A DNA stretch of 63,805 bases from Fibrobacterota bacterium (GTDB lineage Bacteria > Fibrobacterota > Fibrobacteria > UBA11236). Under the pieces are notes generated by a model that did no database searches, was not told the DNA's origin, and saw only the letters and a list, made by a program, of their open reading frames with translations. The translations under genes were made by a program, and so were the position numbers. Positions 1-63,805 of this stretch are shown here, in pieces; the first letter of the stretch is position 1, and the number at the start of each line of letters is the position of its first letter. The DNA is taken from assembly GCA_028287505.1 (NCBI GenBank), contig JAQBPN010000041.1, forward strand, positions 1 to 63,805, written 5' to 3'.

Positions 1-151
1 CGCTCAAGGCGCCGCCGACTCCGGCCGCCAGGCTGGACAGGACTACGGTGAGAACCGCCTGGCCGTTGGCCGTGTGATCGGCCTCCACTTCCTCGTACAA
101 TTCCGGATCCAGTTTGACGGCCCGGAATAGCCTATCGTGGTATGCGCTCAT
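1..151 (-). CDS. Yip1-like family membrane protein, N-terminal fragment
   Basis: Reading the minus strand from an ATG at 151 gives an open frame of 50 codons that runs off the window edge, beginning MSAYHDRLFRAVKLDPELYE and continuing EEVEADHTANGQAVLTVVLS. The short amphipathic start followed by an acidic E-E-V-E-A-D stretch and the beginning of a hydrophobic segment is what I recall for bacterial proteins annotated as YIP1 family, which are multi-pass inner-membrane proteins of unknown role. A good ribosome-binding site (GGGAGGA) lies about 8 bases upstream of the ATG. Only the first membrane segment is visible, so the family call rests on the N-terminus alone. Confidence 0.6.
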   Translation of the reverse strand, partial: MSAYHDRLFRAVKLDPELYEEVEADHTANGQAVLTVVLSSLAAGVGGALS

Positions 152-319
152 TTTCCGGTCCTCCCGGGCGACCGTTTCCGCACCGGAAACAGAGGCCTTA
201 GATCGATTAAAGCTAAAATTCTCACGGGGTGGGAGGGAACCAAGATTCGGAAGCGGCGGGTCCGGGGCATGCCAATGGTTTCAATTTCGCAATCGGGATG
301 ACGGCTGCGCGGAGAGTTG

Positions 320-349
320 TTGACATGACCCGTGGAATGGGTTACATTA
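320..349 (+). promoter_or_regulatory. Sigma70-type promoter for tRNA-fMet
   Basis: A perfect -35 box TTGACA (320-325) is followed after 18 bases by TACATT (344-349). The predicted transcription start lies just before the tRNA 5' end at 368. The divergent Yip1-like gene begins 170 bases to the left. No other structure was seen between 152 and 319. Confidence 0.65.
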
Positions 350-367
350 ACCCCACACCAATTTCGG

Positions 368-444
<77 letters not shown>

Positions 445-449
445 ACATT

Positions 450-481
450 AAGGCACCTGGAGCAATCCAGGTGCCTTTTTT
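450..481 (+). terminator. Rho-independent terminator of tRNA-fMet
   Basis: An 11-base-pair perfect stem, AAGGCACCTGG (450-460) with CCAGGTGCCTT (467-477), closes a 6-base loop and runs into six T residues. It starts 6 bases after the tRNA CCA end. Confidence 0.93.
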
Positions 482-523
482 GTTTCCCCCGCGTCTTCGC
501 GAAGAAGCTCGAAAAGGATTTCC

Positions 524-1099
524 GTGATCGAAGCGGCTGAAAAGGGCGGCAACCCAAGAAAGGGATCCTGGCTTCGCAAGCTGCGGTTGCTCTACCTGCG
601 CCAGCATCCCCGCCGCAAGACCATGCATGGAGGCTTCCTCCACCGGCTGCTGGGTGAGCGGCTTTTCGATAAGCGGCTCTGGAAACCGGATCGGAAAACC
701 TTCGCCGCCGGAATGGCAATCGGTCTGTTCGTGGGACTGATGCCCACCTATTGGGTGCAAATCTTCCTGGCCGTGCTGCTCGTCTACCTGTTCCGCGTGA
801 ACATCTCCGCAGCGGTGCTCGGCACCCTGGTGACCAATCCATTCACCACCGTGCCCATAGTCGGCCTGCAGATCAAGGTCGGGACGTGGTTGATTGGACA
901 TACGGATCCGGACAGGGTCGAGCGGTACCACGGGATCATGAAGGTTGTATTCAGCCATGGAAAGCAATATCTGATCGGGAGCCTGGTCACGGCGACGTTC
1001 GCCGCAATCCTCGGATATTTCGCGGTGATGATTTTCTGGCAGGCGGGAACCAAGGTCAAAGCCGTTCGTGAGAAGCGCCGCGGGCACTCCCAGAGCTGA
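524..1099 (+). CDS. DUF2062 domain membrane protein
   Basis: A 191-residue protein starting at GTG 524, with AAGGA about 8 bases upstream. Residues 60-180 form a DUF2062 domain: a basic N-terminal region, a Gly-rich hydrophobic segment (FAAGMAIGLFVGLMPTYWVQ), a second hydrophobic segment, the motif VLGTLVTNPFTTVP, and a C-terminal transmembrane segment near residues 155-175. DUF2062 proteins are small inner-membrane proteins of unknown biochemical role. A downstream in-frame ATG near 622 could be an alternative start, but the basic N-terminus supports the GTG. It is separated from the tRNA by a terminator and from the next gene by 103 bases, so it is probably monocistronic. Confidence 0.85.
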   Translation: MIEAAEKGGNPRKGSWLRKLRLLYLRQHPRRKTMHGGFLHRLLGERLFDKRLWKPDRKTFAAGMAIGLFVGLMPTYWVQIFLAVLLVYLFRVNISAAVLGTLVTNPFTTVPIVGLQIKVGTWLIGHTDPDRVERYHGIMKVVFSHGKQYLIGSLVTATFAAILGYFAVMIFWQAGTKVKAVREKRRGHSQS

Positions 1100-1202
1100 C
1101 CAATTTCCCGCATACGGTTCCGAAATTGACGTCAATCTTGCTCATGCCTGGCGGGCATAGGGATTGCTATTATTCGATCGCGATTGACATCGGAGGAGCT
1201 TT

Positions 1203-1694
1203 ATGGGCTTGTTTACATGGGAATCAGGTTTTTCACCTCGTTTTGTCGGATACGCGATCGTAATTGGTGCGCTCCTGGCCGGTCAAAACATGATTGCCTG
1301 TAACGACTCCAACCCCGTCTCCGAAGTCACGGACCCCAATGCCCAAATCGTAATCGAGTACCCGCGGGGCGGCGAGACTTTTACCGTCGGGGATACCCTT
1401 CGTATCCAATGGAAAACCCAGGGATTGGGCCTCACGGATGTGAACGCGGTGAACATCGAGATCTCTCCGGACAGCGGCAAAACCTGGGCCACCATCCTGG
1501 GAAGGTCCGTTGCCGTGGGAGACCTTGCCTGGGGGAATTACGCCTGGAAAATCCAGGACAGCGTCACCAAGTTGGGCGTTGCCTACAGCCTGGTGGACAA
1601 TTCCAAGCTTCGCCTGAAGATCTCCCAATACAGCACGGCGGACACCAATAAAATCGCGACAATGAAAAAAACCTTTTCCGTCGTCGCCAGGTAG
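1203..1694 (+). CDS. Secreted lipoprotein with one Ig-like (Ser-Thr-rich GPI-anchor type) domain
   Basis: A 163-residue protein. Its signal sequence ends in a lipobox-like NMIAC near residue 33, which predicts lipidation. The mature part (IVIEYPRGGETFTVGDTLRI, then W-K, then I-S-P-D-S-G-K-T-W) matches the beta-sandwich domain often annotated as Ser-Thr-rich GPI-anchored membrane family, common in secreted proteins of Fibrobacterota and related phyla, where it accompanies surface or polysaccharide-binding proteins. A strong ribosome-binding site (GGAGGAG) lies 6 bases before ATG 1203. It is followed 52 bases later by a second lipoprotein on the same strand, so the two may be co-transcribed. 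No enzyme motif is visible. Confidence 0.8.
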   Translation: MGLFTWESGFSPRFVGYAIVIGALLAGQNMIACNDSNPVSEVTDPNAQIVIEYPRGGETFTVGDTLRIQWKTQGLGLTDVNAVNIEISPDSGKTWATILGRSVAVGDLAWGNYAWKIQDSVTKLGVAYSLVDNSKLRLKISQYSTADTNKIATMKKTFSVVAR

Positions 1695-1746
1695 ATACCA
1701 CTCTCCCATGCCTCGAGGGAATAGCAACCACGGGAATGTCCGCCGG

Positions 1747-4554
1747 ATGAAACCGCTCGCAACGATTTGCGCGCTGGCGGCGGCCTGCCTGTTTCCAACC
1801 GGCTGCACCATGGAAAAAGATCCCAGCGGTGGGGGCAATCCATCGCCCGTGCCGGGAATGGTGATTGTCGCCGCGAAGGGCAAGTCCTTCAGGCAAGGTT
1901 CCACCGGACAATTGACGAACTCCGACGAGTCCCCCGTTTTGGAGAACAATTTCAGCTACGACTTCCAGATGGATTCGGCCGAAGCGACCCAGGCGGATTT
2001 CCTGAAACTCATGGGGAGGAATCCGGTTCCGGAATCCAGTCCCTACGGGAAGAGCGCTTCGAACCCGGTTTTCAACGTGAGTTGGTATGATGCCGTCCTC
2101 TTTTGCAACGCCAGAAGCAATGCCGCGGGATTGGACACCGTTTATGCCTATTCGCGCGTCGACCAGTCCGCGGGCGGAAGCGTTTACAACCTGGCCGGGC
2201 TGACGGCGCTGTTGGAGAAGAAGGGGTTCCGGCTTCCCACCGAAGCGGAATGGGAGTTTGCGGCCCAAGCGGGCGGCGCTTCGGATTTCGCATGGGGGGA
2301 GTTGAAGGATTCGGGGCTTGCCAAGGACTATGCCTGGTACGCTGGTAACGCCAATGGTACTACCCATCCCGTGGCCCGCCTGAAGCCGAATGCCTTCGGG
2401 ATCTATGACATGTCGGGCAATGTGATGGAATGGGTCAACGATTGGAAGGGAGCCTATCCCTCCGTCGGCGGCGAAGATTTCGCCGGGGCCCGGGATCCGG
2501 GTCCGCAATTCGACGCTCCGGTCAAAGGCGGGGCGTTCAAATACGGATTGAAGGAGCTCCGTCCCGCCAACCGATCGGCTACCTACACCACCATCCGATC
2601 CGCGACCGCCGAATATGTCGGTTTCCGCTGCGTTCTCGGCGAGATTGTCCATCCGCGCTTTTCCACCCAGGACGGCGGTGTCGCGGAAACGGACGCCGTA
2701 CGCCTGGAAATCGCGCGCTTGCAAAACCTGGTGGGAGGGCGGCCGGCCAAGCTTGTATTCGTGAACGCAACCCAGAGCGAAAGACATCTCGCCTACGTGG
2801 ATTATCGGATTTATCCTCCGCGCGTGGTGGAGTTCGGAGATGTCAAGAATGTGTTTTATCCGGTGATTTCACCCGATGGCGCCTGGGTGGCATTCGGCAC
2901 CGGGCTTGAGGGATCCACCAGCGGCTCCTCGATCTTCGTGCGGCGCCTGGGCGATACCGCCGGCGCCGTCATCGCGTTGGGCCCGGGCTTCATTCCACGC
3001 TGGTGGGTCGACCCCGCAACGCGGGACACCTTTCTGGTCTATACCAGTTCCGCCGCCGACAATTCCCAGGGCCAATGGACCGCCACGCAAACCTTGATGC
3101 GGAAAATCAATGGCGGCCAACCGGGCGAGATCTCCACGCTCACTTCCGACGGCGGTTTCCATGACGGCAGGTCGCAGGACGGGCGTTGGCTGGCCACGGG
3201 TTTCCGCCTGTTGAAAATCCGGGATGGTGAAACCGATACTTCGCGGGTCCTCTTTACGGCGCCACGGAATGGAAAAGCCGACGGGGATACGTCCCAGGTT
3301 TGCAACGTTTCCATGGCTCCCGATTCCACAGGCCGGACCCTTTTCCTGGATTTCGGATACGATACCAAGAGCAAATTGACCGGATCCTTTTACGATATCC
3401 ATCAAATTGCATTCATGGCCGATCCCGATGGGAATGTCTTGCATTGGTTCCAGGCGCCCAAAGAGGAGAAAGGGTGGGAGGATCTTGAATGGAGCAACCA
3501 GGGCGCTTACGCGGTAGCGTCTTCGACCGATGAGGCCGGGCGCCATCGCCGCCTTTATCTGCTCAACCTCCGGGACTCCGTGCACACCTTGCTTGCCAGC
3601 GGAACCTTGCTGTCCACTCCCGGCCTCTGGCTGGGCGGCGTGCCCGACAGCATTCCCACCACGGGCCTGGATTTGGACAGCCTGGGCCATTATAACGACC
3701 CTCCGAATGGCGATGATCAGTCGGTATTTTCAAATCGGATGACCCTTTTCTGGGCGCGGCATGAAAGCCTGGAATTGATTTTCACCGGAAGTTCCCATGG
3801 CTATGACGGTATTGATCCGCATTCCATCACCAAACTGAAATCCTTCAACATGTGCTATCCCTCCAACGGTTGGCTTGGGCAGGAAGAATGGGTTAAAAGC
3901 TATGCGATTACCCAATGCCCCAAGTTGCGGGTAATGGTTATGGAAGTGTTTCCAGGGCTGCTCAACATTCAAAATGCGGACATCAGTTGGTCATCCCGGA
4001 TTGCGAATAACAAAGGCACGCAATATGACATGTCCCATGGTTTTTGGACAACCGGGCTGCCATTTCATTTTGAGAATCTGGTGAGCCAGGCCCCAAATAC
4101 GATTTTGACCTACGTGGATTCCCTTGGATTCTTTCCGCTTCCACCGGGACCGGCCGGCTGGGGCGGGGATACAACGCTCGAATTCCCGGACCCCACATGG
4201 GGTCTGGACAATCAGGAGTATTTGAATAACATGAATCGGATTGAAGCCATGGCTGCTTTTCTCGCGGAACGGAAAATCCACTTGATTTTGCTCAATTTTC
4301 CCACCAATCCCGCTTTCAAAAATACGGAGTTTTACGGGCCCTACGGTCCGCGATCGGAAGTGGCCGTCGAAATCATCAAACGTCTGCGCGACATGGAAAA
4401 AATTTCACCGTTCATCCATTTTTACGATGCCCACAATTTTAATAATCATGATTATACCGATGCGGAGGCTCTTGATCGGGGGCACTTGAGTTCGGCAGGC
4501 GCGGCCAAGCTGACAAGCCGGATCGACAGTCTGGTCAACACCTTCATTCCTTAG
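1747..4554 (+). CDS. TIGR02171-like lipoprotein: formylglycine-enzyme-like domain, beta-propeller, SGNH-like C-terminus
   Basis: A 935-residue protein. I start it at ATG 1747 because that gives a compact lipoprotein signal (MKPLATICALAAACLFPTGC). An upstream in-frame ATG at 1708 would add 13 polar residues. Residues about 35-300 form a sulfatase-modifying-factor/FGE-like domain, with GFRLPTEAEWEFAAQ, then N-P-F-G-I-Y-D-M-S-G-N-V-M-E-W, then a terminal G-F-R-C. Residues 300-640 hold TolB/PD40-like propeller repeats (SPDGAWVAF). The C-terminus (GSSHGYDGIDP ... DRGHLSSAGAAKL) looks like an SGNH-hydrolase fold with a G-S-S nucleophile motif and a D-x-G-H pair. Length, lipidation and domain order fit the Fibrobacter TIGR02171 paralogous family, whose function is unknown. 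FGE-like domains in such proteins are usually non-catalytic binding modules. The gene converges on the minus-strand SGNH protein 9 bases away. Confidence 0.82.
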   Translation: MKPLATICALAAACLFPTGCTMEKDPSGGGNPSPVPGMVIVAAKGKSFRQGSTGQLTNSDESPVLENNFSYDFQMDSAEATQADFLKLMGRNPVPESSPYGKSASNPVFNVSWYDAVLFCNARSNAAGLDTVYAYSRVDQSAGGSVYNLAGLTALLEKKGFRLPTEAEWEFAAQAGGASDFAWGELKDSGLAKDYAWYAGNANGTTHPVARLKPNAFGIYDMSGNVMEWVNDWKGAYPSVGGEDFAGARDPGPQFDAPVKGGAFKYGLKELRPANRSATYTTIRSATAEYVGFRCVLGEIVHPRFSTQDGGVAETDAVRLEIARLQNLVGGRPAKLVFVNATQSERHLAYVDYRIYPPRVVEFGDVKNVFYPVISPDGAWVAFGTGLEGSTSGSSIFVRRLGDTAGAVIALGPGFIPRWWVDPATRDTFLVYTSSAADNSQGQWTATQTLMRKINGGQPGEISTLTSDGGFHDGRSQDGRWLATGFRLLKIRDGETDTSRVLFTAPRNGKADGDTSQVCNVSMAPDSTGRTLFLDFGYDTKSKLTGSFYDIHQIAFMADPDGNVLHWFQAPKEEKGWEDLEWSNQGAYAVASSTDEAGRHRRLYLLNLRDSVHTLLASGTLLSTPGLWLGGVPDSIPTTGLDLDSLGHYNDPPNGDDQSVFSNRMTLFWARHESLELIFTGSSHGYDGIDPHSITKLKSFNMCYPSNGWLGQEEWVKSYAITQCPKLRVMVMEVFPGLLNIQNADISWSSRIANNKGTQYDMSHGFWTTGLPFHFENLVSQAPNTILTYVDSLGFFPLPPGPAGWGGDTTLEFPDPTWGLDNQEYLNNMNRIEAMAAFLAERKIHLILLNFPTNPAFKNTEFYGPYGPRSEVAVEIIKRLRDMEKISPFIHFYDAHNFNNHDYTDAEALDRGHLSSAGAAKLTSRIDSLVNTFIP

Positions 4555-4563
4555 ACGCGGGCT

Positions 4564-6675
4564 TCAGTGGGAGGCGGGCATGCCGCCCAGGGCCTTGCTC
4601 AATGCCGCCCGGACTTCCGGAAGATTCGGCTCGATGGAAAGGGCCCTGGCGTATAGGTTGATGGCCTCGGGAACGTTTCCTTTGGCTTCGGCGATGCGGG
4701 CAAGACCCAGCATGGCGCGCGTGTCGCGGGGGTTGCCCTGCAAGGCCTGGCGGAACCCGTTTTCCGCTTCATCTGCGTTTCCGGAAAGGAGCAAGGCGTC
4801 GCTCAGCGCGGTGCGCAGATCCGCGCGTCCCGGGAATTGGTTCAGGGCTTCCCGCAGGTGGGGGATGGCCTCCGCGGGCCGTCCCAGGGCAATCTGCAGC
4901 AATCCCAGCTTGGCGTGCGCCTCGGCATCGGTGGGATCCCTTTCCACCACGCTCGCGAATTCCGCCGCCGCTTCCTCTCTCGAACCCTTGCGGAGCAAGG
5001 CTTCGGCCAGGTAATGGTGGGACATGGGGTTGCTCGGATCCAGGCGCACGGCCCGCCGGTAATGGGGGATGGCTTCGGCTTCCTTGCCTTCCCTTTCGCG
5101 CGCCGCCCCGACGAAGAGCGAGCTCCAGATGGCTTCCAGGCCCTGGGAATCCGTGGCCAGGGCGCGCTCCGCGATGCGGGCGGCATCCTCATGCTTGCCC
5201 GCCCAGTTGACCACCTTCGCCAGGTTGTGGAGGCCTTCGCCCAACTCCTTCGAGCCCATCTTCGCCATCACTTTTTCCGCCGTCGCCGCGACAGCGGGGT
5301 TGGTCTTCGCCGAATTCTCGTCCCAGCCCGGGCCGGTCTTGGCCATGCCCAATGCGGACATCTTGCCGATGATGGCCAGGGCCATCAGCCGGTAGTCGTC
5401 GATGGAAAGATGCACGTGGTCGACGAAGTCCGGTTCGCCCAACACATTATTGCCCGCCTCCTGGACGGTTTTCCTTTCCAGGATCGCGCCCCAGTCCAGG
5501 GCCTGGGCCGAGTTTGCCTTGGCCGTTTCCAGCACGATGGAACGCATGGGGGTCAATGCCCGCAAGGGACAGATATCCTCGTCCAGGGCTCTTTGGAACA
5601 GGGTCTTGGCGCGGGGGAAATCCCCGGCGGCATAGGCCGCCTTTCCGCCCTGGTATAGCAGGCCGGCATTGCGCCCGTCCAGGTTGAAGATGGAATCGTA
5701 AATGGCCGCCGCTTCCACGGGCTTGGCCGCCAGGCTGTCGGTCCGGCTTTCCCAGGCCGCGATTTTCGCGCTTTCCTCTCCCGTGAGGCCGGCCCGGGGC
5801 TCGCTCTTGAACGGGGAGCAGTCTTTTTCGTTGCCCGGCGTGGTCAGGAAAATAACTTCCGCTCCCACCGAATGGGCCAGCCTGGCCATGCGCGCCAGGG
5901 AGGCGCCGTAATGCTCCAGGATGTGCTGGCGCAGGGAATCGTCGCGGGTGTAGGAAGTGGGCCCGATGGTCTTGGCCAGAACATCGTCCACTTCTCCCGC
6001 CATGTTGAAGGCTGCTTTGGCGGAAGCCGATCCCGCGGGCGCTTCCTTTTCCGGAACGGATTTGCGCATCAGCCTGCGCAGGGCGGAATAGGTCCGGGTA
6101 TGATCCAGAAAAGAGCTCAGCTCCCGCACCGCCACCGGGATATCGGCGGTGCTGCGATAGGTGCGTTCTTCCAGGAACTCGTTGTGGCCGCTGTACACCA
6201 GAAACAAATCAGGTTTGTATTGGATCAACTCCGCGATCAGCATGGCCTCGCGATAGCTGGCGTAGCTGATGCCGCCGGCGTTGATGACCTCCCACTGCTT
6301 CCCGGGATCGGCCTTGGGAAGCAGCTCCCGCAGCCATCCGCTGAAGGAAACCGGATCCCGCCACGGATGTCCATAGGCGGTGGATCCTCCCACGCTGAAG
6401 ATCCGGAAGGTGCCGGGAGCCTTTGCGACGGGGAAGCTTTGGAGATTGAAGTGGGTCAGCTTGGCGGGATTGGTGACCATGCGCTTCTCGCCGCTTTCGG
6501 TCTTGGTCTCCACGAAAAGGGGCTGGGTGGAGGCGAAGCCCACGTAGGGGTCTTCAGTGAGGGAAAGCGGCCGCACTCCGGCCAAGTACAAGACGCCTTC
6601 GCACAGGGAGAATGCGACCAGGGGGGAGACCACCGCCAGTGAGAGTTTGGCCCATATGGAAACGCTCGACGCCAT
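4564..6675 (-). CDS. SGNH/GDSL hydrolase-like protein with C-terminal TPR repeats
   Basis: A 703-residue protein with an N-terminal signal anchor (residues 8-32). Residues 90-430 form an SGNH-hydrolase domain: block I has V-G-G-S-T-A-Y-G with Ser98, block III has Y-S-G-H-N-E with Asn165, and the last block has F-V-D-H-V-H-L-S, which supplies the Asp-His pair. Residues 460-700 are at least six TPR repeats (for example A-I-P-H-Y-R-R-A-V-R-L-D-P and A-E-A-H-A-K-L-G-L-L). Similar SGNH-TPR proteins in other phyla are envelope proteins of unknown substrate, and de-esterification of a surface glycan is a common guess. It overlaps no neighbour but ends only 9 bases from the convergent TIGR02171-like gene, which also ends in an SGNH-like domain. 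Confidence 0.85.
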   Translation of the reverse strand: MASSVSIWAKLSLAVVSPLVAFSLCEGVLYLAGVRPLSLTEDPYVGFASTQPLFVETKTESGEKRMVTNPAKLTHFNLQSFPVAKAPGTFRIFSVGGSTAYGHPWRDPVSFSGWLRELLPKADPGKQWEVINAGGISYASYREAMLIAELIQYKPDLFLVYSGHNEFLEERTYRSTADIPVAVRELSSFLDHTRTYSALRRLMRKSVPEKEAPAGSASAKAAFNMAGEVDDVLAKTIGPTSYTRDDSLRQHILEHYGASLARMARLAHSVGAEVIFLTTPGNEKDCSPFKSEPRAGLTGEESAKIAAWESRTDSLAAKPVEAAAIYDSIFNLDGRNAGLLYQGGKAAYAAGDFPRAKTLFQRALDEDICPLRALTPMRSIVLETAKANSAQALDWGAILERKTVQEAGNNVLGEPDFVDHVHLSIDDYRLMALAIIGKMSALGMAKTGPGWDENSAKTNPAVAATAEKVMAKMGSKELGEGLHNLAKVVNWAGKHEDAARIAERALATDSQGLEAIWSSLFVGAAREREGKEAEAIPHYRRAVRLDPSNPMSHHYLAEALLRKGSREEAAAEFASVVERDPTDAEAHAKLGLLQIALGRPAEAIPHLREALNQFPGRADLRTALSDALLLSGNADEAENGFRQALQGNPRDTRAMLGLARIAEAKGNVPEAINLYARALSIEPNLPEVRAALSKALGGMPASH

Positions 6676-6783
6676 GCTGGCAGGTTAAAATGGCAAATAG
6701 AGGGTCTTCGGTCAATTCGGGTTGACTTTTCCCTGGTGAAAAGTTGTTTCTAAGGGTTCCCTGAAAACGGAGAGAATCGCGCA

Positions 6784-7029
6784 ATGGAAACAAACGCTCC
6801 CGATCATCTCTCCAAGAGGTGCGCCAAATGCCTGGCGGCCATGCCCAACCCGGATTGGATTGTGAACAAGGATATGGCTTACTGCAGCGACTGCGCCGCG
6901 CTCTTGCATCTGGGGGAAAGCAAGGAGAGCCGCATGTTCAACGACATGCAGGACAAGGAACCGGAAAGGCCCCCGGATGGGGTCCCGCTCCCGATCCCGG
7001 AGGACCTGGACCTGGAAGGGATCGGTTAA
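6784..7029 (+). CDS. Small CxxC-CxxC zinc-ribbon-like protein
   Basis: An 81-residue protein with two CxxC pairs (KRCAKCLAAMPNPDW near residue 13 and Y-C-S-D-C near residue 34), spaced as in a minimal zinc ribbon, followed by an acidic, proline-rich tail. No enzymatic domain is visible, and I do not recognise a named family. The start is ATG 6784 with GGAG about 12 bases upstream. It is divergent from the SGNH-TPR gene and lies 45 bases before rfbC on the same strand. Codon use and GC resemble the neighbours, so I take it as a real small gene. Confidence 0.65.
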   Translation: METNAPDHLSKRCAKCLAAMPNPDWIVNKDMAYCSDCAALLHLGESKESRMFNDMQDKEPERPPDGVPLPIPEDLDLEGIG

Positions 7030-7074
7030 TCGGCGGCTCGGGCGGATTCCCCTGATTAGTTACATTTCCGTCCC

Positions 7075-7626
7075 ATGGAAGCGACGAAAACACCGTTGGA
7101 TGGCTTATTGATTCTCCGCCCCCGCCTGTTCAAGGACGATCGCGGGTGGTTCCTGGAGAGCTACAACCGGAACACCTTTCAGGCCGCCGGGATCGCGGAA
7201 ACCTTCATCCAGGACAACCATAGCGCCTCCGTCCGAGGCACCCTGCGCGGATTGCACTTCCAGACCCATCCCGGGCAGGCGAAACTCATCCGCTGCACCG
7301 CCGGGAAAATCTGGGACGTGGCCGTGGATATCCGTCCTTCATCGGCGACTTTTGGCCGGCATTTCGGCATGGAACTGACTCCCGAAGGCGCCCTGCAGAT
7401 GTTCATTCCCGTGGGCTTCGCCCATGGATTCCTGGTCCTCTCGGACTTCGCGGAAGTCCAGTACAAATGCTCCAACGTGTATAACGCGTCCACGGAATCC
7501 GGCATCCAATGGGACGATCCCGACCTGGCGGTGGCCTGGCCCTTGGGCCCGGAGCTGCCGGTGATTTCCGAACGGGACAAGAAGAACCAGTCCTTCGCGG
7601 AATTCCGCCGGAAGATCCTGGCCTGA
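7075..7626 (+). CDS. rfbC: dTDP-4-dehydrorhamnose 3,5-epimerase
   Basis: A 183-residue cupin enzyme of normal family length. It inverts C3 and C5 of dTDP-4-keto-6-deoxyglucose in dTDP-L-rhamnose synthesis for lipopolysaccharide or other surface glycans. Visible signatures are F-x-D-D-R-G-W-F-x-E near residue 20, the catalytic His61 in GTLRGLHFQ, the Asp pair in D-V-A-V-D-I-R (81-85), the cupin segment IPVGFAHGFLVLSD, and the general-acid Tyr in QYKCSNVYN near 130. The other rml genes (rfbA, rfbB, rfbD) are not in the window, so the pathway must be completed elsewhere. No strong ribosome-binding site is seen before ATG 7075. Confidence 0.93.
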   Translation: MEATKTPLDGLLILRPRLFKDDRGWFLESYNRNTFQAAGIAETFIQDNHSASVRGTLRGLHFQTHPGQAKLIRCTAGKIWDVAVDIRPSSATFGRHFGMELTPEGALQMFIPVGFAHGFLVLSDFAEVQYKCSNVYNASTESGIQWDDPDLAVAWPLGPELPVISERDKKNQSFAEFRRKILA

Positions 7627-7633
7627 TAGGCGG

Positions 7634-8494
7634 TTACGCCGTTTCCAGCTCCAACCCGTCATAGGCCACGCGGATCTCCGCCGGCAGGCCGCTTTCGGTT
7701 TCTTCATGTTCCAGCTCATGGGTGAGATGGATGAGATACGTGCGCTTGGCCCGGATCCGTTTGGCATAGGCCACAGCTTGATCCAGGGACAGATGGGTGG
7801 AGTGCGGCTTCTTGCGCAGGCAATCCAGGACCAGCACGTCCAACCCCCCGAGAAGGGCCAGGGTGGACTCGGGAATGACCGTGACATCGGTGATGAATGC
7901 GAAATCGTTCACGCGGTATCCCAGGATGGGTTCGGGCCCATGCATGACGGGCAGGGGCGTGATGCGCCATCCGCCCTGCTGAAACGCCCCGGTTACCTCC
8001 CGCAAATCGTATTGGGGCGTGCCGCCCCCGTATTCCTTGGGCGGATTGAATGCATAGGCGAACCGCGAGCGGATTTCCTTCAGCGTCCGCGCGTCCGAAT
8101 AAATCGGAATCGCCTTGCCGGAGGTCTGCGAGAAAATGCGCAAGTCATCCAGGCCGGAAACGTGGTCGGAATGACCGTGGGTGAGCATGACGAAGTCCAC
8201 GTGCTTGAGGCCGTAAGCCAGGGCGGCGGTGCGGAACTCGCTCGATACGTCTATCACGGCGGATTGGCCCCGGCCCGTCCGGGATTCCGGGGCCGGGGGC
8301 GCGCCGGCGGCGGCCGTAGGCAAGGGATGTTCTCCTCCGGAGAGATCCCGGCCCGGAGGCTCCGGGCCGTCATGCAGCCAGACACCGATGCGGTTGCGGC
8401 GGTTTTTGGGATTTGCCGAGACGCACACCGCGCAGGTGCACCCGATCACGGGCACTCCGTGCGATGTTCCCGTGCCCAAGAAAGTGATACGCAT
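7634..8494 (-). CDS. Metallo-beta-lactamase-fold hydrolase, PhnP-like
   Basis: A 286-residue protein of the PhnP/phosphoribosyl cyclic-phosphodiesterase-like branch. The start MRITFLGTGTSHGVPVIGC, followed by C-x-C-x-x-C, is the typical N-terminus with a structural-zinc Cys cluster. The catalytic metal motif T-H-G-H-S-D-H occupies residues 105-111, and later ligands are in P-V-M-H-G, F-I-T-D-V and a final H-L-T-H-E. An unusual Pro/Gly/Ala-rich insertion of about 35 residues (43-77) interrupts the region before S-A-V-I-D-V. The substrate is not predictable. The gene converges on rfbC with 7 bases between stop codons. An AT-rich stretch lies directly upstream of ATG 8494. Confidence 0.85.
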   Translation of the reverse strand: MRITFLGTGTSHGVPVIGCTCAVCVSANPKNRRNRIGVWLHDGPEPPGRDLSGGEHPLPTAAAGAPPAPESRTGRGQSAVIDVSSEFRTAALAYGLKHVDFVMLTHGHSDHVSGLDDLRIFSQTSGKAIPIYSDARTLKEIRSRFAYAFNPPKEYGGGTPQYDLREVTGAFQQGGWRITPLPVMHGPEPILGYRVNDFAFITDVTVIPESTLALLGGLDVLVLDCLRKKPHSTHLSLDQAVAYAKRIRAKRTYLIHLTHELEHEETESGLPAEIRVAYDGLELETA

Positions 8495-8608
8495 TCATTG
8501 AAAATATAATTCCCCGCGGACCCCGGGTGCCCGCAATCACAGTCACGTTGCAACTGCGGGTTTAAACTTCTCCGCGCTGGGACCGGATCGGTCCCTAAGG
8601 AGGATGAA

Positions 8609-9946
8609 ATGAGAAAGAAATCTTTTCCGTTCCGGTTTTCGCCCCTGGTTCCGCTTCTGGCCTTGCCGTTCCTGGCCTTGCCATTCCTGGAAGGCTGCCT
8701 GATGTCCGGCCATGGCAATCCAACGTCCGTTCCCGGAGCGGGAGGCCTGGCCGGCGTCCGTCTGGTCTTGACGCCGGCGGCCCTGGTGCGCGCGGATGCC
8801 GCTTCGGCCCCGGTCCTGGATTCCGTGCATATCCGCATCACGGCGGAGGATATGGCCCCCATGGATTTCTCCTTTGGCGGGGACTCTCTGGCCTTGGCCC
8901 TGAACCTGGAAGGCCTGCCGGCCGGTACCGATCGGCTGATCGACGCCTACCTGTTCCGATCGGGCAAGCTGCTTTATTCGGGGCGGGGAACCTTCGCCTT
9001 CCGCCGGGAGGCCAGAACGGATGCGGCGTTGCGCTGCGATCCCCAATTCTCGCGGGTTACGGCCCGCTTCCACCTGCCCGCGGGCATGCCGGTTCCGGTT
9101 TCCGCGGGGCTGCTCAAGCTGTCCGGGGCTCCCGGGCAATTCTCGGCGCAATTGCGGATCCGGGACGAGTTCGGATCGTTCCAGGTGGACGAGCTTCCCG
9201 GCGACGTCCGCTATGATGTGACCATGGCGCTTTCGGACAGTCTTGGAAAGGTCCGCTATCAGGCCGACAGGGCCAGCGTGTTCCTGCCTTTGGGCGAAGA
9301 GGCCAAGTGGGACATGGCGCTGTTGCCCAGCGAGGCCGCCGCAGGGGTTTCCCTGAGCCTGGGAGCCCCCAAGGAGGCCACCCTGGAAGCTGGCTTCCCT
9401 TCCCGGAAGCGCAAGCCGGCCGGACCGGGGGAGGCCATCATCAGCGAGTTTTTCGCGGCCCCGGGGGAAAAGGATTCCTCGTCCCAGGGGGAATGGTTCG
9501 AAGTCTTCAACCGCAGCGCGGATACCCTGTCCCTGGGCGGCTGCCGGCTGTCCCGCGACCGTAGCGGCGGGGTTACCCGATCCTTTTCCTTCGACTCGGC
9601 CCAGACCCTGCTTCCGGGAAAAGCCCTCGTCTTCGGCCGATCGGCCGCCCATGCGGACGTGCATTACGCGGATTTCTCCCTGGTGAATACGGCTTCATCC
9701 CTGCTTCTGCTTTGCGCGGGAGACTCCCTGCTGGTGGATTCCCTGCGCTATTCCTCCCTGGCCGCGGATTCCTCGTCCCTGGCCATCCGGGACGGGCTGG
9801 TCACCAGTCTGGATGCGGCGGCAATGAGCCGCCGAGGCCTTACGGGCAGCTGGTGCCTGACCAGACCGGGAGATGCGAAGGCGGGGGAGGCGATAACCGG
9901 GTTCGCTTCCCCCGGGCGGGTGGAAGCGTGCAAGGAGGGCGGCTGA
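8609..9946 (+). CDS. Secreted lipoprotein with lamin-tail (LTD) domain
   Basis: A 445-residue protein starting at ATG 8609 behind an excellent AAGGAGG site. The signal sequence has a repeated L-A-L-P-F-L motif and ends in the lipobox L-E-G-C near residue 30. Residues 50-250 are beta-rich, without a family I recognise. Residues about 270-390 form a lamin-tail domain (EAIISEFFAAPGEKD, then G-E-W-F-E-V-F-N-R-S, then L-S-L-G-G-C-R-L-S), an Ig-like module found on exported bacterial proteins, often with surface or nucleic-acid-related functions. It is divergent from the PhnP-like gene and ends 6 bases from pssA, which is convergent. Confidence 0.82.
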   Translation: MRKKSFPFRFSPLVPLLALPFLALPFLEGCLMSGHGNPTSVPGAGGLAGVRLVLTPAALVRADAASAPVLDSVHIRITAEDMAPMDFSFGGDSLALALNLEGLPAGTDRLIDAYLFRSGKLLYSGRGTFAFRREARTDAALRCDPQFSRVTARFHLPAGMPVPVSAGLLKLSGAPGQFSAQLRIRDEFGSFQVDELPGDVRYDVTMALSDSLGKVRYQADRASVFLPLGEEAKWDMALLPSEAAAGVSLSLGAPKEATLEAGFPSRKRKPAGPGEAIISEFFAAPGEKDSSSQGEWFEVFNRSADTLSLGGCRLSRDRSGGVTRSFSFDSAQTLLPGKALVFGRSAAHADVHYADFSLVNTASSLLLLCAGDSLLVDSLRYSSLAADSSSLAIRDGLVTSLDAAAMSRRGLTGSWCLTRPGDAKAGEAITGFASPGRVEACKEGG

Positions 9947-9952
9947 GGGTTT

Positions 9953-10756
9953 TCAGTCGCTGTTGGGCGAAGAGCTCGCTCCCTGGATCATCCCCTTCTT
10001 GAGGAATCCGAAGCCGAACCCGAAGATGCCGTAAAGGAGCAGCATCACATACAGGTATTCCGGGAAGATCATGCCGAAGCCGCAGATGTAGCCGATGATG
10101 ATATTGAAGATCTGGGCCAGGTTGAAAAACTTGTTCTGGCGGCTGACCAGCTTGGGCAGATACAGGGGGCTGACCATGAGGATGCCTGTAAAGATGAGGA
10201 GCAGGGGAAGGACGAGCAGGCTTCCCTGGAAGCGCCAGGCCACTTCGTATTTGGAATACAGGATTGTGCTCATGGCGATGAATCCGCCGGCGAAAGTGGA
10301 GGGCAGGCCGTGGAAATAGTTGACCAGTTCTTCCGAATCGATGGCGTTGTAGCGGGCCAGGCGCATGGAAGCGCACAGCATGTACACGGATACGGAGATG
10401 ATCATCAAAGGGCGATGGGCCGAGAACCACGCATAGTCCAGGGTTTGCAGGTAGAAGTAGACGAGGAAACCGGGGGCGATGCCGAAAGCGGCCATATCGG
10501 CCAGGCTATCGAACTGGGCGCCGAAGTCCGAGGAGGCTTTGAGGATGCGGGCGGCGAAGCCGTCCAGCTTGTCGAAAAGCACGCACCAGATGATCATCCA
10601 GGAGGCCAGGATCATGGGCGCCTTGGTGAACCCGAGGATGGGTTGTCCGGGATTGGGACTGGTGAAGGTTTCATGCATGACGAAGATCGAGTAGATCCCC
10701 AGCAGGAAATTCAGGCCCGTGAAGAGGTTGGGCACCAGGAATCTCGATTTCACCAT
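9953..10756 (-). CDS. pssA: CDP-diacylglycerol-serine O-phosphatidyltransferase
   Basis: A 267-residue integral membrane enzyme of the CDP-alcohol phosphatidyltransferase family. The signature D-G-x2-A-R-x8-G-x3-D-x3-D is complete at residues 65-87 (DGFAAR, then G79, D83, D87), and six or more hydrophobic segments follow. The long form with many C-terminal membrane segments and the start K-S-R-F-L-V-P-N-L-F-T fit type II phosphatidylserine synthase, the first step to phosphatidylethanolamine. The partner decarboxylase (psd) is not in the window. It lies 87 bases downstream of the propeller gene on the same strand, with an AT-rich gap (10757-10843) that may hold its own promoter. Confidence 0.88.
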   Translation of the reverse strand: MVKSRFLVPNLFTGLNFLLGIYSIFVMHETFTSPNPGQPILGFTKAPMILASWMIIWCVLFDKLDGFAARILKASSDFGAQFDSLADMAAFGIAPGFLVYFYLQTLDYAWFSAHRPLMIISVSVYMLCASMRLARYNAIDSEELVNYFHGLPSTFAGGFIAMSTILYSKYEVAWRFQGSLLVLPLLLIFTGILMVSPLYLPKLVSRQNKFFNLAQIFNIIIGYICGFGMIFPEYLYVMLLLYGIFGFGFGFLKKGMIQGASSSPNSD

Positions 10757-10843
10757 GTTTGCTTCATCCCGTTGGGTTGGTTTCGTACTAATAATTAAAA
10801 ATTTACGGGGAGCATGTAACGGGAAATCGCCCGCGGAGATGCC

Positions 10844-13483
10844 TCAGGACGGAAAGCTGAGGATGAAGTTGTCCAGGGTCCCGATGAAAATCGAGTTCCC
10901 GAAGAGGATGGGGCTGCCGGGGAGATCCGGGAGCTTGTATTTCAGGATCAATTCATGGTTGAAATTCCGCTTTTCCAGGGCCGGTTCGGTGGTCCCCAAC
11001 CAATAACCATGGTCGATGACCGTGGGGCGGTTGAACAGATAGGATTGGATGCGCACCTGGGACATGATGGCGCCCGTGGCCGCCTGCACGCAGACGAGTT
11101 TCTTGGAGGCCGTGGTCAGGACCAGGGTATTGTCCCGGTTTCCGGACAGGCTGAATATCTGCTCGCCGAAATCCACGCTCCAGGCGATGGCCTGGCGGGC
11201 CCGATCGATGGCGACCAGGGTCCCCTGGCTGTAACCCGCATAGATGAAGTCCTTGTTGGAAAAGGTTTCCGTGATGGTGCCGGGCGGCAGCTTGAGATTC
11301 CAGAGAACCTTGCCAGAGGCGGGTTGCACGGCGAAATAGGTCCCCTCCAGGTCCACCACGTCCAGATAGTCCACGGTCTTGGCCTTGCCCAGGTAGAGGC
11401 CGCTCTGTCCCAGTTGGCGTTCCCACCGCAAGGTGCGGTCCGGCAGGCCTATCATGTTGAGGCCTCCGTACCAATCGCTGTAGATCAGCCCTCCGTTCAC
11501 CGCCTGCGCCTGGCATACGGGGTTCTTCAAGGGGAACTGGCCCAGTCCGCCCGCGTTCAGGGCGGGGGAAAGCAGATACAGGCGCGATGGGCTGCTCACG
11601 CAGATGGTGTCGTTCTTCCACAGGGCGACCTTCATGTCCAACTCCTCCGAGAACCGGAAGGAGTTGACCAGATCCCCGGTCTCGTGGTTGAGCAGCACCA
11701 GGGTCTGGTTGTCGTTCTCCAGATAGAAGGAAAGATCCTTGTGGGGGATGAGGTTCGGATAGAACTTGGGCCCATACTGACGCTTCCAGACCCAATTGGC
11801 CCCCAGGCCCGCGGCCAGGCCGCGCAGCACGGGTCCGTTGCCCCAGTTGGGCGTGTCCTGGGAGCGTGAGGCTTCCACCAGGGCCTGCACCTGGTCCGGC
11901 TTGGCGGCTCCGGTGTTGCGCAAGGCCGCCGCGCGGAATTTCCAAGCTTCTCCGTTGCCGGGTTCCAGGCTCAGGACCTTTCCCAGGGAGGCCAGCGCAC
12001 CCTTCCAATCCTTTTCCGCTTCCCGGCCCCGGTATTCCAGGAACTTGAAGCCGTCCGAGTTTCCCGTCACGCGGAGCAATTCCCGGTTCAGCTTGATGCG
12101 CTTGCCGTCGCCGTAATGCAACACCACCCATTCTTCGTTCGGCAGCAGGGCCGGTTCCCGGTCCCATCCGTATTCGTATGTCCAGACGGGCTTGCCGCGG
12201 ATGTCCAGGCAGACCACGGTCTGGGCGAAGGTGGTGGCGAACAGGACGTTGTCGAAAGCGGCGACCTGGCTGGCGAGCATGTCCCGCTGCCATTCCAGCT
12301 GGCCGGATTCCAGCATGATGGACTTTATCAATCCCTTGGTCGTGACCAGATAGACGCGTCCATTGCCGAGGATGAGTTTTTCCTGGAGCATGCTGGGCAG
12401 TCCCCATTTCACGATTTCGAATGCCCCGCCCTTGCGGATTTCGAACCGATCGATATAGCGCACCGCCAGGTAGTCCCCTTCCCAGGAGACCTGCAGGGCT
12501 TTGTCCGTGATGCCTGTGACGGCTTTTAGGATCTTCTTGCGCGCATCCACCAGGAAGACCTGGTTGTCCGCGCATTGCAATATGCCTTGTTGGGACCGGT
12601 CCGGCGGGGTGCTCCAGGCGCAACCCTCCTGCTCCAAGGGCGTTTCCCAGGCCAGCTTTCCGTTCTTGAATGCCCGCAAGGTTCCCGCGCCCACCAGCAG
12701 GAAAGAGCCGGGCTCGCCGGCCAGGATGCTTCCCACCTCCACCCGTGCGCCCGCCGGCGCTTGAATCCCTTTGCCGCCCTTCAAGGGCATCAAGGTCACC
12801 TTGCGGGTTTCCTGCCCCAACACCAGGCATTGCTCCGCGTCCGCGTCCAGCACCTCTTCCCGGCCCGTGAGGTGGATGTCCAAGGGATGGTATTCGCCGT
12901 TCTCATCCTGGATCCCCAGTTCCTTGGGGCGCTCCCATTGGCCGTCCGGAGGACCGCGGAATTCCAGCGTGTACACCGTGCGGTTGCCGTTCTTGCCCGG
13001 GAATATGCGCGCGGGTCCGGACTTGGCGCTGATATCCGCGACCAGGGGCTGGATCGACGAGGGGCTCAGGTCCAGGAGACGTTTGTAGAGCCAGAGTTTC
13101 TCCGGAAGTTGCAGGCCTTTGCCGGCCAGCGCCTGGCGGTACGCGACGAGGGCGGAATCCCGCTGCCCCGATTGTTCCAGGATCCTTCCCAGCAGGTAGC
13201 GCGACTGGGTGAGCACCTCTTCATTGCGGGACTCCTCCAGGAGGGAGTTGAGGCGGATGCGGGCCGCCGCGGCGTCGCCTTCCACGCGGTAAAGATGGCG
13301 GGCGGCCTCGACGGTCTGCTGCTCTTCGTTGTAGTTGAGATCGCGATCTTGCGCGGCCAAGGGGGAGGAGATCAAAGAGATTGAAAATTGCAATATGCAA
13401 ATTGAAAATTGAAAATTGAAAAGCCGAAGAAACCGCCGGTCTGGCGGGGCCGCGGATATCGGCTTTTCGGGGCGGGTTCTCAT
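10844..13483 (-). CDS. Secreted TPR and PQQ-type beta-propeller protein, coupled to a two-component system
   Basis: An 879-residue protein starting at ATG 13483, which overlaps the stop codon of the response regulator (ATGA) and so predicts translational coupling. A signal peptide (residues about 20-44, ending P-L-A-A-Q) is followed by a short TPR-like helical region (to 130) and then by PQQ/YncE-like beta-propeller repeats with recurring hydrophobic-T-T-aromatic and W-x-x-D motifs to the C-terminus, with a second TPR-like pair near residue 480. The hydrophobic core of the signal peptide is encoded by an A/T-rich tandem repeat (13376-13422) unlike the surrounding DNA. The protein is probably periplasmic or outer-membrane associated. 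Its operon position suggests it serves, or is sensed by, the histidine kinase, which is inference. Confidence 0.8.
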   Translation of the reverse strand: MRTRPEKPISAAPPDRRFLRLFNFQFSICILQFSISLISSPLAAQDRDLNYNEEQQTVEAARHLYRVEGDAAAARIRLNSLLEESRNEEVLTQSRYLLGRILEQSGQRDSALVAYRQALAGKGLQLPEKLWLYKRLLDLSPSSIQPLVADISAKSGPARIFPGKNGNRTVYTLEFRGPPDGQWERPKELGIQDENGEYHPLDIHLTGREEVLDADAEQCLVLGQETRKVTLMPLKGGKGIQAPAGARVEVGSILAGEPGSFLLVGAGTLRAFKNGKLAWETPLEQEGCAWSTPPDRSQQGILQCADNQVFLVDARKKILKAVTGITDKALQVSWEGDYLAVRYIDRFEIRKGGAFEIVKWGLPSMLQEKLILGNGRVYLVTTKGLIKSIMLESGQLEWQRDMLASQVAAFDNVLFATTFAQTVVCLDIRGKPVWTYEYGWDREPALLPNEEWVVLHYGDGKRIKLNRELLRVTGNSDGFKFLEYRGREAEKDWKGALASLGKVLSLEPGNGEAWKFRAAALRNTGAAKPDQVQALVEASRSQDTPNWGNGPVLRGLAAGLGANWVWKRQYGPKFYPNLIPHKDLSFYLENDNQTLVLLNHETGDLVNSFRFSEELDMKVALWKNDTICVSSPSRLYLLSPALNAGGLGQFPLKNPVCQAQAVNGGLIYSDWYGGLNMIGLPDRTLRWERQLGQSGLYLGKAKTVDYLDVVDLEGTYFAVQPASGKVLWNLKLPPGTITETFSNKDFIYAGYSQGTLVAIDRARQAIAWSVDFGEQIFSLSGNRDNTLVLTTASKKLVCVQAATGAIMSQVRIQSYLFNRPTVIDHGYWLGTTEPALEKRNFNHELILKYKLPDLPGSPILFGNSIFIGTLDNFILSFPS
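13376..13422. repeat. A/T-rich tandem repeat inside a signal-peptide coding region
   Basis: Near-tandem copies of ATTGAAAATTG, with a central GCAATATGCAA, stand out sharply from the GC-rich surroundings. Similar AAATTG-type short repeats are scattered through many bacterial genomes. Here they lie in frame within the signal peptide of the propeller protein and encode its Phe/Ile/Gln/Ser-rich core. Confidence 0.75.
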
Positions 13484-14193
13484 CGCCTCGCCTCCGGAGG
13501 ATCGAATTTGTATCCCACGCCCCGCACGCTCTTGATGACCAGGGGATTCTCCGTATCCGCTTCTATCTTCTGCCGAAGCTTCACGATCTGGTTGTCCACC
13601 GTCCGCGTGGTGGGCATGTTCTCTATGGAATAGCCCCAGATGGCCTGCAGCAGGTCCTCGCGGGTGACCACCTCGCCGCGGCGGGTGGAAAGGTATTTCA
13701 GGATCTGGAATTCCTTGGCGGAGAGCTCGATGGGGTGGCCGGCCTTGGAAGCCTCGTACTTCTTGAAATCGACGCGCACATCGTCGAACTCCAGGATATC
13801 CGCTCCGGCCGGGGCGGCGGGGACGTCCTGGGAAACGCGGCGGAGCATGCTTTTGATGCGGGCCATCAGTTCGAATACGCTGAAGGGCTTGGTCACGTAA
13901 TCGTCCGCGCCGATCTCCAGTCCCTGGATCTTGTTGATCTCCTCGTTCTTGGCGGTAAGCATCATGATGAAGGTGTGCGGGAAGGATTTGCGGATGAACC
14001 GGCATACGTCATACCCGCTGACCTTGGGCAGCATCAGGTCCAGGATCACCAGGTTGGGCAGGAACTGCTTCACCTTCTCCATGGCCTGCTCCCCGTCCAC
14101 GGCCACGTCAATCTCGTAGCCTTCGATTTCCAGGAGGTCCACCAGGCCCATGCGGATGGCGTCCTCGTCCTCCACGATCAGGATTTTATGCAT
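13480..14193 (-). CDS. OmpR-family response regulator
   Basis: A 237-residue two-domain regulator. The receiver domain (residues 1-120) has the acidic pocket E-D-E near residues 8-10, the phospho-acceptor Asp52 in V-I-L-D-L-M-L-P, the switch Thr80 and Lys102 in T-K-P-F. The C-terminal winged-helix DNA-binding domain (137-232) ends with VIKSVRGVGYKF, typical of the OmpR/PhoB class. It overlaps the histidine kinase upstream by 8 bases and the propeller gene downstream by 4 bases, so the three are surely co-expressed. Its target promoters are not evident. Confidence 0.96.
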   Translation of the reverse strand: MHKILIVEDEDAIRMGLVDLLEIEGYEIDVAVDGEQAMEKVKQFLPNLVILDLMLPKVSGYDVCRFIRKSFPHTFIMMLTAKNEEINKIQGLEIGADDYVTKPFSVFELMARIKSMLRRVSQDVPAAPAGADILEFDDVRVDFKKYEASKAGHPIELSAKEFQILKYLSTRRGEVVTREDLLQAIWGYSIENMPTTRTVDNQIVKLRQKIEADTENPLVIKSVRGVGYKFDPPEARR

Positions 14194-16240
14194 GCTTGCC
14201 CTTCGGGAAGGTGATGACCATCTCGGTGCCTTCGTTCAGCTTGCTGTTCACTTTGATCTGGGCGCGGTGGGTATCCAGGATCTGCTTGACGATGGCGAGT
14301 CCCAGTCCGCTGCCCTTGGTCTTGCGGGTCATCTCGTCCCCGGCCCGGTAGAATTTGTCGAAGATATGTTTCTGGTCCGCGCTTGAAATGCCGATGCCCT
14401 GGTCCTTGACGCGCAACACGGCTTTGTCCTGCGTGTTCTCGAGGGCCACCTGCACCGTGGTCCCGGCTTTGGAATATTTCAGCGCGTTTTCCAGCAGGTT
14501 CTGCACCACCGAGCGGAGGGAATCGTAGTCGCCGTTGATGACGCATTCCGCATCGAGCTGCAAGGCGAGTTTGATGCCGGCCTTGTCGAAGGCCCCGGCC
14601 ATCAGGCCCGTCACCTCCTGGACCGCCTGGGTGAGGTTGAGGCTGGAGAAGTTCAGTTTCGCGCGCTTCTCTTCCAGCTTGGTGAAACTCAGGATGCCCT
14701 CGATCATCCCGTACAGGCGCATGGCCTCTTCGCCGATCAGGGTCGCGTATTTCTTGCGCTTGTCCTCCTGGGTTTGCCGGCCGCTCTCCAGGATTTCCGC
14801 GAACATGCGGATGGCGGTGAGCGGGGTTTTCAGCTCATGGGACACCGCGGACAGGAAGTTGGATTTCATGCGCACCATTTTCCGCTCGTTCTTGAGGCCC
14901 TGGAGAGCCGCGTAGGAGCCTATCAGCAGCGCGGCGAGGGAGAAGGCCAGCAGGGTATACAGCAGGGTAAGCTTGCGGCGCCCCAGGGCGATGACCTCGC
15001 TGTCCTTCATCTTGAAGATAACCAGTTTCCACGCCGGAAAATCGCCCGGAAGGTTCTTTTCCATGGCCACCTTCCGGTCCGCCAGGGAATCCGTGGTCAT
15101 CACCACTTGATCCTTCTGGCTCAGGATGGCGAAGTCCATGGACTTCCACGCGCTTTTTTTCGATTGCAGGATTTCGCTTTCGATGGCCTCGTTGAAAACG
15201 GATTCATTGAGCCGGGCGATGATGCGGGTTTCCTTATCCAGCCAGGGATAGCCGATGATAAGGTAGGGGATTCCATCCAGGTAATTGATCTGGATGGGAT
15301 TCTGGAAATCCAGGGCCTGGGACCGGATCAGGTACTCGGGACTCGCCTTCCATTCCTGGGAGACGAATTCCGCGTTCACCAGGAAGATCTCGGACCGCTG
15401 GTGGATGGACCAGAAATAGTCGCGGATCTCCCGGGGCAGGCTTTCCAGGGAGGTCAACAGGTTCACCGTTTCCGACAGATAGAATTTGACCTGATGGTAA
15501 TTGGAGAATCCGTTCCCGCGCAGCAGGGCCTGGATCAGTTCCCGTCCCCGTCCCACGGCTTCATCCGTAAGGTTCAGGGCTATCAGGCATTTTATTTCCA
15601 TCAGCCAGAGCCCATACCTGTAGAGGGAACCGGCCCGGGTGGAAAACAGGCTGTCCGAAGCGTGGCTGAAAGTCCGGATCATGCGCACGGTATGCAGGTA
15701 GCGGCCCAGGCGGTATTCCTGTTGGATGGCGGCGATGGCGTCCTGGGCGCGCGGCGGCAGATCCAGGGAATCGGTCCCGCCCGATTCGTCATCCTGGAGG
15801 GAACCGGCGGCGGACAGGCCCGTTGCCATCGAGCCCGGGGCCATGACCGGAGAGGACATGGCCATGGCGAAGGTGTCTCCGAAGGCGAGCCGGCGGGGGA
15901 ACACCATTTCCTCCCTGCGGAAGATGGCGAGCGATTGCACCAGGGAGTTCTCCAGCAGATCCGTGGCCAGGAACAGGTAGTTGTCGGGGGCGGAGGAGGA
16001 ACTGGATCGCTGCAACTGATCCTGCAACCTGGCCAACCGCTCCGCCTTGGTCTTTTCCAGCACGCCCTGCACCGCGTCCAGGAATTCCTCGTTGCGGTTT
16101 TCCAGGGACTTCTCGATGAGGATGCGCTCATCCTTGACCGTCCGGAAGCTGAGATAGGCCAGGATAAGTCCCGGCACCAGGATCATCAGGAGGAAGATCT
16201 GATACAGATGTTTGGAGAAGTTCACTCCAGGACCGACCAA
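14186..16240 (-). CDS. Membrane sensor histidine kinase
   Basis: A 684-residue kinase. A first membrane helix (residues 12-32) is followed by a large extracytoplasmic region of about 390 residues, and a second helix spans 424-448. The HisKA domain follows the second helix directly, with no HAMP domain between. The phospho-acceptor is His468 in AVSHELKTPL. The ATPase domain shows the N box (Asn585 in LLENALKYS), the G1 box D-Q-G-I-G-I-S (613-619), the F box and the G2 box G-S-G-L-G-L-A-I. The sensor region starts with a coiled, charged segment and contains a Ser/Pro-rich linker near 80-160. I do not recognise a known ligand-binding fold in it. It is cognate to the overlapping response regulator. 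Confidence 0.94.
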   Translation of the reverse strand: MVGPGVNFSKHLYQIFLLMILVPGLILAYLSFRTVKDERILIEKSLENRNEEFLDAVQGVLEKTKAERLARLQDQLQRSSSSSAPDNYLFLATDLLENSLVQSLAIFRREEMVFPRRLAFGDTFAMAMSSPVMAPGSMATGLSAAGSLQDDESGGTDSLDLPPRAQDAIAAIQQEYRLGRYLHTVRMIRTFSHASDSLFSTRAGSLYRYGLWLMEIKCLIALNLTDEAVGRGRELIQALLRGNGFSNYHQVKFYLSETVNLLTSLESLPREIRDYFWSIHQRSEIFLVNAEFVSQEWKASPEYLIRSQALDFQNPIQINYLDGIPYLIIGYPWLDKETRIIARLNESVFNEAIESEILQSKKSAWKSMDFAILSQKDQVVMTTDSLADRKVAMEKNLPGDFPAWKLVIFKMKDSEVIALGRRKLTLLYTLLAFSLAALLIGSYAALQGLKNERKMVRMKSNFLSAVSHELKTPLTAIRMFAEILESGRQTQEDKRKKYATLIGEEAMRLYGMIEGILSFTKLEEKRAKLNFSSLNLTQAVQEVTGLMAGAFDKAGIKLALQLDAECVINGDYDSLRSVVQNLLENALKYSKAGTTVQVALENTQDKAVLRVKDQGIGISSADQKHIFDKFYRAGDEMTRKTKGSGLGLAIVKQILDTHRAQIKVNSKLNEGTEMVITFPKGKHA

Positions 16241-16262
16241 TCCCGGTCCGCCGGCGCCGGCC

Positions 16263-16499
16263 TCAAAAGAGGATGGCTTCCAAGGCCAGCAGCACCGGCT
16301 CGCCCAATTGACGGTAGATGAGATTCCGCGCGAAGGGGAAATCGTAGACTTCCAGGCACAGGAGGACCATGGTGAATACGATGAAGGTCACGAAAAAGCC
16401 GATTACGTAATACAGCACGAAAAAGAGAACCCGGCGGGGTTCCTGGGTGTGCTTGTCGATGGCCACCTTGTAGAGAAAATTCAGCAGAAAGGTCGTCAT
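16263..16499 (-). CDS. Small two-helix membrane protein upstream of the histidine kinase
   Basis: A 78-residue protein, beginning MTTFLLNFLYKVAIDKHTQE, with a strong hydrophobic segment near residues 24-48 and a weaker one near the C-terminus (LGEPVLLALEAILF). It lies 22 bases before the kinase start on the same strand, so it is probably the first gene of the two-component operon. It could be an accessory or sensor partner of the kinase, but no family is recognised and function is not inferred further. Confidence 0.6.
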   Translation of the reverse strand: MTTFLLNFLYKVAIDKHTQEPRRVLFFVLYYVIGFFVTFIVFTMVLLCLEVYDFPFARNLIYRQLGEPVLLALEAILF

Positions 16500-16607
16500 A
16501 GGCGAGTGACCGATCCGGGCGCCGCATGGGCGCCGGGATTGGCGTTTCCCTAGGAAAACTATAAAATCCGGAGGATTCGGGGAAGCGGAAGGCCTCAGAA
16601 ATGGCTT

Positions 16608-16645
16608 ATCGCTTCTGAGTTTGCTTGCGCAAACTCAGAAGCGAT
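16608..16645. repeat. Perfect 17-bp hairpin between minus-strand genes
   Basis: Two 17-base arms (16608-16624 and 16629-16645, starting ATCGCTTCTGAG and ending CTCAGAAGCGAT) enclose a 4-base loop. The hairpin starts 41 bases past the stop codon of the LysM-like gene. It lacks a T tract on the minus strand, so it could be a weak terminator, an mRNA-stabilising hairpin, or a REP-like element. Confidence 0.6.
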
Positions 16646-16685
16646 GCGCTTTCATGAGGGAACGGGCGCCGGGTACTCGCCGCCG

Positions 16686-17792
16686 TCAAAGAACGGCGGA
16701 TTGGATGACTACGGTGTAGTCGCCCCGATTGATGATCCCGGGAAACAGATCGCGGATGAGAATGGTGGCGGATTTGTCCCCGACGCTGACCACGATGCCG
16801 TTGCCGAGCACTTTGTCCGTCATGCGCCCCTCGTTGCGGTTGAAAAACAGGACCATGTCGCCGATGCGATAGCCTTTGACGGTGCCCCGGTCGACGATGG
16901 CGTAGGAGTAGGGCTGCGGAAACTGTTGCTGTGAGGTCACCCAGACCACCTGGGCGGCCAGCTTGTTGTCCGTGGACGGATTGTAGGTGGTGGCGGTCAC
17001 TTCCGCGGCGGGGACATAAGGACAGGCTCGGGAGTCCTTGGCGATGGTGCCGAAGCATCTGACCAGGCGGGCAATGGAGGTTTTGGCGCCCACGCGCGTG
17101 ACTTCCACCATCCCGCTGGTTTCCACCAGGCGTCCGATCCCGCGGCCGGAAGCGTAGGAACGGTACTGATCTCCCACCTGATAGGTGCGGTACAGGTCGC
17201 CCGGCTTGACCCCGCTGGCCTGGCCCACGGAGAGCACCACTTCGTCGAACAATTGCAGGATTTCGGATTCGTTGGAGCCGCTGTAGCGCAGCTTGCACTC
17301 GCCGGGGAAAAATCCGCCGCTTCCGGGCTCGGCCAGGAACGGCGTGGTGAGGATCACGGCCTGGGACAGATAATGGCGGACGGGCCCGTCGGGTGCGGTC
17401 TTGGGGTTCGCTTCCAGCGGAACCTGGGAAATGGCTGAAGACGGCATCAGGGGCGCCATCTTTTTGATGTAGGCGCGCGTGCGGCGTTCCTCGCTCGCTT
17501 TCCAATCGTTCTTCGGCTTGGACGGGGAGTCCTCGCCGTTCTTGTCTTCCGAATCCCCGGAATTGTCGCGTGCGCTCCGCCACGATTGCATCCCGCCGTT
17601 GTTTCCGGCTTGCGGAGTGAGGCTCCAGATGCTGGGCCACCTGAACGGATCCTTCATGTGCGGTTTGCTGATCTCGTAAAGATTTTCGGATACCTTGCCG
17701 GTCGCGTTGTCTTGGCCAAGGACCCGGGACGGAAGCGCGGAAAGCATTCCCGCCGATAGGGAAAGGGATAATACCGAGAGTTGCAGGCGCAT
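16686..17792 (-). CDS. Exported envelope protein with degenerate LysM-like N-terminal segment
   Basis: A 368-residue protein. I start it at ATG 17792 because GAGGTGA lies 8 bases upstream. An in-frame GTG at 17804 sits on top of that ribosome-binding site. A signal peptide of about 26 residues is followed by a segment (NLYEISKPHMKDPFRWPSIW) that resembles the end of a LysM-type repeat, in which D-P-x-x-W-P-x-x-W is typical, although the usual G-D-T-L-W start is missing. The C-terminal half (GDLYRTYQVG, then V-G-x-x-G-x-x-x-V, V-K-G-Y-R-I-G-D) has two repeats of the small beta-barrel fold often found C-terminal to LysM in exported proteins. Binding to peptidoglycan is plausible but not shown. 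The divergent Glt-like operon starts 432 bases away. Confidence 0.72.
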   Translation of the reverse strand: MRLQLSVLSLSLSAGMLSALPSRVLGQDNATGKVSENLYEISKPHMKDPFRWPSIWSLTPQAGNNGGMQSWRSARDNSGDSEDKNGEDSPSKPKNDWKASEERRTRAYIKKMAPLMPSSAISQVPLEANPKTAPDGPVRHYLSQAVILTTPFLAEPGSGGFFPGECKLRYSGSNESEILQLFDEVVLSVGQASGVKPGDLYRTYQVGDQYRSYASGRGIGRLVETSGMVEVTRVGAKTSIARLVRCFGTIAKDSRACPYVPAAEVTATTYNPSTDNKLAAQVVWVTSQQQFPQPYSYAIVDRGTVKGYRIGDMVLFFNRNEGRMTDKVLGNGIVVSVGDKSATILIRDLFPGIINRGDYTVVIQSAVL

Positions 17793-18223
17793 AGGCAGCG
17801 TCACCTCATTTGAAGTTTTTGGGCCGTCTCCGGGCCTCTTATATCATGGCCAAATTGTCCCCTCGGAGGCAAGGACTTTAATTTATTGGGCTGTTTGCGC
17901 GGTTGTGGATTACAGGGCAATTGGAGCCCGGGCCATTGATGGGCGGGCCGGAGACCTTGCCGAAGGGATTCCCGGGGAGCCTGGCGGCGGGCTCCGAAAC
18001 CGGGTTTTTATCTCGTTTCCTGTGATATTGCCTGAGAGGTTGCGGCCCGGCATGGTTGACCCTTTCGCTGGCGGCTTCGCGAACCGTTCATGGGGGGACT
18101 TCGCGGGGGCCGTATTCCACGGGAAGACGGTAGGGTTCCCGGGTAGCGTAACCCCTTGGAAAAGGCGGGCGTTAGGGCCTCCACCCCGTACGATCTGAAT
18201 ACGTCCCGAAAAAGGAGGTTCAG
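17793..18223. other. Divergent intergenic region with possible structured RNA
   Basis: This 431-base gap separates the LysM-like gene (minus) from the HTH gene (plus). Near 17835-17870 the minus strand has a TATAAG-like -10 element for the LysM gene. From about 18020 to 18200 the plus strand is GC-rich with several potential helices: TGCGGCCC pairing with GGGCCGTA, CGGGAA pairing with TTCCCG, and CCTT-GGAA-AAGG. It begins just after a TGTGATATT extended -10-like element. It matches no riboswitch or 6S consensus that I could confirm. The last 20 bases hold the strong AAAAAGGAGG ribosome-binding site of the HTH gene. Confidence 0.4.
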
Positions 18224-18481
18224 ATGTACAGCCTGAACAGTTCCAATCATCAACCCTATCACACCACCGGTCAGGTGGCGAAGGCGCTGCGCGTCTCCGT
18301 CTCGACCTTGAAGCGTTGGCTGGAAGAAAATCCCAGCCTCGCAGGATTCAGAACGAACGCCAGCGGATGGCGTTTGTTCTCGCTCGATGAGATAGAGCAT
18401 ATCCGCGAGCACCAGCGACGGCGCAAGAAGGAAGGCAAAACCTTCAAGCCCGATACCCTGAGGCCGGTCAACGATGAGTAA
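18224..18481 (+). CDS. MerR/excisionase-like helix-turn-helix regulator
   Basis: An 85-residue protein with a single helix-turn-helix of the MerR/excisionase class (YHTTGQVAKALRVSVSTLKR, then W-L-E-E, then R-L-F-S-L-D-E-I-E-H-I-R) and a basic C-terminal tail. There is no effector or dimerisation domain beyond a short helix. The ribosome-binding site AAGGAGG lies 7 bases before ATG 18224. It is the first gene of a seven-gene overlapping plus-strand operon and overlaps the next gene by 8 bases. It may autoregulate that operon, which is inference from position. Its size also resembles phage or plasmid excisionase-like proteins, but no mobile-element genes are near. Confidence 0.82.
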   Translation: MYSLNSSNHQPYHTTGQVAKALRVSVSTLKRWLEENPSLAGFRTNASGWRLFSLDEIEHIREHQRRRKKEGKTFKPDTLRPVNDE

Positions 18482-19670
18482 GATCCGCTCTGCTCTCGTA
18501 TCGCTCGGACTCCTGGCCCAATGCGTAATGGCTGCCCAGATGCGATCCCGCGCCGAAGGCGTTCCGGGAGTGCTGGCGTCCAATACCGTGGGGTTGGGTG
18601 ACATCTGGGTTACGGGGGGAGTGAGCTCTTACTTCCGCATCCGTCCGGTGGCCAACGATGTGTTGGCGGGTTCCGTCGATTCGGTCTATCGCAACGATTT
18701 CCGCCAGCTGTACGGCTCGGGAAACAAGTTGCAAAGGGACCTTCTTCTGGTACCGAACATCGGCGCGGCCATCGGTCTCGCCAATTTCCTGCATCTGGAG
18801 GTCGAAAGCGTTCCCTGGGACGGGGAAAAGCTGGGAGCCACCACGGCGCGCCTCAAATTCACCCTGCCGGGAAACGACAACCTGCGCGTATTCGGAGTGG
18901 GCGCGAGCCTGAACGCGACCTTGTCCACGGAGGAAGACATCTATTCCAAGGGGGAGACGACGCCCGGATTCGACCCGCTGCTGTACTTCAGCCTGATGGC
19001 GGATGTGGATTGGATCAAGGTCTCGCCGTCCTTGCCGGTGAAAGTCTATGTGAATTATTCCAGCCTGGACGACTATCGCCTGGTGCACGCCTATACCCAG
19101 CACCAGGTCCGATTCGCGGCGGAGTACAAGGGATACCGCAAGGGCTATTACCTGCGGGGCTCCGCCCTGTTCTACAAGCCGTTGGCGACACGGTTCAATC
19201 CGGACCCCGACCAGGAATACCTGCCGACCCTGTTCGAACTGGGCGTGGGATACCGCGCCGTGTTCGGGGAGCGGTTCACCTTCACGGCGGATCTCGGCTT
19301 CGACCCCATCCATCCGGTTTCGTTCTACAGCCAGGAAGTCCGGAAACCGCCCAAGATCGAAATCGGAATCGAGGCGCCCCTGGTGTACAACGAGACCCGG
19401 GCGGAAGCCATCCGCGCGCTCATTTTCAACGAGGAGCAGCGCAAGCGCATCCGCCAGTTGGCGGCGCGGAATCCCGCGCCCAAGTCCGCGCAGAAGGACT
19501 CCAGCGGTCCCACCGGGCTCAAGCTGGACGAAATCAGCCTGGAGGAAAGGAAGAATCCGCATTCGAAGGACATCCTGAAAGGGGTGCTGGACGACACGGA
19601 AGGCGAAGTCACGGAGAAGCGTAAGCAGATCCGCGGGGAGTTGAAACAGATCGAGGAGCTGTTGGAATGA
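18474..19670 (+). CDS. Predicted outer-membrane beta-barrel protein (first of two paralogues)
   Basis: A 398-residue protein with a Sec signal peptide (MSKIRSALVSLGLLAQCVMA, cleavage before A-Q). The mature start M-R-S-R-A-E-G and the following S-N-T-V-G-L-G-D are echoed in the next gene (L-R-S-R-Q-D-G, S-S-T-A-G-A-G-N). Alternating hydrophobic and polar strands ending in aromatic residues (VKVYVNYSSL, YYLRGSALFYKP, FTFTADLGFDP) indicate a barrel. A C-terminal charged, coiled-coil-like tail of about 90 residues is probably periplasmic. Position resembles GltA/GltB, the outer-membrane barrels of the Myxococcus gliding machinery. That comparison is structural and positional, not based on sequence matching. 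Confidence 0.75.
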   Translation: MSKIRSALVSLGLLAQCVMAAQMRSRAEGVPGVLASNTVGLGDIWVTGGVSSYFRIRPVANDVLAGSVDSVYRNDFRQLYGSGNKLQRDLLLVPNIGAAIGLANFLHLEVESVPWDGEKLGATTARLKFTLPGNDNLRVFGVGASLNATLSTEEDIYSKGETTPGFDPLLYFSLMADVDWIKVSPSLPVKVYVNYSSLDDYRLVHAYTQHQVRFAAEYKGYRKGYYLRGSALFYKPLATRFNPDPDQEYLPTLFELGVGYRAVFGERFTFTADLGFDPIHPVSFYSQEVRKPPKIEIGIEAPLVYNETRAEAIRALIFNEEQRKRIRQLAARNPAPKSAQKDSSGPTGLKLDEISLEERKNPHSKDILKGVLDDTEGEVTEKRKQIRGELKQIEELLE

Positions 19671-20992
19671 CGTGCGATAAGAAAATCCTGGCCCAGGAGC
19701 CGGGTGGGCATATGGGGTTCATGGGCCGGTTCGCCGTCCCTCTGGAACTCGCGCGTGCTCTGCTATCGCTGATGCTCGTGTTGGCGCTGGCTCAGGTGGC
19801 AGGGGCTCAAACGCTCCGGTCGCGGCAGGATGGGTTGAGCGCCACGGTGTCGTCTTCGACGGCGGGAGCGGGGAATCTGCACTTTACGATGTATGGAAGG
19901 ACTTTCCTGTGGGACAACGCCGCGAACCAGAAGATTCCGCCGGTGCTGCCGCATTTGGAGTTGAACTATGGGCTCACGGATTACCTGGATGTGGCCGCTG
20001 GGCTGAACGCCATTTCCTATGTGCTGCAACCGGGGTATATGTACGCCCGGGCCAAGGTCACCACGCCGGACAACAAATCCATCCGTTTCCTGGGGTTCTC
20101 CCAGACCGTGGAAGCCAAGAAGATCATGATGGACTTTTTCCCCTCCAACGGATTCCGCGTCAAGACGGAAGGTTTCGGGCCGGAAGGGTTCATCCTGGGC
20201 AACGGCGGGACCATCAATACCTGGAAGTTCACCACCGCGGCGGACCTGGAGCTGATCCGGTTGTCTTCCTGGCTGCCTTTCAAGCTCTACGCCAACCTGG
20301 GATGGGAAGGGGAGTTCGCGTCCTATATCAACGAGGACAATGCCGCGCGGGAGAAGGAGAGCAAGAACAAGCTGAAGATCCCGGAGCAGGACTTCTCGCT
20401 GGTGCCCATGTCTCTGGGCGTGGAGCTGAAGACCTTCAACACGGATTTCTTCGCCGAGGTGGAGGCACAGCCTTTCGCCGCCCAGATCGGCCACAAGATC
20501 CGCGCGGACCTGAGGGGCGATGCGGGCGGGGAATACACGCGCTTCCATGTGGCGGGCAAGACCTTCGACGTCCATTTCATGGAAACGCCCTTGTACGTGA
20601 ATTCCGGGGCCAAGCTCAAGTACAAGAACGGCCTGGAGCTGCAAGGAGGCCTATCCTGGCTGCTGAGCTCGGACCGCGGCCCGGAGCTGGGGCCTTGCAA
20701 CGCCGTGTCGAACAGGTGCCTGGACGGGGCCTCGGACGGGTATTCGCCCTTCTTTCCCCAATGGAAAGTGTTCTGGCTGGTGAGATATCCATTCTGGTTC
20801 TCCCAGCCTTCGAGCGAATTGTACCGGTCGTTTTTGCTGAAGCGGTACGCGGACAAGCGGAAAAAGGTGGATCTGGAATCCACCCTGGGAAAACCCGCCG
20901 CGGACGCGGAGGAATTGGACGCATCTGAAAGGAAGAAGAGATTGGAAGAAAGACGCAAGGAGGCCGATGGCAAAGCCGTCGATCTCAACTAG
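19667..20992 (+). CDS. Predicted outer-membrane beta-barrel protein (second paralogue)
   Basis: A 441-residue protein whose ATG overlaps the previous stop (ATGA). The signal peptide is unusually late (hydrophobic core at residues 27-46, cleavage after V-A-G-A). An internal ATG near 19712 would give a more standard signal, but the overlap favours 19667. Many amphipathic strands (DYLDVAAGLN, LPFKLYANLGWEGEF, SGAKLKYKNGLELQGGLSWL) indicate a barrel, and a Lys/Glu-rich C-terminal tail matches that of the upstream paralogue. A Cys pair (C-N-A-V-S-N-R-C) may form a loop disulfide. It is translationally coupled to both neighbours. Function is unknown, and it is possibly an outer-membrane part of a trans-envelope complex. 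Confidence 0.75.
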   Translation: MTCDKKILAQEPGGHMGFMGRFAVPLELARALLSLMLVLALAQVAGAQTLRSRQDGLSATVSSSTAGAGNLHFTMYGRTFLWDNAANQKIPPVLPHLELNYGLTDYLDVAAGLNAISYVLQPGYMYARAKVTTPDNKSIRFLGFSQTVEAKKIMMDFFPSNGFRVKTEGFGPEGFILGNGGTINTWKFTTAADLELIRLSSWLPFKLYANLGWEGEFASYINEDNAAREKESKNKLKIPEQDFSLVPMSLGVELKTFNTDFFAEVEAQPFAAQIGHKIRADLRGDAGGEYTRFHVAGKTFDVHFMETPLYVNSGAKLKYKNGLELQGGLSWLLSSDRGPELGPCNAVSNRCLDGASDGYSPFFPQWKVFWLVRYPFWFSQPSSELYRSFLLKRYADKRKKVDLESTLGKPAADAEELDASERKKRLEERRKEADGKAVDLN

Positions 20993-23900
20993 GATCGTGC
21001 GGCGGCTCCGGCTGCTGCTGATCCTGGTTCTATTCGCTCTCAGCGCGCCCGCCAGCGGCAGCCTGGGACCAAATATGCCCTCCGCAAGCGGCTCCGCCGC
21101 CGCGGACAAGGGTCTTTGGTCCCAGGCCGACGCCATGGTGAACCGTTTGCGCGAAGAGCGGAGGAAGTTGCGGCTCATCTTCGAGGAGCTGGAACGGCTC
21201 CAATACATGGGCCAGGATTTCCGCGACCTGCAGCTCTATCCCACCCGCGTCACCCATCTGGGTCCCGAGGACGATGTGCGCCTGGACAGGATGATCGACG
21301 TCCTGGAAAAGAACCTGGCCGGCACCCGCAAACAGGTGATCGAACTGGAGAAGCCGCTGGACGACGCCTATTTCATCGCCAAGGAAATGCTCCAGGAAAC
21401 CCCCAACCAGGATATGGTGGACCTGTTGCTCAAGGACAATGTGGACCGCATCGGCCGCTTGGTGCTGGTCCAGAAGGAATTGAACAAGCGGTGGGACGAC
21501 GCCTTCGCCCTGCTGGCGGAATACCGCACCCGCATCGGTCTGGCCAAGCCCGGCCGAGACGGCGGTTTGATCGAGGATGATTTCTTCAAGATCCTGATGG
21601 CCAACGTGGGCCGCGCTTCCCAGCGTTTCTACGGGGAGCTGAACGACTATAAGGATTCCCTGGCGGCCCGCACCAACAAACTGGAATGGGAAAGGATGGC
21701 CAACCTGGATCTGGCGCGCATCAAGGCCCGCTTGTCCTCCAAGAGCATCGAAATGGTCCAGGAGGATCTGGAACGCCTCTCCAACCGGTTCCAGGGCCGC
21801 ATTTCCATCGGCAAGATCAACTTCTACCTGGGCGCCAGTTTCATGGTGGGCGGCAAGCCATTGAAGGCGGCCGACGCCTTCGGCAAGGTCACGCCCGACA
21901 GCCGCATGTATGGACCGGCCTGTCTGGGCCAATTGCAGGCCCTGTTCGAATCGCGCCAGGACGACTCCCTGATAGTCCGCTTCAAGGCCATGATGGCGGC
22001 CGGCGCGCTCGACGACAAACTGTTCCCCCCGGCCCGTTACCTGGTGGTCCAGAGCGCCTACGGGTTGGGCCTGGATTCCATCGTGGAACGGGAAATGGTG
22101 GCGGGCGGCAACAAGGACGGGTATCACTACAAGTCCCTGTTCGTCTACGCCAAATCGCTGGTGCGCCAGAAGCGTTTCGGGGACGCGCGCGGAGTGCTGG
22201 TGAATCTGGTGAGCGAAGCCCAGATCGACAAGCGCCTGCACGATCAGGCCGAACTGGCGCTGGCCCACCTGAATTTCGAGGAAGGCCATTATGAGCAGGC
22301 CTTGAAGGGCTACCAGAACCTGCTGGATAGGCAAGGCTTCCAGGCCGAGGCCCTATATGGGATGGTCTGGGCCAATATACGCATGGGCGATCTGGACGCA
22401 GGGGAATTCATCCTGAAGAAGCTCATCGCCCAATATCCGGACAATCCCTGGGCCATCGAAGGTTTCAACGTGCTGGTCCGCAAAGTGATGCTCAAGGCCA
22501 AGAACGAATGGGCCTTCCGCCTCCAGGTGGACAAGGAAACCGAACAGTTGAAGGAATTCAACAAGAAGCTTCAGGACCGCGAAGACGGCAAGCAGATGTC
22601 CAACGAACAACTGGCCGCGGTGAAGGCCAAGCTCGACAAGGCCGGAGCCGCGCTCGCCAGGCAGAAGCCGCTTTCACCGGAATCCATCGCCCGGCTGTAT
22701 CAGCAGGGCCTGGGGCTTTGCGATTTCGTCGAAGATCGTTACAAGAGCGGAGAATACTCCGAGCAGACCTTCAACAAGGAGCGCGAAGCCGTATTGGCCA
22801 AACTGGTCGATCCGGCGCATATCAACGACAAGGCCGCGGATTCCGCCGCCGCGGATTCCATCGGCTTCCGCAAACAGATCAAGCAGAAGCTGTTCGAAAG
22901 CCGCGCCCTGGCCCTGGATATCCACGTGCTCCATAAGGCCTGGCTGGAGGAATTGCTCAAGTATACCCAGAAGAGCCTGAACCTGGAATTGGCCGCCCTG
23001 CGGAGCGATTCCTCCAAGGCCGCCATGCGCAACGACCTTTCCAGACGCTCGCGGATCCTGGCGGACGATATCTCCGAGCGCTTGGCGGGCAAGGCCGATG
23101 ACATCCTGCGCCGCATCCGCGAACTGAGCGAGGACCCCAATTCCTCCGGGATCATGGATTGGCTCCTGTTCCAGAAAGGCTACCTGAATTACGGTCTCGA
23201 GGAGGATGCCCTCAGGAAGCGGCTGGCCTCCTTCCAATGGCTGGAAGCCCAGGCAGGCAACGGTCTGCCGCTGGGCCAGTCCGAGCCCACCCTGGATCCG
23301 GAGAGTTTCGAAGCTCCCTGGAAGGAATTGATCGAGAAGTTCCCGGACTCCCCGTGGCGCCCGGCGGCCCTGTATTATATGGGATTCACCCAGACCCTGC
23401 GCGGTGAAGCGGTATCCGGGCTCCGCTATTTCGAGGAATTGGCCGCGAAGTTCCCGCAGGCCCTGTATTCGCAGCAAGCGCTGATCTTCATCGGCGAGTA
23501 CTACTTCAACGAAAACAAACTTGAGAAGGCGGCCGAAGCCTACGACAAGGTGCTGGACTACGCGGATTCCAAGTATTTCGAACAGGCGCTGTACAAGCTG
23601 GCTTGGACCCGTTATCGCGCCAACTCCTATAAGACCGCCATCAGCTCCTTCACCTTCCTGCTGGAGGAGTCGGCGCATAAGAGCAAGGCCCAGCAATCCA
23701 AGTCCGCCCTGACCAGCGAAGCCCTCCAGTTCGCCGCCTTGTCCATAGCGGAAAGCGATACCAGCGGAGACGGCGGCCTCAAGCAGAGCAAGGCCTTCGC
23801 CGACAAGCTTGGCGATGCCCGCCTGGGAGCGAAGTTGCTGCATCGCATGGCGGTCATCTATACCCAGGCCGGCAGGATGGACCGTTCCAAGCGGGCCCTG

Positions 23901-24440
23901 GAAGCCTTGATGAACGGATACAAGGATTACGAGAAAATGCCGGAAGCGCTCATGGAGCTCGGCCGCGCCTATGAAAAGGAGCAGAATTACAACCGCGCCG
24001 CCGAAGTCCGCGAGAAGATCTTCCGCCTGTATTGCCGCGGCAGCGAATGGTACAAGAAGGTGCCTTCCGCGGAAGCCAGGGCCAACGCGGATTCCGTGAG
24101 CCAACAGGCCATCGAAATGGTGGCCCGCCACTACCTCTATGAAGCCAAGCAACTGGCCACGGCCACCGGCGAGGGAGCGGCCACGCGGGAGACCTATTTC
24201 AGGAAAGCCATTTCCGCCTACGAAGCATTCCTTGCGATTTATCCGGAAAACGCGAACCGGGCTAAGTACAATTACCAGGAAGCGGAGGCTTACTATTCGC
24301 TGAACGATTTCGGATCGGCCGCCAAAAAGTATATGCAGGTGTCCAAGATCGCCGATCCCAAGCTCAAGAAAGCCGCAGCCTACAACGCCATCGTGGCCGC
24401 GCAGGAAATGCTGAAGAAGACTGAAGATGAGAAGAAGTAA
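20967..24440 (+). CDS. Large periplasmic TPR protein (GltD/AgmU-like by architecture)
   Basis: An 1157-residue protein with a signal peptide (residues 8-33, L-L-L-I-L-V-L-F-A-L-S then A-P-A-S-G). The first third is helical and charged with coiled-coil character. TPR-like repeats follow from about residue 290 (GKINFYLGASFMVGGKPLKA) to the C-terminus, with clear copies such as PWRPAALYYMGFTQTLRG, ALYSQQALIFIGEYYFNENK and EKMPEALMELGRAYEKEQNY. Length and layout resemble AgmU/GltD, the periplasmic TPR component of the Myxococcus Glt complex. The start ATG 20967 overlaps the previous gene by 26 bases and has AGGAGG just upstream. It probably acts as a periplasmic scaffold between the barrels and the lipoprotein encoded next. 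Confidence 0.78.
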   Translation: MAKPSISTRIVRRLRLLLILVLFALSAPASGSLGPNMPSASGSAAADKGLWSQADAMVNRLREERRKLRLIFEELERLQYMGQDFRDLQLYPTRVTHLGPEDDVRLDRMIDVLEKNLAGTRKQVIELEKPLDDAYFIAKEMLQETPNQDMVDLLLKDNVDRIGRLVLVQKELNKRWDDAFALLAEYRTRIGLAKPGRDGGLIEDDFFKILMANVGRASQRFYGELNDYKDSLAARTNKLEWERMANLDLARIKARLSSKSIEMVQEDLERLSNRFQGRISIGKINFYLGASFMVGGKPLKAADAFGKVTPDSRMYGPACLGQLQALFESRQDDSLIVRFKAMMAAGALDDKLFPPARYLVVQSAYGLGLDSIVEREMVAGGNKDGYHYKSLFVYAKSLVRQKRFGDARGVLVNLVSEAQIDKRLHDQAELALAHLNFEEGHYEQALKGYQNLLDRQGFQAEALYGMVWANIRMGDLDAGEFILKKLIAQYPDNPWAIEGFNVLVRKVMLKAKNEWAFRLQVDKETEQLKEFNKKLQDREDGKQMSNEQLAAVKAKLDKAGAALARQKPLSPESIARLYQQGLGLCDFVEDRYKSGEYSEQTFNKEREAVLAKLVDPAHINDKAADSAAADSIGFRKQIKQKLFESRALALDIHVLHKAWLEELLKYTQKSLNLELAALRSDSSKAAMRNDLSRRSRILADDISERLAGKADDILRRIRELSEDPNSSGIMDWLLFQKGYLNYGLEEDALRKRLASFQWLEAQAGNGLPLGQSEPTLDPESFEAPWKELIEKFPDSPWRPAALYYMGFTQTLRGEAVSGLRYFEELAAKFPQALYSQQALIFIGEYYFNENKLEKAAEAYDKVLDYADSKYFEQALYKLAWTRYRANSYKTAISSFTFLLEESAHKSKAQQSKSALTSEALQFAALSIAESDTSGDGGLKQSKAFADKLGDARLGAKLLHRMAVIYTQAGRMDRSKRALEALMNGYKDYEKMPEALMELGRAYEKEQNYNRAAEVREKIFRLYCRGSEWYKKVPSAEARANADSVSQQAIEMVARHYLYEAKQLATATGEGAATRETYFRKAISAYEAFLAIYPENANRAKYNYQEAEAYYSLNDFGSAAKKYMQVSKIADPKLKKAAAYNAIVAAQEMLKKTEDEKK

Positions 24441-27426
24441 CCGCCGGTTCCCATATCTCGCAGTCCTGGCGGCTTCCCTGCTGCTGACGGGGTGCGGCGC
24501 GTTCAAGTCCCTCAGGAAGGATGAGAAGAAGAATGCCGGGCCGCTTCCGGCGGAGGTCAAGGTGACCGCGCCCAAGGGAGACAGCGTGGGTACGGTGGAC
24601 GCGGGCCTCAAGCAGCCGGATTCCACCAAGGCCCCTTCGGCCTACGCTTCGGAGCTGTATCTCCAGACCCTGGACAACTATCTCCAGGTTTCCCCCAACG
24701 ACGAAAAAACCGCGGAAATCCTGGTCTGGAAGGGGAACCACCTTTACAACCAGGGTCAATTCGACAAGGCGCTGCCCCTCTATGAAGATGTGCGCAAGCG
24801 CTTCCCGGAAAACCCCCTGAGCGGAGAAGCTTCGCAGATGGCCGCGCAATCCTACGCGCAATTGGGCCGCCTGGAAGAGGCGGAGAAAACCTACCGATCC
24901 ATGCTCAAGGGCAACGATGCCGGTTCGGTTTCGGAAGCCAAGGAGCGCTTGGCCCAGTCCGTGTATCTGCAGGCGGAAAAGGCGGAAAAGGACGGCAAGC
25001 TCCAGACCGCTTCGGAAATCTACCAGCGCATTCCCAAGGAGTTCCCGGCCGCGGATATCGCGCCCGTGGCCATGTTCAACGCCGGCGTGATGCAGGAAAA
25101 GCAGAAAAAGTGGAAGGACGCCATCGCCATCTACACCCTGTTCTTCGACGCCTATTTCGAGTCCAAGCTTCTGCCCAAGGTGCTTTTCCGCGAGGCCAAG
25201 TGCCGTGAACAGGACGGCCAATGGCAGGCCGCCGGAGACAAGTATCTCAATCTCACGCGCGCCCATCCGGAAAGCCCGGAAGCGGAACCGTCCATGTACA
25301 ACGCCGGCTTCGCATATCTCAACGGCAAGCTGCCGGATTCCGCCGCCCGGGCCTTCGAGGCCTATGCCAAGAAGTATCCGCAGAAGGAGGAGGCTCCCAA
25401 TCTGCTGTTCCGGGCCGTGGAAATCTTCGGCGAGGCCCAGAACTGGGACAAGGTCGCCGAATTGCAGACCCTGTTCACCCGCCGGTACGCCACCGACAAG
25501 AGCCGCCTGATACAGGCGCTGTGCATGGGCGGGACCGCGGCCTATCAGCGCGGCCATCGCGAAGAGGCCGTCCAATTGATGGCCCGGGCCGTCTCCGAAT
25601 TCGCGGCCCTGAAAACCGCCGATCCCACGCCCCGGTTCTACGCCGCCCAGGCGCAGCATACGCTGGGGGAAATCGCGGCCAAGCGGATGCGCGAAGTTCC
25701 CATCCGGGCCGGCGCCTACGATTCCGATCTCAAGGCCAAAACCGTCCTGCTCAAGAGCGCCGTGGACGAATATCTCAAGGTGCTGGATTACCGCATCGTC
25801 GATTGGGCGCTGCGCGCCGCGTATTCCCTGGGCCAGAGCTTCGAGGATTTCGGCACCAGCGTCTACACGGGCCCGCGCAAACCCGGCAGGTCCCCGTCCG
25901 AGCAGTTGGACCGGGAAGAGGATGCCATGGCCGCGCTTTCCGCCGCCTATGCCAAGGCGCAGCAACAATACCTGCAAGTGCTGACCATCGGGCGCAAACA
26001 GGAGGTCAACAACCGCTGGGTGGGGGAGGCCAATACCCGCCTGTTGGGCATGGCCACCCGCTACGAGAATTTCCAGATCAAGGCCATGGCCCAGGTGCCC
26101 TCGTTGCTGCGCGTGGACGGCGGCACTCCGGAGAAGGCCATCGCCGGAAAGCTGCAGCAGATCGGGCGCATCGCGCCCTACCACGAGCAAGGCATGAAAT
26201 ACTTCATGGCCTTCCTGGACATCGCCCAGGAATACGATTTGGATCCGAAGGTGGTCGATTCCCTGGGCGCCAATATCCTCCAGAGCATGCGGTCCTTGGG
26301 GATCCATTATACGGATGCCGCGGACCTGGCCCGCTCCGCCCCTTTCCCGGCGGGCTTCCAGCCCATGGAACGGTTTTTCTACCAGGTGAAGCTGTTGCAG
26401 GAGGGCATCCCCAAGCTGGAGGAGAAGTCCATAGAGTTCTTCCAGCAAGGCCTGGATTTCGCGGGCAAGTACAATCTCAAGAAGGATCCCCTGTACGACA
26501 GCCTGAGGATTTCCCTGGGCAAGGCCTTGTTCATCCAGGCCAAGTGCCTGGACTTGCTGTCGTATGAGGCCCTGGTCAAGCCGCCCATCCCGCCCCAGGC
26601 CGGACCGGAACAACGCAAGACCTATCAGGAAAAACTGGAGACGGTGGGATATCAACTCCAGGATCAGGCCTTGGACAAGTATCACAAGCTGATCGAAAAG
26701 GTGATGACCGGCGCCGTCCCCGCGGAGTGGGGGGAAATGGCCTTCGCCCGGCTCTATCAGATAGAACCCGACAAATGGACCCGCAGCGGCGAACAGGATA
26801 CGGTCATGGACGTATACACCGGCAAGGAATGGTCCGCGCTGGCGGCTTTGCCCCCGGGCGGCTGGCCCGCCAAGGACAACGCCGAATGGAAGAAAGTGCG
26901 CAAGGGCGTGATGCCCAGGGCGGACTATCCGGAAGACGTGAAATCGACGCCGCGCTTCCTCTGGTGCGGGGACAAAGGCCTGGGACCCAAAATCGACACC
27001 ACCGTGGCGAATTACATCCCATGGAAACAGGTGTTGGCGCAAACCCCGTTCACCTTGCCGGCCCATGTCCAGAATCTGGAATTGGAAGTGGTGGCCCAGC
27101 AGGAATGGTCCATCCTTATAGACAAGGATACCGTGCTCAACCAGAAATCGCTTACCGGCCCCTGGAACAAGGGCGTTACCAAGGACGTATGGCCGCTGGT
27201 TTCCAGGAAACTGGCGGGTGGCGAGCATTTCCTGCGGATTTCCGCCCAGAACCAGAAACCGGCGGAAGGATTCGGCGTCTGGATCCGCATGCGGATCCGC
27301 TACAAGCTCTCCGGCGCCGGGGCCATGTTCCCCTGGAACCAGACCACGCCCTCGGCGGAATACCTGAAAAGCCTGTTGGAGCGGGAGATTCCCATTCCCA
27401 ATTTCACCGGGCGGGCGGGGCGATGA
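24427..27426 (+). CDS. Large TPR lipoprotein (GltE-like by architecture)
   Basis: A 999-residue protein with a clear lipoprotein signal (lipobox L-L-L-T-G-C at residues 18-23). TPR or Sel1-like repeats fill residues 70-650 (ILVWKGNHLYNQGQFDKALP, PEAEPSMYNAGFAYLNGKLP). A C-terminal region of about 200 residues (from about 800) is predicted beta-rich and contains W-S-I-L-I-D-K-D-T and A-G-G-E-H-F-L-R-I, resembling a jelly-roll binding domain. It overlaps the upstream gene by 14 bases and the downstream gene by 4 bases. In Myxococcus, GltE is also a TPR lipoprotein next to GltD. The extra C-terminal domain is a difference worth noting. Confidence 0.78.
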   Translation: MRRSNRRFPYLAVLAASLLLTGCGAFKSLRKDEKKNAGPLPAEVKVTAPKGDSVGTVDAGLKQPDSTKAPSAYASELYLQTLDNYLQVSPNDEKTAEILVWKGNHLYNQGQFDKALPLYEDVRKRFPENPLSGEASQMAAQSYAQLGRLEEAEKTYRSMLKGNDAGSVSEAKERLAQSVYLQAEKAEKDGKLQTASEIYQRIPKEFPAADIAPVAMFNAGVMQEKQKKWKDAIAIYTLFFDAYFESKLLPKVLFREAKCREQDGQWQAAGDKYLNLTRAHPESPEAEPSMYNAGFAYLNGKLPDSAARAFEAYAKKYPQKEEAPNLLFRAVEIFGEAQNWDKVAELQTLFTRRYATDKSRLIQALCMGGTAAYQRGHREEAVQLMARAVSEFAALKTADPTPRFYAAQAQHTLGEIAAKRMREVPIRAGAYDSDLKAKTVLLKSAVDEYLKVLDYRIVDWALRAAYSLGQSFEDFGTSVYTGPRKPGRSPSEQLDREEDAMAALSAAYAKAQQQYLQVLTIGRKQEVNNRWVGEANTRLLGMATRYENFQIKAMAQVPSLLRVDGGTPEKAIAGKLQQIGRIAPYHEQGMKYFMAFLDIAQEYDLDPKVVDSLGANILQSMRSLGIHYTDAADLARSAPFPAGFQPMERFFYQVKLLQEGIPKLEEKSIEFFQQGLDFAGKYNLKKDPLYDSLRISLGKALFIQAKCLDLLSYEALVKPPIPPQAGPEQRKTYQEKLETVGYQLQDQALDKYHKLIEKVMTGAVPAEWGEMAFARLYQIEPDKWTRSGEQDTVMDVYTGKEWSALAALPPGGWPAKDNAEWKKVRKGVMPRADYPEDVKSTPRFLWCGDKGLGPKIDTTVANYIPWKQVLAQTPFTLPAHVQNLELEVVAQQEWSILIDKDTVLNQKSLTGPWNKGVTKDVWPLVSRKLAGGEHFLRISAQNQKPAEGFGVWIRMRIRYKLSGAGAMFPWNQTTPSAEYLKSLLEREIPIPNFTGRAGR

Positions 27427-27860
27427 GGGATCGAAAAAGGCTAAAGTCCGCGCGCGGATTGCCGATAAGCAGGAATGGCATGGATCCGTTTTTCCGCATC
27501 GTCCCCATTCTCGGCCTGGCCCTCCTGACGGCCTGCTTGGGAACCGTTGAGGCCGCCAAGAAAAAAACCAAGGCCGAGATTCCCCTGGTCGCTCCCGCTT
27601 CCAAAAAGGATAAGCCCGCCGCGGCCGCCGTGCCGGAAGCCAAGGACCCGGGAAAGCCGGCAGCCGCTTTCGAAGAGCTCAATTTCAACCGCACCCTGGT
27701 CATCGAAGGAAAGGTCGAGAAACCCGCCGTCCAGTTCACATTACTGAAAGAACCTCCCCCCGAGAAGGAAATCCGATTTGAAACCAGCTTCCTACAAAAT
27801 ATATTGAAGCTGGATCGGGAAAATACCTTCAAGGCAGGAGAGACATATGGCAGGGAATGA
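27423..27860 (+). CDS. Short exported protein with IEGKVEKP motif
   Basis: A 145-residue protein starting at ATG 27423, which overlaps the preceding stop codon (ATGA). The hydrophobic segment (residues 20-38, FFRIVPILGLALLTACLGTV) is a signal peptide or lipoprotein signal (L-L-T-A-C). A Lys/Pro/Ala-rich linker follows. The C-terminal domain carries F-N-R-T-L-V-I-E-G-K-V-E-K-P and F-E-T-S-F-L-Q-N-I-L. I recall this G-x-V-x-K-P pattern from small proteins encoded with Glt-type gliding genes (GltF-like), but cannot verify it here. A longer frame starting at 26727 is only the shadow of the upstream gene. Confidence 0.7.
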   Translation: MRDRKRLKSARGLPISRNGMDPFFRIVPILGLALLTACLGTVEAAKKKTKAEIPLVAPASKKDKPAAAAVPEAKDPGKPAAAFEELNFNRTLVIEGKVEKPAVQFTLLKEPPPEKEIRFETSFLQNILKLDRENTFKAGETYGRE

Positions 27861-28599
27861 CGGTAATGGATTCGCGCGCATCAAAACGGCCCTCGCCGCG
27901 ACCACGCTCCTCCTGGTGACTTCCGGCGGCATCTTGCCCGCCGCCGCGACTCCCGCCTCCAAGGCGCCACTCGCGAAATCGGCTCTGCCCGCACCGGACT
28001 CGCTGGCTTTGCGCATCGCCCAAAGGTACGGCGCGGATTCTTTTTCCCACGTCAAATCCGTCCATTGGGCGTTCAACGTGCTTTACAAGGGCAAGAAAAT
28101 CCAGCGGGAGTGGACCTGGTTTCCCAAGGAAGACAGCGTGCTTTATAGCGGGGAGGATGCCAAGGGCGTGCGCCTCAAGGCCGCCTATAGCCGCCGCAAC
28201 GCCTTCAGCATGGGCGCGGAGAACGTGGCGGCCATCGACAAGTCTTTCATCAACGACCAATATTGGTTGTTGTTTCCCCTCCACCTCAGTTGGGACAAGG
28301 ATTTGAAGCTGGAGGTTTCGCCCGGTCAAAAACCTGGAGAAGCCTACCATCTCACCGTCATGTATCCTTCCACCGGCGGTTACACGCCCGGCGATGCTTA
28401 TGATCTGTTCGTCGACTCCACCGCGACCATCAAACGATGGATTTTCCGCAAAGGAAACTCCCCGCAGCCCACGAATGAAGCCTTCTGGAGTCCTCCGGCA
28501 CGGTTCGGCGGATTGGAAATCTCCCTGGAGCATCCCGGGCCGAGCAAGGATTTCAAGCTCTGGTTCTCGGACGTGAAAGTCACCGTCTACCCTTCCTAG
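27847..28599 (+). CDS. Exported LolA-like (DUF6503-type) protein
   Basis: A 250-residue protein with a signal sequence (TALAATTLLLVTSGGILPAA). The mature domain (F-S-H-V-K-S-V-H-W-A-F-N-V, then W-T-W-F-P-K-E-D-S-V, then N-D-Q-Y-W-L-L-F-P) has the pattern of the LolA/outer-membrane-lipoprotein-sorting superfamily or DUF6503, a half-barrel that binds lipid or lipoprotein. GGAGAG lies 7 bases before ATG 27847, and the gene overlaps the preceding one by 14 bases. As the last gene of the operon it could handle the lipoprotein or lipid part of the complex, which is inference. A GC-rich 7-bp hairpin follows 23 bases after its stop. Confidence 0.72.
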   Translation: MAGNDGNGFARIKTALAATTLLLVTSGGILPAAATPASKAPLAKSALPAPDSLALRIAQRYGADSFSHVKSVHWAFNVLYKGKKIQREWTWFPKEDSVLYSGEDAKGVRLKAAYSRRNAFSMGAENVAAIDKSFINDQYWLLFPLHLSWDKDLKLEVSPGQKPGEAYHLTVMYPSTGGYTPGDAYDLFVDSTATIKRWIFRKGNSPQPTNEAFWSPPARFGGLEISLEHPGPSKDFKLWFSDVKVTVYPS

Positions 28600-28901
28600 C
28601 CTTCGCGCGACCGGCCGCGCCGCGGGCCTCCGGGCGGCCCGCAATTGTCCGTCCCCGTCGCAATTTGTTTCGCATTGTCACATTCGCGCGCCGATCAATT
28701 TCTTGATCGCGCATCAGGGATATTTCTTCCGCCCCGATTCCCGAGGGGATTACCTTGGATTGGATTCTTTGGCGCCGGAGTTCAAGAAGTGCCGGTCCAC
28801 GGCTCTGAGTGTTCGGTTCAGGGGGACTTAAGTTTCAGCGCGGAGAATACGGATCCAAACGGGTCCATCCACCACTCATGTCCTAGGCAAAGGGAACACG
28901 A
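28600..28901. other. Intergenic region after the seven-gene operon
   Basis: A 302-base gap. It contains a 7-bp GC-rich hairpin (28622-28628 with 28636-28642) that may be a weak terminator without a T tract. The remainder has no convincing gene and is more AT-rich than its flanks. Just before 28902 an AAGGGA serves as ribosome-binding site for the next gene. Confidence 0.45.
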
Positions 28902-29873
28902 ATGTCAATCCAAAGCATCAAAAGAACCTTATGGCTGCCGGCCCTGCTGGCCGCCGCGACCCTGAACGCAAGGGCCCAGGCCGTCTTCACGGTATCCGAT
29001 TTCGAAGACAAGGCGGCCGCCAACAAGTTCAGCGACTACAGCGAATGGGCCTTCAGCAGCGATGCGGATTCCCATGGTAACTCCGTGATTACCTCCGGGG
29101 ACACCATCGCGAATCCATCCCTGATCGATTCCACCAGTTTCGCTTCTCCCGGATACGGGACGTCCGCGACCTGTCTCAAGATGGCCTACAAATACGGGAC
29201 CACGCGCCCCCACGGGGACGCTCCGGATACGTCCAGCTACGATCCGGAAGTCGGCCTGTTCACTGCGATCTTCGACGATTCGTCGAATACCTGGGCGGAT
29301 TTCACCGGCGCCACCAAGGTCTCCTTCTGGGCCAAGGCCGACAAGCCGACCAAAATCCGCTTCGCCGCCGCCACGCCGGAAGTGATCGACTACGCCTTCT
29401 GGGGGGATGACTTCACCGTGGGCACGGCATGGAAGCAATTCAATCTGGATTTCAGCGCCAAGACATTCACCCAGCCGGATTGGAAGTCGGCGGCGGTCCC
29501 GTTCAACATCAGGAAGATCAGCGAGTTCCTTTTGGGAATCAGCCAGGCGAACAACCCCGGCGCCGGGGGGACCCTGTACCTGGACGATGTCACGGTAACC
29601 GGCTGGCAGCCCAAGCTGACGTCCACGGCGCTACGCGCGGAAGCGCGCGCCTTGCGGAACGGCATCATCCCCGCGGAAGGCGGAAGGTCCGCCAGGATCG
29701 GCCTGTCCGGGATGGGTAACCGCGCGGGAACGGTCAAGGTGTTCGGGATTTCCGGCAAGCTGCTGGGCATGGCCGGCTTCGCATCGGGAGCGCGGGAAGT
29801 CACGGTGCCCATGGCCGCCGCGTCCCGGGGCGGAATCCTGTTTTACAGGGTCGAAGCCGCCACGGGCCGCTGA
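28902..29873 (+). CDS. Secreted carbohydrate-binding-like protein with C-terminal sorting-like domain
   Basis: A 323-residue protein with a signal peptide ending N-A-R-A-Q-A (residue 26). Residues 28-235 look like a CBM11/CIA30-type beta-sandwich: it begins V-S-D-F-E-D-K and holds T-K-V-S-F-W-A-K-A-D, W-K-Q-F-N-L-D-F and a final G-G-T-L-Y-L-D-D-V-T-V-T. These modules bind glucans or support complex assembly. The last 75 residues (SGMGNRAGTVKVFGISGKLL, then G-I-L-F-Y-R-V-E) resemble the beta-sandwich C-terminal sorting domain of type IX secretion substrates, also common on secreted Fibrobacterota proteins. It is monocistronic, with a strong bidirectional terminator after it. Confidence 0.75.
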   Translation: MSIQSIKRTLWLPALLAAATLNARAQAVFTVSDFEDKAAANKFSDYSEWAFSSDADSHGNSVITSGDTIANPSLIDSTSFASPGYGTSATCLKMAYKYGTTRPHGDAPDTSSYDPEVGLFTAIFDDSSNTWADFTGATKVSFWAKADKPTKIRFAAATPEVIDYAFWGDDFTVGTAWKQFNLDFSAKTFTQPDWKSAAVPFNIRKISEFLLGISQANNPGAGGTLYLDDVTVTGWQPKLTSTALRAEARALRNGIIPAEGGRSARIGLSGMGNRAGTVKVFGISGKLLGMAGFASGAREVTVPMAAASRGGILFYRVEAATGR

Positions 29874-29918
29874 GGAGCGCCTTCGGCCCATCGGGAACAG
29901 GAAAAAGGTCGCATGAAA

Positions 29919-29951
29919 AAGCCGGCCCCCGCGAGAGGGCCGGCTTCGCTT
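29919..29951. terminator. Bidirectional Rho-independent terminator
   Basis: A 10-bp stem AAGCCGGCCC (29919-29928) with GGGCCGGCTT (29937-29946) and an 8-base loop has T-rich runs on both sides. It ends transcription of the plus-strand carbohydrate-binding-like gene and of the minus-strand gpmI. Confidence 0.9.
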
Positions 29952-29967
29952 TTTCCATCCGGGCGGA

Positions 29968-31626
<1,659 letters not shown>

Positions 31627-31764
31627 ATCTGATCCCTTGGCAACGTGTGAATCCCAAATATAACACAACGCTTGTTCCGGGGTGCGACGGCGCCCCAAAG
31701 CACCGCAATCCCGCGGCCCCGAAGGACGGCGGGATGCGGGATCCGCGATGATGTCAATTAATCG

Positions 31765-33918
31765 TTAAAAAGTCCGACGGGGTGGCTTACGACCGGGACG
31801 TTGCGGCCGATCGGGTCCGTCCGAGCCCGGACGGGGCCCGGAACCAGGCTTGCCGGGACGCGCATCGCGGGGAGGCCTGCTCGGGCCTTCACCACGGGGC
31901 GGCTTGTCCGATCGGTTATCCGATCGGAAGGGACGCTTGGCTTTCTGCGGTCTTTCGGATTCCGATTCGCCCGGCCCGATGTCGGTGCGGAAGGGACGAT
32001 CCGGTTTGTCCGCGGCGGATTTGCGCATGGGCTTGTCAGGCCGGAAGGGACGCCCCTTCTTGTCCGCGCCGAAAGGCCGCGGCGCAGGCTTGTCGGCCCG
32101 GAAAGGATGCACAGGTTTCTTTTCGTCGAGAAGGAGATCGTCCTCATCGCCCTTTTCGCTCAGTTCCGTTTTGGACTTGTCGATGCGGTTCAGGATGCCG
32201 TACCGATCGGGAATGAACAGGACCATCACTTCCAGATTGTCCGTGCCCGGAAACATGTCCAGGGGAATCACCTTGGACACCATGAATCCGCACTTGCGCC
32301 ATTGGTTCACTTCCTTGGGAAGCGTGTCCAGATCGCAGAAGATGTGCAGGACGCGGGCGGGATTGCGCGAGGCCAGGGCGCGGATGACTCCGGGCTCGGT
32401 GCCTTGGCGCGGGGGATCCAGCAGCAAGGCTTCCGGCTTGTCGGCGGTGGCGGGCGGCAGAAGCTTTTCCAGGCTCTTGACCTGGATGCGGCCGGACTTG
32501 AACTTGCAATGGCTGGCGGGATCGGCTGCGGCCATTTTCTGGGCGGACTCGATGGAGGCGGAACCCAGATCCACGCCCAGGGCCTCGCCGTAGCCACGGC
32601 CCAAGTGCAAGGTGAAGAAACCGAATCCGCTATAGAGGTCCAACAGGCGGTATTCCGGTTTGGGCTTCAGCAATTGATCGGCCTTCTCCAGGAACGCCGG
32701 CAGGATGGAAGCATTGACCTGGCAAAACGCGGTGGGATTGAACGCGTAGGTCCTGTCCAGGATCTTGAGATGCAAGTCGTCCGGGCCGAAGATCTTCTTG
32801 AGCTTCCAGGGGCCTTCGGAAGACTGGGCCTCGAAATAGTAGTCCGATCGGGTGGCGTCGAAAAACATGAAAGCGGATACCGTCTTGGGATCCATTTCCT
32901 TGAGATGATCGCCCAGCAGCTTGGCTTTGCGGACCACGTCCGCATTCAGGCGATGCACGTTGAACAGGACCGTGAAACGGGTATAGTCGCCCCGGATGAT
33001 CAGATAGTTCAAGGCGTGCGCCAGGCTGGCGTAGGCCGCAGTGTTGAGCTTGGAGAGGATGAAGGAGTAGATGGTCTTGTGTTCGGGCGGCTCCACCAGG
33101 GATTCGGCGCTGGCGCGCGGATTGGCCGCGGCGCTGCTCGCCGTCATGAAAGTCAGCTCGAAGCGGCCCTTCAGATTGATCACCCGGCGCTTGGTGGTGG
33201 TGCGGTACCCGCGGGGCTTGGGGGAGGGAAGGATGCGGTTGGGCTTGTCCGGAAGGCCGCGTGCGGTCCAGAATTCCTGCAGCGCTTTGTTCTTCAAATC
33301 CAGTTCCAGCGCGTAGTCCAGCCGGGACAGGGGCTCAGGATGGTTGAAACCCTGCACCAGATCGGGAGCGGCCCTTCGGGCCAATTGCATCAGCAGGTCC
33401 GAGAAGCGGATTTCTCCGTCTTCCGTAGCGGACGCCGGGAAGCGGCCGCGGGAACCTTCGCCGCGGCTATCCCGTCCGCGACCGGAGGACTTACCGCCTC
33501 GATCGTTTCGATCGACCCGGTCGCCTCGACCACCGGCCCGATCATTTCGACCGGCCCGACCAGCGGGAGCCCGGGCGCCCTCGGCGCCTCTGGAAGCGTA
33601 ACGACCTTTTTGATCAGACGCCGAACCGGTTTCATAGCGACCCTTGCCCCTGTGTTCCGCTCCGGGTTCCAATTCCATCATCCGCCCATCGCGGGACTCC
33701 CCGCCCCGGTCGTCTCGACCGGCCCGGTCGTTTCGAGCGCCTCGGTCGCCTCGACCGGCCTGCTCGCCCTGATGGCCGCCATCGTCCCTGGCCTTGGCGG
33801 AAAACCGGCCCTTGCGCACGCGCCCGCGGCGGCCGTGGCTTTTGATCGGATCATCCGATTCCTGGCGGACGGGTGGGCGGCGGGCTCCGGGAAACTTGCT
33901 ACGATTGGGCTTTTGCAT
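31765..33918 (-). CDS. TrmA/RlmD-family RNA uracil methyltransferase with long Arg/Gly-rich tails
   Basis: A 717-residue protein. The core (residues about 170-590) is a class I SAM-dependent m5U methyltransferase: SAM-binding LLDLYSGFGFFTLHL with G-V-D-L, then L-L-D-P-P-R-Q-G, then F-C-D-L-D-T-L-P, whose Cys is the expected nucleophile. No N-terminal TRAM or Cys4 iron-sulfur motif is visible. Instead residues 1-165 are disordered and rich in R-G-D and D-R-x-x-R repeats (A-G-R-N-D-R-A-G-G-R-G-D-R), and residues 600-717 form a second Arg/Pro/Asp-rich tail with F-R-x-D-K-P repeats. Such tails probably bind RNA non-specifically. The target (tRNA U54 or 23S rRNA) cannot be fixed from sequence. Confidence 0.82.
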   Translation of the reverse strand: MQKPNRSKFPGARRPPVRQESDDPIKSHGRRGRVRKGRFSAKARDDGGHQGEQAGRGDRGARNDRAGRDDRGGESRDGRMMELEPGAEHRGKGRYETGSASDQKGRYASRGAEGARAPAGRAGRNDRAGGRGDRVDRNDRGGKSSGRGRDSRGEGSRGRFPASATEDGEIRFSDLLMQLARRAAPDLVQGFNHPEPLSRLDYALELDLKNKALQEFWTARGLPDKPNRILPSPKPRGYRTTTKRRVINLKGRFELTFMTASSAAANPRASAESLVEPPEHKTIYSFILSKLNTAAYASLAHALNYLIIRGDYTRFTVLFNVHRLNADVVRKAKLLGDHLKEMDPKTVSAFMFFDATRSDYYFEAQSSEGPWKLKKIFGPDDLHLKILDRTYAFNPTAFCQVNASILPAFLEKADQLLKPKPEYRLLDLYSGFGFFTLHLGRGYGEALGVDLGSASIESAQKMAAADPASHCKFKSGRIQVKSLEKLLPPATADKPEALLLDPPRQGTEPGVIRALASRNPARVLHIFCDLDTLPKEVNQWRKCGFMVSKVIPLDMFPGTDNLEVMVLFIPDRYGILNRIDKSKTELSEKGDEDDLLLDEKKPVHPFRADKPAPRPFGADKKGRPFRPDKPMRKSAADKPDRPFRTDIGPGESESERPQKAKRPFRSDNRSDKPPRGEGPSRPPRDARPGKPGSGPRPGSDGPDRPQRPGRKPPRRTF

Positions 33919-33975
33919 GGGACCGCCAAGGTAGGAAAATACGCGACCCCGCGCTGGGAAGCCCAGCGGTGCCGA

Positions 33976-34344
33976 TCAGGCGAAGCCGCCGGCCTGCCTC
34001 AAGAAGTCGAAGAAGCCCGGATGATGCCCCACAGGCTCCCGCAGGGACAGGTTTACTCCCGGGTAACGGGCGCGGAGTTCCTCGAACAGCGCCGGAATAT
34101 CCTCCAGCACATGCTTTCCGGAGAAGAAAAACAGGGGTAGAACGTGGATTTCCCCGGCGCCGGCCTGTATCGCTGTGGCCACAGCCTGGGACAGATCCGG
34201 GTCCAGCAGGGTCAAAAAGGCGAATGTCACCGTCAGACCTTCGGACGTGTTCTGAAGATTTGCGGCGAGTTCGCTCATTTCCTCACGGGTTTTTTGGGTC
34301 TTGCTGCCATGGCCCAAAAGGATCAAGACGGGGTTGGTTTTCAA
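33976..34344 (-). CDS. CbiX/SirB-like sirohydrochlorin chelatase
   Basis: A 122-residue single-domain protein of the short CbiX type. The N-terminus P-V-L-I-L-L-G-H-G-S-K (metal-binding His12) and the second signature VLPLFFFSGKHVLEDIP (His78) are both present. Members insert cobalt, nickel or iron into sirohydrochlorin on the way to cobalamin, coenzyme F430 or siroheme. Short forms may act as homodimers. No other tetrapyrrole gene is in the window, so the metal is unknown. It lies 57 bases upstream of the methyltransferase on the same strand. Confidence 0.85.
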   Translation of the reverse strand: MKTNPVLILLGHGSKTQKTREEMSELAANLQNTSEGLTVTFAFLTLLDPDLSQAVATAIQAGAGEIHVLPLFFFSGKHVLEDIPALFEELRARYPGVNLSLREPVGHHPGFFDFLRQAGGFA

Positions 34345-34447
34345 GGGAGAAGTCCTTTATATCGGATATCAAGCACCCGATAAATTTAACAAGGTCCGCC
34401 CGTACCCGGTTTCCGGCCGGGACTTGGATATTCAACGGCTTCCGCTG

Positions 34448-34477
34448 TTGCTTCCCGCCTCCGTTTAAGGCTAAAAT
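34448..34477 (+). promoter_or_regulatory. Sigma70-type promoter for the STAS gene
   Basis: TTGCTT (34448-34453) and TAAAAT (34472-34477) are separated by 18 bases, with predicted initiation near 34484, about 20 bases before the STAS start codon. The only other plus-strand gene nearby is that STAS gene. Confidence 0.55.
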
Positions 34478-34505
34478 AAGGTACTTCAACCCGTTGGGCA
34501 TTTTA

Positions 34506-34817
34506 ATGGCGCAGTCGAGCATCAAGATTTCCAGTTACGAAGGCGAGCCCTGTATCGAAATCAAGGGCGAGTGGGACCAGCCAAGCCTGGACTCGCTCAT
34601 CAAGGCTTTCCAGAAAACCATTTCCAAAGTCGAGTCCCGCCTGTTCCTGCGCCTCACGGAAGCGGACTATCTGGACAGCGCCGGCCTGGGCGTTATCATG
34701 TTCAATATGAACGAGTTAGCCAAGCGCAATGCAAAGCTTATCCTGCTCGATCCTTCCGCCGAGATGCGGCAGATATTGCGAACCACCTCCCTCGATAAAG
34801 TGCTGGAAATCCGCTAA
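34506..34817 (+). CDS. STAS-domain anti-sigma-factor antagonist-like protein
   Basis: A 103-residue single STAS domain. The core strand-loop-helix carries the phospho-acceptor motif Y-L-D-S-A-G-L-G, whose Ser is phosphorylated by an anti-sigma kinase in SpoIIAA/RsbV-type partner switching. The start ATG 34506 (MAQSSIKISS) is supported by the promoter just upstream, although the ribosome-binding site is weak. No RsbW-type kinase or sigma factor is adjacent, so its partner must be elsewhere. The gene is followed by a 148-base palindromic element that may also end its transcript. Confidence 0.88.
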   Translation: MAQSSIKISSYEGEPCIEIKGEWDQPSLDSLIKAFQKTISKVESRLFLRLTEADYLDSAGLGVIMFNMNELAKRNAKLILLDPSAEMRQILRTTSLDKVLEIR

Positions 34818-34848
34818 GACCTCATTGCGGTCTGTACCGCGAGGTCCC

Positions 34849-34996
34849 TCGTCGGGCGACCGGTGCGCTTCTGAATCACATTTCACCACAATTTGCTTGG
34901 CACCTCGGCGTCGGGCGTAAAGAAAAAGAGAAATCCAGGAGCCTCCCTCTCCTGCTTTTTCTTTACGCCCGACGCCCGACGCCCGTCGCCCGACGA
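34849..34996. repeat. Nested long inverted repeat, MITE- or REP-like
   Basis: Three nested arm pairs are visible. The outer pair is TCGTCGGGCGAC (34849-34860) with GTCGCCCGACGA (34985-34996). The middle pair is a perfect 22-bp pair, 34907-34928 with 34955-34976, containing GGGCGTAAAGAAAAAG. The inner pair is CAGGAG (34936-34941) with CTCCTG (34949-34954). The right side also has tandem GACGCCC units. No open reading frame lies in it. It sits between the STAS gene and the gcvT promoter. Confidence 0.8.
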
Positions 34997-35044
34997 AACC
35001 TTGCCAAAGGAACCAAACACGCCATTATCCACCCCAATCTCCAG

Positions 35045-35072
35045 TTGAACCTCTTAGCCATTTGAGTATATT
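35045..35072 (+). promoter_or_regulatory. Sigma70-type promoter for gcvT
   Basis: TTGAAC (35045-35050) and TATATT (35067-35072) are spaced by 16 bases. Initiation is predicted near 35079, which leaves a leader of about 88 bases before the gcvT start. Confidence 0.55.
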
Positions 35073-35083
35073 TTGGGCACTAT

Positions 35084-35142
35084 CGGCTTCCGCGCCCCGT
35101 GGGACGGGGCATGCGCGCATTCGGGCGCGCCCGTAGCAGCCG
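35084..35142 (+). promoter_or_regulatory. Structured gcvT leader, possible three-way junction
   Basis: The leader between the gcvT promoter and its ribosome-binding site can form a closing helix CGGC/GCCG (35084-35087 with 35139-35142) around two perfect hairpins: GCCCCGT/ACGGGGC (35094-35100 with 35104-35110) and GCGCGC/GCGCGC (35113-35118 with 35125-35130). The conserved glycine-riboswitch core elements are absent. It may be a cis-regulatory RNA of another class or simply a GC-rich leader. Confidence 0.4.
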
Positions 35143-35166
35143 GCCTCAGGACAAAAAGGGAGCAAG

Positions 35167-36318
35167 GTGACTTCAGGAAAAAAGACCCCTCTATACGATG
35201 CACACGTGGCCCTGGGCGCGAAAATGGTGCCTTTCGCCGGGTTCATGATGCCCGTGCAATATTCCGGAATCCGCCAGGAACATGAAGCGGTCCGCAAGGC
35301 CGTCGGCCTGTTCGACGTGTCGCACATGGGTAACTTTTTCGTGACGGGCAAAGGCGCCCGCGGCTTTCTCCAGCGGGCCACCGTCAACAACGTGGAAAAG
35401 CTGAAGGAAATGGACGCCCAATACTCGGCCCTTTGCTACCACAACGGCACGGTCGTGGATGACATCCTGGTCTATTGCCTGGGTCCCGAAAGTGGCGCTC
35501 CAGGAGAGCGCGGCGCTCCCGGGGAGCGCTTCAAGCTGGTGGTGAACGCGTCCAACATCGACAAGGACTTCGCCTGGCTGGAAAACCTCCGCAAAGAGGA
35601 TCCCCAAGGCGCGGACGTGGTTCTCAAAAATGCGAGCGAGGAGCTCGGCATCCTGTCCCTGCAAGGACCCCGGGCTCTGGATGTCGCGCGCCAGGTGATG
35701 GAAGCGGATCCCACCCAGGTGGCCACCTACAAGGCGGGCCGGGGCAAGGTCCTGGGCGTGGATACCCTTTACAGCCGCACCGGCTATACCGGCGAGGACG
35801 GATTCGAATTCTTTCCGGAGAACAAGGATCTGCCCACCCTGTGGAACCGCCTGTTGGAAGCGGGATCACGGTATGGTATAATGCCTATAGGATTGGGGGC
35901 CAGGGACACCCTCCGCCTGGAAGCGGGCTATTCATTGTACGGCCATGAGCTCACCGACAAAACCAACCTCATCGAAGCCGGCCTCGCCTGGATTACCGAT
36001 TTCACCAAAGGCGACTTTGTGGGGCGGCCCGCGTTGGAACCCAAATCCAGGCCCGGAGGCATGGAGCGCCGGGTGGTCGGGATCGAATTGTTGGAGTTGG
36101 CCATTCCCCGCGAAGGCTGCATCATCCGCGCCGGAGGCAAGGATGTCGGAGTGGTGACCTCGGGAACCATGTCGCCCACTTTGAACAAGGGCATCGCCAT
36201 GGCCTATGTGGACGTCGCCTACGGCAAGATCGGCACGGAGTTGGAAGTCATGATCCGCGACTCCGGGAAGAAGGCCAAGGTGGTCTCCCGGAATTTCTAT
36301 AAACGGGCCAAAGCCTGA
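35167..36318 (+). CDS. gcvT: Glycine cleavage system aminomethyltransferase (T protein)
   Basis: A 383-residue protein that transfers the methylene group from the lipoyl-H protein to tetrahydrofolate and releases ammonia. Family signatures are visible: K-M-V-P-F-A-G-F-M-M-P-V-Q-Y, V-G-L-F-D-V-S-H-M-G, L-S-L-Q-G-P-R-A, and a C-terminal VVTSGTMSPTLNKGIAMAYV. The start is GTG 35167, with AAGGGAG a few bases upstream. A tandem G-A-P-G-E-R duplication (around 35491-35527) sits in a surface loop near residue 110. gcvH and gcvP are not adjacent, so the operon is split here. Confidence 0.95.
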   Translation: MTSGKKTPLYDAHVALGAKMVPFAGFMMPVQYSGIRQEHEAVRKAVGLFDVSHMGNFFVTGKGARGFLQRATVNNVEKLKEMDAQYSALCYHNGTVVDDILVYCLGPESGAPGERGAPGERFKLVVNASNIDKDFAWLENLRKEDPQGADVVLKNASEELGILSLQGPRALDVARQVMEADPTQVATYKAGRGKVLGVDTLYSRTGYTGEDGFEFFPENKDLPTLWNRLLEAGSRYGIMPIGLGARDTLRLEAGYSLYGHELTDKTNLIEAGLAWITDFTKGDFVGRPALEPKSRPGGMERRVVGIELLELAIPREGCIIRAGGKDVGVVTSGTMSPTLNKGIAMAYVDVAYGKIGTELEVMIRDSGKKAKVVSRNFYKRAKA

Positions 36319-36331
36319 TGGGGGTTTTCCT

Positions 36332-39253
36332 TTGTCCATAAAGACTGCCAAGCGCAAGGCGAAGAAACCGGCGCCCAAGTCCAAGGGCAAGGAAGAACCG
36401 GAAGCCGAAGAGGAACGCGGACATCTGATCCGGGAAGGCTGGGGGCTGTTGCTCCTGTCCGTCTCCCTGGTCACCGTCATCGCCTTGCTTTCCAGTTTCG
36501 CGAATCCCGCAACCACCAATATTCTTGGTCCCTACCTGGGCGATTGGTGGGCGAGCACGCTCAACCAGTTCGCGGGCGGCCTACCCATCATCTTCCTGGT
36601 GGCGGCCGTAGCCACCCTCGGATTCAAGCTGGTCCTGGCCCGGGGCGGCCTGCGCATCCGGCTGGTTCTGGCTTTGGCGCTGCTTTTCGTTTCCACCGGC
36701 GTCCTGCTCAGCATCAAGAACATCGCCAAGACCGATTTCCAACCCGTGGATTACCAGCTTTCCGGCGGTTATCTGGGCAACTTCCTGGTCCAGAAATGCT
36801 TTCTGCCCGTGTTCGGGGCCGGACAGTTCGGTCCTTATCTGATCACGGCCATCGCCACCCTCTTCATTCTCATCTGGGGTTTCCGCATGAGCGTGGTGTC
36901 CGTGTCCGAAAAATCGGCCGCTTCCATCGTATTCGTGGGACGCCCTTTCTTTCTGGGCCTGAGGAGGCTGTGGAGCCGTCCGGAAGGCGAGGCGGAAGCC
37001 GAGGCCGAAGCCGAAAGAGCGGCCGCGGAGAATGAGGCCGGGATAGCGGCGGCGGAAATCGTCAAAGCGCGCTTGAATGCCAAAGCCGATCGCAATCGCA
37101 CCGCCTTGGCCAAATTCCCCCTTCCCGACGAGGAAGCGGAAGCGAAGCCGGAAGGCAAACGCAAACGGGGCGCAGCTGATAAGGGCGACTCCATGGACGA
37201 CCGTTACGCCACCTCTTCCTTGCAGAAATCGCCGGTGCTTTCATCGAACAATTTCCTGGGTAACCCCGATGTGACCCGGGAAGACGAGTCTGCCGAAGAC
37301 ATCTCCCAAATCGACATGAACGACCCCTTGGCCGTCCGCAAATCCAGGGATTTGAACCTGGAGCGCAAGCGCGTGTCGGAGCTCAATGAGTGGGAAATCA
37401 AATCCCGCGATCCGGAAATCGCGGGCATGTTGATGAAGGAGAAAGCCAAGGAAAAGGCGAAAGCGGAGGCGGCCAAAGAAGCGGAAGCCCTGAATCCCGG
37501 TGCCGACGCGGAGGACGATAAAGACGTCCAGGCCGGCAAAGGCTCCGGAAAAAAAGGACGCAAGAAGGATCCTGCCGAGGAAAGCCCGGCCAAAATCGCG
37601 CCCGCGGAGGAAAACACGCCTCTCATTCTCAAGCGCATGACCGTGGACGCCGATGAGGATGTCGAATCGGAGATCGATGGGGAAGAGGACGAATCCCCGG
37701 ATGGGATCGCCGTAGAGGGAGTCCGCCCGGTCGTCAAAGCTCCGGTGATTCCCAAGCCGCCCAAGCCGGAAGTCAAATACGATCCCTATCGCGTTCCTTC
37801 CCACGACGAGGTTTTCGCGGAGCCGCCCAAGCAGCCCCTGGAGTTCACGGAAGAGGAGCTGCGCGAACAGTCCAAGGTTCTCGAGGACCAGTTGATCAAT
37901 TTCAAGGTGATGGGAAAAGTCACGCAGATCTGTCCCGGGCCCGTCATCACCCGCTACGAGGTGGAATTGGCTCCCGGCGTCAAGGTGAGCCGCATCAGCA
38001 CCCTGGCCGACGATCTGGCCCTGGCTCTCAAGGCCAAAAGCATCCGCATCCTGGCGCCCATCCCGGGCAAATCCGTGGTCGGCATCGAAGTGCCCAACCG
38101 CAAAGCCCAGATCGTCTACATCAAGGAAATCCTGCGCGCCCCGGAATTCGCCAAGGAAGACGATACCCTGAAAATCTGCCTGGGCAAGACCATCGCCGGG
38201 GAACCGTACGTGATGGACCTGACCCGCGCCCCGCATCTGCTCATCGCGGGCCAGACCGGCTCGGGGAAATCCGTGTGCATCAACAGCATCATGGCCTCCT
38301 TCCTGTGCTCGAAAACGCCGGATGAGCTTCGCATGATCCTGGTCGATCCCAAGGTGGTCGAGCTCAAGCCTTACGACGCCATTCCGCACCTGCTCTATCC
38401 CGTCATCACCCAGCCGGACGTGGCCGTGCAGGCCTTGAAATGGTCCACCTTCGAGATGGACCGCCGTTACGAGGTGCTGGCCCAATGCGGCGTCCGCAAC
38501 ATCAAGGGATTCAACGCCAAGGTCAAGGAAGGCATACTTCCCGAGTCCATGGACGACGACGACAAGAAGATCATGCCCTACATCGTCATCGTCATCGATG
38601 AGCTTGCGGACCTGATGATGGTGGCCGGAAAGGAAGTGGAAACCAACATCGCCCGCATCGCCCAGAAGGCGCGCGCGGTGGGCATCCACCTGATCCTGGC
38701 CACCCAGCGTCCCTCCACCAACGTCATCACGGGAACCATCAAGGCGAATCTGCCCACGCGCATTTCCTTCCAGGTGGCCAGCCAGATCGATGCGCGCACC
38801 ATCATGGACAAGATGGGCGCGGAGAAGCTTCTGGGACGCGGCGACATGCTGTTCCGTCCCATCGAGTTCCCGGAGCCCGTCCGCCTGCATGGTTGCTTCC
38901 TGGACGATGCCCAGGCGGAAAGGCTGGCCCTGGTGGCTTCCGAACAGCACGTGAACTATCCGCAGATCCAGTCCTTCAACCTGGAAGACGATCCTTCCTC
39001 CGAAGGCGGCAAAGATGAGCCGCGCGATGAGAAATTCCGGGAGGCGGCTGAGCTGGTGGTACAGGTGAAGCAGGCTTCGGTGTCTTTGCTTCAGCGCAGA
39101 CTGGGAATCGGCTATGCGCGCTCGGGACGGCTGGTGGACCAGTTGGAGCGGGCCGGCATTGTGGGGCGGGAGCGCGGGAGTAAGCCGCGCGAGGTCCTTA
39201 TGAGCGCGGAGGAACTGCAGTCGTTCCTGTCTTCTGGTTTGAATGACGATTGA
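36332..39253 (+). CDS. ftsK: FtsK/SpoIIIE DNA translocase
   Basis: A 973-residue septal DNA pump. The start is TTG 36332, 13 bases after gcvT ends, with only a weak ribosome-binding site. A basic N-terminus is followed by four membrane helices (residues about 35-190). An acidic, Lys/Glu/Ala-rich linker extends to about residue 470. The motor domain has Walker A G-Q-T-G-S-G-K-S (near 38250), Walker B IVIVIDELADLMM, and the conserved ATQRPSTNVITGTIKANLPT. The C-terminal gamma winged-helix (SLLQRRLGIGYARSGRLVDQ) reads chromosomal KOPS-type sites. All parts of a full-length translocase are present. Confidence 0.96.
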   Translation: MSIKTAKRKAKKPAPKSKGKEEPEAEEERGHLIREGWGLLLLSVSLVTVIALLSSFANPATTNILGPYLGDWWASTLNQFAGGLPIIFLVAAVATLGFKLVLARGGLRIRLVLALALLFVSTGVLLSIKNIAKTDFQPVDYQLSGGYLGNFLVQKCFLPVFGAGQFGPYLITAIATLFILIWGFRMSVVSVSEKSAASIVFVGRPFFLGLRRLWSRPEGEAEAEAEAERAAAENEAGIAAAEIVKARLNAKADRNRTALAKFPLPDEEAEAKPEGKRKRGAADKGDSMDDRYATSSLQKSPVLSSNNFLGNPDVTREDESAEDISQIDMNDPLAVRKSRDLNLERKRVSELNEWEIKSRDPEIAGMLMKEKAKEKAKAEAAKEAEALNPGADAEDDKDVQAGKGSGKKGRKKDPAEESPAKIAPAEENTPLILKRMTVDADEDVESEIDGEEDESPDGIAVEGVRPVVKAPVIPKPPKPEVKYDPYRVPSHDEVFAEPPKQPLEFTEEELREQSKVLEDQLINFKVMGKVTQICPGPVITRYEVELAPGVKVSRISTLADDLALALKAKSIRILAPIPGKSVVGIEVPNRKAQIVYIKEILRAPEFAKEDDTLKICLGKTIAGEPYVMDLTRAPHLLIAGQTGSGKSVCINSIMASFLCSKTPDELRMILVDPKVVELKPYDAIPHLLYPVITQPDVAVQALKWSTFEMDRRYEVLAQCGVRNIKGFNAKVKEGILPESMDDDDKKIMPYIVIVIDELADLMMVAGKEVETNIARIAQKARAVGIHLILATQRPSTNVITGTIKANLPTRISFQVASQIDARTIMDKMGAEKLLGRGDMLFRPIEFPEPVRLHGCFLDDAQAERLALVASEQHVNYPQIQSFNLEDDPSSEGGKDEPRDEKFREAAELVVQVKQASVSLLQRRLGIGYARSGRLVDQLERAGIVGRERGSKPREVLMSAEELQSFLSSGLNDD

Positions 39254-39261
39254 CGCCCAGC

Positions 39262-39469
39262 GCCCCATGCTTGGGGGCGCTTCCCGCTCAGGCTTGCAGC
39301 TGATCTGAACGGGTGGGCTTCCGGTCGTCGCGGATTTGCGCGGGACCGCGGATCGACATCAACTCTCAGCGTGGTCTCGGTGCCGCGGTCCATCAACTCC
39401 CTGTAGAACACTGCGCAATTCCGCGACGACCTGCTGCAAAATCGCGGGAAGCGCCCCCAAGCACGGGGC
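39262..39469. repeat. 208-bp nested inverted repeat after ftsK
   Basis: Four coaxial arm pairs are readable: GCCCC (39262-39266) with GGGGC (39465-39469); a perfect 19-bp pair, 39269-39287 with 39444-39462; a 19-bp pair with one mismatch, 39323-39341 with 39413-39431; and GGACCGCGG (39343-39351) with CCGCGGTCC (39383-39391). A short minus-strand open frame crosses it but has no recognisable domain. The rest of the gap, 39470-39707, is strikingly G- and T-rich on the plus strand and holds no gene I can support. Confidence 0.8.
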
Positions 39470-39707
39470 TTTCACACGCCGGCAAAATTCATAAGACAAG
39501 ACGGCTGCGATTTTTCGCGTTGGGTGGGGAATTCGTTTGTCGTTTGGGGGTGGGTGGACGTCGAAATGGGGAGTGGGAGGTTGGTCGCTTGGGGCTCGCC
39601 GCGGTTCGGTGGGGCGAAGGTCTGGAGAGCCGCGCGGCGTTGGGGTTGGTACGATGAGGGGCTTGGCCTTTTTGTCGGCGAAGCCCTGGTTCCGGTTGGG
39701 TTTTGGA

Positions 39708-40382
39708 TCAATAGGTGCAGGAGAGGATCTTGTAGGACTTGATATTGGCCGCCACACCCCGGTCCCAGCCTCCCTGGATCATTTCCTGGGATTTGGCTTT
39801 GAGCGAGGCGGCCACTTTGCCGGACAGGTGGGCGGTTTTGGCGGCTTCGTTGGGGAAGACGTCCAGGATGGCGAATCGGTCCGGAGCGATGCGCAGGGCG
39901 TACCAAAGCAGGGTTTCGGGTTCGGTGGCTTCGATGATTTCGGCGGCGCCGGTGAGGAGTTTGGCCAGGACTTCTTCTTTGCCCGGCTTGGCCTGGAGAT
40001 CGATCCGCATGGCGAGATGGGCATGGGAGTAGTGGCTGTCGGAGATGACTGAGGCCAGAACTTTGGAGTTCTCGACGTTGGCCACGACGCCTTTTTCCCA
40101 GCCGCCTTCCACCGTTTCGGCGGAAGACTTCTTGAGGGCTTCGGCGACCATGCCGGCAAAGTGGGCATCACGGCCTTTAGGGTCCGGGAAGAAGTCCGCG
40201 ATGGCGAAGCCGGTAGGGTCCATTTGCAAGGCCATCCATTGCAAGGTTTGCGGTTCGGTTTTGCGGACCATGTCCGCGGCGCCTTTGAGCAGGTCGGCTA
40301 TGGCTTTTTCTTTCCCGGGGGCGGCTTTCATCCGGGTGAAGGTTCCCTCTTTGGCGATCTGGGTGGTTGCGGTCTGGTTCAT
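39708..40382 (-). CDS. Protein with two tandem ABM-like (dimeric alpha-beta barrel) domains
   Basis: A 224-residue protein. ATG 40382 is preferred because AAGGAG lies 7 bases upstream. It is an internal duplication: residues 10-100 and 115-215 each read A-x-P-G-K-E, then L-L-x-G-A-A, then a x-T-E-P-x-T-L-x-W block, then F-A-I-x-D-x-F-P, and each ends in G-G-W-x-x-G-V-x-A-N. The pattern matches the antibiotic-biosynthesis-monooxygenase/dimeric alpha-beta-barrel fold, so one chain probably forms a pseudo-dimer. Such proteins are small oxygenases or stress proteins with varied substrates. A 7-bp hairpin (40424-40430 with 40442-40448) lies in its leader. It is divergent from the peroxiredoxin gene. 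Confidence 0.82.
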   Translation of the reverse strand: MNQTATTQIAKEGTFTRMKAAPGKEKAIADLLKGAADMVRKTEPQTLQWMALQMDPTGFAIADFFPDPKGRDAHFAGMVAEALKKSSAETVEGGWEKGVVANVENSKVLASVISDSHYSHAHLAMRIDLQAKPGKEEVLAKLLTGAAEIIEATEPETLLWYALRIAPDRFAILDVFPNEAAKTAHLSGKVAASLKAKSQEMIQGGWDRGVAANIKSYKILSCTY

Positions 40383-40644
40383 GTTTTTCTCCTTGTGGGG
40401 GTGCCGGAGAGGGAGTAAATAATATCCTGGGCCGCGCTCCGCCAGGATGTAATCGACCACGTTGTTCGCCCACTCCTGATGGATAAGGACTCCCGGGAAT
40501 ACCCGATAATGACGGTATGGATTGGGCGTACGGCGATTGCGGCCAAGGTAACCACCCGGCCTCTTTCCCGATTCCCGATTTTTTACTCCTGTTTTGACCA
40601 GGTTTTTAATTTATTAGACCAAACTCAGGAACCAGGAGGACATC

Positions 40645-41286
40645 ATGTCCAATTTGACAATCGGCTCGGTTGCGCCGGATTTCACCCAGAATTCCAGCCA
40701 GGGCAAAATCCATTTTTACGACTATATCGAAGGCAAGTGGGCCATCTTCTTTTCCCATCCCGCGGATTTCACTCCCGTGTGCACCACGGAACTGGGCGTT
40801 ACCGCCAAACTGAAGAAGGAATTCGAAAAGCGGGGCGCCAAGGTTATCGCGCTTTCGGTGGATAGCGAAGAGTCCCATAAGAAATGGATTCCGGACATCA
40901 ATGAGACCCAGGATTGCGTGGTGGACTTTCCCATCATCGCCGATGAGGACAAGTCAGTGTCCATCGCCTACGGCATGTTCCAGCCTCTCGCCAACGACAA
41001 GTTCACCGTGCGTTCGGTTTTCTTCATCGATCCGAACAAGAAGATCCGCGCCATGATCACCTATCCCGCCTCCACGGGCCGCAACTTCCAGGAAATCCTG
41101 CGCGTGCTCGATTCTTTGCAACTGACGGACGGGTATAAAGTGGCTACGCCGGTGAACTGGAAGGATGGGGATGATGTGGTGATCGCGCCCGCCATCCAGG
41201 ATCCGGAAGAGCTCAAGAAGCGCTTCCCCAAGGGCTGGAAGGTGATCAAGCCGTATCTTCGCATGACCCCTCAGCCCAACAAGTAG
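40645..41286 (+). CDS. 1-Cys peroxiredoxin (Prx6 type)
   Basis: A 213-residue peroxidase. The peroxidatic Cys46 is in HPADFTPVCTTELG. Length, the extended C-terminal arm (W-K-D-G-D-D-V-V, then P-K-G-W-K-V-I-K-P-Y-L-R) and the lack of a typical resolving Cys place it in the Prx6/1-Cys branch, which reduces hydrogen and lipid peroxides. A second Cys (Q-D-C-V-V-D-F) lies near residue 92 in the variable region. The ribosome-binding site AGGAGG lies 7 bases before ATG 40645, and an AT-rich TTGACC-containing stretch around 40594-40617 is likely the promoter region. Confidence 0.94.
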   Translation: MSNLTIGSVAPDFTQNSSQGKIHFYDYIEGKWAIFFSHPADFTPVCTTELGVTAKLKKEFEKRGAKVIALSVDSEESHKKWIPDINETQDCVVDFPIIADEDKSVSIAYGMFQPLANDKFTVRSVFFIDPNKKIRAMITYPASTGRNFQEILRVLDSLQLTDGYKVATPVNWKDGDDVVIAPAIQDPEELKKRFPKGWKVIKPYLRMTPQPNK

Positions 41287-41299
41287 GCCTCTCCGGGGC

Positions 41300-41322
41300 G
41301 GCCTGCGCGCTCAGCGCGGGCC
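41300..41322. terminator. GC-rich hairpin between convergent genes
   Basis: A 9-bp stem with one G-T pair (GGCCTGCGC with GCGCGGGCC) and a 5-base loop fills the 38-base gap between the peroxiredoxin gene and the convergent Cys-rich gene. There is no T tract, so its efficiency as a terminator is uncertain. Confidence 0.45.
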
Positions 41323-41324
41323 GT

Positions 41325-41774
41325 TCACACTGCCGCCAGGATGCGCATCCGTTTCAAGGTCGCGCAGCCCTTATCCTTTTCCGGGCACCTTCCGCAAAAC
41401 GCGGATTCGCACAAGCCCGGCACGTTCTTGGCCATGAAGTAATCCGCGACCGGGCATTTTTCCGGAATGGCCGGGAACCCCCTGAACCCTATCTCCATCA
41501 AGGCTCCCATGGAGTCGCAGGCCTCCGCGATTGCCGCGCGTGCCAGTTTCGGATCCATCCCGGTTTTGGACATCAGCCGGTAGAAGGAAACGCAAATGGA
41601 GCCGATCCGGACCAGGGTTTCCTTTCTGGCGTGGGATCCCGCGGCATCCATATGATTGAGGAACTCGAATTCCCAGATGGATTGGTCCATAACCTCAGCC
41701 AATTCCTCCCGGGAAAGCCGGTTTTCCAGAACCTGTTGGAACGATTCGAAAAAAGCGCGGGGTGATGACGGCAT
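41325..41774 (-). CDS. Uncharacterised protein with C-terminal Cys cluster
   Basis: A 149-residue protein from ATG 41774 (MPSSPRAFFESFQ). An upstream in-frame ATG at 41858 would add a basic leader lacking conservation signs. The N-terminal two-thirds is alpha-helical. The C-terminus holds five cysteines in the order K-C-P-V-A-D-Y-F, L-C-E-S-A-F-C-G-R-C-P and K-G-C-A-T, which could bind a metal or an iron-sulfur cluster. I do not recognise a named family, although the C-P-V-A-x-Y-F motif recalls small redox or hydrolase-like families. The gene is divergent from the TIGR02147 regulator across a 231-base AT-rich gap. Confidence 0.7.
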   Translation of the reverse strand: MPSSPRAFFESFQQVLENRLSREELAEVMDQSIWEFEFLNHMDAAGSHARKETLVRIGSICVSFYRLMSKTGMDPKLARAAIAEACDSMGALMEIGFRGFPAIPEKCPVADYFMAKNVPGLCESAFCGRCPEKDKGCATLKRMRILAAV

Positions 41775-41970
41775 CGTATGGGTAAACGCCTTTCTTCTAC
41801 GACCAAAAATATATGATTGGGTGTTCCGGAGTGAATTCCCATCAAGACGAAGGCCCATATAAGTGTTCTAAAACCGTTCCGGTTACACCCTTTCCATGGT
41901 TTTTTGGGGTATTTTTTTTGGAATCCGGTACGAATAAGGGGGAAAGCGACGGCAGGTTTGCTTATTTTTC

Positions 41971-41986
41971 GGAATTCGATAATTCC
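41971..41986. promoter_or_regulatory. Possible operator GGAATT-CGAT-AATTCC
   Basis: A perfect 6-bp inverted repeat with a 4-base spacer, 20 bases before the TIGR02147 gene start. It overlaps a possible -10 element (TAATTC) paired with TTGCTT at 41958-41963. Autoregulation by the adjacent regulator is inference. Confidence 0.35.
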
Positions 41987-42005
41987 ATTTTGAACGTGAA
42001 ATCCA

Positions 42006-42902
42006 ATGGCGGACCAGTTACTTCTAGATCGGCCCGAAGAGACAGCCAAGCAGGCTGAGGCGCACCCTACTCCCACCGCCTTTTCCGTATTCGATTATTT
42101 CGACTATCGTCGCTGCCTCGACGGCTTTTACAAATACCGCAAGTCCTTGAACAGCCGTTTTTCCCATCGGAGTTTCGCGCTCAAGGCGGGATACAAATCC
42201 TCCGGCCTGTTCATCCAATTGGTCAAAGGCAAGCTGAACCTTACCCGGAAGATGCTTCCCGGATTCATCCGCGCCATGGGATTGGGAGGGGCGGAAGGCG
42301 AGTATTTCGGGTTGATGGTGAACTTCACCCATGCCCGGAACGCAGTGGCGCGCCAGCATTGGTTCCAGATGATGATTCCCCTGCTTCCCTCCGCGGCCAA
42401 GACCGTGGCCATGGAACAGAAGAAGTACTATGAAAATTGGTATAACGTGGCGATCCGGGAAGCGCTATCCATCCTCGATATCAGCGATGACTTCGAGGAG
42501 ATCGCCGATTTCATCCAGCCTCCGATTGCCGTCGGCCAGGCTCGCGCTTCCATGGAGTTGCTGGCCGGCCTCGGAATGATCCGTAGGGACCGGAACGGTT
42601 TTTGGCGCGGCACCGATGCCATCCTCGCCTCCTCGCCGGATCTGGGCCCTTTCCTTATCCACTCCTATCAGGGATCGCTGATAGACTTGGGCAAAGAGGC
42701 CCTGCAACGGTATGAAAGGGAGTTGCGCAACGTGGCCTGCCTCACCTTCAGTCTCTCCGAGCAAGGCCATCAAAGGCTGAACCTGAAAGTGGAATCTTTT
42801 TTCAACGACGTGCTGGAACTGGTACGGTCCGATGAAGGCATGGACCGCGTTGGCCAATTGAACATCCAGTACTTTCCGCTCTCAAAGCAAAAGACGCCCT
42901 GA
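42006..42902 (+). CDS. TIGR02147-type regulatory protein
   Basis: A 298-residue protein. The N-terminal block (FSVFDYFDYRRCLDGFYKYR, then F-S-H-R-S-F-A-L-K-A-G-Y, then G-L-F-I-Q-L-V-K-G-K, then F-x-x-L-M-V-N-F-x-H-A) is the hallmark of the Fibrobacter paralogous family TIGR02147, whose N-terminus is HTH-like and which is thought to be regulatory. The C-terminal half (DFEEIADFIQPPI, then G-L-G-M-I-R-R-D) resembles a second winged-helix-like domain. The ribosome-binding site is weak. This gene is one of the strongest taxonomic markers in the window. Its target and signal are unknown. Confidence 0.88.
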   Translation: MADQLLLDRPEETAKQAEAHPTPTAFSVFDYFDYRRCLDGFYKYRKSLNSRFSHRSFALKAGYKSSGLFIQLVKGKLNLTRKMLPGFIRAMGLGGAEGEYFGLMVNFTHARNAVARQHWFQMMIPLLPSAAKTVAMEQKKYYENWYNVAIREALSILDISDDFEEIADFIQPPIAVGQARASMELLAGLGMIRRDRNGFWRGTDAILASSPDLGPFLIHSYQGSLIDLGKEALQRYERELRNVACLTFSLSEQGHQRLNLKVESFFNDVLELVRSDEGMDRVGQLNIQYFPLSKQKTP

Positions 42903-42911
42903 TCCTTGGCC

Positions 42912-44087
42912 TCAGGAATCCGCCTTCATGAGCTCCAGGTTTTTCCGGACCTGGCGCAGGATTTCCAGGTATAGCCGGTAAACGGATTTTTCTTCCGTCG
43001 GTTTGATCCCGTGGAATGCGTTGCCCAGAATGCGGATGGCCAACTCCGCATTTTCCCTGTTCCCGTAGGAATGCACGAGCGCATCCTCTATCGCGTTGTA
43101 GTTGGCGGTGCCCACGCCATTCCCCGCGAATCCGTAAATCGTGGGGATGCGTTCCCAGGTCACGTGCGGTTTCGCCTTGGCCTCGGCCTCGGAAAACAGG
43201 GCGATGAAGAAATCGGTCTCCGCTTCCACTTTCGCGAGCACGGCTTTCGAGTCGGGGAGCAGGTTGTTCCAGATGGGGATCAAAAGCGTGGCGCCCGCTT
43301 CGCCGAAGCATAGCGTATCCCGCAAGCGGTAGGGGTCGTCGGCGAAACATCCGCGGAATTTCCTGCCTTCCAGAACGTTGAGTTCGCGGATCAGGGCCGA
43401 ATAATAGGCGAGGGTTTCAAGATCGTCGGCGGCCGCCCTTTCCACGGGGAAGAACAATCTGGCCCCGGTCTTCCATTTTTGGAGCTTGAGATGAATGCGG
43501 TCGGGCCCCCGCAGGTAACCCAGCAATTCCAGGCGTTGGGCCAGATGCAGGACTTCAGCCGGGGCGAGATCCTGATAATATACTTCATGATGCAATAGCC
43601 CGATTTTGATTTTGGGCCCCCGCATGGAGGGCAGGGCTGCGCCGGCCAGAAAGACAAGGACGCCTTGCGCCACCAAGCCGAAGAGAACGTATTTCCCGGC
43701 GGCCGAGAAGGGTTTCCGCGCGGCGCCGCCGGCCATGAACCGCCGTATTTTCCCCCGCTGGAACACCAGAAGGATCGATTCCAGGATCAGCGGCGGAATA
43801 AGGATCGTATAGCCGAGAAAGGACAATCCGTAGAACCGGAAGCTCAACAAGGCCAGCGCGGCATAATACGCCAGGATGAGGCCGGATCCGAAAAACAGGG
43901 TGTGTCGCGCCTTCACGAATTCGCGGAGTTCCAGGAAATTTTTCTGGACGAGAATCAGGCCGGTAATGGGTCCGCCCAGGCTTGTCGCCAGGGAAATCTG
44001 CAATCCGGAATACAGCGATGCGATCTCGAACGCGGGATCCAGGGATTCCGGATCGATGGATTTCCGGAGAGGCGGGTTGGAATCCAT
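42912..44087 (-). CDS. Uncharacterised four-helix membrane protein with soluble C-terminal domain
   Basis: A 391-residue protein. Four hydrophobic segments occupy residues about 30-160 (ITGLILVQ, LFFGSGLILAYYAALALLSF, G-Y-T-I-L-I-P-P-L-I-L, KYVLFGLVAQGVLVFLAGAA). The remaining 230 residues are soluble and alpha/beta, with no recognisable active site. It ends 9 bases from the convergent TIGR02147 gene and lies 53 bases downstream of ruvB on the same strand, so it may be expressed from the ruv operon. I cannot name a family. Confidence 0.7.
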   Translation of the reverse strand: MDSNPPLRKSIDPESLDPAFEIASLYSGLQISLATSLGGPITGLILVQKNFLELREFVKARHTLFFGSGLILAYYAALALLSFRFYGLSFLGYTILIPPLILESILLVFQRGKIRRFMAGGAARKPFSAAGKYVLFGLVAQGVLVFLAGAALPSMRGPKIKIGLLHHEVYYQDLAPAEVLHLAQRLELLGYLRGPDRIHLKLQKWKTGARLFFPVERAAADDLETLAYYSALIRELNVLEGRKFRGCFADDPYRLRDTLCFGEAGATLLIPIWNNLLPDSKAVLAKVEAETDFFIALFSEAEAKAKPHVTWERIPTIYGFAGNGVGTANYNAIEDALVHSYGNRENAELAIRILGNAFHGIKPTEEKSVYRLYLEILRQVRKNLELMKADS

Positions 44088-44140
44088 TCGGAGTGTGAAT
44101 CGTCCGGTCGAGCGGGCTCTTCAACGCCGGATCTCCGGGG

Positions 44141-45166
44141 CTAGAGCAGTTCTTCCTGGGAGGGCGAGGGAGCGGGAGGGATGAGGCCAAGGTGGCGATA
44201 GGCGTTGGCCGTGGCCATGCGACCGCGGGGAGTCCGCTTCAGGAACCCCAGTTGGATGAGATAAGGCTCGTACACCTCTTCCAGGGTTTCCGTCTCTTCG
44301 CCCAGGGAGGCGCCCAGGGTGGACAGGCCCACTGGGCCCCCTTCAAACTTGTTGATGATGGTCTTCAGGATGTTCCGATCCATTTCATCCAGGCCGCGCG
44401 GATCGATGCCGAGCATGTCCAGCGTCTTGGAGACGATGGCCTCGCCCACGACGGTGGTGCCCTTGACCTGGGCCACGTCCCGGCACCGGCGCAGCACGCG
44501 ATTGCCCACGCGCGGCGTCCCGCGGCAGCGGGCGGCCAGCAATTCGGTGCCCTCCGGGGTCAGATCCACCTTGAGGATGCGCGCCGAGCGGTTGAGGATT
44601 TTCTTCATCTCCGCGTCGGAATAGGTTTCCAACCGGAAAGTGATTCCGAAGCGATCCCGCAGGGGAGAGGTGAGCATGCCCGTGCGCGTGGTGGCTCCCA
44701 CCAGGGTGAAGCGTTTGAGCGGCAGGTTGATGCACTTGGCGGACGGGCCCGACTCCAGCATGATATCGATCTTGAAATCCTCCATGGCGGGGTAGAGGAA
44801 CTCCTCGATGACCCGGCTGAGGCGGTGGATTTCGTCGATGAACAACACGTCGTTGCTTTCCAGGTTGGTCAGCAAACCGGCCAGTTCCGAAGGCTTGTCC
44901 AAGGCGGGTCCGGAAGTGATCTTGAGATTGGCCCCCATTTCCTTGGCGATGATATGCGCCAGGGTGGTCTTGCCCAATCCCGGCGGTCCCGCGAAGAGGA
45001 TGTGGTCGATGGGTTCCTTGCGATCGCGCGCGGCCTGCAGGAAGACGCTGAGGCTTTCCTTCAGTTTCTCCTGCCCGATGAAATCGGAGAGCGTGGCGGG
45101 CCGCAGGGACAGGTCCTGGTCCTGATCGTCCCCGAACTGCTCGGGCGCTATGATGCGGTCGGCCAT
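44141..45166 (-). CDS. ruvB: Holliday junction branch-migration ATPase RuvB
   Basis: A 341-residue AAA+ motor of normal length. Visible elements are R-P-A-T-L-S-D-F-I-G-Q, Walker A in FAGPPGLGKTTLAHIIA, Walker B in V-L-F-I-D-E-I-H-R-L, sensor 1 in L-V-G-A-T-T-R, and the C-terminal winged helix with L-G-F-L-K-R-T-P-R-G-R. With RuvA it drives branch migration of Holliday junctions, and RuvC resolves them. It follows ruvA by 9 bases. Confidence 0.98.
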   Translation of the reverse strand: MADRIIAPEQFGDDQDQDLSLRPATLSDFIGQEKLKESLSVFLQAARDRKEPIDHILFAGPPGLGKTTLAHIIAKEMGANLKITSGPALDKPSELAGLLTNLESNDVLFIDEIHRLSRVIEEFLYPAMEDFKIDIMLESGPSAKCINLPLKRFTLVGATTRTGMLTSPLRDRFGITFRLETYSDAEMKKILNRSARILKVDLTPEGTELLAARCRGTPRVGNRVLRRCRDVAQVKGTTVVGEAIVSKTLDMLGIDPRGLDEMDRNILKTIINKFEGGPVGLSTLGASLGEETETLEEVYEPYLIQLGFLKRTPRGRMATANAYRHLGLIPPAPSPSQEELL

Positions 45167-45175
45167 TAGGGTAAA

Positions 45176-45778
45176 CTACACTTCCTGCAAGGCTTGGGTT
45201 ATCAGCTGGCCCGTATTCGCCTTGTCTCCCAGGCGATCCAGGGCCTTCTGTACGGCCGTCTGGGCCGCCGCGTCCTTGACTCCCAAAGTGATCAGGGCCA
45301 TGACCGCGTCGCGGGCCGATTCGCCTCCCGCGTCCAGCACGGCGGGCCTGCCGTCCATGGGGGTCTGCAAATCCATTTTGGAAAGGGAGGTGCGCAGGGA
45401 GGCCACCATCACCTCCGCGGTCTTCTTGCCGATGCCCTTGAGCGCGGTCAGGCCGCGGATATCGCCCCCGATGATCATCTGGGCCAATTGGTGCGGCGGC
45501 ACCGCGGAAAGGATGCGCAAGGCCAGGCGGGGGCCGATGCCGGAGACGCCCAAGAGCTTCAGGAAGATGGTCTTCTCAACGATGTTCTGGAAGCCGTACA
45601 GTTCCAGGCTCTCTTCCCGCACGTGGAGATAGGTGATGAGTTCCACCGTCTCGCCTTCGCGCGGATACAGTTCGGCGGTGCGCAGGGAAACGTCCACGCC
45701 CATGCCTACGCCGCCCACGTCGATGACCAGGCGGGCGGGTTGGCGGTGGGCCAGGCGGCCGCGAAGGAATTCGATCAT
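45176..45778 (-). CDS. ruvA: Holliday junction DNA-binding protein RuvA
   Basis: A 200-residue protein from ATG 45778 (MIEFLRGRLA). The longer upstream frame is not conserved in style. The N-terminal OB fold, the two helix-hairpin-helix motifs (L-L-G-V-S-G-I-G-P-R and L-T-A-L-K-G-I-G-K-K-T-A) and the mobile C-terminal domain that contacts RuvB are all present. It is the first gene of the ruvAB pair. The region directly upstream is a 736-base gap followed by the plus-strand Rhs insert, so its promoter must lie in 45779-46514. Confidence 0.97.
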   Translation of the reverse strand: MIEFLRGRLAHRQPARLVIDVGGVGMGVDVSLRTAELYPREGETVELITYLHVREESLELYGFQNIVEKTIFLKLLGVSGIGPRLALRILSAVPPHQLAQMIIGGDIRGLTALKGIGKKTAEVMVASLRTSLSKMDLQTPMDGRPAVLDAGGESARDAVMALITLGVKDAAAQTAVQKALDRLGDKANTGQLITQALQEV

Positions 45779-46514
45779 ATTCGAAGGTACCCGATTTAGC
45801 GCCCTTGAATGTAGGCGAACCATCCCATAATCTAGAAAAATCGCCGGAAACGGAGGAAAATGGCAGATTCGATGGAGGTGCGAAAGGGAATAACGCATTG
45901 ATTTAGTTAAAGATCGCCAAGTTACTTCCCTTGCCTGAGCTCCCACGTCCGAGTTGAAGAGCTTAACTCAGGAATCCCCATGGCCATCGCTTGCAAATGA
46001 AAGCGACTTCAGGTCGGCGGCCGAATCGGAGATGCTCACCGATCATATCTCAGAAAATTACGTACAAAGTGTACGAAAAAATCCTCACTCGTATTTCAAC
46101 CACCTTGTTGCCTTCCGGGGAGTGAATCGGCGATTCGGATGGCACAATTCGCTAGCCATCAAAATAATGCTTTGTCCGGTCCGGATATTTTCGGAAGTCC
46201 ACGAAATAAAACGCGATGGGGGGATAAGGCCACGCATATCAAGTTCTCCCATGTCCGCTGATGGCATCAATTGAATCAATGATCAAAAAGGGAAGCCTGT
46301 TTTCAACTTCTAACCACCATAAAAATTGGTATGAAACAGGTTTGGAATCCGTGAAGACCGATTCTCTCAATTGAGAAACATTAAATCGGTTTACCTTGAA
46401 AAATGTTTAGCTAGGATTTTGCCAAGTCGCTATTACCGGTTTCAGGCTTCTCCTTTTAATGCCAGGGCGGGTATAAGGAGCCTTTGACAACCATTCGAGA
46501 GAGAAAGGCACGCA
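45779..46514. other. AT-rich intergenic region left of the Rhs unit
   Basis: A 736-base gap of clearly lower GC than the flanks. It must contain the ruvAB promoter (near 45779-45900) and the promoter of the plus-strand 46515 gene. A palindrome CGTACA-AAG-TGTACG lies at 46061-46075. A minus-strand frame of 64 codons (46085-46279), reading NRRFTPRKATRWLKYE at its end, looks like a fragment of a dispersed element rather than a complete gene. No transposase is present. Confidence 0.5.
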
Positions 46515-47606
46515 ATGAGTAAGATGCTGATGCTGGCGGGTTTTATGACCGCCTCCTCCTATGCAGGGCCATGGTCGGACTCTTTGGCCAATGCCATATT
46601 GAGCAAAAATCATCCCCTGCAGCGCCGGCTCGTGGAGTCCCGGCCGGGTCAATGCACAGCCGTCACTGGATTGCAAAGCGTGGCGATGGTCCTGCAATCG
46701 AGGCAGGCGGATACCATGACCCTGCAACTGAGACCGAAGGCCAAAGTGACGGGCCCGTGGTCGGTTCCCGCATTTGAATGGGCCTTGAAACCGGATTTCG
46801 GAGATGCCTGTTATCCGGAATTCGAACATGCCGCTCTCGATTCCACCGCGCCAGAAACTTTCCGGATGGCCGTCCTGAACGTCATGTTGGAGGGCGCAAA
46901 GAAGCTTGGAGCCGTGCCGCCCTCGGCGACCCATTCCGCGATGATGTCGATCCTTTTCTCAAGCGGGACCTCGATGGCACTCAAGGCCTTCGTCTTGCAA
47001 AAATCCGGGAAGATGGCCGAGTCCTCGTACGAACAAGATTTTTCCCCTTTCCTAAGGTCGAATGATTCGACACTCAGGGAGGCGGCCTTCCAGGGTTTGA
47101 TCCGGAAAATCAACGACAACGGGTTTGCGGGCAAGAAGACGGAAAATAAAGCGATATTCACGGCCTTCAAAAAACTCGTTTTGCAACCGATTTCCTTGGG
47201 CCAGGTTGGCGTCCTCGCGACTCTACGCGAGGACTATTCCCGTGATTTCCTGCTGGCGAAATGCGCTGGCGATCGGCAAAAACTGGCGGTGATTTTCATC
47301 CGGGACGGCAATGTCCGGCATGCCGGACTGATCGCTGAAGCTGCGAAACAGCTCCGAGCCGTCGCAAATCCCGCAGCCCTGGAAAAGGCCGTATCCCAAG
47401 GGATCAAGGATCCGGAGGGAACCATTGGCCGATTGCTGGAGGGAAGCCCCGGTGAATTACTGGACGGTCTGACCTTGTTAAGGGTCTTTCCGAAAAATGC
47501 CGCGAGCCATGCCTCGCTCATCATCGAGATGTCCAAGAGTTTCAATCCGGAATTGAATGCGGCGGCGCAAGACCTTCTTCCGTACCTTCCGACGGCTTCC
47601 AAGTAG
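46515..47606 (+). CDS. Exported alpha-helical (HEAT-like) protein upstream of the Rhs gene
   Basis: A 363-residue protein with a short signal peptide (MLMLAGFMTASSYA). The mature protein is mostly helical, with repeats such as DSTLREAAFQGLIRKIND and NPELNAAAQDLLPYLP that resemble HEAT/ARM repeats. It starts at ATG 46515, about 10 bases after an AAAGG, and ends 3 bases before the first ATG of the Rhs gene, so the two are certainly co-transcribed. It may help export, fold or anchor the Rhs protein, as accessory proteins do in other Rhs systems. That role is inference, and no family is recognised. Confidence 0.65.
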   Translation: MSKMLMLAGFMTASSYAGPWSDSLANAILSKNHPLQRRLVESRPGQCTAVTGLQSVAMVLQSRQADTMTLQLRPKAKVTGPWSVPAFEWALKPDFGDACYPEFEHAALDSTAPETFRMAVLNVMLEGAKKLGAVPPSATHSAMMSILFSSGTSMALKAFVLQKSGKMAESSYEQDFSPFLRSNDSTLREAAFQGLIRKINDNGFAGKKTENKAIFTAFKKLVLQPISLGQVGVLATLREDYSRDFLLAKCAGDRQKLAVIFIRDGNVRHAGLIAEAAKQLRAVANPAALEKAVSQGIKDPEGTIGRLLEGSPGELLDGLTLLRVFPKNAASHASLIIEMSKSFNPELNAAAQDLLPYLPTASK

Positions 47607-47615
47607 GAGATGACG

Positions 47616-50600
47616 ATGACAAAGTCGAAAACAATCCTTTCCGTCGTTTTTTGCCTCTGGGTCGTTTTCCTGGCAACCGCCGCAAACGCGGGCAACATTC
47701 TTCTCGTAGTGGATGATGCGGGAATGTGGGCGGGTGATTCGGTGGTCAAAGTATTGGCGGAGGAGCTTGGGCACACGGTCACCGTAGCGACTCCTCCCGT
47801 CACGATTTCCCAAGCCGCCGGAATGGATTTGATTCTTATCTCTTCGACCAACAGTTCCACCCTCGATGATGATTTCAGAACGACTTCCATTCCGGTTCTT
47901 AACTGGAGCCCTTACGACTGGGAAGACATGGCCTTGCTTGAATCGGGCGGTATGTCAAGCGCACCAAGCGAATCTTCGTTAACGATCACTACCCCGACGC
48001 ATGACATGGCTGCGGGGCTGTCCGGTACGGTGCTCGTCCAATCCTGCTGTTCCGACATCGATTTTGCGGAGCCCACGTCATCCGCTCAAATCGCGGCGGT
48101 CCGGCTCGGAGAAGACTCCTCTTATTCGGCCATCTGGGGATACGAGGCTGGCGCGGAGATGGCGTATGGATACCCCGCTCCCGCTCGCCGCGCGGGCACG
48201 TTCATTTATAATGACGGGCCGCTCCTGCTCACTACCGCCGGCCGAAACCTGGTGAAGGCCGCGATAACCTGGACTATGGCGCCCCCGGACACAGGGAGCC
48301 CCACTCCACCGGTGGTGATCATCACCAATCCTTCCCAGGACACCACGGTCAACGCTTCTTCCATCATGATCAGTTTCACCGTGGACGGTTCTCCCGACAG
48401 TCTTTCCTTCGACCTGGTTCCGGGCAACAATGAGCTGATCGTCACCTCCACCAATGGTGCCGGGACGGGCAAGGACACGGTCTACGTGGCGCGCGGCACC
48501 CCGGGTGTGAGCGATCCGACCTGGCCTTCGGGCGCCACCTTGACGGCATCGGATATCAAGCCCTCCAGCCTGAAGCTTGCCTGGAGCGCGGCCAGCGATG
48601 ATTCCGCGGTGGCCTATTATCAAGTGTACGTGAACGGAGCCAAGGTGCTTCGTCTTCCCCCCTCGCCGAGGACCTGCACCATCAGCGGATTGCTGATGAA
48701 TACGACCTATGCCTTCAGCGTGGAGGCCCTGGATCTGCGCGAGAATGTCAGTATCGACGGGCCGATCCGTCACTTTACGACATCGAACGAGTTGCCCGCG
48801 GATCCGGCCACGACCGCCCCCGCTCTCCCGAAAGGAGAGGCTAACGTGGTGGCATATGCATCAGCTTTTCTTTACCACGGGGACGATGCCGTCCAGACCG
48901 GCGTCATTGAAAGCATGATGGATTCGGTTCGTGCCGTCGTCATCCGGGGGGCCGTGGTGAAGGTGAACGGCGATTCGCTGGCTGGAGTAACGGTGGGGGT
49001 GCTGAACCACCCCGAGTTGGGAAGCACGGTGACGCGCGCTGACGGCAAATTCGATCTCGTGGTGAATGGAGGAGGCCAATTGACGCTCCAATATTCAGCT
49101 AAAGAGTATTTGCCGGCACAGAGGGACGTGTTCACGCGATGGCAGGAATACAGTATCATGCCGACTGTGACCTTGATCAAGCTGGACACTACTGTCTCCA
49201 CCATCGCCCTTGCCGATACGGGCGTGATGGCTGCGCGCGCAAGTATAGTGAGCGACGGTGACGGCTCTCGGCAGGCCACTTTGCTGGTTCCGGCCGGCAC
49301 AGGGGTGACTTTCACCCTTCCGAACGGGTCGACGATCAATCCGGATTCCCTCCACATACGCGCCACCGAATACACCGTCGGGGATCATGGGCCCGCCGCT
49401 ATGCCCGGCAGCCTTCCCGGTTCCAGCGCCTATACCTATGCCGTTGAGTTCAATGTGGATGAGGCTGCGGCCCTCGGCGTATCGGACGTCCAGTTCGATC
49501 AGCCCATTTACAGTTATGTGGAAAATTTCATAGGGATGCCTACGGGTTACCCTGTGCCAGTCGGGTACTATGATAAAGCGGCCGGCCATTGGGTGCCCAG
49601 CACCGACGGACGCGTCATCGAGATATCCAGCATCACTTCGGGCAAGGCCAACCTCATCGTGGACACCACAGGCACCCCGGCCACAGATGGGCATTTGGAC
49701 AGCTTGGGCATCACGAATTCCGAACGGGTGCGACTCGCGAATCTGTATTCGGCAAGCCAGACGCTGTGGCGCGTTCCCATCCGGCACTTTTCCTCTTACG
49801 ACTACAATTACCCGTACAGATTGCCGGACGACGCGGCGCCTCCCAAAGCCGAGCCTCCGGAAAAAGACGAAGCCACCGGCAAATGCAACACTGAAACGGG
49901 GTCGATCATCAATTGCCAGAACCAGGCACTGGGCGAGACAGTCCAGTTTCCGGGTTTGCCGACGATGAATTACCGAAGCGATCGAGTCCCGGCTAGGCGC
50001 TGGGGCCGGCTTGAAATCCAAGTCACGGACGCCGCTCTTCCCGCCAGCGTCGACTCCGTCAGGCTTGAAGTCAAAATCGCAGGCCGCAAATTCCAGTTCA
50101 GCTATTCCCCCGCAGACAACATCACCCAGGTTTTCGAATGGGATGGCAAAGATGCGTACGGAAGGACATTGAACGGCAAGCAACCGTATTCCTACAGCAT
50201 CTTCTATGGGTATTCTACGGGAGGGTACTCTCTGCCTCCGGCGCTTTCTTGGCCGGCCGGGGTGGTTTCCCTCAATGGTGCTCCGGCCTCTTTCGCGATG
50301 GCCGGAGCCGGCGCCATCGTGGTTCCGTTAAGAACGACGTATGATTTGAGCGACACCTACACGGGTTATCTGGGTGTCGAGGAAATCAATGATCTGGGGC
50401 CCGGCTGGTCGCTGGCCAACCACCATACCTACGACCCCACTTCGGGCATTTTGCACTTGGGGAACGGGGAAGACAGGGGAGTGGAAAGCGGGCTAGGTGC
50501 AGTCTACACGGTCGCCGGAGGCGGTTCGGATGACGATCCCGACGGCAAGCCCGCAACAAGCGCCTTATTGGGTCAAATCAGTGAAATGGACGTGGGTCCT

Positions 50601-53600
50601 GACGGGACAGTGTACCTTGCGGACAGAGGTGAAGGCTTGGTTTGGAAAATCGGGAGAGATGGGATTATCCATGCCATTGCCTCGGGACAAAATTGGCATG
50701 ACGTCAAAGTGGCTCCGGACGGCTCGCTCTACCTGGCGGATGCGGACCACAGCAGAATCTGGAAATATTCCACTTCCGGCGCGTTGACCGTATTCGCGGG
50801 CAATGGATTCGCCGGATTTTCCGGAGATGGCGGACCGGCAACTTCGGCATCCTTGAATCACGCCACGAACATTGATCTGGGAGCCGATGGCAGCGTTTAT
50901 ATTGTCGATCGAAGCAATTTCAGGATCCGGAAGGTCGCGACCACGGGAATCATCCAGACCATCGCGGGCACAGGCTCTACGAGCTTTAACGGCGACAGCC
51001 TGCCTGCCACCCAAACAAACATGGGCCCGGGATCACTGGCGGTGATGGATGATGGAACGATTTATTTCAGCGACCCGTTTACCGCTCGAATCCGAAAGAT
51101 GGATCCTTCCGGACTGGTTACCACCGTCGCCGGCAATGGGACTTCCGGAACCGCTGGGGATGGAGGACCGGCTTTGGGCGCTCAGACCATCGCCGACCGC
51201 ATCGAGGCGGTCAACAGCAAGGCAGGGGGCACCCTCATATACCTTTCGGACGAAATCAACAACACCATCCGCGTGGTGGATGAAAAAGGAAACCTTTACC
51301 GGTTCGCGGGAGGTGGATTCAATACTGAAACCAACGGCATCCCAGGTACGGAGGCCAATTTCGAAGAAGCCCGGGGCACGGCGGTGGATCCGGCCGGGAA
51401 CTTCTATGTGGGTCGATACGCCGGCGAGGCCGTTACCGCGAGGAAAATCATCGGGAGACTTCCGGACTTTTCCAACCGGGATATTTTCATACCGGACATG
51501 TCAGCGGGAGAAATCTACCAGTTCAGCCCGGCGGGCCGACACTTGAAGACATTCAACGCATTCACGGGCAAAAAATTGCTGGAATTCGGATACGGCGCAA
51601 GCGGACGCTTGACCACGGTTACGGATGCGTACGGCAATGTCACTGAAATTGGGCGCAATCCCGGTGGAGACGCGACTTCCTTAGTCAATCCTTATGGACG
51701 GACGCTGGCCTTGGATCAGGACATTGACGGGAACTTGGCTTCCATCACCTTACCTTCCGGTGAAACCCATGCATTCGCGTACAACGCGGCCGGACTGATG
51801 GATACCTACACGACCCCGAGAGGATTCGACCATGAGTTCACCTACGATACCTTGGGCCGGTTGACGCGCGACGATGACCCATCCGGTGGGTACAAAACTT
51901 TGGCCAAGACCGATACCGCAGGGGGTTGGAAAACGACCTTGGCCACGGCCATGGGCAGGTCGAATGTTTATGAGTTGCTGCCGCAAATCGATCGGTCGAC
52001 TTTGCAACTGAACTTCGATTACGCGGGCCTGGCCACGGTCACCAACTGGGTCGGGAACGGCAGTGTTGTCACTACGAGTCCGGATGGAACCCAATCCACT
52101 GTCTTAAAAGGCCCCGATCCCATTCTCGGATTACAGGCCATGCGACGATCCGGGGGCGAATCCCTGACTCCCTATGGTATTTTTTCGGAGTTCGCAAGTT
52201 CTCAAAAAGCCATCTTGGCCGATTCCACAAACCCGCTGTCCCTGTTTTCCTTTGTGGATAGCACCACGGTCAACGGCAATCTGGCCACTACGCAATACAT
52301 CGATTCGCTCAAACTGTGGATCAGCACATCCGCGGAAGGCCGAAGGGACACCACCTTGGTGGATACGCTGGGAAAAATCATCGAGCGATTCGTTCCAGGC
52401 GCGGCGACGCTGTTTTATGAATACGATGGCCACGGTCGATTGTCCATCCTGACGCAAGGAGAAGGTCCAGATGCCCGGGAGACCCATTTCTTTTACAATG
52501 ATTCCGGATATCTTTCAAAAATGAAGGATCCCTTGAACGATTCCGTGCGATTCGAGTATGATTTGGCGGGGCGGGTCGTCAGGCAAATCCTGGCAGGGGG
52601 ACAGGAGGTCAATTACGCTTATGATGCCGACGGTAATATTGATACCCTTTCGCCGCCTGGGAAGCCCGATCATGTATTCGGCTATACTGAAATCGGATTG
52701 GAAAACCATTATGATCCACCGACGCTGGGCGCTGGCACTTTCGATACGCATACCAGCTACAACCTGGACAAGCAATTGCTCGAAGTAAACCGGCCCGATA
52801 GCAGGGATATCCAATACGCGTATGATAGCGCGGGACGGGTCGACTCTCTTTACACTCCCTTGGGAGCCTATCGCTTTCACTATACTATTGAATCGGGTCT
52901 GCTGGACTTCATGTCGTCTCCCTTTGGCGTCGAAAACGGTTTTGCGTACGATGGGACCATGCCCATTTCCGTTTCCTGGTCAGGACCCGTCACAGGTGCC
53001 ATTGCGTTTGGATATGACGAAAATCATCGACTTAGTGGATTGACGGTCGATGGAACAAGCACATTGGAATTCGGCTATGATGGGGATGGTCTCTTGCTTT
53101 CGGCAGGAACCATGGGATACACTCGGGATACCCATGGACGTCTATCCAAAACCACCCTGGGTGTGGTGGTCGATTCCTTGAGTTACAATGCCTTTGGTGA
53201 ACTTGAAAAAAGTGCATCCATTTCCGATGGAGACACGGTATATCAATGCCGCTATGACCGCGACAAGCTGGGTCGGATCAAGCAGAAAATAGAGACAATC
53301 GCGGGTACTACGCATAGTTATCAATACACCTATGACAGGACCGGACGCTTGATCGAATCTTACCTGGACAGTGTGATTGCTTCGACCTATGCCTACGACA
53401 GCAATGGCAATCGGAGAATAAGAACCCATGCCTCCACCATCGATTCAGGTACGTACGATGATCAGGACCGCATGACCCGGTATGGAAGCAGCACATTCAC
53501 TTATAACCATAATGGCGATTTGCTGAAAAAGATATCCGGGAGCGATACCACCCGTTATAACTATGATGTTTTCGGGAACCTGTTGAGCGTCGTGCTCCCA

Positions 53601-54491
53601 GGAGGTGATTCCGTTTCTTTTCTGGTAGATGGACGCAATCGACGAGTTGTCAAAAAAATGAACGGCGCATTTGTGCAGGGGTTTTTATACCAGAGCCAAC
53701 TGAATCCTGCTGCAATTGTCGACAGTTCCGGAACCATAATGGCACAATTCGTATATGGCTCTCGCTCCAATGTACCGGATCAGATGATCAAGAACGATAC
53801 GGCCTATCAATTCGTTTGTGATCAGCTTGGAAGCCCAAGGCTTATTCTCAATACAGTAACTGGGGTCGTCACACAGAGAATTGATTACGACGAGTTCGGT
53901 AATGTCACATATGATAGTAATCCGGAATTCCAACCATTTGGATTTGCTGGAGGTCTCTATGATGCTTCGATTGCACAGACACGATTTGGGGCAAGAGATT
54001 ATGCTGCGCTTGAGGGCCGATGGACAACCAAAGATCCCGTTAAGTTCTCGGGAGGAAATGCAAATCTCTACGTCTACATATCGAACGACCCGATAAACCG
54101 TATTGATCCTTCTGGATTGAGGCCATTATCCAAATGTGAGAAAAAATCACTCAATCCTTATATTTCGATGGAAGATTTGGAATATGCAGATCTTCATGAT
54201 GGTGAAGTACCTTGGTATTTGATGGATGGTTATACAGGTATAACGAGAGGAAATGATATCTATTTTAGGCCTGGGCAATATGACCCGAGTACACCAGCAG
54301 GGCTTGCTTTGCTTGGCCATGAACTGGTCCATGTTGGTCAATATAAAAATGGAATGAATTGGATTAGTTATTTGTGGTCAACAAAAAAAGGGTACTATCT
54401 AAGCCCATTTGAACAAAAGGCCTATGAAACACAAGATATGATATTTAAAGAATTAACCATTGAAAACGGCGGCTGCAATTGCCAGGACTAA
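47616..54491 (+). CDS. Exported Rhs/YD-repeat polymorphic-toxin-like protein with metallopeptidase-like tip
   Basis: A 2291-residue protein. ATG 47616 is preferred because AGGAG lies 6 bases upstream, whereas the ATG at 47610 is too close to it. A Sec signal peptide (KTILSVVFCLWVVFLATAAN) is followed by a domain of about 200 residues with flavodoxin- or amidotransferase-like strands, then an FnIII module (48520-48785), then a carboxypeptidase-regulatory-like module (48930-49180). NHL-type propeller repeats run from about 50490 to 51450. YD repeats (Y-D-x-x-G-R) run from about 51560 to 53900. The Rhs core (T-R-F-G-A-R-D-Y, then G-R-W-T-T-K-D-P) ends at N-R-I-D-P-S-G-L (54105-54119). The tip of about 125 residues has H-E-L-V-H (54318-54332) in a zinc-peptidase-like context, with a downstream F-E-Q-K-A-Y-E. 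The tip is markedly AT-rich, typical of exchanged toxin ends. Confidence 0.88.
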   Translation: MTKSKTILSVVFCLWVVFLATAANAGNILLVVDDAGMWAGDSVVKVLAEELGHTVTVATPPVTISQAAGMDLILISSTNSSTLDDDFRTTSIPVLNWSPYDWEDMALLESGGMSSAPSESSLTITTPTHDMAAGLSGTVLVQSCCSDIDFAEPTSSAQIAAVRLGEDSSYSAIWGYEAGAEMAYGYPAPARRAGTFIYNDGPLLLTTAGRNLVKAAITWTMAPPDTGSPTPPVVIITNPSQDTTVNASSIMISFTVDGSPDSLSFDLVPGNNELIVTSTNGAGTGKDTVYVARGTPGVSDPTWPSGATLTASDIKPSSLKLAWSAASDDSAVAYYQVYVNGAKVLRLPPSPRTCTISGLLMNTTYAFSVEALDLRENVSIDGPIRHFTTSNELPADPATTAPALPKGEANVVAYASAFLYHGDDAVQTGVIESMMDSVRAVVIRGAVVKVNGDSLAGVTVGVLNHPELGSTVTRADGKFDLVVNGGGQLTLQYSAKEYLPAQRDVFTRWQEYSIMPTVTLIKLDTTVSTIALADTGVMAARASIVSDGDGSRQATLLVPAGTGVTFTLPNGSTINPDSLHIRATEYTVGDHGPAAMPGSLPGSSAYTYAVEFNVDEAAALGVSDVQFDQPIYSYVENFIGMPTGYPVPVGYYDKAAGHWVPSTDGRVIEISSITSGKANLIVDTTGTPATDGHLDSLGITNSERVRLANLYSASQTLWRVPIRHFSSYDYNYPYRLPDDAAPPKAEPPEKDEATGKCNTETGSIINCQNQALGETVQFPGLPTMNYRSDRVPARRWGRLEIQVTDAALPASVDSVRLEVKIAGRKFQFSYSPADNITQVFEWDGKDAYGRTLNGKQPYSYSIFYGYSTGGYSLPPALSWPAGVVSLNGAPASFAMAGAGAIVVPLRTTYDLSDTYTGYLGVEEINDLGPGWSLANHHTYDPTSGILHLGNGEDRGVESGLGAVYTVAGGGSDDDPDGKPATSALLGQISEMDVGPDGTVYLADRGEGLVWKIGRDGIIHAIASGQNWHDVKVAPDGSLYLADADHSRIWKYSTSGALTVFAGNGFAGFSGDGGPATSASLNHATNIDLGADGSVYIVDRSNFRIRKVATTGIIQTIAGTGSTSFNGDSLPATQTNMGPGSLAVMDDGTIYFSDPFTARIRKMDPSGLVTTVAGNGTSGTAGDGGPALGAQTIADRIEAVNSKAGGTLIYLSDEINNTIRVVDEKGNLYRFAGGGFNTETNGIPGTEANFEEARGTAVDPAGNFYVGRYAGEAVTARKIIGRLPDFSNRDIFIPDMSAGEIYQFSPAGRHLKTFNAFTGKKLLEFGYGASGRLTTVTDAYGNVTEIGRNPGGDATSLVNPYGRTLALDQDIDGNLASITLPSGETHAFAYNAAGLMDTYTTPRGFDHEFTYDTLGRLTRDDDPSGGYKTLAKTDTAGGWKTTLATAMGRSNVYELLPQIDRSTLQLNFDYAGLATVTNWVGNGSVVTTSPDGTQSTVLKGPDPILGLQAMRRSGGESLTPYGIFSEFASSQKAILADSTNPLSLFSFVDSTTVNGNLATTQYIDSLKLWISTSAEGRRDTTLVDTLGKIIERFVPGAATLFYEYDGHGRLSILTQGEGPDARETHFFYNDSGYLSKMKDPLNDSVRFEYDLAGRVVRQILAGGQEVNYAYDADGNIDTLSPPGKPDHVFGYTEIGLENHYDPPTLGAGTFDTHTSYNLDKQLLEVNRPDSRDIQYAYDSAGRVDSLYTPLGAYRFHYTIESGLLDFMSSPFGVENGFAYDGTMPISVSWSGPVTGAIAFGYDENHRLSGLTVDGTSTLEFGYDGDGLLLSAGTMGYTRDTHGRLSKTTLGVVVDSLSYNAFGELEKSASISDGDTVYQCRYDRDKLGRIKQKIETIAGTTHSYQYTYDRTGRLIESYLDSVIASTYAYDSNGNRRIRTHASTIDSGTYDDQDRMTRYGSSTFTYNHNGDLLKKISGSDTTRYNYDVFGNLLSVVLPGGDSVSFLVDGRNRRVVKKMNGAFVQGFLYQSQLNPAAIVDSSGTIMAQFVYGSRSNVPDQMIKNDTAYQFVCDQLGSPRLILNTVTGVVTQRIDYDEFGNVTYDSNPEFQPFGFAGGLYDASIAQTRFGARDYAALEGRWTTKDPVKFSGGNANLYVYISNDPINRIDPSGLRPLSKCEKKSLNPYISMEDLEYADLHDGEVPWYLMDGYTGITRGNDIYFRPGQYDPSTPAGLALLGHELVHVGQYKNGMNWISYLWSTKKGYYLSPFEQKAYETQDMIFKELTIENGGCNCQD

Positions 54492-54982
54492 ATCAGAAGT
54501 TCGGACAAACTGGGACTTTAGCTGGGATAATTTTATTTATCGCGGTTGGATGCAGCGGTGGCTCTGGAAAAGTCAGAGGAACGTATTGCTCTGATGTTAA
54601 TAAAAAGTATTTCCGAAAATCTGTTGGGGAAACCTATTCGGAATTTGAAAAATTTGATATCGAAACGCAATACGCTATTTACATTTGCGGGAATCAATAC
54701 ATTGAACCCCCACTTATGCAGTTCGGTTTGAAGTTCGCTTTAGAAGGGGAGCATGTGGTTGGGTATCTTACCGCCAGGCTAGAAGAAACGGAGAGCGAAC
54801 CCACGATAAGAGATATTATTTCTGTGTTTCGTTGGATGACCATTAAAAAGACCTACGATGTAGCGGGAAATACGAATTTAATGAAAATAATGGAGTCTAA
54901 GAAAAACCAAATAAAAGAGCCGATGTGGAGAAGTTTTGTTGAAAAAGAACTGAGTGAAATTAAGAAACAGGCAACAAATTAA
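54479..54982 (+). CDS. Small lipoprotein, candidate immunity protein for the Rhs tip
   Basis: A 167-residue protein. The best start is TTG 54479, which overlaps the end of the Rhs gene by 13 bases, and it gives a lipoprotein signal ending in FIAVGC. The mature part is mixed helix and strand with no recognisable fold. Its base composition is as AT-rich as the Rhs tip and unlike the rest of the window, as expected if toxin tip and immunity gene moved together. A lipoprotein would protect the periplasm or the outer-membrane face. The immunity role is inferred only from position, size and composition. Confidence 0.6.
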   Translation: MPGLNQKFGQTGTLAGIILFIAVGCSGGSGKVRGTYCSDVNKKYFRKSVGETYSEFEKFDIETQYAIYICGNQYIEPPLMQFGLKFALEGEHVVGYLTARLEETESEPTIRDIISVFRWMTIKKTYDVAGNTNLMKIMESKKNQIKEPMWRSFVEKELSEIKKQATN

Positions 54983-55094
54983 TCATGTTTTAAGGGACCT
55001 TGCCCATAAACCCGTTTCCGCCTTCAACGGCAGTCAGTTGCTCACAAAGTCGCGAATGTTATAGTCTACTTGATCGGTTCTGAAAGGTGGGGGA

Positions 55095-55574
55095 TTAGGC
55101 CGGTTTCCCCGCCTGGATCAAATGACAAAACGCAATCGCCAACGCATCCGCCGCATCGGCCGGAGTCGGCGGTTGCTTCAACCCGAGATGGGTCTGGATC
55201 ATTTCCGCCACGCGTTCCTTGCTGGCCCTCCCCGTGCCCACCGTGGCTTTCTTCACCATCTGGGGGGCGTATTCGGAAACCGGAATCCCCATGGATTGGG
55301 CGGCCACCATGATGGCTCCGCGGGCGTGGCCCAGGATCAGAGCGGACTGGGGGAATTTGGCGAAGAAGATGTTTTCCAGCGCAAGGTGAACCGGAGTATA
55401 GACGACCATCAGGGCCATCAGCTCCCGGTGGATTTGCCCCAGGCGCAAGGGCAGGGGGTCGGAGCTCTTGCAGCGGATGACTCCGTATTCCAGGACGCGG
55501 ATGCGGCCGCTCCGGCTTTCCAGAAAGGCATACCCGGTGCGGTGGGTGCCGGGGTCGACCCCGATGACGATCAA
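55095..55574 (-). CDS. ruvC: Crossover junction endodeoxyribonuclease RuvC
   Basis: A 159-residue Holliday junction resolvase of the RNase H fold. Catalytic acids are visible: Asp7 in I-G-V-D-P-G, Glu67 in A-L-E-N-I-F-F, and the Asp140/Asp143 pair in P-A-D-A-A-D-A. The substrate-contacting F-F-A-K-F-P-Q-S segment is intact. Its ATG overlaps the stop codon of yebC, so the two are translationally coupled. Downstream, where ruvA would normally follow, is the Rhs block. Confidence 0.97.
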   Translation of the reverse strand: MIVIGVDPGTHRTGYAFLESRSGRIRVLEYGVIRCKSSDPLPLRLGQIHRELMALMVVYTPVHLALENIFFAKFPQSALILGHARGAIMVAAQSMGIPVSEYAPQMVKKATVGTGRASKERVAEMIQTHLGLKQPPTPADAADALAIAFCHLIQAGKPA

Positions 55575-56314
55575 AGGTTTTCCAGCTCCTTCTGATCGAA
55601 TTCCGCGTTGGTGTGCACGTTCTGCACGTCGTCCTGTTCGTCCAGCGCTTCCAGGATCCTGAGAACCTTCTCCGCGTCGTCGCCGGTCACCTTCACCATG
55701 TTGTCGGCGATCTTGACCACTTCCGAGGTGATGGGCTTGAGCCCCTTCTTCTCCAGGGCTGCCAGCATGGAATGGAAATGCTCGGGCTCGACCTTGATCT
55801 CGTATTCCGTGCCGGAGGAATCGAGATCCTCCGCGCCGTTTTCGGTGACGAACTCGAAAAGGAAATCCTCGCCGATAGCGTCTTTGGCCAGAGTGATGAT
55901 GCCCTTGGATTTGAACATCCAGGCCACCGATCCGGCTTCGCCCATGTTGCCGCCGTTCTTGCTGAAGATGTGGCGCATCTCGGCCACCGTGCGGACCTTG
56001 TTGTCCGTCATGGTATCCACCATGATGGCGGTGCCGGCGGGACCGTAGCCCTCATAGGTGAGTTCCAGATAGGTGACCCCTTCGAGCTCGCCCGCGCCCT
56101 TGGCGATGGCGGTTTCGATGTTCTTGTTGGGCATGTTGGAGCCCTTGGCCTTGAGGATCGACGCGCGCAAGCGCGGGTTGCCTTCCGGATCGGATCCACC
56201 CATGCGCGCCGCCACGGTGATTTCGCGGAGGATGCGGTTGAAGACCTTGGCTCGTGCCCCATCGATTCTGGCTTTTTTACGCTTGGTGGTTGCCCATTTT
56301 GAGTGGCCGGACAT
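55571..56314 (-). CDS. yebC: YebC/TACO1 family regulator
   Basis: A 247-residue protein of the conserved family that starts MSGHSKWATTKRKKARIDGA. Members act as transcriptional regulators or as ribosome-associated factors that help translate polyproline stretches. The signature G-S-V-A-W-M-F and the acidic C-terminal segment with L-D-E-Q-D-D-V-Q-N-V-H-T-N are present. GGAG lies about 8 bases before ATG 56314. It is coupled to ruvC by a 4-base overlap. Confidence 0.97.
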   Translation of the reverse strand: MSGHSKWATTKRKKARIDGARAKVFNRILREITVAARMGGSDPEGNPRLRASILKAKGSNMPNKNIETAIAKGAGELEGVTYLELTYEGYGPAGTAIMVDTMTDNKVRTVAEMRHIFSKNGGNMGEAGSVAWMFKSKGIITLAKDAIGEDFLFEFVTENGAEDLDSSGTEYEIKVEPEHFHSMLAALEKKGLKPITSEVVKIADNMVKVTGDDAEKVLRILEALDEQDDVQNVHTNAEFDQKELENL

Positions 56315-56384
56315 GTGACGGACTCCAGTCTAGAAGTAGGTCAATAAAGATAGATTGCGGAGCGGGGATTGGAAATCGCCGGGT

Positions 56385-58031
56385 TCATTTCCCATTCTTG
56401 GCTTTGCTTTTTTCCTCTTTCGCCGTCGTCCCGCCCACCTGGGTTTTCCGGTATTTGTCGATGGCTTTGGACAGGCGTTCGGCGATCTGCTTTTGGCCTT
56501 TTTCCGAGGCCAGGGTGCGGCGGTCCTCATCGTTGGTCAGGTAGCCCATTTCGAAAAGCACCGCGGGCATGTAGGCGCCCACCAGCACGTAGAACCCGGC
56601 CTGGCTGGCCCCGGTCGCGTACTTGCCGATCTGGAAGCCCCCGAATTCCTGGATGATGTTCTCCGCGAAGCCTTCGCTTTCCTTGGAATACAGATTGAGC
56701 TGATGCTCCAGGAGAATCCACTCGACGGGGGAGATCTCGGCCTTGCTCTTGCCGCTTTCCTCGCTGATGGCTTCGTTTTCGCGCCGGGCCAGGGCCTTGT
56801 CTTCTTCGCTCTCGCCTTCCCGCAGGATGTAGGCGATGTAGCCGGTGATGGTCTTCTTGCGCTTCATGGAACCGGCGATGGAATTGCAGTGCAGGCTGAT
56901 GAAAAGATCCCCTCCCTGACCGGACGCGAACTTGGGGCGTTCCTGGAGGCTGACGAATTGATCGTCTTCGCGGGTCAGCAGCGCCTTGTAGCCCAGCTTC
57001 GTCAGGGCGCCTTTCAGTTCCTTGGCCACCGCCAGGGTCACCTGGGCCTCGTTCACGCCGCTCACCATGGCCCCTTGGTCCTTGCCGCCGTGGCCGGGAT
57101 CGATGATGATGGTGGCGGTCTTGCCGTAGGTCTTGGCCGCGCTTTTGTCCGTCTCGCCTTGGGGAGCCATGGCTTCCTTGTCGGCCGCGGCTTTTTCCTT
57201 TTCGCGCTTTTCGCTCTTCTCGGTCTTTTTCCGCACCGTCACCTGGTAGCCCTGGGTTTCGCCGGAATAGGCCACTTCCACCGTGTCGATGGCGCGTGGG
57301 ATGTTCAAGGTCAACTGCACCAGATCCTTTTCCTGGACGGTCATGATGTTCTTGACCAGACCCTGGCCCTGGGCCTTGACCGGGTATTGGGGCGCCAACT
57401 GGCCTCCCTGGAATTTCAGGATGAAATGCGGCGGCACCCAGAAGCTTTCCCATTCCATGGGACCGGCGGTGCGCACGGACACCAGGGTCCCGTTCTCGCG
57501 CTCTTCCGTGCCCACGTCCAGGATGTTCGATCCATTGGGGAAGGCTACGGGCTTGATCGGCGGGGCCTCGCTTCTCGGGACCGGCTGTTCCGGAGACGGC
57601 TGGGCGGCTTCCGGAATGCTGATGGACCATCCCTGGCGGTTGTTCACCAGGCGGACCAGGGAGGTAACCGGTAGGTACAGAAACTCCGGACCCCGGCGCA
57701 CGGGGTAAACCAGGTTGCAGACTTCGTCCCCTATGTTCATATAGGGATTGTCGATGGTGAAATACCATTTCCTGCCGCTGGTGTCCGGGATGACGAATTT
57801 CTGGCGGTCGGGGACCCAGGAGCCCTCGTGGCCGAACAGGCTTTCCAGGAATTGCGAGGACACGTAACGGACGCCTTCGAAGGAGGTATCCGCGAAGGTA
57901 CCCCCTTGCCATTTCCGCCCGCCTTGGTTTCCGTCCTGGCTTGCCGGGGCCGGGGAGGGTTTCAGGGAGATGGAGGCTTGGGCCGATACGGCGAAGAGGA
58001 AGGGGAGGAGGAGTTTGGCGAGTATGGTCAC
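56385..58031 (-). CDS. N-acetylmuramoyl-L-alanine amidase (Amidase_3)
   Basis: A 548-residue exported cell-wall hydrolase. The start is GTG 58031, which overlaps the smpB stop (GTGA) and begins a signal peptide (TILAKLLLPFLFAVSAQA). Upstream codons in this frame belong to smpB's shadow. Residues 40-170 contain a copper-amine-oxidase-like or SH3-like repeat pair, 170-290 an AMIN-like region, and 325-548 the catalytic domain: zinc ligands in I-I-I-D-P-G-H-G-G (His), G-V-N-E-A-Q (Glu) and I-S-L-H-C-N-S (His), and the catalytic Glu in V-L-F-E-M-G-Y-L-T-N. A Lys/Glu-rich linker precedes the catalytic domain. Confidence 0.93.
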   Translation of the reverse strand: MTILAKLLLPFLFAVSAQASISLKPSPAPASQDGNQGGRKWQGGTFADTSFEGVRYVSSQFLESLFGHEGSWVPDRQKFVIPDTSGRKWYFTIDNPYMNIGDEVCNLVYPVRRGPEFLYLPVTSLVRLVNNRQGWSISIPEAAQPSPEQPVPRSEAPPIKPVAFPNGSNILDVGTEERENGTLVSVRTAGPMEWESFWVPPHFILKFQGGQLAPQYPVKAQGQGLVKNIMTVQEKDLVQLTLNIPRAIDTVEVAYSGETQGYQVTVRKKTEKSEKREKEKAAADKEAMAPQGETDKSAAKTYGKTATIIIDPGHGGKDQGAMVSGVNEAQVTLAVAKELKGALTKLGYKALLTREDDQFVSLQERPKFASGQGGDLFISLHCNSIAGSMKRKKTITGYIAYILREGESEEDKALARRENEAISEESGKSKAEISPVEWILLEHQLNLYSKESEGFAENIIQEFGGFQIGKYATGASQAGFYVLVGAYMPAVLFEMGYLTNDEDRRTLASEKGQKQIAERLSKAIDKYRKTQVGGTTAKEEKSKAKNGK

Positions 58032-58492
58032 AACCGGTTCCGTTCTTTCAGGGCCCGATCGATTTCCCGCTTGGCCTCCTGTTTGTGCTTGTCCTGGCGT
58101 TTGTCCCGGTCTTCCTTGCCCTTGCAGATGCCGATTTCCAGCTTGAGCAGGCTTCCCTTGAAGTACGCTTTCAACGGGATGATGGTGAACCCCTTCAAAT
58201 CGGAGGCGTCCTTCATCTTGACGATTTCGGGCTTGTGCGCCAAGAGCTTGCGTTCGCGGCGGGGCAGATGATTGTAGATGTTGCCCCAACTGTATTCGTT
58301 GATATAGGCGTTCACGAGCCAGATTTCTTCGTTCCGCACCACTACGAAGGCTTCCGCCAGCTCCAGTTTGCCCACCCTGACGGACTTGATTTCCGTGCCT
58401 TTGAGCATAATGCCCACCTCGAAGGTGTCCAGCACATGGTACTCATGCCGCGCTCTGCGGTTCAGGATTTCCGGCATGGTCTGTCGGTTCAT
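58028..58492 (-). CDS. smpB: SsrA-binding protein
   Basis: A 154-residue protein that delivers tmRNA to stalled ribosomes. Typical segments are visible: N-R-R-A-R-H-E-Y-H-V, G-I-M-L-K-G-T-E-I-K-S-V-R, L-L-A-H-K-P-E-I, and a basic C-terminal tail with K-E-D-R-D-K-R-Q-D-K-H-K. The tail folds on the ribosome. tmRNA itself is not in the window. Translational coupling to the amidase gene is indicated by the GTGA overlap. Confidence 0.96.
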   Translation of the reverse strand: MNRQTMPEILNRRARHEYHVLDTFEVGIMLKGTEIKSVRVGKLELAEAFVVVRNEEIWLVNAYINEYSWGNIYNHLPRRERKLLAHKPEIVKMKDASDLKGFTIIPLKAYFKGSLLKLEIGICKGKEDRDKRQDKHKQEAKREIDRALKERNRL

Positions 58493-58570
58493 AGTGCCAA
58501 TTTAGTAAGATGGGCATCCGAACGTTCATGAACGCCGGATGCGTGGGCGGAGAAGCCGGGAGAAGGGGTT

Positions 58571-58897
58571 TTAGGCGTCTTTTTTGCCGGAATCCGATGC
58601 AGGTTCGGTGCCGTCCGAGTTGAGGACGTTTTTCAATTCCTTGCTGGCCTCGAAAATGGGCTTGAGTCCGGCGTCGATGTGGACCATCTCTCCGGTGCGG
58701 GGATTGCGGGCCGTGCGGGCCTTCTTCTCCTTCACCTTGAAGCGTCCGAAACCGCGGATCTCGATGTTCTTGCCTTGCACCAGGGACTTGGCGATGGCAT
58801 CCAAAAAGCATTCGACGATGATTTTTGTGTCCACCTGCGTCAACCCCGTGCGGGCGGCGATTTCATCCACGATATCTTTTTTGGTGACGTTCCCCAT
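58571..58897 (-). CDS. HU/IHF family nucleoid protein
   Basis: A 108-residue DNA-bending protein. The HU signature is GFGRFKVKEKKARTARNPRTGE, with the intercalating-proline segment R-N-P-R-T-G-E. The N-terminal TKKDIVDEIAARTGLTQ is typical. The C-terminal tail (SDGTEPASDSGKKDA) is longer than in E. coli HU. Sequence cannot separate HU from IHF with confidence. It has its own promoter and a GGGGCTC-type leader, and lies 78 bases upstream of smpB. Confidence 0.95.
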   Translation of the reverse strand: MGNVTKKDIVDEIAARTGLTQVDTKIIVECFLDAIAKSLVQGKNIEIRGFGRFKVKEKKARTARNPRTGEMVHIDAGLKPIFEASKELKNVLNSDGTEPASDSGKKDA

Positions 58898-58925
58898 AGG
58901 GCTCCTGTGGTCCGTAACAGTAGGT

Positions 58926-58954
58926 ATAATAACACTTTAGGAAAGGCCAAGCAA
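58926..58954 (-). promoter_or_regulatory. Sigma70-type promoter of the HU-family gene
   Basis: Reading the minus strand, TTGCTT (58949-58954) and TATTAT (58926-58931) are spaced by 17 bases, about 30 bases before the HU start codon. The form matches the STAS promoter (TTGCTT-N18-TAAAAT). Confidence 0.6.
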
Positions 58955-59090
58955 GACCGCGGAAACCTTTTTTACTCAGAAAACCGGAGCCATTGGTTCT
59001 GGCGGCCCGCAAGGCCGAAAGGTGTAAAGCCAACCGGCGGGCAATTGCGCCAAGAGGAGGGAATGTCCCGTATTCGTCGGCCGATCGGCC

Positions 59091-60536
59091 TCAGGACCAT
59101 TGCTTTAGCTTGAAAAGGATCACCTTGTTCAAAGGGTCAAGCTCGTATGCTTTAGTGAGATAGGCTCTGGCGCGCTCGGGTTGCTTGAGGTTTTCGAAGG
59201 CGAGGGAGAGCTGGACCAGGGTAGGGACGTGGTGGGAGTCGGCCTTCAAGGCGGCTTCCAGATGGCGGATGGCCTCCCGGTACTGGCCGTTGCCGTTCAA
59301 CAACACTCCCACGCGGAAATGCGCCTGGGCATGATCGGGATTGAACTCCAGGGCTTTCAGATAGGACTCCATGGCTTCCGTGCGCAGGGCATTGATCGGA
59401 TTCGGCAGCCTTTCCTTGGCCGCATAGGACATTTGCAACTCTCCCAGGTTGAACCAGGTGTTGTAATCCTCGGGGTTCATGGAGAGTTCCGCGCGGTATT
59501 CCTTTTCCGCCTCTTTCTCCTTGCCCAGGTGGTAAAGGGCCATTCCCAATTGTCCGTGGGCCTTGGCGTTTTGCGGTTCCAGCTTCACCACCTTGCGGAA
59601 GGCGGTTTCCGCATCCTTGTAATCGCCTTCCAACTGCGCCTTGCGGCCTTGCAGGTACAGGGCCGGAGCATAATCGGGCTTGAGCTTCAGGGCCGTCTTC
59701 AGGGACTTGCCGTAACCGTCGTGGCCGGGCCCCATTTCCACTTCCATGGTGCCCAGGGTGGTCAGCATGGCCAATTCGCCCGGATGTTCCTTGAGCACCG
59801 CTTGCGCATCGGCGACGGCCTTTTCCACCCGTCCCATCCGGTATTGCGCCTCCACGGCCTGGACCTTGACGCGCATGTCGTCCGGCTTGAGGGCCAGCAC
59901 CTGTTCCGCGAATCCCAGGGCTTCCGGGTAGTTCCCGGTTGAAAGGAAAACGTCCGTTGCCATCGTCAGCAGGACCGCATCGCGCGTGGGCATCATCATC
60001 ACCCGTCGCATGGGTGTTACGGCCTTGGCAGGCTCGCCCGCGGCGATGAAAAGTTCCGCCACCTGCCTGAGCGCCGCCAATTCCTCCCGGGAAGGAAGGG
60101 CTGCCGCGGCGCTGGAGCGCCCGGCCTCGGCTCCGGAGGCGGCATGCTCTTCGCCATCCATCGAACCCTGGGCGGCTTCTCCACCGTGGGCGCCCGCAGC
60201 GGCCAACCCGGCTTCGCCGGTTTCCGTTTTGTGGCCGGCCAGCTCGGTGCCGGATTCGTCTTCGGTCTCTTCATCGGGCGTGGATTCCTCGGAGTCGGGA
60301 GCGCCCGCTTCTATGGCCTCGCCGCCCGCTTGCGCGTGGCCGCCGTGGCCGAAAGCGACCTTGGCTCCGCCGTGGCCAAGGCCCTCCGCCAAGGCGGGCA
60401 ACTGCTTGTCTTTCAAAAGGAAGATGGCTGCGATGGCGCCGATCCAGACCAGGATGGAAACGATTCCCACCATCTTGATCAGATTGAGGCCTTTGGGCCG
60501 CTTATCGGAAATCGATTTCCAAACCTTGTCCATCAT
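59091..60536 (-). CDS. Membrane-anchored TPR protein with His/Gly/Glu-rich linker
   Basis: A 481-residue protein. One N-terminal membrane helix (residues 20-42, MVGIVSILVWIGAIAAIFLL) is followed by a low-complexity linker (45-145) rich in Gly, His, Glu and Ala (G-H-G-G-H-A-Q-A-G-G-E-A). From about 150 to the end there are eight or nine TPR repeats, for example Y-P-E-A-L-G-F-A-E-Q-V-L-A-L-K-P and DYNTWFNLGELQMSYAAKER. The topology suggests a cytoplasmic N-terminus and a periplasmic TPR scaffold. No partner is suggested by neighbours. The His-rich linker could bind metal ions, which is inference. Confidence 0.82.
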   Translation of the reverse strand: MMDKVWKSISDKRPKGLNLIKMVGIVSILVWIGAIAAIFLLKDKQLPALAEGLGHGGAKVAFGHGGHAQAGGEAIEAGAPDSEESTPDEETEDESGTELAGHKTETGEAGLAAAGAHGGEAAQGSMDGEEHAASGAEAGRSSAAAALPSREELAALRQVAELFIAAGEPAKAVTPMRRVMMMPTRDAVLLTMATDVFLSTGNYPEALGFAEQVLALKPDDMRVKVQAVEAQYRMGRVEKAVADAQAVLKEHPGELAMLTTLGTMEVEMGPGHDGYGKSLKTALKLKPDYAPALYLQGRKAQLEGDYKDAETAFRKVVKLEPQNAKAHGQLGMALYHLGKEKEAEKEYRAELSMNPEDYNTWFNLGELQMSYAAKERLPNPINALRTEAMESYLKALEFNPDHAQAHFRVGVLLNGNGQYREAIRHLEAALKADSHHVPTLVQLSLAFENLKQPERARAYLTKAYELDPLNKVILFKLKQWS

Positions 60537-60746
60537 GGGACAACCCTTTCCGGTCCGCTCACCGGTAGCTTGGGCCGGTTTGTCGCCGGTCCACGTTAGA
60601 TCTTAAGGGTAGGCGGGAGGATGGGCAAGTCCTTGTGGGGCCGTAATTTCGGGCGGATGGCTGGGCCGTCCGCGGAAAGATTGCTGCAGGGTTGGGTTAA
60701 TTGAGCCGGATGGGCTTGCGGCCGCGCGGGACGCGGCCGGCAGGCT

Positions 60747-61337
60747 TCAAAGGAAGGGAAGCTGAACGTCCAGGACCGCGGTCCAGCTATCGGCATCCGA
60801 TTGGGAGGTCCCCAATTGGTCGCCGAAAACGGGGCGATAGGTAAACCGGGGCGCGAAGCCGAGGTTTTTTCTTTGCCATTCGGCTCCCACGGAGAGAGGA
60901 ATCCCGAATGTGGCTCCATCTTCCAGCCTTTGGGTTCCCAGATAGGCTCCATATCCAAGGCCGGCCGCGGCGTACAGATCCACCTTGTCGGATCGGACGG
61001 GGCGGACTTTGACCGAGCCGTCCAGAAGCAGGGGAATGGTCTCGCTTTCCCCCCGGACGGATTGGCTGAAGGCGGTGGTAGCCGCGCCTTCCACGGCCAG
61101 GTTGGGATTGAGCGGGTATTCCAGCCGGGTATCCAGGGCCAGGCCGGTGGACGGGGATTGTTGGGCGAGGTATGCCATCGACCCCGCTCCCACGGAGAAC
61201 TTGGCCCGTTCCATGTCCATCTTGGTGAGCGCGGCCCAGGGGTGGCCGACGCCGGCGAAAATCACCGCCGCAAAGGTCCAGATGTAAAGATTCCCGAATG
61301 CATTCCCGAATGCGCGTGGAAAATTGTTGCGTGACAT
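60747..61337 (-). CDS. Small predicted outer-membrane beta-barrel protein
   Basis: A 196-residue protein from ATG 61337, with GGAGGA 5 bases upstream. The signal peptide hydrophobic core (IWTFAAVIFAGVGHPWAA) is followed by alternating strands (TGLALDTRLEYPLNPNLAVE, D-L-Y-A-A-A-G-L-G-Y-G-A-Y-L, L-G-F-A-P-R-F-T-Y-R-P-V-F-G) and a C-terminal aromatic strand ending L-P-F-L, the usual signal for outer-membrane insertion. It resembles OmpW/OmpA-like 8-strand barrels, with no specific family. It stands alone on the minus strand. Confidence 0.78.
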   Translation of the reverse strand: MSRNNFPRAFGNAFGNLYIWTFAAVIFAGVGHPWAALTKMDMERAKFSVGAGSMAYLAQQSPSTGLALDTRLEYPLNPNLAVEGAATTAFSQSVRGESETIPLLLDGSVKVRPVRSDKVDLYAAAGLGYGAYLGTQRLEDGATFGIPLSVGAEWQRKNLGFAPRFTYRPVFGDQLGTSQSDADSWTAVLDVQLPFL

Positions 61338-61487
61338 GTTCCTCCATTCCGGCGCGTCAAAAAGGCTACGCCCAGGCCAGGCCATATCTATTAAAAAAAG
61401 AAAATCAGACCGGGAATCCTAAATGGATCCATCGCATGCCCGCGGGCCCCCGCGGGCAAGGCCCGCAGGAGTAATGGGAAAGGGTGA

Positions 61488-62330
61488 TCAGGGTTCCGGA
61501 GCGCCGGAGGCTTCGGCCGGGAAGGCCGTGCTGGTTGCGTAGAACTTCGGGCGGTCCTCGGTGAGCCGGCTGAACCCGGAAGAGCGGTTGGCCTCGTACA
61601 GCAAAAGCGAAAGGGCCACGCTGGCGTTGAAGGAATGCGCGCCGGGCGCCATCGGAATCTTCACCACATATGTGCAGGCGCGCCGGACATGGGGCGGGAT
61701 GCCGCGATCCTCGCCGCCCACCACGAAAACCACCGGGCCGTCGTACTTGCCCTTGGTCATGTCCACTTCGCCGTCCTCTTCCAACCCGATGATGGTGTAG
61801 CCTTCGTTGCGCAGGGACTTCAATTCCTTTTCGATGTCCCCCACCTGGCAGATGGCGATGGACTCGAGGGATCCGGCCGCGGTCTTGGCCACGGCGGGGG
61901 TGAGGCCGGCGCCGCCCTTGTTGTGGGATAGCACCACGTCCGCGCCCATGCAGACGGCGGAGCGTATGCAGGCGCCCAGGTTGCGCGGATCTTCCATGGC
62001 GGCGGGCACCACGATCATGGGCGAATAGCCGGCGCGCTTGGAGGCCACGAGTTCCTTTTTCACGTCTTCCCAATTGTCCCAGGCGCGGGTGTTGCAGAAC
62101 GCGAGCACGCCCTGGTGGGCGCCTTTGTACCACTGGTCCAGACGGGCCTTGGGCAACTGGTGGACGCGGATTTTCTGGGCGTCGGCCAGTTTCTGCAGCT
62201 CGTGCAGGCGATGGTTCTGGCCGCCATGGAGCAGGACCAGATGGTTGATCTTGCCGGGCGATCCGCGCAGCAGGGCCTCTACGGCATGAACGCCGGCCAC
62301 GATGGATGTTTCGTCTACTTGCTTGGGCAT
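61488..62330 (-). CDS. rlmB: SpoU-family rRNA 2'-O-methyltransferase (RlmB-like)
   Basis: A 280-residue SPOUT enzyme. An N-terminal L30e-like substrate-binding domain (VAGVHAVEALLRGSPGKINH) precedes the knot domain with all three motifs: D-P-R-N-L-G-A-C-I-R-S-A (motif 1 with catalytic Arg), V-V-G-G-E-D-R-G-I-P (motif 2), and IPMAPGAHSFNASVALSLLL (motif 3). It probably methylates G2251 of 23S rRNA, although TrmH-type tRNA activity cannot be excluded. It has a short C-terminal extension beyond L-L-L-Y-E. It lies 35 bases downstream of carA on the same strand. Confidence 0.92.
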   Translation of the reverse strand: MPKQVDETSIVAGVHAVEALLRGSPGKINHLVLLHGGQNHRLHELQKLADAQKIRVHQLPKARLDQWYKGAHQGVLAFCNTRAWDNWEDVKKELVASKRAGYSPMIVVPAAMEDPRNLGACIRSAVCMGADVVLSHNKGGAGLTPAVAKTAAGSLESIAICQVGDIEKELKSLRNEGYTIIGLEEDGEVDMTKGKYDGPVVFVVGGEDRGIPPHVRRACTYVVKIPMAPGAHSFNASVALSLLLYEANRSSGFSRLTEDRPKFYATSTAFPAEASGAPEP

Positions 62331-62365
62331 GTCGGGGGGCTTTTCGTTTGGGGGAAGCCGGCGCT

Positions 62366-63556
62366 TCAGCCTGCGCGGCGGTTCGGGGACGAACCGGCCG
62401 CGGTCGCTTCCGCTTGGGTCGCGTGCTTGCGGATCTGATCGAAGAATTCCTCGAACAGGTAGTGGGAATCCTTGGGACCCGGCGAGGCCTCGGGATGGTA
62501 CTGCACCGAATAGGCGGGCAGGGTGCGATGGCGCAGGCCCGCCACGGTCTTATCGTTCAGGTTGATATGCGTGACTTCCACCCGCTTGTCGTCCAGGCTC
62601 TCGGGATCGACCGCGAAGCCGTGGTTCTGGGAAGTGATTTCCACCTTGCCCGTGCGCAGATCCTTGACCGGATGGTTGGCGCCGCGGTGGCCGAACTTGA
62701 GTTTGAAGGTGGTTCCGCCCAGGGAGCGCGCCAGCAGTTGATGGCCCAGGCAGATTCCGAAAATGGGCTTCACGCCCAGCAGGCTTTTGATGGTATCCAC
62801 CGCATAGTCCAACAGCGCCGGATCGCCGGGGCCGTTGGAAAGGAAGATGCCGTCCGGATTGATGGCCAGGATGTCTTCGGCCTTGGCGTCGGCGGGAAAG
62901 CGGACCACTTCCGCGCCCTGGGTCTGCAGCTTGCGCAGGATGTTGTACTTCATGCCGTAGTCTATGGCGGCCACGGTGAAGCGCGCCTTGCGCACGGGAA
63001 TGGGTTGGAAGCTGAGCGCGTGCTCTCCTTCGTCCCAGCCTTCCTTGGCGGCGATGGTCACTTTTTTCACGAAATCGATCTGGGTGAAGGACGGCACGGC
63101 CTTGGCTTTGGCCAGCACGGCGTTCACGTCGTACTCGCCCACGACGATGATGCCGTTCTTGGCTCCGGTCTCGCGCAGGATGCGGGTCAGCCGGCGCGTA
63201 TCCACGCCCTGGATTCCGGGGATGTTGTTCTTCTTCAGGTATTCGGACAGGGACCAGGGATGGGTGGCGCGGCCTTCGTCGGCGCGCCAGTTGGAAGGGT
63301 ATTCGCAACAGTTCTTGACCACCAGGCCGGCGACCTGGATCTTCTTCGACTCCACGTCCTCGGGATTGATCCCGTAGTTGCCGATTTCCGGATAGGTGAG
63401 GGTGACGATCTGGCCGGAGTAGGAAGGATCGGTGAGGATCTCCTGATAGCCGGTCATGGAGGTGTTGAAACAGACCTCCCCCGAACCTTCGCGTTCGGCT
63501 CCGAAGGATTCCCCTTCGAAATAGCTACCGTCTTCCAGGGCAAGTATGGCTTTCAT
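62366..63556 (-). CDS. carA: Carbamoyl-phosphate synthase small (glutamine amidotransferase) subunit
   Basis: A 396-residue subunit that supplies ammonia from glutamine to CarB for arginine and pyrimidine synthesis. The N-terminal domain reads K-A-I-L-A-L-E-D-G-S-Y-F-E-G. The class I amidotransferase domain holds the Cys nucleophile in P-I-F-G-I-C-L-G-H-Q-L-L-A, the oxyanion motif, and the His-Glu pair in YSVQYHPEASPGPKD. The C-terminus has an extra Ala/Ser-rich tail of about 20 residues. carB is not in the window. It lies 21 bases downstream of the cyclo-ligase gene. Confidence 0.97.
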   Translation of the reverse strand: MKAILALEDGSYFEGESFGAEREGSGEVCFNTSMTGYQEILTDPSYSGQIVTLTYPEIGNYGINPEDVESKKIQVAGLVVKNCCEYPSNWRADEGRATHPWSLSEYLKKNNIPGIQGVDTRRLTRILRETGAKNGIIVVGEYDVNAVLAKAKAVPSFTQIDFVKKVTIAAKEGWDEGEHALSFQPIPVRKARFTVAAIDYGMKYNILRKLQTQGAEVVRFPADAKAEDILAINPDGIFLSNGPGDPALLDYAVDTIKSLLGVKPIFGICLGHQLLARSLGGTTFKLKFGHRGANHPVKDLRTGKVEITSQNHGFAVDPESLDDKRVEVTHINLNDKTVAGLRHRTLPAYSVQYHPEASPGPKDSHYLFEEFFDQIRKHATQAEATAAGSSPNRRAG

Positions 63557-63577
63557 TCTGCTGATTCTCCGCGCCGC

Positions 63578-63805
63578 TTATACATCCGCGCGGGGGGCGG
63601 AGAAGACCAAGAGCCGTTTCTCCGAAACCACCGCGTCCATAAGCTGATCATGCGGGTCCAAAGTTAAGTTTTTCTGGGTGATTAGCACGTCGAATCCCAA
63701 CCCCGCCCGGAGCGCCCGATTGCCGGCGAGGTATCGGTCATAAAATCCCAAACCTTTGCCCAATCGGCCACCCCGGTTATCGAAGCAAAGCCCTGGAATC
63801 AGCAC
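63578..63805 (-). CDS. 5-formyltetrahydrofolate cyclo-ligase, C-terminal part
   Basis: The frame enters from the right edge and shows the C-terminal 76 residues of the family: V-L-I-P-G-L-C-F-D-N-R-G-G-R-L-G, then F-Y-D-R-Y-L, then A-G-L-G-F-D and a final D-P-H-D-Q-L-M-D-A-V-V-S-E. The enzyme converts 5-formyl- to 5,10-methenyl-tetrahydrofolate with ATP. The N-terminal ATP-binding half is outside the window. It is probably the upstream member of a cyclo-ligase-carA-rlmB transcription unit. Confidence 0.9.
   Translation of the reverse strand: MLIPGLCFDNRGGRLGKGLGFYDRYLAGNRALRAGLGFDVLITQKNLTLDPHDQLMDAVVSEKRLLVFSAPRADV

Follow-up and report, generated by a model that had tools for sequence, protein, structure and literature searches.

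A hairpin-forming family of intergenic repeats, probably a non-autonomous element, in one uncultured genus of Fibrobacterota

The long hairpin that follows ftsK in the window analysed here (the whole 63,805-nt stretch of the Fibrobacterota contig JAQBPN010000041.1) is one copy of a repeat family whose members share an architecture of coaxial stems, keep their arms complementary at the DNA level, turn their 5' ends outwards to the nearer gene, form facing pairs, and are present or absent at the same gene junctions in different species of a single uncultured genus. The family is probably a non-coding, non-autonomous hairpin element of that genus that has spread between gene edges. A preliminary description of the site had offered a non-autonomous mobile element as one of three readings, and the further copies, the filled and empty junctions and the differences in copy number between sister species all speak for it. 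The family adds an undescribed intergenic repeat, with no obvious transposase, to a little-studied phylum. In what follows G000 is the window's own genome and G001 to G005 are five sister species of the same genus; all are draft assemblies, the sister records being metagenome assemblies.

The four coaxial arm pairs of a single long hairpin, as originally described, were recovered both by a mechanical search for inverted repeats and by folding (Table 1). Two of the pairs had been put at about 19 bp; the inner pair is indeed 19 nt long (39323-39341 with 39413-39431, 95% complementary), whereas the outer pair extends to 26 nt (96% complementary). Two further coaxial stems, of 7 bp (P2) and of 8 bp at the apex (P4), complete the structure. 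The inner 7 nt of the P1 5' arm, TTCCCGC, are common to family A copies, with 1 mismatch in one copy, and in several copies the 5' internal loop folds into a small side hairpin. Arms of this quality do exceed chance, with a fold z of about -9.5: as RNA the 208-nt hairpin reaches a minimum free energy of -134.4 kcal/mol (z -9.8; none of 200 shuffles was as low), and the DNA fold is -76.9 (z -9.3 against dinucleotide shuffles). When inverted repeats of at least 18 nt, at least 85% complementarity and a gap of at least 40 were sought, only the hairpin's two arm pairs were returned in the window, while comparable repeats were many in sampled relatives and nearly lacking in shuffled sequences, the counts being 12 in 261 kb of G003 against 0 in shuffles and 8 in 398 kb of G000 against 1. 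Only 8 nt separate the hairpin from the ftsK stop (39253), and the convergent gene lies 238 nt beyond it; it overlaps no credible gene in the ORF list or the codon-usage calls, in keeping with the earlier view that no coding gene accounts for it. The site has no match in Rfam 15. An ordinary intrinsic terminator was also considered; the T-run terminator searched for at the site was not found.

Table 1. The repeat element and its neighbours at the ftsK junction (positions are those of the window)
Feature	Positions	Strand	Basis or remark
ftsK (FtsK/SpoIIIE translocase, alpha and gamma domains)	36332-39253	+	ORF; Pfam PF01580, PF17854, PF09397
Hairpin module (208 nt) of the element, a family A copy	39262-39469	+	Inverted-repeat search, folds, R2 match
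P1 outer stem, 5' arm	39262-39287	+	Varies among copies, complementarity kept
Asymmetric internal loop, 5' side, conserved TCAGGC	39288-39293	+	Five-copy alignment
P2, 5' arm TTGCAGC	39294-39300	+	Five-copy alignment
5' internal loop, CTTCCGG-type motif at end	39301-39322	+	Alignment, fold
P3, 5' arm	39323-39342	+	Both-side change at 10 of 20 pairs, five copies compared
P4 apical stem, 5' arm GGACCGCG	39343-39350	+	Nearly invariant in family A
P4 apical stem, 3' arm CGCGGTCC	39384-39391	+	Alignment
One-sided 20-nt bulge 3' of P4	39392-39411	+	Present in all copies
P3, 3' arm	39412-39431	+	Inverted-repeat search, alignment
P2, 3' arm GCTGCAA	39433-39439	+	Alignment
Asymmetric internal loop, 3' side, conserved A-rich, AATC-type	39440-39443	+	Alignment
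P1 outer stem, 3' arm	39444-39469	+	Inverted-repeat search, alignment
3' tail, hairpin to convergent gene	39470-39708	+	Part repeated at other loci
Antibiotic biosynthesis monooxygenase-like (ABM) gene, convergent	39708-40388	-	ORF; Pfam PF03992

Both a second copy and conservation in relatives were found. DNA searches of the window's genome identified a copy behind a poly(A) polymerase/CCA-type gene (cca), with 93% identity over a 170-bp core, and a third, 82% identical, on contig C105, while sister species hold copies that are 70% (G002) and 68% (G004) identical, the latter directly behind ftsK (4 nt). These five copies align with four coaxial stems and show kept both-side changes in 16 of the 58 predicted pairs; the outer arms differ in sequence from copy to copy, yet are complementary in every aligned copy. 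A covariance model built from the five (R1, family A) recovers divergent hairpins of the same architecture (family B), to which scans of sampled DNA added more. A second model trained on 12 family B copies and no family A copy (R2) gives the window copy a score of 68.9 bits (E about 1e-10). In the loci scanned R2 gave 89 matches, 83 of them non-redundant, and made no match to unrelated long hairpins in L060, L128, L101 and L175. Counted per genome, as lower bounds with 150 candidates scored in each, R2 copies number at least 46 in G003, at least 20 in G005, at least 6 in G000, at least 5 in G004 and at least 2 in G002, with none in G001. The window's genome has about 9 copies in total and the genus at least some 83, in five of its six genomes, copy number varying more than 20-fold. 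A scan with stricter filters placed the carriers at 5 of 167 genomes of the phylum, in one genus of 40, and returned no match in the 161 other Fibrobacterota genomes searched; a search for plasmid relatives yielded a 32-nt chance match only.

Across the family the hairpin unit is about 150-290 bp long and alternates stems with conserved internal loops. P1 is variable (20-30 bp), and the asymmetric loop next to it has conserved bases; P3 is likewise variable (14-20 bp); the apical stem, with its one-sided 3' bulge, is nearly constant, being GCCCGCG/CGCGGGC in family B and GGACCGCG/CGCGGTCC in family A. In many family B copies a further stem lies outermost, and its inner edge bears a conserved GGTC[TC], a motif found there in 38 of the 83 copies against 2.4 expected.

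The repeated unit extends past the 208 bp of the preliminary description, which hold as the extent of the hairpin module. A stretch of the 3' tail (39570-39655) matches the tail of a copy at another locus of the same genome (contig C114, L216; 78% over 88 nt) and that of the ftsK copy of G004 (L123; 76% over 83 nt). As the tail thus recurs beside other copies, the repeated unit is longer than the hairpin. Tails are G-rich in family A copies, and several tails of sister copies contain tandem repeats.

Covariation is usually read as proof of a functional RNA, and here it is excellent. Both sides change in 24 of 33 pairs in family B (0 of 500 shuffles) and in 14 of 48 in family A, and both-side changes occupy 73 cells against 2 for one-side changes, an excess seen in orthologous copy pairs as well. 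This strong covariation, the conserved loops and the fact that many copies begin 4-35 nt past a stop codon could all be taken to indicate selection for RNA pairing in the helices of a small RNA or 3' UTR element. A transition in a G-C pair leaves G-T when it strikes one strand and A-C when it strikes the other, and RNA pairing tolerates G-T only. The modelled stems of 84 distinct copies contain 2556 Watson-Crick cells (93%), 26 G-T, 43 A-C and 110 other, whereas control stems from 19 tRNAs of the same genomes, a set whose filtering for 6 of 7 acceptor pairs trims A-C a little, contain 191, 25, 1 and 11, respectively (Fisher p 9e-8 for G-T against A-C, nominal). Because the covariance alignment treats G-U as pairing and so favours it, the result for the element is conservative. 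Since G-T is no commoner than A-C, unlike in tRNAs, it is as DNA that the arms are held complementary, a finding that speaks against the structured RNA that had been proposed for the site. Single copies, moreover, show no preferred strand relative to the 5' gene (27 sense, 26 antisense), and species of the one genus have anything from 0 to 46 copies. We therefore regard an RNA under selection for its helices as decidedly unlikely.

DNA-level complementarity may arise from template switching between the arms, from gene conversion, or from selection on the extruded DNA hairpin. Template switching creates and maintains hairpin complementarity (PMC8794818); it is known in E. coli and has been proposed for RNA genes (PMC7202029, PMC8794818). 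Hairpins shaped in this way (quasipalindrome correction) resemble the element in their both-side changes without one-side intermediates and in their near-perfect arms (PMC8794818, PMC7202029), but the process is a mutational mechanism rather than a repeat family, and here it would act on at least 83 diverged copies. The element is thus a clear natural case for maintenance by template switching or as a DNA hairpin, and a caution for automated searches for new RNAs.

Copies are intergenic and lie at gene edges, the gene boundaries being those of a simple caller based on codon usage. In 73 of 78 copies the hairpin turns its 5' end toward the nearer gene, the gap on that side being the smaller one; p is 1.5e-16, a nominal value as copies are related to one another; the same holds for 43 of the 48 unpaired copies alone. 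Behind a stop codon lie 38 of 83 copies (4-116 nt), and the remaining 45 face a start codon (15-446 nt). Neighbouring units within 1 kb are facing pairs in all 15 cases, 146-534 bp apart.

The same junction may be filled in one species and empty in another. Behind ftsK the element is present in G000 and G004, decayed in G003 and absent from G001, G002 and G005; beside an aldo/keto reductase gene, a locus readable in all the species except G005, it is present in G000, G004 and G003 and missing from G002 and G001. The cca junction is filled in G000 and G002; G004 has an unrelated long hairpin there (L101), and G001 and G003 have short hairpins of the ordinary sort. The HDOD-ftsY junction holds facing pairs in G003 and G005 and an unrelated hairpin in G002 (L175, 34-202 after the HDOD stop). 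Several sites are common to multiple species, and thus many copies are old. Intergenic flanks are saturated between species, so target-site duplications are not readable. The G003 remnant behind ftsK (L051, 2486-2560) belongs to family A; its 5' half is recognisable and its 3' arm is lost.

It had been suggested that the palindrome may be a chromosome-organisation site near a DNA translocase gene, and a dif- or KOPS-like site belonging beside ftsK would fit the distances of 8 nt in G000 and 4 nt in G004. The ftsK junction is, however, one of about 80 places, the other copies adjoining unrelated genes, and three of the six species have no copy there. Copies at other loci refute an ftsK-linked site as the explanation of the family, and the idea retains next to no probability. 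A host DNA site of a more general kind (a bidirectional transcription barrier, a supercoil sink or a nucleoid-protein site), immobile and with its hairpin under selection, is unlikely, although less so than a structured RNA. Consistent with such a site are the DNA-level complementarity, the strictly extragenic placement at gene edges, junctions kept in several species despite sequence divergence, and the unrelated long hairpins that sister species carry at the cca and HDOD-ftsY junctions. Against it, G001 has no copy and G002 few, and in three of the six species the element was lost from, or never present at, essential-gene junctions such as that of ftsK. Other long near-perfect intergenic hairpins without an R2 match occur at L060:10910-11071 (G000) and L128:6303-6475 (G002), and some R2-negative hairpins occupy junctions where sister species hold the described element.

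It is also conceivable that the outer arms are host terminator stems that insertion has split. Compared with swapped flanks, those past the outer arm show higher complementarity, with 25 of 82 exceeding the 95% level, but outermost stems resembling one another are seen repeatedly in the copies of G003.

As a non-autonomous element, the repeat would be spread by some enzyme and would tolerate the space just outside genes; its arms would stay matched as DNA, probably through template switching between them during replication or else through selection on the extruded hairpin, and its cores would be homogenised between copies. Against mobility, the 93% core identity of the ftsK and cca copies may reflect gene conversion instead of transposition. 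The hairpin at 39262-39469 is the only long stable one between the ftsK stop and the convergent gene, and thus probably serves to terminate the ftsK mRNA or to protect it. A bolder version of this reading, which we consider possible although rather doubtful, is that the family is a new kind of repeat, a tailed hairpin unit whose copying enzyme recognises the DNA fold and the loops instead of the arm sequence and yields facing pairs. If so, arms re-templated from each other would diverge freely, and only shape and loops would be inherited.

Scans for RVT_1 and Y1_Tnp domains linked no transposase or other mobilising enzyme to the element. Group IIC introns insert beside terminators, and the placement of the element resembles theirs; reverse transcriptase (PF00078), however, is absent from four of the five carriers and was found in G005 only. 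A drive by REPIN/RAYT would agree with the inverted pairs and spacer, which are like those of REPINs (PMC3116915), but the Y1 transposase domain (PF01797) was found in none of the five carriers (G000, G002, G003, G004 and G005). Both kinds of drive are largely refuted and very improbable. The RAYT-type Y1 domains of the genus are confined to element-free G001 (C47:25212-25571 and C51).

REPINs are inverted pairs of fixed orientation with a poorly conserved spacer, they also occur as singles, and they show compensatory hairpin changes (PMC3116915). The element shares the fixed orientation of its doublets, the singles and the compensatory changes, but each of its halves is a hairpin of about 200 bp, in contrast with REPs of 20-40 bp (PMC3733652), and its copies are much more diverged. 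Correia/NEMIS and ERIC are small non-coding intergenic palindromic repeats (PMC2229807); they have terminal inverted repeats with TA ends, of which none were seen in the element. Presence and absence at orthologous sites recall MITEs. Most alike in working is YPAL/RU-2. YPAL of Yersinia is a hairpin of about 168 bp that inserts in or beside dyad symmetry behind genes (PMC2229807, PMC2759123), a long imperfect palindrome that has internal inverted repeats, no terminal TA and filled and empty sites, and is not A+T-rich (PMC2229807); RU-2 folds as an interrupted single hairpin. Target-site duplications of 3-26 bp are a further mark of YPAL/RU-2. Length, hairpin and filled and empty sites are common to both, and placement behind genes applies to the 38 of our 83 copies that follow a stop codon but not to the 45 that face a start codon, whereas the arms of our element vary freely between copies, and it has a tail and forms facing pairs. 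There is no sequence similarity (local alignment z -1.6 to 1.8 for 23 elements against shuffles), and homology through a common GATCTTGAACGG stretch was rejected as no better than shuffles. The element thus files as a hairpin miniature intergenic repeat that is homologous to neither YPAL nor REPINs and is a member of no named family.

Several other repeats were encountered. A YPAL/RU-2-like repeat, 75% identical over 98% and unannotated, is present in wastewater E. coli (L191, NZ_CP058751.1 34719-34882, and four other records; four of the five are on plasmids); neither covariance model matched L191. In G003, L086:5331-5447 is an array of TAGGGTACAGGGTTCAGGGT-like units and inverted copies with a telomere-like look. 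The window itself contains a second intergenic inverted-repeat family, of GTCGGGCG/CGCCCGAC units (34849-34996), with a perfect 22-bp arm pair (34907-34928/34955-34976) and relatives in G000 (C101; L068, L069), G002 (L187) and G005 (L156).
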